Source: Candidatus Dormiibacterota bacterium | Lineage (GTDB): Bacteria > Chloroflexota > Dormibacteria > Dormibacterales > Dormibacteraceae | Assembly: GCA_955652835.1 (NCBI GenBank) | Contig: CATPBO010000007.1 | Location: forward strand, 1-34,582 | DNA: 34,582 nt | Direction: 5' to 3' | Shown: piece by piece, positions 1 through 34,582 of the stretch | Layout of the letters: every line of letters begins with the position of its first letter | How positions within the stretch are numbered: position 1 is the stretch's first letter | Notes under the pieces: generated by a model | What the model saw: only the letters and a program-made list of their open reading frames with translations | Databases searched by the model: none | What the model was told of the DNA's origin: nothing | Translations under genes and position numbers: made by a program

Positions 1-88
1 AGACGATCGCTCGGATCAACCGACTAAATGTAGCCATCAACGTACCAACGGCTTAGGATCGCCCTCGTCGTGTTGTTGAGTTCGTCGC

Positions 89-1780
89 ATGGCTGAGGAA
101 GCTCGGAAGCCGACCTTGCGGCAGTCGGATAGGAGCACCGCACGCTGGGTCGCGGCCGCCCTTCCGGGCCTGGCGCTGGTTTCGGTGGCGGTCATGATGT
201 TCATCCTCTTCGGCGTCCTCGACGCCATCCACTTCGGCTCGATCAGAGACTTCTTCACGCCCGACCCGCTGGCTGCGGGCGGAGTGCTCGCCCTGGTCGG
301 CGGCGCCGAGGGGGTGACCCTGAGCATCGTCATCGTGGCCGTCGTCTTCGGCATCCAGACGACGTCGTCGCGGTACTCGCCACGCATCATCGGCATCTTC
401 ACACGCAACCCGCTGAACGCCCTTGTGCTGAGCTTCGCGCTTGCCTCGATCCTCTACACCTTCCTGGTCCGGAGCGAGGTCAAGGCCGGCTACGTTCCGA
501 TGTGGAGCGTTGGCGTGGCTGAGGTTCTGGCGCTCATCAACTTCGCCATCCTGCTGCCGTACGTCAGCTACATCTTCGAGGTGATGCGGGCAGAGACGTT
601 GGTCGACAGCATCATGCGACGCGCCCGGCGAAAGCTGCGAGCCTCGACGAGCACCCGCCACACGCGCAGCAACCGCACTGCCCTGATGACATCCATCGCA
701 CAGGTGACCGATATCGCATTCGGCTCGATCCAGCTCGGCGACATGCCAATGGGCGTTCTCACGATCGATTTTCTCGGCCGCTTCCTGGCTGAGGACTACA
801 TGAAGCTCAGGAAGGATTTGTCGGCCGACTGGTTCCAGGTCGGACACGCGGAGCTGCCCGGTGCCTCCGACCAGATCGTGGCCGAGGTCAACCGCGCGCG
901 GACCTGGTTCGCCTACACGATCATGTCGAGCTTCGTCGACATGGTTGGCCTCACACCCGTGCACCGCAAAGAGGCGGTACACGCGATCGCGGTCGCCACT
1001 CGCGATGTCGGGATCAGCGCCATCCGGGTAGGTGACTCGGAAGTTGCAGAGCTCTGCGTTCGATTCTTCAACACATATTTGAGAGCGGCAATCAACCGCT
1101 CCGCGCCAACGTTCGCGTCCGGGATCATGAACGAGTACCGGAGGTTCGCCATGGGCGCGCTGGTGTGGCGCCCCGACCTGGCGATAGAGGCGGCGGCACA
1201 TCTCCTCCGATACGGCCGCCGCTTCGACGAAGCGGGCATGCCGGCGACCCTCGGAGCCGCGGCCGAGGACGTCGCGGACCTCGCCATCGAAGCCCGCAAT
1301 CGTGACGCCCAGGTCTCCCTCCAGCTGGCGCGCCTTCTGCTGCGCAACTTGCTCGACCTGAGCCCGAACGCCCGACCGATCGGACTAAACGGCATGTTCA
1401 AGGGTGTCGCCAAGCTGACCTTCTGGGCCATGGCCTCGGATCAGAAGGACATCGCCCGGGTTCTGGTCGAAGGCATCGCGGCGGCTCCGCCCGACTTTGT
1501 GGATGCCGCCCTCGACCGGATGGAGTCCATGCAGAACGGACTCTTCTGGGAGGTCAACGAGCGGGTCATCGCGTTTGACTGGGTCGAAAAGCCCCTACGC
1601 GACGAGATCCCTCGCCTGCGCGCGGCTCTGCGCCGTGCCAAGGCAACTGGAAACGGACTGCTGGTGGAGCTCGAGCAAGCTCCGACGGTCGCGCCAGACC
1701 TCGTGGCGCCTTCGCCGGCCGCCGCTCCGGTGGCTGCGCCCGCCAAGGCCGCGCCCGCTAATCCGGAACCGGCTGATTGA
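89..1780 (+). CDS. DUF2254-like integral membrane protein
   Basis: The 563-residue product has hydrophobic segments near residues 25-47, 65-92, 110-127 and 140-160, followed by a long soluble, helix-rich C-terminal part and an Ala/Pro-rich tail. The stretch FGIQTTSSRYSPRII between the second and third segments resembles the conserved core of DUF2254 membrane proteins (pattern LQLASSQFSPR). That family has no established biochemical role, so no function is assigned. The ATG start is preceded only by a weak TTGAG. The 3' end overlaps the convergent globin gene by 23 nt, so no terminator separates them. The family call rests on pattern memory, not on a search. Confidence 0.7.
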   Translation: MAEEARKPTLRQSDRSTARWVAAALPGLALVSVAVMMFILFGVLDAIHFGSIRDFFTPDPLAAGGVLALVGGAEGVTLSIVIVAVVFGIQTTSSRYSPRIIGIFTRNPLNALVLSFALASILYTFLVRSEVKAGYVPMWSVGVAEVLALINFAILLPYVSYIFEVMRAETLVDSIMRRARRKLRASTSTRHTRSNRTALMTSIAQVTDIAFGSIQLGDMPMGVLTIDFLGRFLAEDYMKLRKDLSADWFQVGHAELPGASDQIVAEVNRARTWFAYTIMSSFVDMVGLTPVHRKEAVHAIAVATRDVGISAIRVGDSEVAELCVRFFNTYLRAAINRSAPTFASGIMNEYRRFAMGALVWRPDLAIEAAAHLLRYGRRFDEAGMPATLGAAAEDVADLAIEARNRDAQVSLQLARLLLRNLLDLSPNARPIGLNGMFKGVAKLTFWAMASDQKDIARVLVEGIAAAPPDFVDAALDRMESMQNGLFWEVNERVIAFDWVEKPLRDEIPRLRAALRRAKATGNGLLVELEQAPTVAPDLVAPSPAAAPVAAPAKAAPANPEPAD

Positions 1781-2144
1781 TCATCGCGAGCGATGCCGTT
1801 TCGAAGTAGTCGAGCAGAGCCTTGCAGACCGCCGGCGCGAGCTCGAGCGATTCGACGGCCGCGGTCATGTGGCTCATCCAGGCGTCGCGTTCAGCCTGGC
1901 CGATCGCAAACGGCTGGTGCCGCAGCCGCAGGCGCGGATGGCCGCGGCGCTCGCTGTACGTCTGCGGCCCACCCCAGTACTGAATCAAGAAAAGCGTGAG
2001 CCGCTCGGTGGCGCCTGCGAGGTCCTCCTCTGGGTAGACCGCACGCAGGACCGGGTCCTCAGGCACGCGGGCATAGAACCGCTCGACCAGCAGCTTGAAA
2101 GTCTCCTCCCCGCCCGCGAGCTCGTAGACGCTCCGGTTCAGCAT
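1758..2144 (-). CDS. glbO: Truncated haemoglobin, group II (GlbO/trHbO-like)
   Basis: A small globin of about 128 residues, the usual length for a 2-over-2 truncated haemoglobin. Visible features are YELAGGEETFKLLVERFY (helices A/B), YPEEDLAGATERLTLFLIQYWGGP (E helix with the group II W/G signature) and RGHPRLRLRHQPFAIG, which carries the proximal histidine and leads into the F/G region. Group II members bind O2 and other small ligands through haem in the cytoplasm and are often linked to oxidative or nitrosative stress. The ORF track starts at a TTG at 2165. I prefer the internal ATG at 2144, because homologues begin a few residues before YELAGG and it leaves room for a divergent promoter. 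Neither start has a good ribosome binding site. Confidence 0.9.
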   Translation of the reverse strand: MLNRSVYELAGGEETFKLLVERFYARVPEDPVLRAVYPEEDLAGATERLTLFLIQYWGGPQTYSERRGHPRLRLRHQPFAIGQAERDAWMSHMTAAVESLELAPAVCKALLDYFETASLAMINQPVPD

Positions 2145-2182
2145 CGCCTCGATGCTACCGGCCAATAAACTTGCAGACCGAA

Positions 2183-2635
2183 ATGGATCGCGAACGGATG
2201 CGCAATCAGTTCCTGGCGAGTTTGATCTTCCTCATCATCCAGTTCCTGCTGGGCATGGCGGTCAACCTCTTCGTGAAGATCTCTCTCAACCATCCAGGCG
2301 CTAATCCCCCGGAATACTTCAGCGGGGTCGCACAGAGCGTCACGTGGGCGATCCTTCACGGCCACGTGCTCCTCATCCTCCATGCCAGCCTTGGGCTGAT
2401 CCTCGTGTTGAACGGGGTGGGACTGCTGATCGCCGCCATCAGGATGCGAGCCAGAAATCTCATCACCGCCACCGCATTCGGAGCCTTCGGCATCCTCGCG
2501 GCAGGCTTCAACGGCGGCAGCTACCTGAACTATCACGAGGATTTCAGCTCGATGTTGATGGCGACCTTTTTCGCCGTCGCCGTCGTCTCTTATGCGGTGG
2601 GTCTTTTCGTGACCGGCCGTCCCGCTCGCGCTTAG
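2183..2635 (+). CDS. Small four-helix membrane protein, function unknown
   Basis: About 150 residues with four hydrophobic segments separated by short loops: LASLIFLIIQFLLGMAVNLF, ILHGHVLLILHASLGLILVL, LITATAFGAFGILAAGF and LMATFFAVAVVSYAVGLFV. Histidines lie in helix 2 (HGH and LHAS) and in the GSYLNYHEDF loop, which could suggest cofactor or metal contact, but I do not recognise a named family. The ORF track begins at a TTG at 2171, only 5 nt from the longest form of the divergent globin, so the ATG at 2183 is more plausible. It overlaps the next, convergent gene by 4 nt. Confidence 0.75.
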   Translation: MDRERMRNQFLASLIFLIIQFLLGMAVNLFVKISLNHPGANPPEYFSGVAQSVTWAILHGHVLLILHASLGLILVLNGVGLLIAAIRMRARNLITATAFGAFGILAAGFNGGSYLNYHEDFSSMLMATFFAVAVVSYAVGLFVTGRPARA

Positions 2636-3558
2636 GTTTTCGTTTCGACCCCCGCTCCGGCCAAGATTTCGTCGGTCGGGCGGACGATCGCCTGCGCCGC
2701 CTTGAGCCCGGTCTTGGCCAGGTAGCGTTCGACGATCCGGCGACCAACCGCGTACCCACCCATGTGCGGAATGCCCGCCGGCCGCCGGCCCATGCGTTCG
2801 GCTACTACGTCGCCCAGGACGTATGAGGTCCACTCGGGGAAGGAGCTCCCCGTCCCAAAAGCGCTCGTGACCTTGTCAAACGCGTCATCGAGAGCTGGGC
2901 CTGTCACGCCCGCATACCAGGCACCGGTCGATTCCGGTCCGCAAACCTCGACCGTGAACATCTCGGCCAGGCCTTCGTGGACCACCCACTCGGCAAGGTT
3001 GAATCCAGTATCGACGTTCGGCGTGCGGAGGTTGTGAGCGAGCTCATGGACACCGCACGCACCGATCCTCGTCACGTTGTAGTCGCTCGGCCATGCGACC
3101 ATCCAGATGCTTCCGGGCGTCGCGCCCATTCCGTAATAGCCGAGAGTGCGCTCGATGAAGATCGGGTCGTCCGGGTTGCCGAGCGTCAGCTCCACCTTGA
3201 TCTTCTCTGGGTGCCGGATACCCGGCAGGACAGAACGCTGATACTCCCACGCGCGCGCCAGCTCACGGCGGAGCTGGCCCCAAGCGTCGGCCTCGATGAG
3301 TCGCTTCAGCGCGTCGGGGTAGCGTGGATCGTCCACGCCGACGCGAAAACCGTCGCCCTCCTCATGGATCTGCTTGAGCAGCTTCAGCGGTTGCTCATCG
3401 AAGGCGGAGATGCCTCGCATCGCGGCCAGAGCGTCCATGCGGGCGGATGCCGGCAGAGTGAGCAAGCGAGTCATCGCGGCCGCGTCGTCGCGGACGTCGA
3501 TCTCAATCTGGTCGTCAGTCGTCAGAACCAAGGTCTTGCTTTCATGGTGCCAGCACAC
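2632..3558 (-). CDS. DUF2268-type putative zinc metalloprotease
   Basis: The 308-residue product carries a gluzincin-like active site: GVHELAHNLR supplies HExxH, and about 25 residues later EWVVHEGLAEMF supplies the glutamate-containing second motif (EGLAE) typical of DUF2268 proteins such as Bacillus YjaZ. The N-terminal half is helical and polar and the C-terminus ends with a short Gly/Arg-rich segment (GGYAVGRRIVERYL). There is no signal peptide, so it should act in the cytoplasm. The GTG start at 3558 is only one option: a TTG 10 codons in (before VLTTDD) is also possible, and no strong ribosome binding site favours either. Substrate unknown. Confidence 0.8.
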   Translation of the reverse strand: MCWHHESKTLVLTTDDQIEIDVRDDAAAMTRLLTLPASARMDALAAMRGISAFDEQPLKLLKQIHEEGDGFRVGVDDPRYPDALKRLIEADAWGQLRRELARAWEYQRSVLPGIRHPEKIKVELTLGNPDDPIFIERTLGYYGMGATPGSIWMVAWPSDYNVTRIGACGVHELAHNLRTPNVDTGFNLAEWVVHEGLAEMFTVEVCGPESTGAWYAGVTGPALDDAFDKVTSAFGTGSSFPEWTSYVLGDVVAERMGRRPAGIPHMGGYAVGRRIVERYLAKTGLKAAQAIVRPTDEILAGAGVETKT

Positions 3559-3639
3559 GCTGGGGCCCTGCCTTCTGCCCCCCTGGCCACCAAGTGCGAC
3601 AGGGACGGCCGGAGTGAATCCGGCCTACGTCAATGACTC

Positions 3640-3894
3640 TTACGAGGTCTGACTTCCGGTGCGCTGCCGGGAGGACAGAGCCAGTGCCCTGTCAACGGCA
3701 CCGGCTCCGTCTGCGTCGGTGACCGTCGTGTAACCGAACCCCAAGCCAGGGCGGTGGTAGACAACACGCCAGAGGTGCGCCCGGCGGCCATCCTTGCCCT
3801 GGTTCCTCACGGCCCCGCCGTAAACGGTCACTGCGTCCGACGCTACCCGTCGCGGCCCCCGACAGCCATCCTGAAAATCAATGAGGGCCGTCAT
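3640..3894 (-). CDS. Possible small protein, family not recognised
   Basis: An 84-codon reading frame fills most of the gap upstream of the metalloprotease gene. Its middle, RAHLWRVVYHRPGLGFGYT, followed by an Ala/Asp-rich helix-like segment, reads like a small beta-beta-alpha domain, and the third codon positions are GC-rich as in the neighbours. There is no clear ribosome binding site and its 5' end overlaps the longest form of the divergent mu-crystallin-family gene. A GTG about 20 codons in is an alternative start. It could be a non-coding shadow. Confidence 0.35.
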   Translation of the reverse strand: MTALIDFQDGCRGPRRVASDAVTVYGGAVRNQGKDGRRAHLWRVVYHRPGLGFGYTTVTDADGAGAVDRALALSSRQRTGSQTS

Positions 3895-3928
3895 TGAAAT
3901 CAAGCAGGCGGCTTTATCATCGCCCCCT

Positions 3929-4879
3929 GTGGGCGAACTCCTCTATTTGAGCCGTGCAGATGTTGAGCGGCTGCTCGATATCGACTCCATGCTCGACGCG
4001 CTGGGCAAGGCGCTCGTCGTCTTCTCTTCGGGGATCACCTCCGTCCCCCCGCGAGTGGGCGCGCGGGTCGGTGATCTCGGGATCCTGGGAGCGATGGCGG
4101 GCTATGTGCCCGGCATCGCGCTCGAGGTGAAGCTCGTCTCCGTCTTCCCGGCCAACCATGACCATGGATTGCCCTCACACCAGGGCTTGATCGCGGTTTT
4201 CGATGAGGACACCGGAGCCCCGCTAGTTGTGATGGACGGCACCTACATCACGGCGATCAGAACGGGCGGCACGGCCGCCGTGGCGGCGCGACTCCTCGCC
4301 CGCGACGACGCCTCGGTGCTGGCAATCCTGGGCGCAGGCGTGCAGGGTGGATCGCATCTCGAGACTTTTCCACGTATCCGCGACTTCAAAGAGATACGTG
4401 TGGCCTCCCGCCACGCGGACAAAGCCAAAGCCCTGGTGTCGCGACATTCACGTGCCGTGTTCGCGGAGTCGTTTGAAGCTGCCGTGCGAGGGGCAGACGT
4501 GATCGCCTGCTGCACCGACGCGCGCGATCCGATCCTCCGGCGTGAATGGTTGAAGCCCGGAGTCCACCTCAGCTCCGTCGGCGGGACCTGGGGGCCAGAG
4601 CTCGATGCCGCGACGATTGCCGCGGGCAGAGTGTTCGTCGAGTGGCGCGGCGCCGCGACCAATCCTCCGCCGGCAGGCGCGGTCGAGCTGCAGGGCTTGG
4701 ACCCGGATAGCATCACCGAGGTTGGCGAGGTCCTCGCGGGCACGAAGCCTGGCCGCATGTCCCCCGATGAGATCACCATCTACAAGTCCACCGGCCACGC
4801 GGTCGAAGATGCCGCTACCGCGCGGTTGATCTATGACAGGGCGAAGGCCGAAGGTGTTGGTGTCTCGCTCGTCCTTTAG
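3929..4879 (+). CDS. Ornithine cyclodeaminase / mu-crystallin family protein
   Basis: About 316 residues from the GTG before GELLYLSRADVERLL, where family members usually begin. The ATG at 3881 in the ORF track would add 16 atypical residues. The N-terminal dimerisation/substrate region runs to about residue 110 (VKLVSVFPANHDHGLPSHQG, with the family's Lys and acidic/His contacts), then the Rossmann domain with LAILGAGVQGGSHLE as the nucleotide-binding loop, and VGGTWGPELDA near the C-terminal part. Known members include ornithine cyclodeaminase, ketimine reductase and alanine or opine-type dehydrogenases, all NAD(P)-dependent and cytoplasmic. The sequence alone does not say which reaction this one performs. 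It ends with a 4-nt tail-to-tail overlap with the phosphoesterase gene. Confidence 0.88.
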   Translation: MGELLYLSRADVERLLDIDSMLDALGKALVVFSSGITSVPPRVGARVGDLGILGAMAGYVPGIALEVKLVSVFPANHDHGLPSHQGLIAVFDEDTGAPLVVMDGTYITAIRTGGTAAVAARLLARDDASVLAILGAGVQGGSHLETFPRIRDFKEIRVASRHADKAKALVSRHSRAVFAESFEAAVRGADVIACCTDARDPILRREWLKPGVHLSSVGGTWGPELDAATIAAGRVFVEWRGAATNPPPAGAVELQGLDPDSITEVGEVLAGTKPGRMSPDEITIYKSTGHAVEDAATARLIYDRAKAEGVGVSLVL

Positions 4880-5514
4880 ATCTCGATTAGGCGCGACGGA
4901 ATTGCGTTGACGATGCGTGCGCCGTCGAGATGCAGCTCAGGAAGATTCCGGCCATAAGGGTGAACGTGCCCGTGGACCAGCAGGAGCGGATGAAATTCCT
5001 TGAAGAGCCGGTTGAAGGCTTTGAACCCCTCGTGGGTTGCGTCCTTCGCCTCGGCGACACCGAACGGCGGCGCGTGCGTGACCAAGACGTCGAGCTTGCG
5101 ACCCGCGCGAACGCGTTTGAGGCGAATCCAAAGCTCCAGCCTGATGGCACGTCGCAGCATTTGGGCTTGTGAGTACTGGTTGGGACCTTCCTTGTACCGA
5201 AGGCTTCCGCCAAGACCGGCAATGCGCAGGCCGTTGACCTCGAGCACGCGACCGTCCACGTTGTCGCACCCCTGCGGCCCAGGGACCGGAATCTCGGACT
5301 GCAGAGGCACCCAGGTGGTGTCTGGCGGCTTGACGTTCGGATCATGGTTGCCCGGCACATATAGGAGTGGAACGTTGGCGCGGCTGACCAGGTATTCGAG
5401 GTAGTCGAACGGAAGGTCTCCGCACGACACGACGAGGTCCGGCGCCAGCGTCGCGAGCTTGTCCCCGTAAAGCGATTCGTCGACCTCGTCGGCGACCGCG
5501 AGAATTCTCGTCAC
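4876..5514 (-). CDS. Calcineurin-like metallophosphoesterase
   Basis: The 212-residue product shows the ordered metallophosphoesterase blocks: LVVSCGDL (GD), YVPGNHD (GNHD), LVTHAPPFG and VHGHVHPYG (GHxH). The usual first block, DxH, is represented by ADEVDESLYGD, which lacks the histidine; this appears to be a feature of a known Icc-like subfamily rather than decay, since all later metal ligands are intact. Substrate unknown. It starts at GTG with AAGGGGAG just upstream and is the last gene of the minus-strand run that includes the antiporter. Confidence 0.9.
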   Translation of the reverse strand: MTRILAVADEVDESLYGDKLATLAPDLVVSCGDLPFDYLEYLVSRANVPLLYVPGNHDPNVKPPDTTWVPLQSEIPVPGPQGCDNVDGRVLEVNGLRIAGLGGSLRYKEGPNQYSQAQMLRRAIRLELWIRLKRVRAGRKLDVLVTHAPPFGVAEAKDATHEGFKAFNRLFKEFHPLLLVHGHVHPYGRNLPELHLDGARIVNAIPSRLIEI

Positions 5515-5578
5515 CGCTCCCCTTCTCGCACCCGCTCTAAAGTGCGCCCTGCGCGCGCCCGGCGGACAGCGAGGATTC

Positions 5579-7330
5579 TCAGGCGAGGACCTCGTGCCTC
5601 GCCGTCAGCCGCTCGATCTCGGCAGCGCGAGCCTTGTCGAAACCTTCCGCGAGTCCCTGCTTCAAGATGCGCGCGATCTCCGGCGCGGAATGCAGTCGCG
5701 GAAGGTAGACGAAGTCGGCGCCCGCCTCGTAAAAGCTCAGAGCCTGGGCTATGTGCTCGGTGGTCAGCATGACCTTCGCCTTCGGACAGGTCGCGCGGAT
5801 GTTGCGCAGCAGCCTCAAGTTGCTGGTGCCGCGAAGGATGTCGTCGGTGATGCTCGAGACGACGAGCTCGGCGTCCTGCATGCCGATGTGCCGCAGCGTA
5901 TCGGCGTGCGCAACGTCACCGTAGATGCTGCTGATCCCACGCTGGCGGAGCTCGCGCATCACCTTCGGGTTGAAATCGACGACCAGGATCTTGCTGAGGA
6001 ACTCCTTGACCTGCAGCGGCTCGCCGTCGTGCTCGAACTCGTGAAGGATGGAGCTGGCGTCTCGGAAGAAACCCAGGAAGACAAACGTCTCGTGCCGCGT
6101 CTCGGAGCGCTCTTGCTCTGTCTCCGCGGAGTCGAGGTCCTTGATCCGCAGCGCCCGCAACAAACCGCCGAGCACCCGCTGCACGCGATGGCTCGAGTTG
6201 ATCATGTAAGTCGAGACGACGGACGTAAGCGCAAACGTGATGATGACGATCGTCAGCACCTCTGACGGGATCTGGGGCGGGTGGCGGGCCAACCCGAGCG
6301 AGGCGATGACAATCGAGAACTCGCTGACCTGCGCGAGGTTGATCGCAGGCAGAAGGCTGGTCCGGAGGCCGAGGCGCAGCCAGTACAGAATGGGGACGAT
6401 CGAGAGCCGGCTCACCATTACAAACGCGGACGCGGCCAATGCGATCAAGACGACATGAAGGCTCGGCACCGTGATCTGCATGCCGAGCGCGACGAAGAAG
6501 AGGGTGACGAAGAAGTCCCTGATGCTGACCGCTTTGGCCATGACGTCCAGGTTGTAGGGAAAGGTCGAAAGGCTGATCCCGGCGATCAGCGCACCCATCT
6601 CTCGAGAGAGCCCGATGTAGCTGGCGACTCCGGCGAGGAAAAAGCACCAGGCCAGAGCGCTGACAAGCACCAGCTCCGGAGCCTTTGCGACTGCACGAAA
6701 CAGATACGGGAGGACGTACTTCGACAGGGCCAGCCCGCCGACGACGAGCAGTGCACCCTTCCAGAGCGAGAAGGCGAGCGGCAGCAGGTTGGGGCTCTCG
6801 ATGTTCGGCTGGACGGCGATCATGGCCACGGCCCACAAGTCCTGAATGACCAGGACTCCGAGCGTGATCCGGCCGGGCAGCGTGTCGAGCTCGAACTTGT
6901 CGTACAGGAGCTTGACCACGACGAGGGTGCTCGACAGGCTCATGCAGGCGGCCAGGTAGATCAAGGAGTAGTTGCCAGACGTGACGCGCTCCCCGAGGAG
7001 GTAGAAGAAGCCGAGGCCAAGCGCGATGCAGATCGGAACCTGCAGAGCGCCCGTGACCAGAACCGCAGGCCCGGCAGTGGCGAGTTTCTTGAGGTCGATC
7101 TCCAGGCCGATGATGAAGAGCAGGAGGATCAGCCCGATCTCCGCGACGGTCGCGATGCTCGCCTGGTCGGTCACCAGGCCAAGGCCGATGTTGGGTCCGA
7201 TTACCACCCCGGTCACCAGGTAGGCGAGGATCAAGGGCTGCCGGAGGCGCCATCCGATCAGAGCGAGAAGCGCAGCTGCGCTGACGCAGATCCCGATGCT
7301 GTAGAGCAGGTCGTTGGTGGGTACGCTCAT
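5579..7330 (-). CDS. CPA2-family cation/proton antiporter with C-terminal TrkA-N-like domain
   Basis: About 583 residues. The first 390 or so form a 12-13 helix Kef/NapA-like transporter (LILAYLVTGVVIGPNIGLGL, IGLILLLFIIGLEIDLKKL, and LSTFPYNLDVMAKAVSIRDFF). The rest is a Rossmann-type regulatory domain: ILVVDFNPKVMRELRQRGI, YGDVAHADTLRHIGM and LRNIRATCPKAKVMLTTEH. The nucleotide loop is the variant VFLGFFRDASS instead of GxGxxG, so NAD(H) control is uncertain. The protein likely exchanges K+ or Na+ for H+ at the inner membrane. The ATG at 7330 (MSVPTND) overlaps the SDR stop codon as ATGA, which favours it over the longer ORF-track start and implies translational coupling. Confidence 0.92.
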   Translation of the reverse strand: MSVPTNDLLYSIGICVSAAALLALIGWRLRQPLILAYLVTGVVIGPNIGLGLVTDQASIATVAEIGLILLLFIIGLEIDLKKLATAGPAVLVTGALQVPICIALGLGFFYLLGERVTSGNYSLIYLAACMSLSSTLVVVKLLYDKFELDTLPGRITLGVLVIQDLWAVAMIAVQPNIESPNLLPLAFSLWKGALLVVGGLALSKYVLPYLFRAVAKAPELVLVSALAWCFFLAGVASYIGLSREMGALIAGISLSTFPYNLDVMAKAVSIRDFFVTLFFVALGMQITVPSLHVVLIALAASAFVMVSRLSIVPILYWLRLGLRTSLLPAINLAQVSEFSIVIASLGLARHPPQIPSEVLTIVIITFALTSVVSTYMINSSHRVQRVLGGLLRALRIKDLDSAETEQERSETRHETFVFLGFFRDASSILHEFEHDGEPLQVKEFLSKILVVDFNPKVMRELRQRGISSIYGDVAHADTLRHIGMQDAELVVSSITDDILRGTSNLRLLRNIRATCPKAKVMLTTEHIAQALSFYEAGADFVYLPRLHSAPEIARILKQGLAEGFDKARAAEIERLTARHEVLA

Positions 7331-8160
7331 CGGCTCGCCGCCTTGGCGTCGAGGTGATCCCAACGGCCTTCGAACATAGACGCCTCCGACGGGTCGCCGA
7401 GGATGAGGAAGCGCTGATGGCGCATGCCTTCGATCAGCGTTGAGGCCAGCTGTTCCAGCTGCAGCGGGGAATCCGGCGCTCTATCGGAACCGCTGAAGAG
7501 GCGGCCGACGCCTCGCGACCTCGTGTTCTGCCCGATTCGTGGCCCCTTGGCCCCCGGGCAGAAAATCGAAACGCAGACACCGCTGCCCTGCAGCTCGCGG
7601 GCTAGGCCCTCGGTGAAAACAGCCAGCGCCGCATGGCCGGTGTCATATGGCAACGACAGGGGGTCGGTTGGCTGCAGCCCGCCGTATGACACGACGTTGA
7701 TGATGTGGCCCGAGCCACGCGATGTCATGTGCGGCAGGAAGGCCGTCGACGTGCGCACCGTGCCGACGAGGTTCGTCCCCAGCATCCAGGTCCAGTCATC
7801 GCCCGAGATCTTTTCCACCTTGCCCTGGAGCAGCACGCCCGCGGCGTTGACGACGACGTCGACTCGTCCCATCGACTTCACCGAGTCGCGGACCAGCGAA
7901 CGGACCGACGCATCGCTCCTCACGTCGGTGGACAACGCGATCGCCGCCTCGGACGTGCCCAGCCGCAGCACCTCCTCCACCGTGCGGTCCATGCGAGGCC
8001 CGTCGAAGTCTGCCACCACGATGTTGGAACCCTGGCGGGCCAGCGCCTTCGCGACCGCACGACCGAGCCCGCTGCCCCCGCCGACGATGACAGCCACCCG
8101 TTGTGAAAAGCTGCCGTGGGAGAGCGGTCCGGCCTCGGGGTCTATGGACACCGGCCGCAT
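7327..8160 (-). CDS. Short-chain dehydrogenase/reductase with altered catalytic lysine
   Basis: The 277-residue product has a classical SDR Rossmann fold: GGGSGLGRA cofactor loop (residues 27-35), an acidic residue after beta-2 (VVADFDG, suggesting NAD(H)), NAAG at 105-108, and catalytic Ser158 and Tyr172. The expected YxxxK reads YDTGH, so His176 stands where the catalytic lysine should be, read directly from the codon CAT. It may be a weak enzyme, a pseudoenzyme or use a relaxed mechanism. It follows the ABC ATPase gene after a 1-nt gap and overlaps the antiporter gene by 4 nt, so it is within the same transcript. Confidence 0.9.
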   Translation of the reverse strand: MRPVSIDPEAGPLSHGSFSQRVAVIVGGGSGLGRAVAKALARQGSNIVVADFDGPRMDRTVEEVLRLGTSEAAIALSTDVRSDASVRSLVRDSVKSMGRVDVVVNAAGVLLQGKVEKISGDDWTWMLGTNLVGTVRTSTAFLPHMTSRGSGHIINVVSYGGLQPTDPLSLPYDTGHAALAVFTEGLARELQGSGVCVSIFCPGAKGPRIGQNTRSRGVGRLFSGSDRAPDSPLQLEQLASTLIEGMRHQRFLILGDPSEASMFEGRWDHLDAKAASR

Positions 8161-8161
8161 T

Positions 8162-8860
8162 CTATTTGCCAGCGCTCACCATCGAACCAGTGAACAGCCT
8201 CCCATCCTCGATTTTCACGGCGCGATCGGCCATGGCGGCGATGGCTTCGTCATGGGTGGCCACGATGATGGTCGTGCGGCCGCGGAACGAGCGGATCAGG
8301 TCGACGATCGCGGCTGAAGTCTCGCTGTCGAGCTGGCCGGTCGGCTCGTCGGCAAGAAGCAGCCTTGGCTCTTTGACGATGGCGCGGGCCAGGGCGACCC
8401 GCTGCTGCTCGCCACCTGAGAGCTCAAACGAACGGTGGCGCATCCGAGCTTCCAGGCCGACAGAGACCAGGGCTTTGAAAGCGCTAGTTTCGGCGCCCGC
8501 AGGAGGGCGACCCATGAGCTGCAACGGCAGGGCTACATTCTCGGCTGCAGACATGAGCGGCACTAGACCCGGCGACTGGAAGACGAATCCGATCGTGCGA
8601 AGCCTATAGACGGCAAGCGGGTCGCCACGGAGCGCGGCGACGTCGATGCCGCCGACCATCACCGACCCGGCATCCGGGCGGTCAAGGCCGCCGATGACGC
8701 CCATCAGAGTCGTCTTGCCCGAACCCGACGGCCCGAGCAGGGCGACCAGCTCCCCTTCAGCGACGTCCAGGTCGACACCCTGCAGTGCCGCCACCGAGGT
8801 CCCGCCTGCCAGGTACCGGCGTTCAACACCGCGCAGCTGCACGAGCGGCTCAGCCATCAT
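8162..8860 (-). CDS. ABC transporter ATP-binding protein (LolD/MacB-like)
   Basis: A 232-residue ATPase with Walker A LLGPSGSGKTTLMG, Q-loop FVFQSPGLVP, signature LSGGEQQR, Walker B RLLLADEPTGQLD and the H-loop VATHDEA. The overall pattern (LDRPDAGSVMVGGIDV) is that of ATPases serving FtsX-like permeases, which couple ATP hydrolysis to mechanical work on envelope substrates rather than classic transport. It overlaps the preceding ATPase gene by 11 nt. With one large permease and two different ATPases, the complex could be a heterodimeric ATPase engine. Confidence 0.93.
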   Translation of the reverse strand: MMAEPLVQLRGVERRYLAGGTSVAALQGVDLDVAEGELVALLGPSGSGKTTLMGVIGGLDRPDAGSVMVGGIDVAALRGDPLAVYRLRTIGFVFQSPGLVPLMSAAENVALPLQLMGRPPAGAETSAFKALVSVGLEARMRHRSFELSGGEQQRVALARAIVKEPRLLLADEPTGQLDSETSAAIVDLIRSFRGRTTIIVATHDEAIAAMADRAVKIEDGRLFTGSMVSAGK

Positions 8861-9680
8861 CGGCCCGTTCGATGATCACCCGCCCGCCGTCCACGCGCAC
8901 CCGTACTCGAGCGCCCAATCCTGCTTCCTGGCGAACCGATTTCGGCAGCTGCAGCCGTCCGGCTGGGTCGACGATGAGAAGCTCTCCCGTCTCAGCGCGC
9001 GTCTCCGTGGACGTGCGGCCGTCTCGGATGCGCAGCACTCGGTCGACGTGACGCTCCACCTCATGGTCGTGCGTCACCATCACGACGGTGGTCCCGTCGC
9101 GGTCTCGAAGCTTGCCCAGATCCTCGAGCATGCGACGCGCTGAGGCGCGGTCCAGCTCCGCCGTCGGCTCATCGGCCAGCAGCACCTTCGGACGGTTAGC
9201 GACCGCGACCCCTAACGCCAGGCGCTGCTGTTCGCCGCCAGACAGCTGCGCCGGGACGTGGTCGCGACGGTGCGAGAGCCCGAGTGTGTCGAGAAGCTCG
9301 GTCGCGCGGTCGAGCCTCTCCTTTCGCGGTCGCCCGGCCAGCAACTGTGGCAGCTGCAGGTTCTCTGATGCGGTGAGCTCAGGCGTAAGGTTCAGCGTTG
9401 CGTTCTGCCATACGTAGCCGATGACGTCGCGGCGGTACGTATCGCGTGCTCGATCCGTCAGCGATCCGAGTTCGATGCCCTCGACCAGCGCCTGGCCGGC
9501 GCTGGGCTTCTCTACGGCGGCTAGAACGTTCATCAATGTGGTCTTGCCGCTGCCGCTGGCGCCGACGATCGCGACGACCTCGCCCTCCTCGATCGTCATG
9601 TCCAAGCCCTGCAAGGCGAAGACCTCAAGGTCTGTTGCCTTGTAGATGTGCACCAACGACCGGCACTCGATCACAGTCAT
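8850..9680 (-). CDS. ABC ATPase fused to a C-terminal SpoVT/AbrB-like domain
   Basis: Residues 1-225 are an ABC ATPase: Walker A GASGSGKTTLM (40-50), signature LSGGEQQR (146-153), Walker B KVLLADEPTAELD (165-177), H-loop VTHDHE. Residues 233-272 are an added module, VDPAGRLQLPKSVRQEAGLG followed by ARVRVRVDGGRVIIER, which matches the swapped-hairpin AbrB/SpoVT pattern (D-x-x-G-R-hydrophobic-x-hydrophobic-P-K-x-x-R). AbrB folds usually dimerise and bind DNA. Here the module could serve dimerisation of the ATPase or autoregulation. The ATG overlaps the permease stop as ATGA, so the genes are translationally coupled. Confidence 0.9.
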   Translation of the reverse strand: MTVIECRSLVHIYKATDLEVFALQGLDMTIEEGEVVAIVGASGSGKTTLMNVLAAVEKPSAGQALVEGIELGSLTDRARDTYRRDVIGYVWQNATLNLTPELTASENLQLPQLLAGRPRKERLDRATELLDTLGLSHRRDHVPAQLSGGEQQRLALGVAVANRPKVLLADEPTAELDRASARRMLEDLGKLRDRDGTTVVMVTHDHEVERHVDRVLRIRDGRTSTETRAETGELLIVDPAGRLQLPKSVRQEAGLGARVRVRVDGGRVIIERADDG

Positions 9681-12600
9681 CCGAGTGCCCTGAGCTCAGT
9701 CATGATCCGCGGCCGCTCAGCCGCCGCGGCCAGCGCCGGCCCGGCGAGCAGTGCACCGGCAACGACAACCGCCAACGCCATCGCGAGCCGTAAGGGGTCC
9801 AGGGTCACGATGGTCGCGGGCGCGTTGTCGGGCACGCTCGCACCAAGCTGCAGCCCAGGCAGGAGGACAACCGATGCAAGGGCCCCGAGCACGGCGCCGA
9901 AGACCAGGCAGAACGCTGCCAGGGTGAGCTCTTCCCAAACCAGGCTTCGCCGCACATGTGCCGGCGACATGCCGTTCGCTTCCAGCACCGCGTATTCCGG
10001 GAGGCGGCCGCGAGCCAGCATCAGGAAGTGGTACGCGAATGCGAGGAGCGCCAGCCCGACCGCGGCGATGAAACCCAGCAGCAAGTTCGACTCAAGTCCA
10101 AGCTGCAGCGGCGAATGGGCCGCGTCGCGGGCGATCGACCGCTGGTCGAGGACGCCAATGAGCCCCGGCGCCGCTCGCAACGAGGCGACGGCCGTGTCGC
10201 CACCTCCCGGGGCAGCGCGGACCCAGATCTCATTCGGCCAGGGGCTTTGGTGGTGGCCGAAGGCGAGCGCTATCAGCAACGGATCGCGGTCCAGTACCAA
10301 GAAGTCGCCGAGCTCTGGATAAAGGGTCGGGAAGTGATCTGCCACCCCAACGATGGTGGCGGTGACGGCGATTCCGTCGATCTGTACCTGCAACGGCTTG
10401 CCGACGCCGAGGCCGAATCGAGTCAGCATCTGGGATGGGACGAGCGCGGGGATGGTCCCGGGTCTAGCCGAGACTACAGTTGAGAACCTGGCGACACCCG
10501 GGCGGATGTAGGTCGGGTAAGGCCCAGTACCAACGCGTAAGGTCGCGGTCCGATTGCCGTCCCGCGTCACAACCGTGGTCGGCAGGAGTGATTCGTAGAA
10601 TGTGCCCGACTCCGCGTCTGTCCGCCACCACAGGCCGGGAGAGTATTGAGCCCCGACGCCGTCAATCTGCTCGGCGAAGCTCTCGAGCATCTTTCCGTCG
10701 ATGGCAAGTGAGCTCAGCGAGATGACGTCCGGCTTGGTCACGGGAGAGATCGAGAGATCGCGAAAGCGAAGCGGCTCTGCAACCGCCCCCGCGTCGGCTA
10801 TGAGCGCGGCTGTCAATTGCTTCCAGCCTGAAAAGTCGAGCTTTCCAAGGTCAGCGTGGACAGGCCGTCCATGCGTGTCTGACAGATGCGCGGTCAGCGA
10901 GCCGCCCGTGGATGCGCCGAAGACCCAGATCGAAAGTGATTTGGCCTGGGGTGATAGCAGCACGCCGCCGGTCTCATCGTCGGCGAGGCTCTGAACCAGC
11001 TCGGAAAGCGGAGATGCGGCCAGGTCGGGCCGCGTCCACATAACCGAATCGAAGGTGTACGGATCGACGGCCAGCGCCGGCACGTCACCACCGGGTTGGC
11101 GGGCGTAGCCTCGGAAGACGTCACTTCGTGCGGCGGCGCCGGCGACCGGGATCGAGTACGGTGGCACACCAACGCCTGGTTGCAGGACTCCTCGCACGTC
11201 GGCGCCCACCTGATAGGCGGCGCGGTCGGCGCTGTTCCGAGCAGAGGTCGTGGCATAGGTCGTCGCGAACACGCCCAGAGCAATGGCCAGCATGAGCAGC
11301 ACGGCCAGGGCGGCGTGCTGACCGGGTGCGCGGATCAGCTGCACGCCCGCTAGCTGCGCCGCCACCGTTCGTCGCGCCCGCAACAGCAAGCGGGCGACCA
11401 GCGGGAGCAAACGCAGCGCTGCCAACGCAATCAACGCGATCGCAAGACCCGGAAGCACTAGGTTGAGAGGGTTGTCCGCGGCGCCGGACTGTCTCACCTG
11501 CGCGCTGCCTAGGAGCCGGGCCTGCGCCAGCAGCGGTATGGCGAGCAGGGCGAGCAGCAGGTCGAGGTGCCGCATCCTCCACCACGGCACAGTCGGCCGC
11601 GACGCGGCAGCGCGCGTCTGCAGCACCCCGTGCCGGCTCGCGAGGATGGACTGCCCGCCGACGAGAAGGAGCTCGAGAGCGAGGACGGCGGCAACTGGCG
11701 GACCCAGCTTGAAAATGTCGAAGCGGAACGCTGGGATCACCACGCCGGCGTACGCCCATCGCGCCACGGCCTCTGATGCCGCCCATCCGCCGAACACTCC
11801 AAGCGGAGCAGCGATTAGAACCACCGCAGCGAGCTCGATCCACAGCAATGCGGCGACCCCCGGCCATGACCAACCGCGAGTGCGCCACACCGCGATCGTT
11901 GGGCGCAGCTGCCTGAGGAGGTTGCCGGCCATGAACCACACGCAGTAGAGAGCGATGAGGAGAAGCTGGATTGCGACGAGCTGCACGGCAAAATAACCGA
12001 TCTGCGCATCGCTCACGTACGACTCGAGTGCGCTGGGCAGGTCGCTTACGACAACGATGTCCGCGCGCTGAATGCCAAAGCGGCCGCGCAGACGGTTCAC
12101 ACGCTCGAGCGTCGCCGCTGCACCGACTGATCGAATCGCTGCGACGTCTGGTGCCAGGGTTGCCGAGGCGACCGAGATGACTGATGCATGCAGCGCACCA
12201 GTCGCAGGGTTGGTCTGACGCTTGAGCATCGCGAAGTACGACTGCACGTCCATGTAGGCCGCGACCTCAGGCGCGCGGTTGGGACCCCAGTAGGCCTCCT
12301 GAAGTTGAAACGGACGCCAGATACCTACGATGCGCAGGCACACCACGTCGTCGCCGTCCTGAACTTTGGCGCAGACGACATCCCCCACCCCCAATCGCAC
12401 GAAGCTCACGAATGCCTCTGGAAGAGTGACTTCCAACATGCCGCTGGCCGCGCCCGACGGCCAGGCCCCGGCGACCAGCGCAGCATGGGCAGGGAGGTCT
12501 TCCGAGGCCGCGATCCGAAAGTCGGCGCCCGGCGCTACGGGTTTTGTCCCATTGATCAGCTGCGGGACATAGCCACCAGAGATCAAGCCGGTCTGACGGG

Positions 12601-12889
12601 GCGCGATGATCCCGCCCATGTCGTCGCGCGCCGCGCGCCGGACCTCCGCGGTGAACGCCTGGTACGACTGCTGGTCGGTGACTCCCGTGAGATGCACGCT
12701 TACCAGGCCCTGTGAGCCGAGGCGGCTGACCGTCTGCTGGAGACCGGCTTCCTCTGTGCGCGACTGCGTTAACGAGACTGCAGACGCCAGCGCAAGTGCA
12801 ACCCCGAGTCCGACAGCGGTCGGTACGAATGACATCCAGCGGGCGGTCAGCTGGCGGCGCGCGAGGCCCGCCAGAGTCAATGTCCGCAA
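9677..12889 (-). CDS. Large FtsX-like ABC permease
   Basis: The 1070-residue membrane protein has an N-terminal helix (SFVPTAVGLGVALALASAV), a large extracytoplasmic region to about 270, a cluster of helices at about 280-500, a second membrane anchor near GQHAALAVLLMLAIALGVFA, a second large periplasmic-type domain, and three to four C-terminal helices (LLLGFIAAVGLALLAFAYHF, then FCLVFGAVLGALASVVLL). This duplicated layout is typical of FtsX-like permeases with two MacB-type extracytoplasmic domains. It probably works with the two following ATPases. The start is TTG, 6 nt after the DUF3052 stop codon, and the stop overlaps the next ATG. Cargo unknown; lipoprotein, lipid or peptide handling are all possible. 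Confidence 0.9.
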   Translation of the reverse strand: MRTLTLAGLARRQLTARWMSFVPTAVGLGVALALASAVSLTQSRTEEAGLQQTVSRLGSQGLVSVHLTGVTDQQSYQAFTAEVRRAARDDMGGIIAPRQTGLISGGYVPQLINGTKPVAPGADFRIAASEDLPAHAALVAGAWPSGAASGMLEVTLPEAFVSFVRLGVGDVVCAKVQDGDDVVCLRIVGIWRPFQLQEAYWGPNRAPEVAAYMDVQSYFAMLKRQTNPATGALHASVISVASATLAPDVAAIRSVGAAATLERVNRLRGRFGIQRADIVVVSDLPSALESYVSDAQIGYFAVQLVAIQLLLIALYCVWFMAGNLLRQLRPTIAVWRTRGWSWPGVAALLWIELAAVVLIAAPLGVFGGWAASEAVARWAYAGVVIPAFRFDIFKLGPPVAAVLALELLLVGGQSILASRHGVLQTRAAASRPTVPWWRMRHLDLLLALLAIPLLAQARLLGSAQVRQSGAADNPLNLVLPGLAIALIALAALRLLPLVARLLLRARRTVAAQLAGVQLIRAPGQHAALAVLLMLAIALGVFATTYATTSARNSADRAAYQVGADVRGVLQPGVGVPPYSIPVAGAAARSDVFRGYARQPGGDVPALAVDPYTFDSVMWTRPDLAASPLSELVQSLADDETGGVLLSPQAKSLSIWVFGASTGGSLTAHLSDTHGRPVHADLGKLDFSGWKQLTAALIADAGAVAEPLRFRDLSISPVTKPDVISLSSLAIDGKMLESFAEQIDGVGAQYSPGLWWRTDAESGTFYESLLPTTVVTRDGNRTATLRVGTGPYPTYIRPGVARFSTVVSARPGTIPALVPSQMLTRFGLGVGKPLQVQIDGIAVTATIVGVADHFPTLYPELGDFLVLDRDPLLIALAFGHHQSPWPNEIWVRAAPGGGDTAVASLRAAPGLIGVLDQRSIARDAAHSPLQLGLESNLLLGFIAAVGLALLAFAYHFLMLARGRLPEYAVLEANGMSPAHVRRSLVWEELTLAAFCLVFGAVLGALASVVLLPGLQLGASVPDNAPATIVTLDPLRLAMALAVVVAGALLAGPALAAAAERPRIMTELRALG

Positions 12890-12895
12890 CCTGGG

Positions 12896-13354
12896 CTACC
12901 CCCGCTTGAATCGAAGGGCTGTGTAGTTGTCGTCGATCGCGACAAACGCGACGGGCTTGTAGCCGGTCACGGAGGTGATCTCGCCGAGGACGTCACGCTT
13001 CGTCCACCAGGGGGTGGGTGGCAGGTCAGTGACACCTCGCGTCTTGCCGCCCTTCGGATACGTGATCCAGAGCATTCCGGCCGGTTTCACGGCCCGAATC
13101 GCTTCTGGACCCAGGCGTCGCAGCTCGTCGACAGTGTTCACGAACAGCTGCACCACGTCGTAAGCCTTTGATGACTGGACGTGCGCGCTGATCGCCGACG
13201 TCCCAGGCCTGAGCTGCGCCAGATAACCCGCCGGGGAATTCAGGACGGCGACTCTTTGGCCGGGGCCCAGCCTAAGCTTCTTCGCGATGAGGCTCATCCC
13301 GCTCTTATCGTCGCCCAGTTTTGGCAGCGACCGCTGGGAGTCGAGTTTGCCCAT
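12896..13354 (-). CDS. DUF3052-family protein
   Basis: A soluble 152-residue protein with MSLIAKKLRLGPGQRVAVLN, a central helix VDELRRLGPEAIRAVKPAGM, then LWITYPKGGK and a final strand region ending TALRFKRG, the layout of DUF3052 proteins common in Actinomycetota and Chloroflexota. Function unknown. The first ATG (13354) lies 11 nt downstream of TATATA on the minus strand, giving a very short leader. The Met at 13297 is where conservation seems to begin, so either start is possible. It leads the permease operon with a 6-nt gap. Confidence 0.75.
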   Translation of the reverse strand: MGKLDSQRSLPKLGDDKSGMSLIAKKLRLGPGQRVAVLNSPAGYLAQLRPGTSAISAHVQSSKAYDVVQLFVNTVDELRRLGPEAIRAVKPAGMLWITYPKGGKTRGVTDLPPTPWWTKRDVLGEITSVTGYKPVAFVAIDDNYTALRFKRG

Positions 13355-13375
13355 CGGTTGTCAGCTTATATAAAG

Positions 13376-13858
13376 GTGAGGCATTCCCCGCGGCCCGCCC
13401 AACTCGGACTGGTCCTGCTGCTCAGCGCCTGTGCCGGCGGGTCTCCGTCCACCTTTACGCTCAACAGCGCCTCTGTCGACTCCGCGTACACGTGCCCGGT
13501 TGGGACGGCCAACGCCCCCTACACCCTCCAGGCCACGATCGACGTGCGCAACGGCACGGCAAGCAGCGTGACCATCAAGTCGGTGGCCGCCGCGCTGACG
13601 TTGGCCGCAGTCAAAGGCGGCTGGCTCGAGCACGTTGGTGACAAGTACGACGCCAGCGGCGTCACGTATTCGCCCAACGCGGTTGGGGCCGGCAGCTCCG
13701 CGTCATTGAAAGTCAGCATCCCGAGCGCGTGCACAAATGGCAAAACCCCGAGCACCGGATCCAACTATGGCGAGTATTCAGTCGATCTCACCGTCGTCAC
13801 CTCTTCCGGCACTCACACGATCACGAGCAAGAACCGGCACCGCATCATCGCCGCCTAG
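13376..13858 (+). CDS. Small exported lipoprotein, family not recognised
   Basis: From the GTG at 13376 the 160-residue product begins RHSPRPAQLGLVLLLSACAGG, a short signal peptide with lipobox LSAC, so Cys19 would be lipidated and the protein anchored outside the cytoplasmic membrane. The mature part is rich in Ser/Thr/Val and beta-prone (LQATIDVRNGTASSVTIKSV), with two further cysteines (YTCPVG and SACTNG) that could form a disulphide. The ORF-track start at 13181 is a shadow of the divergent DUF3052 gene. The gene begins 22 nt from that gene's ATG, and the GTG directly follows TATAAAG, so ribosome loading may be unusual. Confidence 0.75.
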   Translation: MRHSPRPAQLGLVLLLSACAGGSPSTFTLNSASVDSAYTCPVGTANAPYTLQATIDVRNGTASSVTIKSVAAALTLAAVKGGWLEHVGDKYDASGVTYSPNAVGAGSSASLKVSIPSACTNGKTPSTGSNYGEYSVDLTVVTSSGTHTITSKNRHRIIAA

Positions 13859-14042
13859 CTCTTGCAGTCGGCGCGGCCGTAACAAATCGGCGATCAAAGT
13901 CAGCGGCACCGACTCCGCCGATGACTTTCTCTTTTGCCCCGTCACGGCAAACTCACAGATTTCTCACACGACGCACTGAGGCCGACCCCTCAGCGTTCGT
14001 TCCGACGCTCATGCGAGCGATTACCAACGAAGGAGGAAAGCA
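13859..14042. other. Intergenic stretch with inverted repeats and a strong RBS
   Basis: No gene is visible. It holds two interleaved inverted repeats (ATCGGCG with CGCCGAT, and AAAGTCA with TGACTTT, within 13886-13928), a small hairpin TTTGCC-7 nt-GGCAAA at 13933-13951 that may end the lipoprotein transcript, and AGGAGG at 14031-14036, six nt before the next ATG. Confidence 0.5.
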
Positions 14043-14300
14043 ATGAACGGCATTCGAAAGTCCATGGCAGCGGCCGCAATCGCGGGGTCGATGCTCATCG
14101 GAGGCGTTGTCGGCGCCGTGATGTACGGCGCGACGACGATCGCCGCCTCGGCAGCCACGAACCCCGCGGCCGCCGCGAGCCCGACTCCGGGCACGGCGTC
14201 TGGAACGTTCGTGTCCAACGAGACCGCGGCTCATGAGGCCACCGAGAGCGCGGCCCGCGAGGCACAAGAGAACGCTGGCCAGGTCCCCACAGTTCCTTAG
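14043..14300 (+). CDS. Small exported or membrane-anchored protein
   Basis: The 85-residue product has a basic N-terminus, a hydrophobic stretch (AAAIAGSMLIGGVVGAVMYG) with Ala-rich possible cleavage sites (ASAATNPA), a Pro/Ala/Thr linker, and an acidic helical C-terminus containing SNETAAHEATESAAREAQEN. I recall similar NE-x-x-HEA-x-ES-x-x-REA tails on small proteins of Actinomycetota and Chloroflexota but know no function. The ribosome binding site AGGAGG with a 6-nt spacer is among the strongest in the window, which suggests high expression. A 10-bp stem-loop follows the stop codon. Confidence 0.8.
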   Translation: MNGIRKSMAAAAIAGSMLIGGVVGAVMYGATTIAASAATNPAAAASPTPGTASGTFVSNETAAHEATESAAREAQENAGQVPTVP

Positions 14301-14330
14301 AGTCCCCGTCCACTCACATGTTCGGCATTG

Positions 14331-14357
14331 GAAGGGCCGGTGGAATGCCGGCCCTTC
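14331..14357 (+). terminator. Stem-loop terminator
   Basis: GAAGGGCCGG and CCGGCCCTTC form a perfect 10-bp stem around a 7-nt loop, 30 nt after the small-protein stop codon. There is no run of T after it, so it may be a terminator of the weak-tract kind or an RNA-stabilising hairpin between this gene and the YceI-like gene. Confidence 0.65.
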
Positions 14358-14387
14358 ACTATATGAACAAGCGGAAACCCTGGAGAA

Positions 14388-15098
14388 ATGAGAAGAAACC
14401 TGATCATCGCCGCGGCAGGCGGGATCGCCGTCATCGTGTTGATGGGCGTAGGCGCATACGCCTACTTCTTCTCCGGCCTGCGGACTTCACCGTCAAGCCT
14501 CGGACTGAGCGCCAGCCCAAGCGCAAGCGCTGCCGCTGTCTCGTCAAGCCTCGCGGGAACGTGGACGGTGACCACCGGCTCGCTGGCCGGATATCGGGTA
14601 CAAGAGCTGTTCGCGGGCGAGACCTCCAAGCACCTGGCCGTCGCACGAACATCCAGCGTAAGCGGCGGCCTGACCGTCACTGGCGACGCGAACGGCTACC
14701 AGGTGAGCAGCATCAAGCTGAGCGCAGACCTGACCAGCCTGCACAGCGTCGACCAGGTGGTCGGCCGCAACGTCACTCAGCGTGACGGCGTCGTTTCAAG
14801 ACAACTTAGCGTTCAGCAGTTTCCAACGGCAACGTTTATCGCCAGCGCGGCATCCGTTCCTGGGCCGATAACCACCTCGCAAGTAGACGTGACAGTGGCG
14901 GGCAAGCTCACCATTCACGGCGTGACCAAAGACGTTACGGCCACCGCGAAGGCACAGGTCATCGGCGGCAAGATCGAGATCGCCGGCACTATGACGATCA
15001 ACATGACCGATTACGGCGTCTCGCCGCCTCAGGTTCCGTTCACGACCGTCGACCCGACGGCAACGATCGAGTTCGACGTGTACTTGACGAGGTCGTAG
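14388..15098 (+). CDS. YceI-like lipocalin-fold protein, membrane-anchored
   Basis: The 236-residue protein has one N-terminal hydrophobic segment (NLIIAAAGGIAVIVLMGVGA), a Ser/Ala linker, then a YceI-like beta-barrel: SLAGYRVQELFAGET, LSADLTSLHSVDQVVGRNV, QFPTATFIASAASVPG, VAGKLTIHGVTKDVTATA and a final strand TIEFDVYLTRS. YceI proteins bind polyisoprenoids or other long lipids in an eight-stranded barrel. The uncleaved-looking helix suggests the barrel is tethered outside the membrane. GGAG lies 4 nt before the ATG. The convergent proline dehydrogenase gene ends 3 nt beyond its stop. Confidence 0.9.
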   Translation: MRRNLIIAAAGGIAVIVLMGVGAYAYFFSGLRTSPSSLGLSASPSASAAAVSSSLAGTWTVTTGSLAGYRVQELFAGETSKHLAVARTSSVSGGLTVTGDANGYQVSSIKLSADLTSLHSVDQVVGRNVTQRDGVVSRQLSVQQFPTATFIASAASVPGPITTSQVDVTVAGKLTIHGVTKDVTATAKAQVIGGKIEIAGTMTINMTDYGVSPPQVPFTTVDPTATIEFDVYLTRS

Positions 15099-15101
15099 AA
15101 G

Positions 15102-16019
15102 TCAGGGAAGAAGCTGGCGCGCGACAAACAGCATGTTTGCGGGACGTTCCGCGAGCCGTCGTAAATACCATGCGTACCAAGCGTCTCCATAGGCGATGAG
15201 GGCCTTCACGGAGTAGCCCTCGGCCGCCAACCGGACCTGCTGGTCGGCGCGAATTCCGTAGAGCATCGCCACCTCCAGCTGGGCGCGTTGCATGCCCAGG
15301 GCGAGTCCGAAGCGTGCGATCCGCGCGATCAGGTCGACATCGTGGGTGGCCATCACCAACCGCAGCTCACCCCGTTTTACCACCGGCAGCATGAACGAGC
15401 ACAGCGCGAGGTAGTTCGAATCCACATCCTTCTTCGCCTGGTAGGCGCGGTCAGGCGGCTCGGCGTAGGCACCTTTGACAAGCCGTATCGCGGGATTGAG
15501 AGGCAGCAGCTTGACAACGTCATCGACGGTGCGGTGGAGGTAAGCCTGAAGGGCTATACCAGTGCGCGGGTGATTGACCCGCAGCCGCCTGTACAGGTCT
15601 AGGGTCGGCTCCGTATAGGCGCTTCCCTCCATGTCGATCCACAGGAAGCTCTTTGCCTTGTCGGCAGCAAGGGCCAGCCGCTGAAGGTTCGCGTACGCCG
15701 CCGTCGCGTCGATGTCGAGTCCAAGCTGGGTCGGCTTGACGGAGACCTCGGCATCGACACTCGCCGCGTTCCCTTTCGCGAACACGGATTCGTAGTGCTC
15801 GACGGCCGCGCTCGCTGCCGAGAGTTCCGTGACGTTTTCACCGAGGCGCGTGAAAAGCACTCCGATGCCCTTGGTTTTGAAGCCGCTCGCGGCCTTCAGC
15901 GCATCGTCGAATTCTTCGCCCGGCAAAAAGCGCCTGACCGCGCGGCGCGCGAATCCCCAGCGGGGCACGTGCGCTGAGAGCCAGGGATTCTGCGCGCACC
16001 ACAACAGGATGCTTCTCAT
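15102..16019 (-). CDS. Proline dehydrogenase (monofunctional)
   Basis: The 305-residue product fits the short, monofunctional, FAD-dependent proline dehydrogenase, a TIM barrel that oxidises proline to pyrroline-5-carboxylate and feeds electrons to the respiratory chain. Diagnostic blocks are VSVKPTQLGLDID, WIDMEGSAYTEPTLDLY, GIALQAYLHRT, IRLVKGAYAEP, VMATHDVDL, EVAMLYGIR and the C-terminal substrate motif WYLRRLAERPAN, whose two arginines bind the proline carboxylate. No P5C dehydrogenase gene is in the window. It is a single minus-strand gene with no clear ribosome binding site before the ATG. Confidence 0.95.
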   Translation of the reverse strand: MRSILLWCAQNPWLSAHVPRWGFARRAVRRFLPGEEFDDALKAASGFKTKGIGVLFTRLGENVTELSAASAAVEHYESVFAKGNAASVDAEVSVKPTQLGLDIDATAAYANLQRLALAADKAKSFLWIDMEGSAYTEPTLDLYRRLRVNHPRTGIALQAYLHRTVDDVVKLLPLNPAIRLVKGAYAEPPDRAYQAKKDVDSNYLALCSFMLPVVKRGELRLVMATHDVDLIARIARFGLALGMQRAQLEVAMLYGIRADQQVRLAAEGYSVKALIAYGDAWYAWYLRRLAERPANMLFVARQLLP

Positions 16020-16137
16020 CGGGCACTGGAAACGTTAAAGCGTCACCTACCGTGCAACCCCTGGCTCTCGCCGAACGCGCTCACCGCGCGAAGCGGAAGC
16101 GAATTCCGGGCGCGGGCGAGGAGTCGCCGCATCGCTG

Positions 16138-16626
16138 CTAGTCGGACGCGGGGATCGTGGAGCGAGAGGGTGTGTCGTCAGATCGGTCGGGCGCCGTTGT
16201 GAAGCGATGGATCAAGGCGCTTGACGCAGAGCCCGCGACCGCGGGCGCGACCCGTCGCACGATGCGCTCGAGCCTGCCGAGCTCTCGCGCTGCGTTATCG
16301 CGGTTCACAACGACTGTGACCGAAGGCAGCGACTTCTTGAGCCTGTCCGTCAGCTCTTCGGGCAGATCACGAAGCGAATCGGGGAGATCCTTCAGCGCCT
16401 CGAACAGCATGCGCCTCAGCTGCTCCCGGCGCGTAGGTCGGTTCATCCGTCGATAGATCAGCACGCCTACACCGGCCACTGCCGCCACGCCGAGAACGAC
16501 CGCAGCGATGCGCGCGTAGCGCATGGCGTTGGACGCGGCGCGCTGCTCCAGCTCACCCAGGTCCTCGTCCATTTGATCCTCGGTCTCTTTTATCTGACGG
16601 GTGATTTCATCCGCCTCATTGCCCAT
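16138..16626 (-). CDS. DUF3618-like single-pass membrane protein
   Basis: The 162-residue protein starts with a charged helix ADEITRQIKETEDQMDEDL, matching the N-terminal pattern of DUF3618-type proteins, then one transmembrane helix (ARIAAVVLGVAAVAGVGVLIY) followed at once by basic residues, and a cytosolic amphipathic helix rich in LPDSLRDLPEEL. No enzymatic motif is present. AAGGAG sits at a good distance from the ATG. Such proteins are often envelope stress or structural factors, but that is only inference. Confidence 0.7.
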   Translation of the reverse strand: MGNEADEITRQIKETEDQMDEDLGELEQRAASNAMRYARIAAVVLGVAAVAGVGVLIYRRMNRPTRREQLRRMLFEALKDLPDSLRDLPEELTDRLKKSLPSVTVVVNRDNAARELGRLERIVRRVAPAVAGSASSALIHRFTTAPDRSDDTPSRSTIPASD

Positions 16627-16803
16627 TCTTTGTTCTCCTTAAGGTTCGCCCAACGTGGTGGGAAGCTTCAGCGCAAAGCACGCCTTTCCAGTCAAGGCCA
16701 GACTAACGCCGAGCGGGACGTAGGGGAAGATCCACCTTCTATAGAAGCACGCACCACGAAAGATGAACGCCTCGCGTACAGGGGCTACGCGCGAACGCGG
16801 ACT

Positions 16804-18012
16804 CTAGCTCAGGCGCGCTGCCCGCAGCGCGAGATAGCGCTGCTCGGGGAGGCTCGCAGTCATCCTCGCCGCGCGCTGGTAGGACGCCCGAGCCCCGGCC
16901 AAATCCCCCGCGAGCTCGAGTAGGTGCCCTCGCACGGCCTCGAGGCGGTGGGTGTGGGCCATGCGTTCGTCGGTATCGAGGGTCCCCAGCACGGCCAGAC
17001 CGGCGCGCGGCCCGTGGACCATGGCGACTGCAACCGCCCGGTTGAGCGTGACAACCGGACCTGGCAACACCTGTTCGAGCACCTCGTACAACGCCAGGAT
17101 CTGCGGCCAGTCTGTTTCCTTGGCGCTCGGCGCTTCGTCGTGTACCGCCGCAATCGCCGCCTGCAGCTGGTACGGACCAATCGGCGCCTTGCCGAGGGTT
17201 CGGGTGAGAAGTGCCACGCCTTCGTCGATCTGGGAGGTATTCCAGAGAGCGCGCCGCTGTTCGTCGAGTGGAACGATCGAGCCGTCCTCCTCGGTTCGTG
17301 CGGCTCGCCGCGCATCGGTCAGCACCATGAGCGCGAGGAGACCGGCGACCTCGCCTTCTTCCGGCATGAGGGTGTGGAGCATGCGCGCCAGGCGGATGGC
17401 CTCGGTGGTCAGGTCGGCGCGGTTCAATGCCGCCCCGAAACTCGCTGTGTACCCCTCGTTGAAGATGAGATAGAGCACCTGCAGCACCACGCGTAGTCGG
17501 TCGGCCCGCTCCGGCTCCGGCGGGAGCTCGAATCGCATGCCCGTGTCCCTGATGCGCTCCTTGGCTCGGCTGATGCGCTGCGCCATGGTGGTTTCAGGAA
17601 CGAGGAAGGCCTTGGCGATCTCGGCAGTGGTCAATCCGCCGACCGCTCGCAGAGTGAGTGCGAGCTGCGAAGGCGCGGACAGCGACGGATGGCAGCAGAG
17701 GAACAGGACGGCGAGCGTGTCGTCATGGTTTGAAGGCTCACCCTGGACTGCCATCGCCAGCGCCGCGGTTTCCTCTCGCTTCCTGCGGGCGCTCTCACTG
17801 CGCCACTCGTCGAACAGGCGTCGGGTCGCGACGGTCAGAAGCCACGAGCTCGGGTTGTCAGGGACCCCCTCCTCCGGCCACTGCCGCGCCGCTGCCAGCA
17901 GCGCCTCCTGCACTGCGTCCTCGCACGCGTCGAACTGCCCGTGCCTTCGCACAAGATTGCCGAGGACCTGCGGCGCAAGCTCGCGCAGCAGGTCCTCGAT
18001 TCGGTCTTGCAA
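16804..18012 (-). CDS. ECF42-type RNA polymerase sigma factor with C-terminal extension
   Basis: The 402-residue protein has ECF sigma region 2 (FDACEDAVQEALLAAARQWP, then PSSWLLTVATRRLFDEWR), region 4 (LTTAEIAKAFLVPETTMAQRISRAKERI) and a 230-residue extension with YLIFNEGYTASFGAAL, EAIRLARMLHTLMPEE, GPYQLQAAIAAVHDEA and VVTLNRAVAVA, which are hallmarks of the ECF42 group (DUF6596/TPR-like extension). The group has no classical anti-sigma factor; the extension is needed for activity. The TTG start lies 2 nt after the DGPF gene stop, so it is co-transcribed and probably translationally coupled. An ECF42-type promoter precedes the pair, consistent with autoregulation. Confidence 0.93.
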   Translation of the reverse strand: MQDRIEDLLRELAPQVLGNLVRRHGQFDACEDAVQEALLAAARQWPEEGVPDNPSSWLLTVATRRLFDEWRSESARRKREETAALAMAVQGEPSNHDDTLAVLFLCCHPSLSAPSQLALTLRAVGGLTTAEIAKAFLVPETTMAQRISRAKERIRDTGMRFELPPEPERADRLRVVLQVLYLIFNEGYTASFGAALNRADLTTEAIRLARMLHTLMPEEGEVAGLLALMVLTDARRAARTEEDGSIVPLDEQRRALWNTSQIDEGVALLTRTLGKAPIGPYQLQAAIAAVHDEAPSAKETDWPQILALYEVLEQVLPGPVVTLNRAVAVAMVHGPRAGLAVLGTLDTDERMAHTHRLEAVRGHLLELAGDLAGARASYQRAARMTASLPEQRYLALRAARLS

Positions 18013-18014
18013 CC

Positions 18015-18377
18015 TCAGAACTCAGGCGGCGCGTCCATCACCCGGCGCACCTCGATCGGCACCTTGACGAACGCGACGATGCGCGATGCGATCTCGATCG
18101 CGCGCGCCTCGTTCTCGACATCGACGATCCAGTAGCCAACGAGCGATTCCTTCGCCTCCGCAAACGGTCCATCGGTCGCGACCGGCATGCCTTTCTCGAA
18201 GCGAACGGTCTTGGCCTGGCTGCCATCTGCAAGCCCTTCGGCACTGACGAGCTCGCCAGACTTCTTCAGGTCCTCGTCCAGCTTCTGCATGAACTGGATC
18301 ATCTCGAGCATCCACTCCTTGCCCATGGCTTCCAGCCCAGCTTCGGCGGACCCGAACGTCATGATCATGTACTTCAT
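18015..18377 (-). CDS. DGPF (YCII-related) protein, partner of the ECF42 sigma factor
   Basis: From the ATG at 18377 (MKYMIMTFGS) the 120-residue product has the YCII-like ferredoxin-type fold with the diagnostic TDGPFAEAKESLVGYWIVDV motif. The ORF-track start 14 codons upstream lacks support, whereas AGGAGA stands 7 nt before 18377. DGPF proteins are co-conserved with ECF42 sigma factors and co-transcribed with them. Their biochemical role is not settled; a sensory or small-molecule role is suspected. Confidence 0.93.
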   Translation of the reverse strand: MKYMIMTFGSAEAGLEAMGKEWMLEMIQFMQKLDEDLKKSGELVSAEGLADGSQAKTVRFEKGMPVATDGPFAEAKESLVGYWIVDVENEARAIEIASRIVAFVKVPIEVRRVMDAPPEF

Positions 18378-18424
18378 CGAGGTTCTCCTATTATTCGGCG
18401 CCTGAAGGGGCGCCTTCACAACTC

Positions 18425-18452
18425 GGTCGGAGCCGGCGCCTGGTTCTCGACA
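18425..18452 (-). promoter_or_regulatory. Putative ECF42-dependent promoter of the DGPF-sigma operon
   Basis: Reading the minus strand, TGTCGA (18452-18447) is followed by a 17-nt spacer and CGACC (18429-18425). The published ECF42 target motif, as I recall it, is TGTCGA in the -35 region and CG(A/T)C in the -10 region. Transcription would start near 18418, about 40 nt upstream of the DGPF ATG, giving a normal leader with the ribosome binding site. Confidence 0.7.
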
Positions 18453-18536
18453 TCTGGTGAAAAGAACCGTAGCCGCCCTTGCACCGGTCGTGACCCTTCT
18501 TCGCAGTCTTATCCCAGAGGACTTTTTGGGTGACGT

Positions 18537-18566
18537 GCGAAAGGCGCGCGAAAGGCGCGCGAAAGG
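18537..18566 (+). repeat. Short tandem repeat, 11-bp unit
   Basis: GCGAAAGGCGC occurs twice in tandem, followed by a partial third copy GCGAAAGG. The last copy runs into GGAGATTG before an ATG that opens only a four-codon frame, so it is probably not a ribosome binding site of a real gene. Confidence 0.8.
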
Positions 18567-18739
18567 AGATTGATGGCGCGTCTATGAAACCCATCCCGTT
18601 TATCCGGGCTCGAAGGTTCGACTCGACGGCCGGCGACTGCGCCTTTCGGGAGAGCTGGCGTCGGAGGAGGACCGCAGCGTATTCCTGCCGCTCATGCATG
18701 ACGACAACGCCGCGAGCGGGGCTTTACCCCCCTCAAATG

Positions 18740-18775
18740 GTGGAAAGCCCGGCCCTTGCAGGCCAGGCTTCCCAC
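18740..18775 (+). other. Long stem-loop in non-coding DNA
   Basis: The arms GTGGAAAGCCCGGCC and GGCCAGGCTTCCCAC can pair at 13 of 15 positions (A-C and C-A mismatches) around the loop CTTGCA. No T tract follows in either direction. It could be a terminator-like element, a structured RNA or the trace of a small repeat element. Confidence 0.6.
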
Positions 18776-18999
18776 TAGAGTCAACGCCCTCGGCTGCCTG
18801 ACTACCCGTCGATGGCCGAGCCCTCTGGCCGGGTCGCAGACTGCCGCTGCCCCAGCGTGCCTGCCGGGGAGGAATGGCCGTTCGGCTGCAGGGCCGCCGA
18901 GATGCGGCAAACCACCTACGCCTGCTCCGGGACATGCACGGAAAAACTCCGACATCAACTAGGCCCCGACGCCCCTGGACCGTCTACCCTTTCGGGACC

Positions 19000-19476
19000 G
19001 TGGCCATCCGCAGCGAGCTAAGCGGGTTCAGCAGCGCCCAGGCGAGGCATGCTCTGGCGGGCCTGCCGCGGTGCGACTACGAGGTCGTGATCAAGCCTCT
19101 GCGCTACCGGCGGTTCCCCCATCTGGCGGCTCTCTGCGAGTTCGAAGACCGCCGGATCTTGCTGCAGGTGCCGATCCCGTTCCACGCCTTCAAGGAGCCG
19201 GTCATCTTCGCCGCCCACCGAAAGCGCGGGCAGGGTATGCGCTTTGCCTGGGTGTCGGAGACGGTTCACTTTCGGGGGCGCCGCGACGTGCTCCGATTCC
19301 TGTACTGCCACGAGTGGATGCACTGGTACCTGCACGAGGTGCTTGGCAAGCCCTCTGCCGCCGAGACGGCGTGTGATCGTTTCGCCCTGCGGAACTTCCG
19401 GCGCCGAGTCGTCACCAGCGATGACGCGGACGAAGCGCTGGTTCGCAGGACCAGGCTCCTGGTCGCGCGAGGCTAG
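19000..19476 (+). CDS. HExxH protein, ImmA/IrrE-like or related zinc peptidase
   Basis: From the GTG at 19000 the product is 158 residues. It contains HEWMH at 104-108 and, 13 residues on, AETACDRFALRNF, which fits the gluzincin arrangement in ImmA/IrrE-like domains (HExxH, then E-x-x-A-x-x-F-A) with Glu122 as third metal ligand. The N-terminal half (FEDRRILLQVPIPFHAFKEP) looks beta-rich. The longer ORF-track start at 18874 adds a basic, low-quality segment. No signal peptide, no HTH gene alongside and no ribosome binding site are visible. SprT-like is an alternative family call. Confidence 0.65.
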   Translation: MAIRSELSGFSSAQARHALAGLPRCDYEVVIKPLRYRRFPHLAALCEFEDRRILLQVPIPFHAFKEPVIFAAHRKRGQGMRFAWVSETVHFRGRRDVLRFLYCHEWMHWYLHEVLGKPSAAETACDRFALRNFRRRVVTSDDADEALVRRTRLLVARG

Positions 19477-19482
19477 CGCGTT

Positions 19483-19857
19483 TTAACCAAACGCCTCTTT
19501 TGGCTTTCGTAACAACAGCAGGAGCGCGACGGGCAGCGCGACATTCGTCATCAATGCGACCGGGCCGTGGTTGGCGCCGATCGGCAGCACCAGCAGCAGG
19601 AGCGAGCCGACCAGGCAGGTGATCTCTAGCCCCATGACCCAGCGTCGCGCCCGGCGGCGACGCCACAGGACTCCAATCGCCAGCAGGCACGTTGCAAGCG
19701 CCAGTAGGAGCGAAGCCATGCCTAGGCCGAGCATGAAGACTTCTCCTGCCAAGGCAAACGGTATCGCGGAAAGCCCGGCGATCACCCACAACATCGCCTG
19801 CATGGAAAGCAGGACAAAAGCGGCCTCCGGCCGGCTTGAGGTTCTAGCTTCGATCAA
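19483..19857 (-). CDS. Small four-helix membrane protein
   Basis: The 124-residue protein has four hydrophobic segments (VLLSMQAMLWVIAGLSAIPF, MLGLGMASLLLALATCLLAI, WVMGLEITCLVGSLLLLVL, LMTNVALPVALLLLL) with an Arg-rich loop RRRRARRW that by the positive-inside rule faces the cytoplasm. No family is recognised. The TTG start overlaps the end of the upstream membrane protein gene by 14 nt, so it is probably the last gene of the two-component operon. An internal ATG at 19803 is an alternative start but would cut the first helix. Confidence 0.7.
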   Translation of the reverse strand: MIEARTSSRPEAAFVLLSMQAMLWVIAGLSAIPFALAGEVFMLGLGMASLLLALATCLLAIGVLWRRRRARRWVMGLEITCLVGSLLLLVLPIGANHGPVALMTNVALPVALLLLLRKPKEAFG

Positions 19858-20926
19858 TTCTCTTCACCACCGAGTCGTCGATGTCGACCGCGAACGGTCC
19901 GCCCTTAGGGTTGTCGACGATCCATACGTGGAGCATCGGCGAGGCGCTGATGTCGATGGCTCCCAACGGACAGGTGGCCAACGGCGTCATGAAGCTGAAC
20001 TCAAGCCCGAATGGCGTGAAGCAGATGTTCTCGTGCTGATGCCACGCGGTTAGCGGACCACCCGGGTCGGGACCGAACTGGCCGAGGTGCTTCATCTGGA
20101 ACATCGCGCCAAGCAGCACCGGCCCATGCTTTGTGTTGGCGTAAACGAGGCCCTGTGGACGATGCGGGTCCATCACGTAGCCGGCATCCACATAGCTCTG
20201 GTTCATCCAGTGGGTCGATCCAAGGTTGGCCCCACCGCCGGGTCGGTAACCCGCAGCCCAAGCCAGGTGCCAATCCTGGTAAGGCAGGATCGCAGCCTTG
20301 GTGTGTGCGTAGAGCTGGGCCGCGGCCGCGACCTGCTCCGGCGTCGCGACCTCATTGGTCGACTGGAGAAGAGCACCCGCATGCGCGTGCTGGGCGTCGG
20401 GACGGGCAAGCGCCACGATCCAGACGGTCGAGGTGGTGATCAGAGTCAACACAGGGATAGCGACGCCGAGGGAAGCCCAGCGCCAGGCTCGGCGCGGCCG
20501 TCCGGCCTCTCCTGGAGCCGGCACCAGGACCAGCCCGAGTGCGGTCAGCTCGAGAAGATTGGTCGCCAGCGCCACCTGGTCCGGGGAGTCGAAACCAAGC
20601 GCTATGTACCCGAGGTAGCCGAGCAGCGTCGCGATCAGGAGCGAGGCTGAAGCCAGGCGCCACCAGCGCCAGGTGAAAACGAAGGACATCACCATGTAGC
20701 CGGTCCCGTTCATCAGGAACAGGAGCGCCGTCACCGGTTCTTGGAGATGGCTGGAGATGAGTCCGAGGTGAATCGCGCCTGCCATCGCCATCAGGAGTGA
20801 CGCTCCAAGCACGGTCCCGGGCACGCGGCGACGAGCAGGCCTGAGCCTGATCGCGATCAGCGCGAAGGGCAGCGCGAGAAGGCCGGCGTAGAGACCGATG
20901 GCGTGATCTGGGGCGATGTCGAACAT
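19844..20926 (-). CDS. Membrane protein with His-rich C-terminal domain, family unknown
   Basis: From the ATG at 20926 the product is about 360 residues; the ORF-track start lies deep inside the kinase gene and its first 84 residues are a shadow. Six hydrophobic helices fill the first 190 residues (AIGLYAGLLALPFALIAIRL to VAIPVLTLITTSTVWIVALA). The rest is a soluble domain with many His/Trp: YQDWHLAWAAGYRPGGG, STHWMNQSYVDAGYVMD, LTAWHQHENICF and SPMLHVWIVDN. The fixed His, Cys and Asp residues suggest metal or haem binding. Position after the OmpR/kinase pair suggests it is either sensed or controlled by them. Confidence 0.75.
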   Translation of the reverse strand: MFDIAPDHAIGLYAGLLALPFALIAIRLRPARRRVPGTVLGASLLMAMAGAIHLGLISSHLQEPVTALLFLMNGTGYMVMSFVFTWRWWRLASASLLIATLLGYLGYIALGFDSPDQVALATNLLELTALGLVLVPAPGEAGRPRRAWRWASLGVAIPVLTLITTSTVWIVALARPDAQHAHAGALLQSTNEVATPEQVAAAAQLYAHTKAAILPYQDWHLAWAAGYRPGGGANLGSTHWMNQSYVDAGYVMDPHRPQGLVYANTKHGPVLLGAMFQMKHLGQFGPDPGGPLTAWHQHENICFTPFGLEFSFMTPLATCPLGAIDISASPMLHVWIVDNPKGGPFAVDIDDSVVKRIDRS

Positions 20927-20948
20927 GTCATGAGCGTCGCTGCCGACG

Positions 20949-22313
20949 CTAAGAGCGACGTAAGAAATCGTCGCTTGCGTGCAGGGGCAGGTCCACGTAC
21001 ATCGCCGCCCCGCCGCCAGGTCCCTCGCCGGCGAGTATCCGGCCCTGATGCTGCTCGACGATCCACCGCGCGATCGACAAGCCGAGCCCGGCGCCATGGC
21101 CTGTACGAGCACGGTCGGAGCGGTAGAAACGCTGGAACACGCGCTCGCGCTCGTCCGGCGCGATGCCAGGCCCGTCATCAGCGACCGTCAAGCGGGCCCA
21201 ATCCCCCTCGCTGACAAGCGTCATCGAAACGTGCGATCGCGCGTAGCGGCTTGCGTTGTCGAGCAGGATCCAGATCAGCTGCCGGATCGCATCTTCGTCG
21301 CCGGCGATCGTGGCATCAGCAACGGCGCATTCCAGCTTGCGATCGGGATGCGCAGTCCCGGCCTGGCGGCAGACCTCGTTGACCACCGGCCCCAGCTCGA
21401 TACGGGCGAGCTCGAGCTTCATGCCGGAGTCGGCCTTCGCGAGTGTGAGCATGCGATCGACCAGCCGCGTCATTCGTGCGGTCTCGGCGGCTATGTCCGC
21501 GGCCGCGTCGCGCCGCACCTCATCGGAGACCGCCGGCCCGCGCGCGAGGAGCCCCGCGTTGCCCTGGATCGTGGTCAGCGGAGTGCGCAGCTCGTGGGAG
21601 GCGTCCGCGACGAATCGGCGCTGCGACTCGTACGAGTCCTGGAGCTGTTCGAGCATGCGGTTGAAGCTCGTCGAAAGCAAGGCGACCTCGTCGCGGCTGC
21701 GACGCTTTGGGAGCCGGCGGCCGAAGTCTCGCGCGCGCCCGATCTCGTCTGCGGCGCCGGCGACATCCTTCAATGGCTTCAGCGCGCGGCCGGCGACAAG
21801 CCACGAGGCGACCAGCGCCGCGATCAACGTCGGAACGCCCGAGATGATCAGGAACCCGAGCACACCCGAGAGGTTCGACTGCGGGACGCGGGTCGACTGT
21901 CCGGCGACGACAAAGCCACCGGTGAACGGCAGCGCGTAGAGCCGAAAGCCGCCCTCCGTATCGAACGCGCCGCCGGCGATCTGCGCCGCGTCCTGGCGCA
22001 GCCGTGGCCCGATCGCCGGAGGCACGCCGTTCAGGTCGCCGGTTGAGTAGACGACTGACCAGTTCTGATCGAGCACCTCGACGAAGATCTCCGTGCTCGT
22101 CCGGAGGTCCACCGGCGCGACCGGCGGCCGAGGCGCCAGGTCTGAAGCGCGGTTCAGCGCCCCAACTGCTTCACGCGCGCGACCGCGAACTGCCACGTCC
22201 TGGTTTGTAGTCACGCCCCGCGCGAGGAGCCCGTAGAGAAGCGCTCCGAACAGGACCAGCGTCAGCGCGACCACTGCCGTGCCGAACAGCGCCAGGCGCA
22301 GCCTTAGAGACAC
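20949..22313 (-). CDS. Sensor histidine kinase of a two-component system
   Basis: The 454-residue kinase has a first helix (residues 8-30), an extracytoplasmic sensor domain to about 148, a second helix (150-175), HAMP linker, dimerisation domain with phospho-acceptor His240 in FVADASHELRTPL, and ATPase domain with LLDNASRYA (N box), VADDGPGI (G1) and GAGLGLSIARWIVEQH (G2). The layout is that of MprB/TcrY-like kinases. It overlaps the regulator gene by 1 nt and is translated from the same message. The signal cannot be deduced. Confidence 0.95.
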   Translation of the reverse strand: MSLRLRLALFGTAVVALTLVLFGALLYGLLARGVTTNQDVAVRGRAREAVGALNRASDLAPRPPVAPVDLRTSTEIFVEVLDQNWSVVYSTGDLNGVPPAIGPRLRQDAAQIAGGAFDTEGGFRLYALPFTGGFVVAGQSTRVPQSNLSGVLGFLIISGVPTLIAALVASWLVAGRALKPLKDVAGAADEIGRARDFGRRLPKRRSRDEVALLSTSFNRMLEQLQDSYESQRRFVADASHELRTPLTTIQGNAGLLARGPAVSDEVRRDAAADIAAETARMTRLVDRMLTLAKADSGMKLELARIELGPVVNEVCRQAGTAHPDRKLECAVADATIAGDEDAIRQLIWILLDNASRYARSHVSMTLVSEGDWARLTVADDGPGIAPDERERVFQRFYRSDRARTGHGAGLGLSIARWIVEQHQGRILAGEGPGGGAAMYVDLPLHASDDFLRRS

Positions 22314-22978
22314 TATTGCCGGAGCGCGTAGCCGGCGCCTCGGACCGTGTGCAGGAGACGCGGCTCACCGCCTTCTTCGAGCTTCTGCCTCAGATATCCG
22401 ATGTACACAGCGACGACGTTGTCGCTTTCCGGCTCACCCTTCCAGACCGCCTCCAGAAGCTGCTCACGCGTCAGGACCTGGCGAGGATGTCGCATGAAAT
22501 GCTGAAGCAGGTCGAACTCTGTCGCCGTGAGACTTATGGACCGCTTGCCGCGCCAGGCGCCCCGGCTTGGCGGCTCCAACAGCAGGTCGGCGAAACGAAG
22601 GTGGTCGTGGGGGCCGGCTCGCCGCAGCAGGGCGCGGACTCGCGCGAGGAACTCCTCATAGGCGAAGGGCTTGACCAGGTAGTCATCGGCTCCGGCGTCA
22701 AGGCCGCGAACGCGTTCGTCCGTGCCGCCGAGAGCGGTGAGCAGAAGGATTGGCACCTGTGCAGTCGCACGCAGCCGGCGGCAGACGCTGACACCGTCCA
22801 GGCTGGGCAGCATGATGTCGAGCACGACAAGGTCGAAAGGCTGGTCGCGAGCCCGGCGCAGCGCCTCCAGGCCATCTCCCACGAGCTCGACATGGTGACC
22901 TTCGGCAGCGAGGACGCGCTCCAGCGTCGAAGCCAAGCGCAAATCGTCCTCAACCACCAGGATCCGGGAGCTCTTCAT
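22313..22978 (-). CDS. OmpR/PhoB-family response regulator
   Basis: A 221-residue regulator with receiver-domain acidic pair VVEDD (9-12), phospho-acceptor Asp54 in VVLDIMLPS, switch Thr81 and Lys103 in DDYLVKPF, then a winged-helix domain with SLTATEFDLLQHFMRHPRQVLTREQLL and VYIGYLRQKL. It is the first gene of the operon with the kinase and two membrane proteins. Upstream on the minus strand, TTATATAT lies 9 nt before the ATG and there is no ribosome binding site, so the message may have an extremely short leader. Confidence 0.96.
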   Translation of the reverse strand: MKSSRILVVEDDLRLASTLERVLAAEGHHVELVGDGLEALRRARDQPFDLVVLDIMLPSLDGVSVCRRLRATAQVPILLLTALGGTDERVRGLDAGADDYLVKPFAYEEFLARVRALLRRAGPHDHLRFADLLLEPPSRGAWRGKRSISLTATEFDLLQHFMRHPRQVLTREQLLEAVWKGEPESDNVVAVYIGYLRQKLEEGGEPRLLHTVRGAGYALRQ

Positions 22979-23021
22979 TGGAGCGATATATAAGCGCTAA
23001 GTGAGGATTCGATAAGAGAGC

Positions 23022-23048
23022 TGTCGATTTAAGCCGCCGCCAATCGTC
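23022..23048 (+). promoter_or_regulatory. Putative ECF42-dependent promoter of the second YCII-like gene
   Basis: TGTCGA (23022-23027), a 17-nt spacer and CGTC (23045-23048) match the ECF42 target pattern with the same spacing as the promoter at the ECF42 operon. Transcription would begin about 23054-23056, which makes the GTG at 23051 unusable as a start codon and points to a downstream start. Confidence 0.65.
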
Positions 23049-23098
23049 GTGTGGATGAGACCGCGACCGTGGGTCATCACCAAGTGGGAGAAACGAAG

Positions 23099-23419
23099 CT
23101 GGCGAATTTTGTTCTGGTGTACTCAGGCGGAAGCGCCGGCGCGACGGAAGCCGAGCGAGGCAAGGTCATGGAGGCGTGGGGCGGGTGGTTCGGCAAGCTC
23201 GGAGACAAAGTCGTCGACGCGGGCAACCCATTCGGCGAACACGCCAAGAACATATCGAACGGTGGAGCTGTTCACGATGGAGCGATCGGTACGCCGGCCA
23301 CTGGCTACTCGATCATCAAGGCGGATTCGCTCAACGCGGCGGTCGACCTCGCCAAGGGGTGCCCGGTGTTGACGTCCGGCGGCAAGATCACGGTCTACGA
23401 AGTCACGCCGGCGATGTAG
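23099..23419 (+). CDS. YCII-related (DGPF-like fold) protein
   Basis: The product (LANFVLVYSGGSAG onward, about 106 residues) is a YCII-like protein with VVDAGNPFGEHAKNI and TGYSIIKADSLNAAVDLAKG, a pattern I recall from a conserved family beginning K/A-NFVLVY. Homologues start right at this point. The best start is the CTG at 23099, because GGGAG lies 8 nt upstream and the predicted promoter starts transcription after the GTG used by the ORF track; GTG at 23069 or 23084 are alternatives. A GC-rich hairpin follows the stop. It is probably another member of the ECF42 regulon. Confidence 0.75.
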   Translation: MANFVLVYSGGSAGATEAERGKVMEAWGGWFGKLGDKVVDAGNPFGEHAKNISNGGAVHDGAIGTPATGYSIIKADSLNAAVDLAKGCPVLTSGGKITVYEVTPAM

Positions 23420-23424
23420 CGGTC

Positions 23425-23444
23425 GGAGGGGGCATCCCCCCTCC
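23425..23444. terminator. Bidirectional GC-rich hairpin between convergent genes
   Basis: GGAGGGGG and CCCCCTCC form a perfect 8-bp stem with loop CATC in the 26-nt gap between the convergent YCII-like and transglutaminase genes. It lacks T tracts, but position and strength fit a shared terminator. Confidence 0.65.
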
Positions 23445-23445
23445 A

Positions 23446-24321
23446 CTAGCCGGCGTAATCCAGGTTGATCAGAGTCACGCGCTTGCTGGTGAAGAGGCGA
23501 CCCCTCGCCGACGAGAGATACGTTCCCGAGGTCGGCGCCACATCTGAGTAATCGCCACCGACCGCGATCGTCACGTAACCCAGCCCGCCTCGGCTCGCGT
23601 GTGTCGGGTCAAAGGTCGAGGCGATCGCGTCACCGGTGCCGTCCTTGGTCGGCAGCACGACCTCCACCCATGCGTGCGAGCCACCCTGTCCGAGCAGGTG
23701 GCCGGACACGTAGCGCGACGGAAGCCCGCATGCTCGGCATGCCGCGAGCATCACATGCGCGTAGTCCTGGCAGACGCCCGACCCGATCTCGAGCGCTTCA
23801 GCCGCGGTGGTCCGCACGCCTGTCACTCCATGCTGGTACGTCATGGACTGATACACCCAGTCATTGATGCTGTCCGCGAGCGGCAGCCCCCACTCAGCCG
23901 AGTCCGCCAGGGCTTTGGCCGCCTCCCGGATGCGCTCGTCGGCGTCCGTCAGCTGCGATGGTTCCAGGAGATAGCCGTCCGCGAGCCATCCGTCCGCAAG
24001 CCGGTTGGGCTGGGCCGCGTGCCGCTCGACCGAGACCTCGGCAACGAACTCGATCCCCTCGGAGACTCGAGGAGCGAAGGCGTCAACGACCACGTTGCCG
24101 AACCGATCGGTCCGATTCTCGAAACGAACGCCGTCCCTATCGACAGACAGCTGATGGCGGAGCCGGCGCTGATCGCCAAACCGTTCGGGCGGGATCACGA
24201 CGAGGCGATGATTGAGCTCGCGGATCGGCTCCGGGTATTCGTACCGGAAGCTCTGCCGGAGCAGATAAGACACGCGACGTGCCGCGGCCCAGTCGACGGA
24301 GATCGGCTCGATCGGCATCAC
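23446..24321 (-). CDS. Transglutaminase-like protein A (catalytic triad intact)
   Basis: The 291-residue protein has the bacterial transglutaminase N-terminal beta domain (VSYLLRQSFRYEYPEPIRE to DRFGNVVVDAF) and a papain-like core with Cys184 in GSGVCQDYAHVM, His216 in GGSHAWVEV and Asp238 in STFDPTH, followed by IAVGGDYSDVAP. Members are cytosolic and are thought to cleave or transfer gamma-glutamyl or peptide bonds in the ATP-grasp/Alpha-E system. GTG or the next ATG is the start; both overlap the upstream transglutaminase stop, so the two minus-strand genes are coupled. Confidence 0.93.
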   Translation of the reverse strand: MMPIEPISVDWAAARRVSYLLRQSFRYEYPEPIRELNHRLVVIPPERFGDQRRLRHQLSVDRDGVRFENRTDRFGNVVVDAFAPRVSEGIEFVAEVSVERHAAQPNRLADGWLADGYLLEPSQLTDADERIREAAKALADSAEWGLPLADSINDWVYQSMTYQHGVTGVRTTAAEALEIGSGVCQDYAHVMLAACRACGLPSRYVSGHLLGQGGSHAWVEVVLPTKDGTGDAIASTFDPTHASRGGLGYVTIAVGGDYSDVAPTSGTYLSSARGRLFTSKRVTLINLDYAG

Positions 24322-25139
24322 GAGTCCTTCACCTCGTCAGCCCAAACGGTCATCGACTGGAAGGCCGCCGGGCCGAAGGTGGTGATCATGGCCACGTCGA
24401 GGGCGTCGCGGCCGCGCCCGATGAGCACCCGTCCGACCCGGCGCTCGTTGTTCCGCGGGTCGAACGTCCACCACCGATCGCCCAGCCAGACCTCCATCCA
24501 GGCCGCGAAGTCCATCGGGTCTGGGTTGAATGGCACGTACAGGTCAGGCAGATAGCCGAACACGTAGCGCGTCGGGATGTTCATGGCCCGGCAGAAGCTG
24601 ATCGCCACATGTGTGAGATCCCGGCACACGCCGATCCGGTCCCTGAGCACGTCGGCGGCCGTGGTCATCGGATTGCTCGTGCCGTACTTGAACCTGATGT
24701 TGTCGTGTACCCAGTCGCAGATCGCCTGGACGCGCGCGGCGCCCGGCGGCGTCTGGCCGAACAGCTCCCAGGCCATCCCCATGAGCTGGTCTGACAGGCA
24801 GTACCGGCTGGGTAGGGTGAAGTGCAGGAGGTCGCCTGGCACGTGCTCGACCGGATCCTGTGCCACCCCCGTCGGGTCCGGGTCCGCCTCGTCGGGCACG
24901 GCGCAGATTGCGTCGTAGCGCAAGGTCACGGATCCGGCCGGCATCACAAAGCGCTTGACCGGGTTGCCGTAGATATCGTTGTACTCGTCAACGGGCAAAG
25001 GAGGCATTGTCGACCAGGTTTCGGTGACCAGCTGGTGGCTGGAGTCGGACCGGGGTCGGACCTGGGCCGTGACCGGGGTCGGTGCGCTCACGTCGTAGGT
25101 GAACTCGCAGCCGACACGCACGTTGATCGTCTGCCGCAT
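24318..25139 (-). CDS. Transglutaminase-like protein B (catalytic His replaced by Ala)
   Basis: From the ATG at 25139 (MRQTINVRVGCEFTYD) the product is 273 residues; the rest of the ORF-track frame is a shadow of the divergent ATP-grasp gene. It has a beta-rich N-terminal domain and a transglutaminase core with Cys172 in RIGVCRDLTHVA and Asp227 in WWTFDPRNN. The position of the catalytic His in HAWxE reads FAAWMEV, with GCG coding Ala212. It also carries VGRVLIGRGRDALDVAM near the end. I have seen related sequences without the His, so this may be a subfamily trait. It could be a structural or binding partner of transglutaminase A. Confidence 0.9.
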   Translation of the reverse strand: MRQTINVRVGCEFTYDVSAPTPVTAQVRPRSDSSHQLVTETWSTMPPLPVDEYNDIYGNPVKRFVMPAGSVTLRYDAICAVPDEADPDPTGVAQDPVEHVPGDLLHFTLPSRYCLSDQLMGMAWELFGQTPPGAARVQAICDWVHDNIRFKYGTSNPMTTAADVLRDRIGVCRDLTHVAISFCRAMNIPTRYVFGYLPDLYVPFNPDPMDFAAWMEVWLGDRWWTFDPRNNERRVGRVLIGRGRDALDVAMITTFGPAAFQSMTVWADEVKDS

Positions 25140-25184
25140 GGACTGGGGCAGGTTGGGAACAGCTGATCGCCTACTTTTTGTCGG

Positions 25185-25199
25185 TATAGCGAAACTATA
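25185..25199. promoter_or_regulatory. Symmetrical AT-rich element in the divergent promoter region
   Basis: TATAG-CGAAA-CTATA is a perfect 5-bp inverted repeat in the 63-nt gap between divergent transglutaminase B and the ATP-grasp gene. Each strand carries a -10-like hexamer (TATAGC forward, TATAGT reverse), so it could be a bidirectional promoter core or an operator. The forward copy lies 12 nt from the GTG start. Confidence 0.4.
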
Positions 25200-25202
25200 A
25201 CG

Positions 25203-26675
25203 GTGGCCTCCGTGAATTCCCTGGACGCTGACTACAAGACAAACGGTTTCTATGACGAGATGCTTGCGGCTTCGGGCCAGCCGAGGCCCGGGTACCGCCG
25301 GCTCTACAAGCAGCTCCACCGGCTCGGCTCTCGAGAGCTCGCCCGGCGCCATGACCTGGCGATGCAGATGTTTCGCAACCACGGGATCACGTTCGCTGTG
25401 TACCCGGACGCGCAGGGGCTGGAGAAGGTTTTCCCGTTCGACATCATCCCGCGGGTCATCTCCGCCCAGACCTGGCGGGGGCTGGAGGCTGGACTCAAGC
25501 AGCGCCTCGCGGCGCTGAACCTGTTTCTCGACGACGTGTACGGGCGCAAGCTCATCCTGACTCAGAAGGTGGTCCCGCCCGAGATCGTGCTGACGAGCCC
25601 CCAGTACGTGCGGGAGATCGAGGGGCTGCCCGTGCCGCATGGAGTCCACTGCCACATCGCGGGCATTGATCTCGTCCGCGATCACAAGGGCGATTTTTTC
25701 GTGCTCGAGGACAACCTGCGGACACCTTCAGGCGTCTCGTATGTCCTTGCCAACCGGCACGTCATGAAGCGCGTCCTGCCCGATCTCTTCGCCGGATATC
25801 CAGTCCGGCCGGTCGAAGGCTACGTGCACGAGCTGCTCCGCCACCTGCGGTGGCTCGCGCCGGATGGCGTCGACGACCCGACCATCGTCCTACTCACGCC
25901 CGGCATCAACAACGCCGCCTACTACGAACACCTGTACCTGGCCAAGCAGATGGGCATCGAGCTGGTCGAGGGCACCGACCTGGTCGTCGACCAGGAACAC
26001 GTTTTCATGAGGACCACGCGGGGCCTCAAGCCGGTCCACGTCATCTATCGGCGGCTTGACGACGACTGGATCGATCCGATCTTCGGACGCCAGGAATCCC
26101 TGGTCGGAGTCGCCGGCCTCGTCAACGCATACCGTGCCGGCAACGTAGCCATCGCCAACGCGCTGGGAAATGGCGTTGCGGACGACAAGGCGGTCTACGC
26201 GCTGGTCCCGAAGATCATCCGCTACTACCTCGACGAGGACCCCATCCTGCCGAACGTGCACACATTTCTGTGCGCGCTGGAGGACGACCGCCGCTACGTG
26301 CTCGACCATCTGGAGCAGCTGGTGGTCAAGACCGTCGACGCCTCAGGGGGTTACGGCATGCTGATCGGGCCCGAGTCGACCAACAAGCAGCGCGAGGACT
26401 TTAGGCGGCGCATCCTGGCACGGCCTCGAATGTTCATCGCTCAACCGGTTGTCAACTTGTCGGTGCAGCCGATCTTCGACGGCGGCCGGTTGCGCCGCAC
26501 GCACCAGGACCTACGCCCGTTCGTCCTGACCGGCCCAGACGTGTATGTCACTGCAGGCGGGCTCACCCGAGTCGCGCTCAAAGACGGGTCACTGGTCGTG
26601 AACAGCTCGCAGGGCGGCGGCAGCCGCGACACATGGGTCATGGCCGAAGACGGAGCGGAGAGCTTCGATGCTTAG
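25203..26675 (+). CDS. Circularly permuted ATP-grasp protein (DUF404/DUF407, CP-ATPgrasp)
   Basis: The 490-residue product contains FYDEMLAASGQPRPGYRRLY at the start, YGRKLILTQKVVPPEIV, GIDLVRDHKGDFFVLEDNLRTPSGVSYVLANR, VVKTVDASGGYGMLIGP and TRVALKDGSLVVNSSQGGGSRDTWV at the end, all characteristic of the type 2 circularly permuted ATP-grasp family. These enzymes are predicted amide ligases that join an acyl group to an amine with ATP via an acyl-phosphate. In comparative genomics they co-occur with Alpha-E and transglutaminase genes, as here. The GTG start at 25203 or the GTG three codons on are possible. The next gene overlaps by 8 nt. Confidence 0.95.
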   Translation: MASVNSLDADYKTNGFYDEMLAASGQPRPGYRRLYKQLHRLGSRELARRHDLAMQMFRNHGITFAVYPDAQGLEKVFPFDIIPRVISAQTWRGLEAGLKQRLAALNLFLDDVYGRKLILTQKVVPPEIVLTSPQYVREIEGLPVPHGVHCHIAGIDLVRDHKGDFFVLEDNLRTPSGVSYVLANRHVMKRVLPDLFAGYPVRPVEGYVHELLRHLRWLAPDGVDDPTIVLLTPGINNAAYYEHLYLAKQMGIELVEGTDLVVDQEHVFMRTTRGLKPVHVIYRRLDDDWIDPIFGRQESLVGVAGLVNAYRAGNVAIANALGNGVADDKAVYALVPKIIRYYLDEDPILPNVHTFLCALEDDRRYVLDHLEQLVVKTVDASGGYGMLIGPESTNKQREDFRRRILARPRMFIAQPVVNLSVQPIFDGGRLRRTHQDLRPFVLTGPDVYVTAGGLTRVALKDGSLVVNSSQGGGSRDTWVMAEDGAESFDA

Positions 26676-27615
26676 CCGAGCCGCGACATCGCTCACACTG
26701 CTTGGGCGGCATCTCGAGCGGGCTGACCATCTCGCCCGCATCCTCGGCGTGCACGTCTCCCTTTCCCTCGACCGTACAGACGAGCCGGGCCCGGAATTCT
26801 GGATCCGGTTCATGGAGCTCGCCGGCTGGCGCGGCAGCGACACTTACCGCCGCGACCAGGTTGTCGAGGTGGTGATCACCGGATCGCTCGGCCCGTCGGT
26901 TCGTGCTAGCGTCGCCGCCGCCCGCCTCGCCGCGCAGGCAGTTCGTCCGTCTCTTCCCACCGAGCTCTACGAACAGGTCAACGCTCTCCACTGGCGGATC
27001 CAGGAACCTAAGTGGAAGCCGGACCTTTATCCGTTTCTCAACGACGTGCAGCTGACCATCAGGCTGGTTGACGGCCTGCTCGAGGACACGATGCAGCATG
27101 ACGAGGCGCGCGACTTCGTCCGTCTCGGCAAGTTTGTCGAGCGCACGGCCAACGTCACAGCCATCGTGACGCGCAAGTCGGCCGAGCTGGCTGACACGCC
27201 TGAGGATACTCTGGAGTGGTCCGCGGTCCTGAAGTCGTGCTTCGCGTTCGAGTCCTATCAGGCGCGTTACTCGGGCGGAGTGACGCCAGAGCGGGTGATC
27301 GAATGCCTGCTCCTCGACCCTGCGCTGCCCCGGTCGGCTCGGTTCTCGGCGCAGGTTGCGCTCGACTCGGTTTCGAGGATCGACGGCCCGGGCCGGCGCT
27401 CACGACCGAGGCGCCTGCTGTTGCGTCTCCATGCGCTGTTCGAGGCGGCGGACACCGAGTTCGTCGCCGCGCAGCCGCGAGAGTTCGAGACAGACTGCCG
27501 AGATGTCCTGCGGCAGCTCGAGCTGGCCATGCGCGAGACCTACTTCCACCCGAGCAAGGTTCCGGCGAACGTGATCGGCGAGGAGGGGCGAGCGATGCCG
27601 CAGCAGCAGCAATGA
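26668..27615 (+). CDS. Alpha-E domain protein (DUF403)
   Basis: A 315-residue, all-helical protein beginning MLSRAATSLTLLGRHLERADHLARIL, the hallmark of Alpha-E proteins, with a second conserved part FVRLGKFVERTANVTAIV and WSAVLKSCFAFESYQ. No catalytic residues are known; the family travels with CP-ATP-grasp and transglutaminase genes and is predicted to assist the peptide-ligase system. It starts inside the last codons of the ATP-grasp gene and ends in an ATGA overlap with the following transglutaminase, so the three are translationally coupled. Confidence 0.95.
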   Translation: MLSRAATSLTLLGRHLERADHLARILGVHVSLSLDRTDEPGPEFWIRFMELAGWRGSDTYRRDQVVEVVITGSLGPSVRASVAAARLAAQAVRPSLPTELYEQVNALHWRIQEPKWKPDLYPFLNDVQLTIRLVDGLLEDTMQHDEARDFVRLGKFVERTANVTAIVTRKSAELADTPEDTLEWSAVLKSCFAFESYQARYSGGVTPERVIECLLLDPALPRSARFSAQVALDSVSRIDGPGRRSRPRRLLLRLHALFEAADTEFVAAQPREFETDCRDVLRQLELAMRETYFHPSKVPANVIGEEGRAMPQQQQ

Positions 27616-28451
27616 AGCTCGAGATCATCCATAGCACCCGTTATCGGTACTCTGGCCCCATCGCCGAAACGGTCATGGAGGTGCGCCTCCGCCCGATGGA
27701 CGGCAACGGACAGGTCTGCCGCCAGTTCGAACTGGAAGTCAGCTCCGGGATCCAACCACGCACGTACCGCGACGGCTACGGGAACAACGTCCACTACTTC
27801 AACCTCGTGCGACCTCACACTCGCTTGAACGTGACCAGCAGGTCGGTGGTCGAGACCGGCGGCGAGCTCGATGCCGAGCCAGGCGAAGAGCTGGTGATCG
27901 ATTTCTTGCGGTTCCGCTCCCCGGTGAAGGACGTGCCCGGCATCCGGCAGCTGGCGAGCCGGCACCAGATCGCCGATCCAGGATCGAGCGCCTTAGTAGA
28001 GCAGGCGCTCGATGAGCTGACACTTGCGATCAGCCGGGATTTCACCTACGACCGCGCGGTGACCAACGTGTACAGCGCCGTAGACGAGGTGCTCGCGTTA
28101 CGAGCCGGGGTATGCCAGGACTTCGCGCACCTGTTCATCGCCGTGGCCAGGGCCATGGGCGTGCCGGCGCGGTACGTGAGCGGCTATATTCACGCGCCAA
28201 CCGAGCGAGCACCAGGCAGCGGTGGGAACGTCGCCAGTGCATCGCACGCCTGGGCGGAAGCCTGGGTGCCAGGGCGAGGCTGGATCGGGTACGACGCCAC
28301 TCACCCGGTTCGGACCTCAGACCATCACGTCCGGCTGGCCGTGGGGCGCGACTATAGCGACGCCGCGCCTACTCGGGGGATCTACGTGGGCTCCGCCACC
28401 GGCACGATGGTAGTCAGCGTTAGAACTCGGGAGCTGTCTGCGCCCCACTAA
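27612..28451 (+). CDS. Transglutaminase-like protein C (catalytic triad intact)
   Basis: From the ATG at 27612 (MKLEIIHSTRYRYSGPIAET) the protein has 279 residues; the ORF-track start at 27216 lies in a shadow of the Alpha-E gene. It has the bacterial transglutaminase N-domain and a core with Cys168 in RAGVCQDFAHLF, His212 in SASHAWAEAW and Asp228 in GYDATHP, then LAVGRDYSDAAPTRG. It is the third transglutaminase in the locus and the last gene of the plus-strand operon, joined to the Alpha-E gene by ATGA. Expected role: cleavage or transfer step opposing or completing the ATP-grasp ligation. Confidence 0.95.
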   Translation: MKLEIIHSTRYRYSGPIAETVMEVRLRPMDGNGQVCRQFELEVSSGIQPRTYRDGYGNNVHYFNLVRPHTRLNVTSRSVVETGGELDAEPGEELVIDFLRFRSPVKDVPGIRQLASRHQIADPGSSALVEQALDELTLAISRDFTYDRAVTNVYSAVDEVLALRAGVCQDFAHLFIAVARAMGVPARYVSGYIHAPTERAPGSGGNVASASHAWAEAWVPGRGWIGYDATHPVRTSDHHVRLAVGRDYSDAAPTRGIYVGSATGTMVVSVRTRELSAPH

Positions 28452-28519
28452 TTGGTGAGCCGCGATTTGGTGCCCGGCTCCATACGCTTGCCAGGGCCGA
28501 TGATCTAGCTTTCCAGTTA

Positions 28520-28582
28520 ATGCGCAATTGGGTCGAGATCGGGATTGAGATCGAGATTATCCGGGGAGGTCCCCCGACTTAA
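28520..28582 (+). CDS. Isoleucine-rich attenuator leader peptide of citramalate synthase
   Basis: A 20-codon frame, MRNWVEIGIEIEIIRGGPPT, lies upstream of citramalate synthase and is too short for the ORF track. It has five Ile codons (7, 9, 11, 13, 14) and one Val codon. Its last codons overlap the 5' strand of the antiterminator and the stop lies in the inner hairpin. Such placement lets a ribosome that stalls at the early Ile codons leave the antiterminator free, whereas one that reaches the stop covers it. No good ribosome binding site precedes the ATG; TAGCTT 8 nt upstream could be a -10 box, making the message leaderless. Nothing is known of the peptide itself. Confidence 0.8.
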   Translation: MRNWVEIGIEIEIIRGGPPT

Positions 28583-28611
28583 GGCGCCTCGCTTGAGTCG
28601 TTGGACCTCCC
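28564..28611 (+). promoter_or_regulatory. Antiterminator hairpin of the isoleucine attenuator
   Basis: GGGAGGTCC (28564-28572) pairs perfectly with GGACCTCCC (28603-28611). Nested inside, GACTTAAG (28576-28583) pairs with CTTGAGTC (28592-28599), including one T-G pair, around an 8-nt loop. The outer 3' strand is also the 5' arm of the terminator, so the two structures exclude each other. When this form exists, the GGGAGG ribosome binding site of the next gene is unpaired. Confidence 0.8.
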
Positions 28612-28636
28612 GGCCGAAAAGTCGGGAGGTTTTTTT
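28605..28636 (+). terminator. Intrinsic terminator that also hides the cimA ribosome binding site
   Basis: ACCTCCCGGC (28605-28614), loop CGAAAA and GTCGGGAGGT (28621-28630) form a 10-bp stem with one G-T pair, followed by a run of seven T that ends at the ATG. The 3' arm contains GGGAGG (28624-28629), the Shine-Dalgarno sequence 7 nt before the ATG, so this hairpin both stops transcription and blocks translation. Confidence 0.88.
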
Positions 28637-30211
28637 ATGTCTAATCGGCGGATCGTCGTCTACGACACGACGCTGCGCGACGGCGCACAAGGACCGGCTG
28701 TGTCCTTTTCCGCCTCCGACAAGCTGCGGGTCGCCCGCACGCTCGACGAGCTGGGATTCGACTATGTGGAAGGCGGCTTTCCCGGGTCCAACCCGAAGGA
28801 CGAGGAGGTATTCGCCGGCCTTCAAAGGCACCCGCTCAAGCGTGCGCGACTGGCCGCATTCGGTGCGACCCGGCGCGCCAACAGCAGCTGCGAGGACGAC
28901 GCGAATCTTGACGCGCTGGCCCGCAGTGGAGCACCGGTCTGGACGCTTGTCGGCAAGAGCGACCCGTGGCAGGTCAGCACCGTGCTGCAGACCACGACGA
29001 CCGAGAACCTGGCGATGGTCGAGGAGTCGGTTGCGTACGGCGTAGGCCTTGGCCGGGAGCTGATCTTCGACGCCGAGCACTTCTTCGATGGCTTTGCCCG
29101 CGACTCCGAGTACGCGCTCGAGGTCTGCTTGGCGGCCGCTAGAGCTGGGGCGGCGTGGATCGTCCTGTGCGACACCAATGGGGGGAGTATGCCTGCCGAA
29201 GTCCGGCAAGGCGTGGAGGCGGTGCGCCTCGCGCTTGCCGGCCTTGACCGTCCGCCTCGAGTCGGCATCCACACGCACAACGACTGCGAGCTCGCCGTGG
29301 CCAACTCGCTCGAGGGCGTGTTGGCGGGGGCGGACATGGTGCAGGGCACCATCAACGGCTACGGCGAGCGGTGCGGCAACGCGAACCTGGTCTCGGTCGT
29401 GACGAACCTGGTGGTAAAGCTCGGCTTCGAAGCTCTGCCGCCCACCTCGATCGCGCGCTTCACCGACCTGTCGCGCACTGTCGCTGAGATCGCGAACCTT
29501 GCCCTACCGCTCCAGCAGCCCTTTGTCGGCAACGGCGCCTTCGCGCACAAGGGCGGCCAGCATGTCGCGGCCGTGCTGCGACACAAGGACTCGTACCAGC
29601 ACATCGACCCAGGCGTGGTCGGCAACGAGCCGCGTGTGCTCGTCTCGGAGCTGTCGGGTCGGGGCAATGTCCTGGCCAAGGCACGCGAGTTCGGGCTGGA
29701 GCTCGACCGCGACGATCCTCAGACCCGCTGGTTAGTTCAGCATCTCAAAGAGCTCGAGCATCGCGGCTACTCGTACGAGGCCGCCGAGGCTTCGTTCGAG
29801 ATGCTGGTCCGGCGGCTGCAGCCGGGCTATAAGGCCCCCTGGACCGTCGCCGACTTCACGACCCAGGTCCGCAAGAACGGTGACTCGGTGAGTGCCGAGG
29901 CCACGGTCCGGGTCGAGGTGGCCGGGACCGTCTTTCACACTGCCGCTTCGGGAAATGGTCCTGTCAATGCGCTCGACGCCGCCCTGCGGAAAGCGCTCAG
30001 CCCGCGTTTTCCACGACTACGCGGAGTGAAGCTGCACGACTACAAGGTCCGCATCCTCGACGGGGACGCCGGCACGGCCGCGACCACTCGTGTCCTCATC
30101 GAATCGGGCAAGGGCCTCAAGCGGTGGACCACCGTCGGGTGTTCCAGCAACATCATCGAGGCGTCGCTGCTGGCGCTGGTCGATTCCCTGGAGTACGCGC
30201 AGACCGCTTAG
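28637..30211 (+). CDS. cimA: Citramalate synthase
   Basis: The 524-residue enzyme condenses pyruvate and acetyl-CoA to (R)-citramalate, the first step of the threonine-independent route to 2-oxobutyrate and isoleucine. The TIM-barrel domain begins VVYDTTLRDGAQGPAVSFS, has GGFPGSNPKDEEVF, GIHTHNDCELA (metal ligands HxH) and INGYGERCGNANL; from about 400 onward lies the LeuA-type allosteric dimer domain (RVEVAGTVFHTAASGNGPVNALDAAL). YDTTLRDG-Q and the whole length fit the CimA/TIGR00977 type rather than isopropylmalate synthase. The ORF-track TTG at 28601 lies in the terminator; the ATG at 28637 with GGGAGG is right. It overlaps the convergent regulator by 4 nt. Confidence 0.94.
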   Translation: MSNRRIVVYDTTLRDGAQGPAVSFSASDKLRVARTLDELGFDYVEGGFPGSNPKDEEVFAGLQRHPLKRARLAAFGATRRANSSCEDDANLDALARSGAPVWTLVGKSDPWQVSTVLQTTTTENLAMVEESVAYGVGLGRELIFDAEHFFDGFARDSEYALEVCLAAARAGAAWIVLCDTNGGSMPAEVRQGVEAVRLALAGLDRPPRVGIHTHNDCELAVANSLEGVLAGADMVQGTINGYGERCGNANLVSVVTNLVVKLGFEALPPTSIARFTDLSRTVAEIANLALPLQQPFVGNGAFAHKGGQHVAAVLRHKDSYQHIDPGVVGNEPRVLVSELSGRGNVLAKAREFGLELDRDDPQTRWLVQHLKELEHRGYSYEAAEASFEMLVRRLQPGYKAPWTVADFTTQVRKNGDSVSAEATVRVEVAGTVFHTAASGNGPVNALDAALRKALSPRFPRLRGVKLHDYKVRILDGDAGTAATTRVLIESGKGLKRWTTVGCSSNIIEASLLALVDSLEYAQTA

Positions 30212-31599
30212 GCGATCGCGGCCCTGGATTCGATCGCTGGCTGCCGCGTGCGCGACCCGAGCGCCAGCTTGAGGTGCTGTACCGCGCCGCCCATGTCGCC
30301 GCGTGCCTCGAGGATCTCGGCGTAGTCGGCATGAGCGCGACTCAGACGGTCCTTTGCCTGAGCCTTTTCGAGCAGCTCGAACGCGACGTGAAACTCAGCG
30401 TCCCCAGTGGCGTGATCACCACGGGCAACCGCGACGCGGCCAACCCACTCATGTGATTCAGCGATCGACGATTCTTCCGCAAGCCGCGTCGCCAGTTCAA
30501 GAGCTGCTTTCGCGTGCCGACCCGCCTCCTCCAGCTCGGACTCGGCGAGAGCCAGCTCGCTGAGACTAAGCAAGAAAGCCGCCTTGCCAGCTTCGACACG
30601 GTCCTGCTCAAGGAGGCGGACCGACCGTTCGAGGTGGCCTCGCGCTCTGACCAGCTCTCCCGCACCCAACAGCATCAACCCGAGGTTGTTTTCGGACCGG
30701 GCGAGGGAAATGCGGTCGTTGAGCGTCTCGTGGATGGCCATCGCCCGTTGGGCGTAGTGCGCCGCCTGGTTGAACTGTCCTGTCTCCTGGCAGGCCAAAC
30801 TTAGGCCGCTGTACATGAGAGACAGCCGGCGGAGGTCCTGCACCACGTCGCCGGCTTCGATCGCTTGCTCGTACGACTTGATCGCTGCTTCCCAATTGTG
30901 GTTGGTCGCGTGGACGTGCCCGAGGATGGCCAGGAGACGGCTTTCGGTGAGACTCGGGATCGGGAAGAGCGATCGACAGGTAGCCAGCGCACCCTCGGCG
31001 ATGGCGAGAGCGCCAGGGTCCTGCATCAGGTAGGCGGCGGACGCTTCGCTGCCCAGGCACTCCGCGGTCATGAGCATGTCTCCAGCCTGTTCGAAGTACG
31101 CCCGCGCGGCGGCAGCGGCCCGGCGCGCAGGCACCGGCTGCGCGAGTCTCAAGTGCGCCGTAGCCAGGAGGAACCTGATTCGCGCCGCGATCTCCGCGTC
31201 CCGCTCAGTGTCCAGCATCGTTTTGCCGGCGACGATGGCAGCGTCCGCGTCACCGGCGGTGATGAGGCGTTCGACCTCAGCCGTCCCAGCGCTTGAACGA
31301 GGTTCCATGGTGCTTGGCTGGCTCAGGAAGTAGTCGAGGGGCCTCCCCGTACGCTCGGCGATGAGCTTTAGCGTCTCCATCGAGGGCTTAGCCTTGCCGG
31401 TCTCAACGAAGAAGATGGCGGTCCGGCTGATGTCTGTGCCTGCCACCTGTCCGAGGCTGAGGCCGGCTTCCAGCCTTGCTTGCCGAGCCGTACCAGGCTT
31501 GATCTCGACGCCCAACCGGCGCCCACGACGGCCTGAGGTCGCCTTCCCATTCGCGCCTGGTGCCTCAGCAGCCGATGGGTGCGCAGACACCTCTGACAT
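30208..31599 (-). CDS. HTH-TPR transcriptional regulator, RRNPP-like
   Basis: The 463-residue protein has a disordered N-terminus, an XRE-type helix-turn-helix at about 36-93 (ARQARLEAGLSLGQVAGTDI, then SMETLKLIAERTGRPLDYFL) and then some nine TPR-like helical pairs (NWEAAIKSYEQAIEAGD, GQFNQAAHYAQRAMAIHE, ENNLGLMLLGAGELVRARGH, and so on). This order is that of RRNPP regulators, whose TPR part binds an imported signal peptide. A 32-residue exported peptide gene lies 80 nt upstream on the same strand. Length is somewhat greater than typical RRNPP members (about 280-430). It could equally be a general HTH-TPR regulator with another ligand. Confidence 0.88.
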   Translation of the reverse strand: MSEVSAHPSAAEAPGANGKATSGRRGRRLGVEIKPGTARQARLEAGLSLGQVAGTDISRTAIFFVETGKAKPSMETLKLIAERTGRPLDYFLSQPSTMEPRSSAGTAEVERLITAGDADAAIVAGKTMLDTERDAEIAARIRFLLATAHLRLAQPVPARRAAAAARAYFEQAGDMLMTAECLGSEASAAYLMQDPGALAIAEGALATCRSLFPIPSLTESRLLAILGHVHATNHNWEAAIKSYEQAIEAGDVVQDLRRLSLMYSGLSLACQETGQFNQAAHYAQRAMAIHETLNDRISLARSENNLGLMLLGAGELVRARGHLERSVRLLEQDRVEAGKAAFLLSLSELALAESELEEAGRHAKAALELATRLAEESSIAESHEWVGRVAVARGDHATGDAEFHVAFELLEKAQAKDRLSRAHADYAEILEARGDMGGAVQHLKLALGSRTRQPAIESRAAIA

Positions 31600-31627
31600 A
31601 ACGCCAGCTTAACCGACAGCCAGTCAC

Positions 31628-31649
31628 TTGACGAACGATGAATTGACGA
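31628..31649. repeat. Direct repeat upstream of the HTH-TPR gene
   Basis: TTGACGA occurs at 31628-31634 and 31643-31649, a 15-bp period, in the gap between the peptide gene and the regulator gene. A half-related CACTTG follows at 31654. It may be an operator for the HTH-TPR regulator, since XRE proteins often bind short repeats near their own gene. Confidence 0.45.
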
Positions 31650-31679
31650 CAACCACTTGTGCCGCTGTTTAGCTGCGGT

Positions 31680-31778
31680 TTAGGAGCAGCACGGCGCGAC
31701 GGTCGTGGCACCGACGCCAATCGACAGCACCAGCACGAAGATCGTCGCCAGCATGGCGGCAAAAAATAGCTTTCGCAT
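31680..31778 (-). CDS. 32-residue exported peptide, candidate signalling pheromone
   Basis: This frame is absent from the ORF track. It opens with ATG 8 nt after GGAGG inside AAAGGAGGTGA (31784-31794), a nearly perfect anti-16S match, the best in the window. The product starts MRKLFFAAMLATIFV, a basic n-region plus hydrophobic core, and ends SIGVGATTVAPCCS. The V-G-A motif obeys the -3/-1 rule for signal peptidase I, leaving TTVAPCCS as mature octapeptide. It lies between a membrane protein gene and the HTH-TPR regulator on the same strand, as in PapR/PlcR-like pairs. A hairpin TGCGGC-10 nt-GCCGCA (31794-31815) lies just before the RBS. Alternatives: a small membrane peptide or a toxin. Confidence 0.75.
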   Translation of the reverse strand: MRKLFFAAMLATIFVLVLSIGVGATTVAPCCS

Positions 31779-31835
31779 TCAAATCACCTCCTTTGCGGCA
31801 CAGACCAGCGCCGCAGAAGGGCACCGAAGGGAGGT

Positions 31836-32213
31836 TCAATCGGAGGGGGCGACGGCTACTCTGACCTGGCGCGGCCCCGACAGGCGCGCTCCCAAGCCCC
31901 ATGCCATCGCAATCAACTTCACCCCACTCACAGCCGTGCCCAGGATTCCCAGCGCGGCGGCGCCAACCCATCCGGGCGGCAGCTCGAGCACTCGCAACGC
32001 GACCGCAGCCGGCAGCAGCGGCAGGAAGACGGCAACCGAGGCAACCAGGATCGCGGCGATGCTCCATGGCAAGCTTGATCCTTCGAGGGCAGAGTCGATC
32101 TCGTCGACCACTCGTCGTCGATCCGAGCCGTACTCGACTGTCAGGTCGATGGCAGCGCCTCCGTCATAGCCGTCGCTGCACGCCTCGCGGCTGTGGTACA
32201 AGTGACTCCCCAA
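31836..32213 (-). CDS. Two-helix membrane protein upstream of the peptide gene
   Basis: A 125-residue frame with a polar N-terminal part (AAIDLTVEYGSDRRRVVDEI) and two hydrophobic segments, PWSIAAILVASVAVFLPLLP and GWVGAAALGILGTAVSGVKLI, ending in a basic tail. No family is recognised. The start may be the TTG at 32213 or a TTG at 32201, which is preceded by GGGGAG. It lies 57 nt upstream of the peptide gene on the same strand, so it may share its transcript. The plus-strand ORF over the same DNA is Ser/Arg/Thr-rich and looks like a shadow. Confidence 0.6.
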   Translation of the reverse strand: MGSHLYHSREACSDGYDGGAAIDLTVEYGSDRRRVVDEIDSALEGSSLPWSIAAILVASVAVFLPLLPAAVALRVLELPPGWVGAAALGILGTAVSGVKLIAMAWGLGARLSGPRQVRVAVAPSD

Positions 32214-32217
32214 TGAT

Positions 32218-32243
32218 GTTAATTGAAGTCAGGATGAATTAAC
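32218..32243. promoter_or_regulatory. Inverted repeat between divergent operons
   Basis: GTTAATT (32218-32224) and AATTAAC (32237-32243) are perfect inverted repeats with a 12-nt spacer, in the 47-nt gap between the membrane-protein/peptide genes and the histidine kinase gene. The arrangement suits a shared operator or overlapping promoters. Confidence 0.5.
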
Positions 32244-32260
32244 AGGGAATTGGGGAACTA

Positions 32261-34465
32261 GTGTCGAGGTCAGCGTCTCCGACGTTCGCCCCGGCCCTAC
32301 AGCCCGCGTCGCCGGCGGGCGGGCCACCGATCCTGGAAGGTTCGCCACTGGGCGTCACCGGTCTGGGCCTTCGCGGCTGGCGGGTGTTCACGATCGCCGC
32401 CGCAGCGGCCGCCCTTGTGTCGGTGGCCTTCATGGCCTGGACCGCGTACCGCATCGGCGGCGACCAGGTGACGATTGCTGTAGACGACATCGGCGAGGCG
32501 GTGGCGGCGCTAACCGCCGCCTTCAGCTGCGGTCTCGCCGCCTACCGGACTTCACGGCGAACACGAATCGCATGGGCGTTCCTTGCTGCTTCGGCCGCCA
32601 GCTGGGGAATCGGCGAGGTGATCTGGTCCGTCTACGAGGTCGGGTTGGGCGTCAGCGTTCCGTTTCCTTCGGCCGCCGACGCCGGCTTCTTGTTCGCGAT
32701 TCCGCTGGGCGTCATCGGAGTGTTCGCCTTCACGGCTGCTCCAAGCCGCTTGACGACCCGCGGCGAAGCGCTCCTGGCGGGCGCCCTGGTCGCCCTCTCT
32801 CTGCTGTTCGTCTCCTGGGCGCTTGGCCTCAGCAAGGTTTACGACACATCGGCAGCATCACCCGCAGCGCAGTTGATCGGCCTCGCCTACCCGGTCGGCG
32901 ACATCCTCATGATCACCGTCCTCGTCCTTGCGCTGCGGCGCGCGCGACGGACGGAGCTGGGCCGGATGTTCCTACTGCTCGGCGGCCTGGCCGCCAACGC
33001 GCTCGCCGACAGTGCGTTCGCGTATCTCACCGCCAACGGGTCGTATCACGCGATCGGCAGCATCCTCGATGCCGGCTGGGTGATCGGCTACCTGATGATC
33101 GCGCTCGCGCCCCTGTGGCCGTCATCTGACACGGAGAGGTCTGCCGCGGAAGGCCCGATCGGGCTGTGGCAGCTCGCCCTGCCCTGGGCCGCGGTGTTCG
33201 TCGCGTCGGTCACGGCTATCAAGCTGGCTCTCAGCGACCAGGTGCTGGACCGCTTCGAGACTGTCCTCGCGGGAAGCATCGGAGTCCTCCTGGTCGGCAG
33301 CCAGGTCCTTTCGCACCGGGATTCGCTGTCGATGCTGCTCAAGAGCCAGCGCGCGGAAAGCCAGGTTGGACGCCGCAACAAGCTGCTGAACGACATCATC
33401 AACCACGCGCCCCTGGGCATCGCGCGTGTAGGCACCGATATGCGGATCATCGACGTCAATCCGCGGATGTCGTCTCTCCTGCGGATGGACGCGGATAAGC
33501 TTGTCGGCGCGCCCGTCGCCGACTACCTCGACCCCAGCGAGTTCGCGCGTGTGTTCGAGATCTTCCAGCCGCTGTGGAACGGATTGGTCGACACCGTCGA
33601 GTCGGACAGCCAGGCCGTCCGCGGCGACCGGACGAATGTCTGGCTTCACTGGAGCGCGACCACGGTGCGCAATGCTGCGGGGCGCGTCCAGTACTTCCTC
33701 ATCTTGTACGAGGACACCGACGCCGAGCACGCCGCCAACCAGGCGGCGATGGCGCATCTGGCGGGTATCGAACGGCTGAACCAGCTCAAAAGTGAGTTCA
33801 TCACGCTCGCCAGTCACGAATTTCGTACCGGGCTCGTCGGAATTCAGGGCTTCAGCGAGATGATGCGCGACGCAGACCTTCCGCTTGCCGAGATCAAGAG
33901 CTACGCCGGTGAGATCAACAAGGACGCCGAGCGCCTCAACCGCATGATCAGCGACATGCTCGACCTCGATCGCATAGAGGCCGGCCGCCTGGTCCTGCGT
34001 ACGGAGCCGGTGAACATCAACGTTGTGCTGCGTGAGGCAGTCGAGCGAGCCCGCGCGTCAGGCGGCCATCACGTGATCGACGCCCATCTCGACTCCACGC
34101 AGCCGATCGTCCACTGTGACGCCGACCGCGTCGCGCAGATCATCTCCAACCTTCTGACGAACGCCGTCAAATACTCACCTGACGGGGGCGACATCCTGGT
34201 CACAAGCCGAGTCAGCGAAGCATTCGTCGAGGTCAGCGTGCGAGACCACGGCGTCGGCATCGCACCTGAATTCGCCGACCAGCTGTTCAGCCGTTACGAG
34301 CGATATGAGAAGAACAGCAACAAGATCGTCGGCACTGGGCTGGGGCTGGCAATCGCGCGACAGATCGTCCAGCTTCATGGCGGCCGGATCTGGGTGGACA
34401 GCAAGGTCGGCGAGGGCTCGGACTTTCACTTCACGCTGCCGCTGCCCATGACGAAGCTCGGCTGA
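32261..34465 (+). CDS. PAS-domain sensor histidine kinase with multi-helix membrane sensor
   Basis: A 734-residue kinase from GTG (GGGGAAC 5 nt upstream). A Pro-rich N-terminus is followed by about nine transmembrane helices to residue 355 (including FTIAAAAAALVSVAFMAWTA, IPLGVIGVFAFTAAP and ILMITVLVLAL), then a PAS domain (IINHAPLGIARVGTDMRIID to YFLILYEDTD), the phospho-acceptor His519 in LASHEFRTGLVG, N box LLTNAVKYSPDGG, G1 VRDHGVGI and G2 GTGLGLAIARQIVQLHGG. No response regulator gene lies next to it in the window, so it is an orphan here. The membrane part resembles an unassigned MHYT/MASE-like sensor. Confidence 0.93.
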   Translation: MSRSASPTFAPALQPASPAGGPPILEGSPLGVTGLGLRGWRVFTIAAAAAALVSVAFMAWTAYRIGGDQVTIAVDDIGEAVAALTAAFSCGLAAYRTSRRTRIAWAFLAASAASWGIGEVIWSVYEVGLGVSVPFPSAADAGFLFAIPLGVIGVFAFTAAPSRLTTRGEALLAGALVALSLLFVSWALGLSKVYDTSAASPAAQLIGLAYPVGDILMITVLVLALRRARRTELGRMFLLLGGLAANALADSAFAYLTANGSYHAIGSILDAGWVIGYLMIALAPLWPSSDTERSAAEGPIGLWQLALPWAAVFVASVTAIKLALSDQVLDRFETVLAGSIGVLLVGSQVLSHRDSLSMLLKSQRAESQVGRRNKLLNDIINHAPLGIARVGTDMRIIDVNPRMSSLLRMDADKLVGAPVADYLDPSEFARVFEIFQPLWNGLVDTVESDSQAVRGDRTNVWLHWSATTVRNAAGRVQYFLILYEDTDAEHAANQAAMAHLAGIERLNQLKSEFITLASHEFRTGLVGIQGFSEMMRDADLPLAEIKSYAGEINKDAERLNRMISDMLDLDRIEAGRLVLRTEPVNINVVLREAVERARASGGHHVIDAHLDSTQPIVHCDADRVAQIISNLLTNAVKYSPDGGDILVTSRVSEAFVEVSVRDHGVGIAPEFADQLFSRYERYEKNSNKIVGTGLGLAIARQIVQLHGGRIWVDSKVGEGSDFHFTLPLPMTKLG

Positions 34466-34478
34466 GCGGCGCGTCCGG

Positions 34479-34582
34479 TCAGTCGCGATCCAGGAATTCG
34501 GTCACCAGCGACTGGAAGTGGTGAACACCGTTCTCGCGCAACGCTGAGAACCGCCCGCGATTGTAGGAGCGCGACCGTAGGC
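34479..34582 (-). CDS. C-terminal end of a gene cut by the window edge
   Basis: The minus strand is open from the window edge to a TGA at 34481-34479. The visible 33 residues include SYNRGRFSALRENGVHHFQS and end VTEFLDRD. Amino-acid composition is that of a soluble globular protein. I do not recognise the family from this fragment. It is convergent with the PAS kinase gene, 13 nt apart. Confidence 0.6.
   Translation of the reverse strand, partial: LRSRSYNRGRFSALRENGVHHFQSLVTEFLDRD

Follow-up and report, generated by a model that had tools for sequence, protein, structure and literature searches.

A putative stand-alone ImmA/IrrE-like metallopeptidase of Candidatus Dormiibacterota and the hairpin element found upstream of its gene

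Introduction

Proteases of the ImmA/IrrE type (Peptidase_M78, PF06114, COG2856, a group that includes CapP) typically have an XRE repressor as their partner and are frequently encoded on conjugative transposons and phages (PMC8072749), and IrrE/PprI proteins carry HTH and GAF extensions (PMC10904395). The protein considered here has in common with them the HExxH motif, an R..RF..xHE pattern ahead of it, a small cytosolic domain and a downstream glutamate in the context E-x2-[A/C]-x2-F-A, located 14 residues past the second histidine (15 in the M78 locus L061). It is, however, too short for the extensions of IrrE/PprI (PMC10904395), and its family departs from the XRE-paired, mobile-element-borne pattern (PMC8072749): it goes unrecognised by PF06114, has no adjoining XRE repressor and displays a conserved N-terminal half of its own (PLRYRxxPHL). 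Two further groups come close. Minigluzincins and the Wss1-SPRTN/SprT proteins follow the same minimal plan, a one-domain zinc protease with HExxH, yet the SprT-type proteins of the phylum use histidine as third ligand where the present family has glutamate, and no sequence-profile match links them. YgjP-like proteins (PF01863, DUF45) likewise place the HExxH helix after beta-strands, but their third ligand is a histidine in the context [N/G]H-x3-FW, a motif absent from the focal family.

The gene lies in a stretch of 34,582 nucleotides analysed as a whole (the window), contig CATPBO010000007.1 of assembly GCA_955652835.1. Its features are collected in Table 1. If we read the locus correctly, it defines a metallopeptidase family in little-studied soil bacteria that current protein libraries overlook, and it would indicate that ImmA/IrrE-like catalytic motifs, instead of serving as the switch of a mobile element, can be kept over time in a stable chromosomal gene that is unlinked.

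Table 1. Coordinates of features in the window
Feature	Position	Strand	Remarks
ECF sigma factor with DUF6596 and YCII-domain protein	16804-18419	-	between c18 (162-aa gene) and focal gene
Non-coding gap	18420-18999		580 nt, with repeats and hairpin
Perfect 11-nt tandem repeat	18537-18566		GCGAAAGGCGC, 2.7 copies
Conserved hairpin + AACG + N16 + TAC	18737-18811	+	hairpin at about 18741-18773, GGAGGGCTCGGCCATTGCTGGCCAAGCTCCCCCA type; AACG 18783-18786; TAC 18803-18805; the one strong copy of this genome
-10-like TACCCT	18985-18999	+	9 nt before start codon; from alignment with relatives
Focal gene, HExxH + Glu metallopeptidase-like protein	19000-19476	+	158 aa; GTG start, TAG stop
HEWMH, putative zinc-binding/catalytic motif	19309-19323	+	residues 104-108; His104, Glu105, His108
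AETACDRFA, putative third-ligand Glu122	19360-19386	+	residues 121-129; own helix 122-132 in model
XRE-type HTH_3 protein with TPR repeats	30211-31599	-	11 kb from focal gene

The gene and its boundaries

Homologues that match the focal protein from residue 1, at 53-85% identity, were aligned from 16 genome loci. The first aligned codon is ATG in 15 of these, and the focal gene has GTG at the same position; protein conservation upstream, in frame with the start, was found in none of the 16. A longer reading frame opening at an ATG at position 18874 was ruled out, its N-terminal extension lacking conservation in the relatives. Judged from these alignments, we take the reading frame to be real and its bounds to be correct. 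Compared with relatives whose proteins are about 80% identical, the gene displays a dN of 0.11-0.13 for a dS of 0.9-1.3 (dN/dS about 0.11-0.13), most of the differences falling at third codon positions. This low dN relative to dS places the gene under purifying selection, and we see in it a functional gene rather than a decaying remnant.

In most relatives of family f1 the alignment has TATCCT, TACCCT or TATGCT 6-10 nt before the ATG. This -10-like element suggests a transcript that would be leaderless, or would carry a very short leader; a sigma-70 consensus scan gave no match.

Candidate active-site residues

The first-pass annotation of this DNA, made from its letters alone, had staked the proposal of an ImmA/IrrE-type peptidase on four residues, His104, Glu105, His108 and Glu122. 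All four turned out to be invariant in 22 of 22 diverse aligned members of the family, down to 39% identity, and HE[WFY]xH is present in every one of them. In the second motif C125, D126 and A129 are likewise invariant, so that E122-T-A-C125-D-R-F128-A129, when set against the E-x2-A-x2-F-A of M78, has the alanine of that motif replaced by an invariant cysteine. The spacing of the third-ligand glutamate matches that of M78 loci such as L061. The N-terminal half is strongly conserved across the family too, with an invariant patch in these members that includes L34-R35-Y36-R37, P40 and L42.

This last feature could be that of a binding module (RYRxxPHL), and, neither substrate nor partner being evident, we may ask whether the protein is a metal-binding scaffold or sensor that has lost proteolysis. 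We hold this to be improbable: Glu105, the general base, is as invariant as the metal ligands, which would be unexpected in the absence of catalysis.

Family assignment and predicted fold

Searches of Pfam, NCBIfam and PHROGs returned no convincing match for any member searched; PF06114 matched none of 17 members, nor anything in the genome itself at E <= 0.001, and PDB sequences compared with the family profiles yielded nothing credible. The family is unnamed and missed by current protein libraries. In a profile-profile comparison with HHalign, the family (A3) aligned with M78 proteins of the same class at a probability of 73% (P 3e-5), through the HExxH and Glu/FA motifs and over only about 33 columns, while reversed and 20 column-shuffled profiles, used as controls, all remained at or below 0.6%.

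The small HExxH domain following a beta-sheet would also fit a protease of the SprT/Wss1 or YgjP type, acting for example on DNA-protein crosslinks. The HExxH helix does resemble that of YgjP somewhat (HHalign 31%, limited to this helix), and Foldseek gave weak matches to SprT-like viral structures (E 0.76-1.4). Yet the third ligand is a histidine in the phylum's SprT-like and YgjP-like proteins, and it is absent here, where the invariant Glu122 is found instead; the PF10263 and PF01863 models, moreover, do not match the focal family. We therefore regard an assignment of this kind as quite improbable. The YgjP match of the genome itself is a separate gene on another contig.

AlphaFold models built from two alignments agree with each other (pLDDT 89 and 91.3, pTM 0.85 and 0.86). 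They place strands between residues 28 and 91, forming a beta-sheet, then the HExxH helix at 94-114, and Glu122 at the beginning of a further helix. Among viral predicted structures (Foldseek, BFVD) Bacillus phage PBS1 supplied the best match, an IrrE N-terminal-like protein (probability 0.98, E 6.6e-3, TM 0.42). Against the PDB no solved structure reached a significant E-value with either of the two models; CapP, an IrrE-like protease, ranked sixth and fourth (TM 0.26-0.28, with E 1.1 for the match at TM 0.28; not significant), and TM-scores against IrrE-like structures span only 0.26-0.42. The structure prediction and fold comparison called for at the outset gave a confident model, with an IrrE-like protein as its top viral match and no significant counterpart among solved structures.

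Because sequence profiles, third-ligand spacing and the best viral-structure match concur, these comparisons point to an ImmA/IrrE-like protein rather than to SprT or YgjP; because no solved structure matches significantly, we keep the label 'ImmA/IrrE-like' and do not claim proven membership. The peptidase type first proposed is in this way sustained by the motifs, their spacing, the invariant residues, the M78 profile score and the standing of IrrE-like proteins and CapP near the top of the structural matches, while formal membership of PF06114 is not.

Distribution and inheritance

Within the class of the window's genome (Dormibacterota relatives), a profile search found the family in 46 of 110 genomes; these belong to f1 and f4, while f2 and f3 have no listed match. 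Extended to 400 genomes sampled over the phylum, the search found the family in 32, adding families f32 and f45; where relatives are named, they are MAGs labelled 'Chloroflexi' or 'Candidatus Dormiibacterota'. Genus g2 usually has a second, more diverged copy. One same-genus genome, G097, has a second copy truncated before the HExxH motif (locus L058, 4683-5216, minus strand), and we read the paralogue as decaying in G097, whereas genus g2 keeps an intact second copy.

How such a gene came to stand alone may be argued in two ways. It could be the orphaned antirepressor of a prophage or conjugative element, of the ImmA type, whose XRE partner was lost; this would account for the HExxH and ExxxxxFA motifs and for the long non-coding gap upstream, with its repeats, and ImmA-type proteins are indeed often located on mobile elements (PMC8072749). 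The distribution speaks otherwise. The gene is under purifying selection and present in many genomes of f1, f4 and f32. In a maximum-likelihood tree its sequences group by taxonomic family with the minimum possible number of changes, as expected for vertical inheritance, and its neighbourhood is partly common to relatives. A scan of viral contigs with exact conserved peptides, which, like the scan of genome contigs, is blind to distant relatives, found no member of the family, and no XRE neighbour occurs in any relative examined. The orphan origin is thus very improbable. The mobile or remnant origin at which the first reading of this DNA had hinted does not survive these observations, a gene tree in line with taxonomy and the part-conserved neighbourhood arguing against it.

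We may therefore return to the reading that we prefer, and that we hold, taken as a whole, to be likely: the protein would be a small gluzincin-type peptidase of the cytosol that depends on zinc, closest to the ImmA/IrrE catalytic domain and too diverged for the models of that family; its gene would be of long standing in the chromosomes of some Dormibacterota and related Chloroflexota, where it is inherited vertically and stands alone.

Genomic neighbourhood

In the window the gene has a YCII-domain protein and an ECF sigma factor upstream and a membrane-like hypothetical protein downstream. No XRE gene adjoins it, here or in any relative locus examined, so that the lack of an adjacent HTH gene, first remarked in this window, extends to the family loci. 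The genomes of the relatives are incomplete MAGs, in which a simple script based on GC3 predicted the neighbours, some gaps and starts being approximate. In genus g2 the gene mostly has a short Gly-zipper-like gene in divergent orientation, across a gap of 42-64 nt, and the gene that follows it is convergent and encodes a DUF72 or a membrane protein; in f32 the focal gene adjoins an anthranilate synthase component I gene, and in f4 it is found near AAA ATPases. Common to the window and to relatives are c5, c6, c8, c9 and c1 downstream, and c24, c25 and c18 upstream.

In locus L008, of the same genus, c18 lies directly upstream of the focal homologue, at 170 nt, and the sigma-factor/YCII pair of the window (Table 1) was apparently inserted between the two. 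Because this pair intervenes where L008 has c18 directly upstream, the 580-nt gap is best seen as a local peculiarity of the window's genome.

No XRE regulator was noticed in the window apart from the XRE-TPR protein listed in Table 1, which is a possible candidate substrate of the focal protein.

Proposed mode of action

Invariance and the structural model together suggest that a single zinc ion would be bound by His104, His108 and Glu122, and that Glu105 would activate the water molecule. The enzyme would then cleave a specific cytosolic protein, the N-terminal beta-sheet (PLRYRxxPHL) helping to bind this target, which would be encoded elsewhere and reached in trans. As to what the target is, we may only speculate: of all single classes an unlinked regulator would be the likeliest, though at well under even odds. 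Were such a distant regulator cut as DdrO is by IrrE, we would have a testable stress-response protease outside Deinococcus.

The upstream element

The non-coding gap of 580 nt with repeats and a hairpin, reported at the outset, is indeed present. Its hairpin belongs to a longer conserved element, which constitutes a separate, checkable novelty. The exact 23-nt core of the hairpin has one copy in each of 5 genomes of the class, and was not found in the remaining genomes of the class with one or two mismatches allowed. A covariance model retrieved the element from 23 f1 genomes, each with a single strong copy in addition to weak ones; wherever element and gene share a contig (21 genomes), the element precedes the gene by 38-1856 nt and has the same orientation. 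Compensatory changes mark the stem: 97% of its cells are paired, and double-change cells number 11, where shuffles give 3.9. All 21 aligned copies have, after the hairpin, AACG, then a spacer of variable sequence (mean identity 36%) but constant length, 16 bases in every copy, and then TAC; AACG was included in the model that retrieved the copies and TAC was not. The copies examined include those of L161, L039, L159, L012, L005, L003, L013 and L011, among others. In genera g10 and g12, AACG-N16-TAC stands directly before the focal start codon. The element has the appearance of a promoter joined to a hairpin, and some of the g2 copies of the hairpin could also terminate the gene of the opposite strand.

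Several other identities were considered and rejected. A HEARO/omega-RNA or other known RNA was discarded: the upstream region has no Rfam match at the gathering threshold, and relaxing the threshold brought up a single opposite-strand match, at the level of chance. A short leader peptide encoded within the hairpin (MVESPALAGQASH) was also rejected, neither its start codon nor its frame being conserved. A dispersed repeat is at odds with the copy numbers just given. A simple terminator would leave the fixed AACG-N16-TAC unexplained, the T-runs of the minus strand being present in some g2 copies and absent in others. Finally, tblastn matches that might have revealed a protein remnant in the gap were weak, none of them convincing.

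The link between hairpin element and focal gene is positional only, since the element is missing from several f1 genomes that do have the gene (G089, G090, G096, G097, G098, G100, G102), and the reverse is the case in G103. The most ambitious reading of the locus, that of a distinct, vertically inherited gluzincin family so far restricted to Chloroflexota (Dormibacterota included), acting as a stress-switch protease with no linked repressor and with its gene tied to a new hairpin-plus-promoter element (AACG-N16-TAC) unknown to Rfam, is one that we consider unlikely in its entirety. The same gap also holds, ahead of the hairpin, the perfect tandem repeat listed in Table 1.
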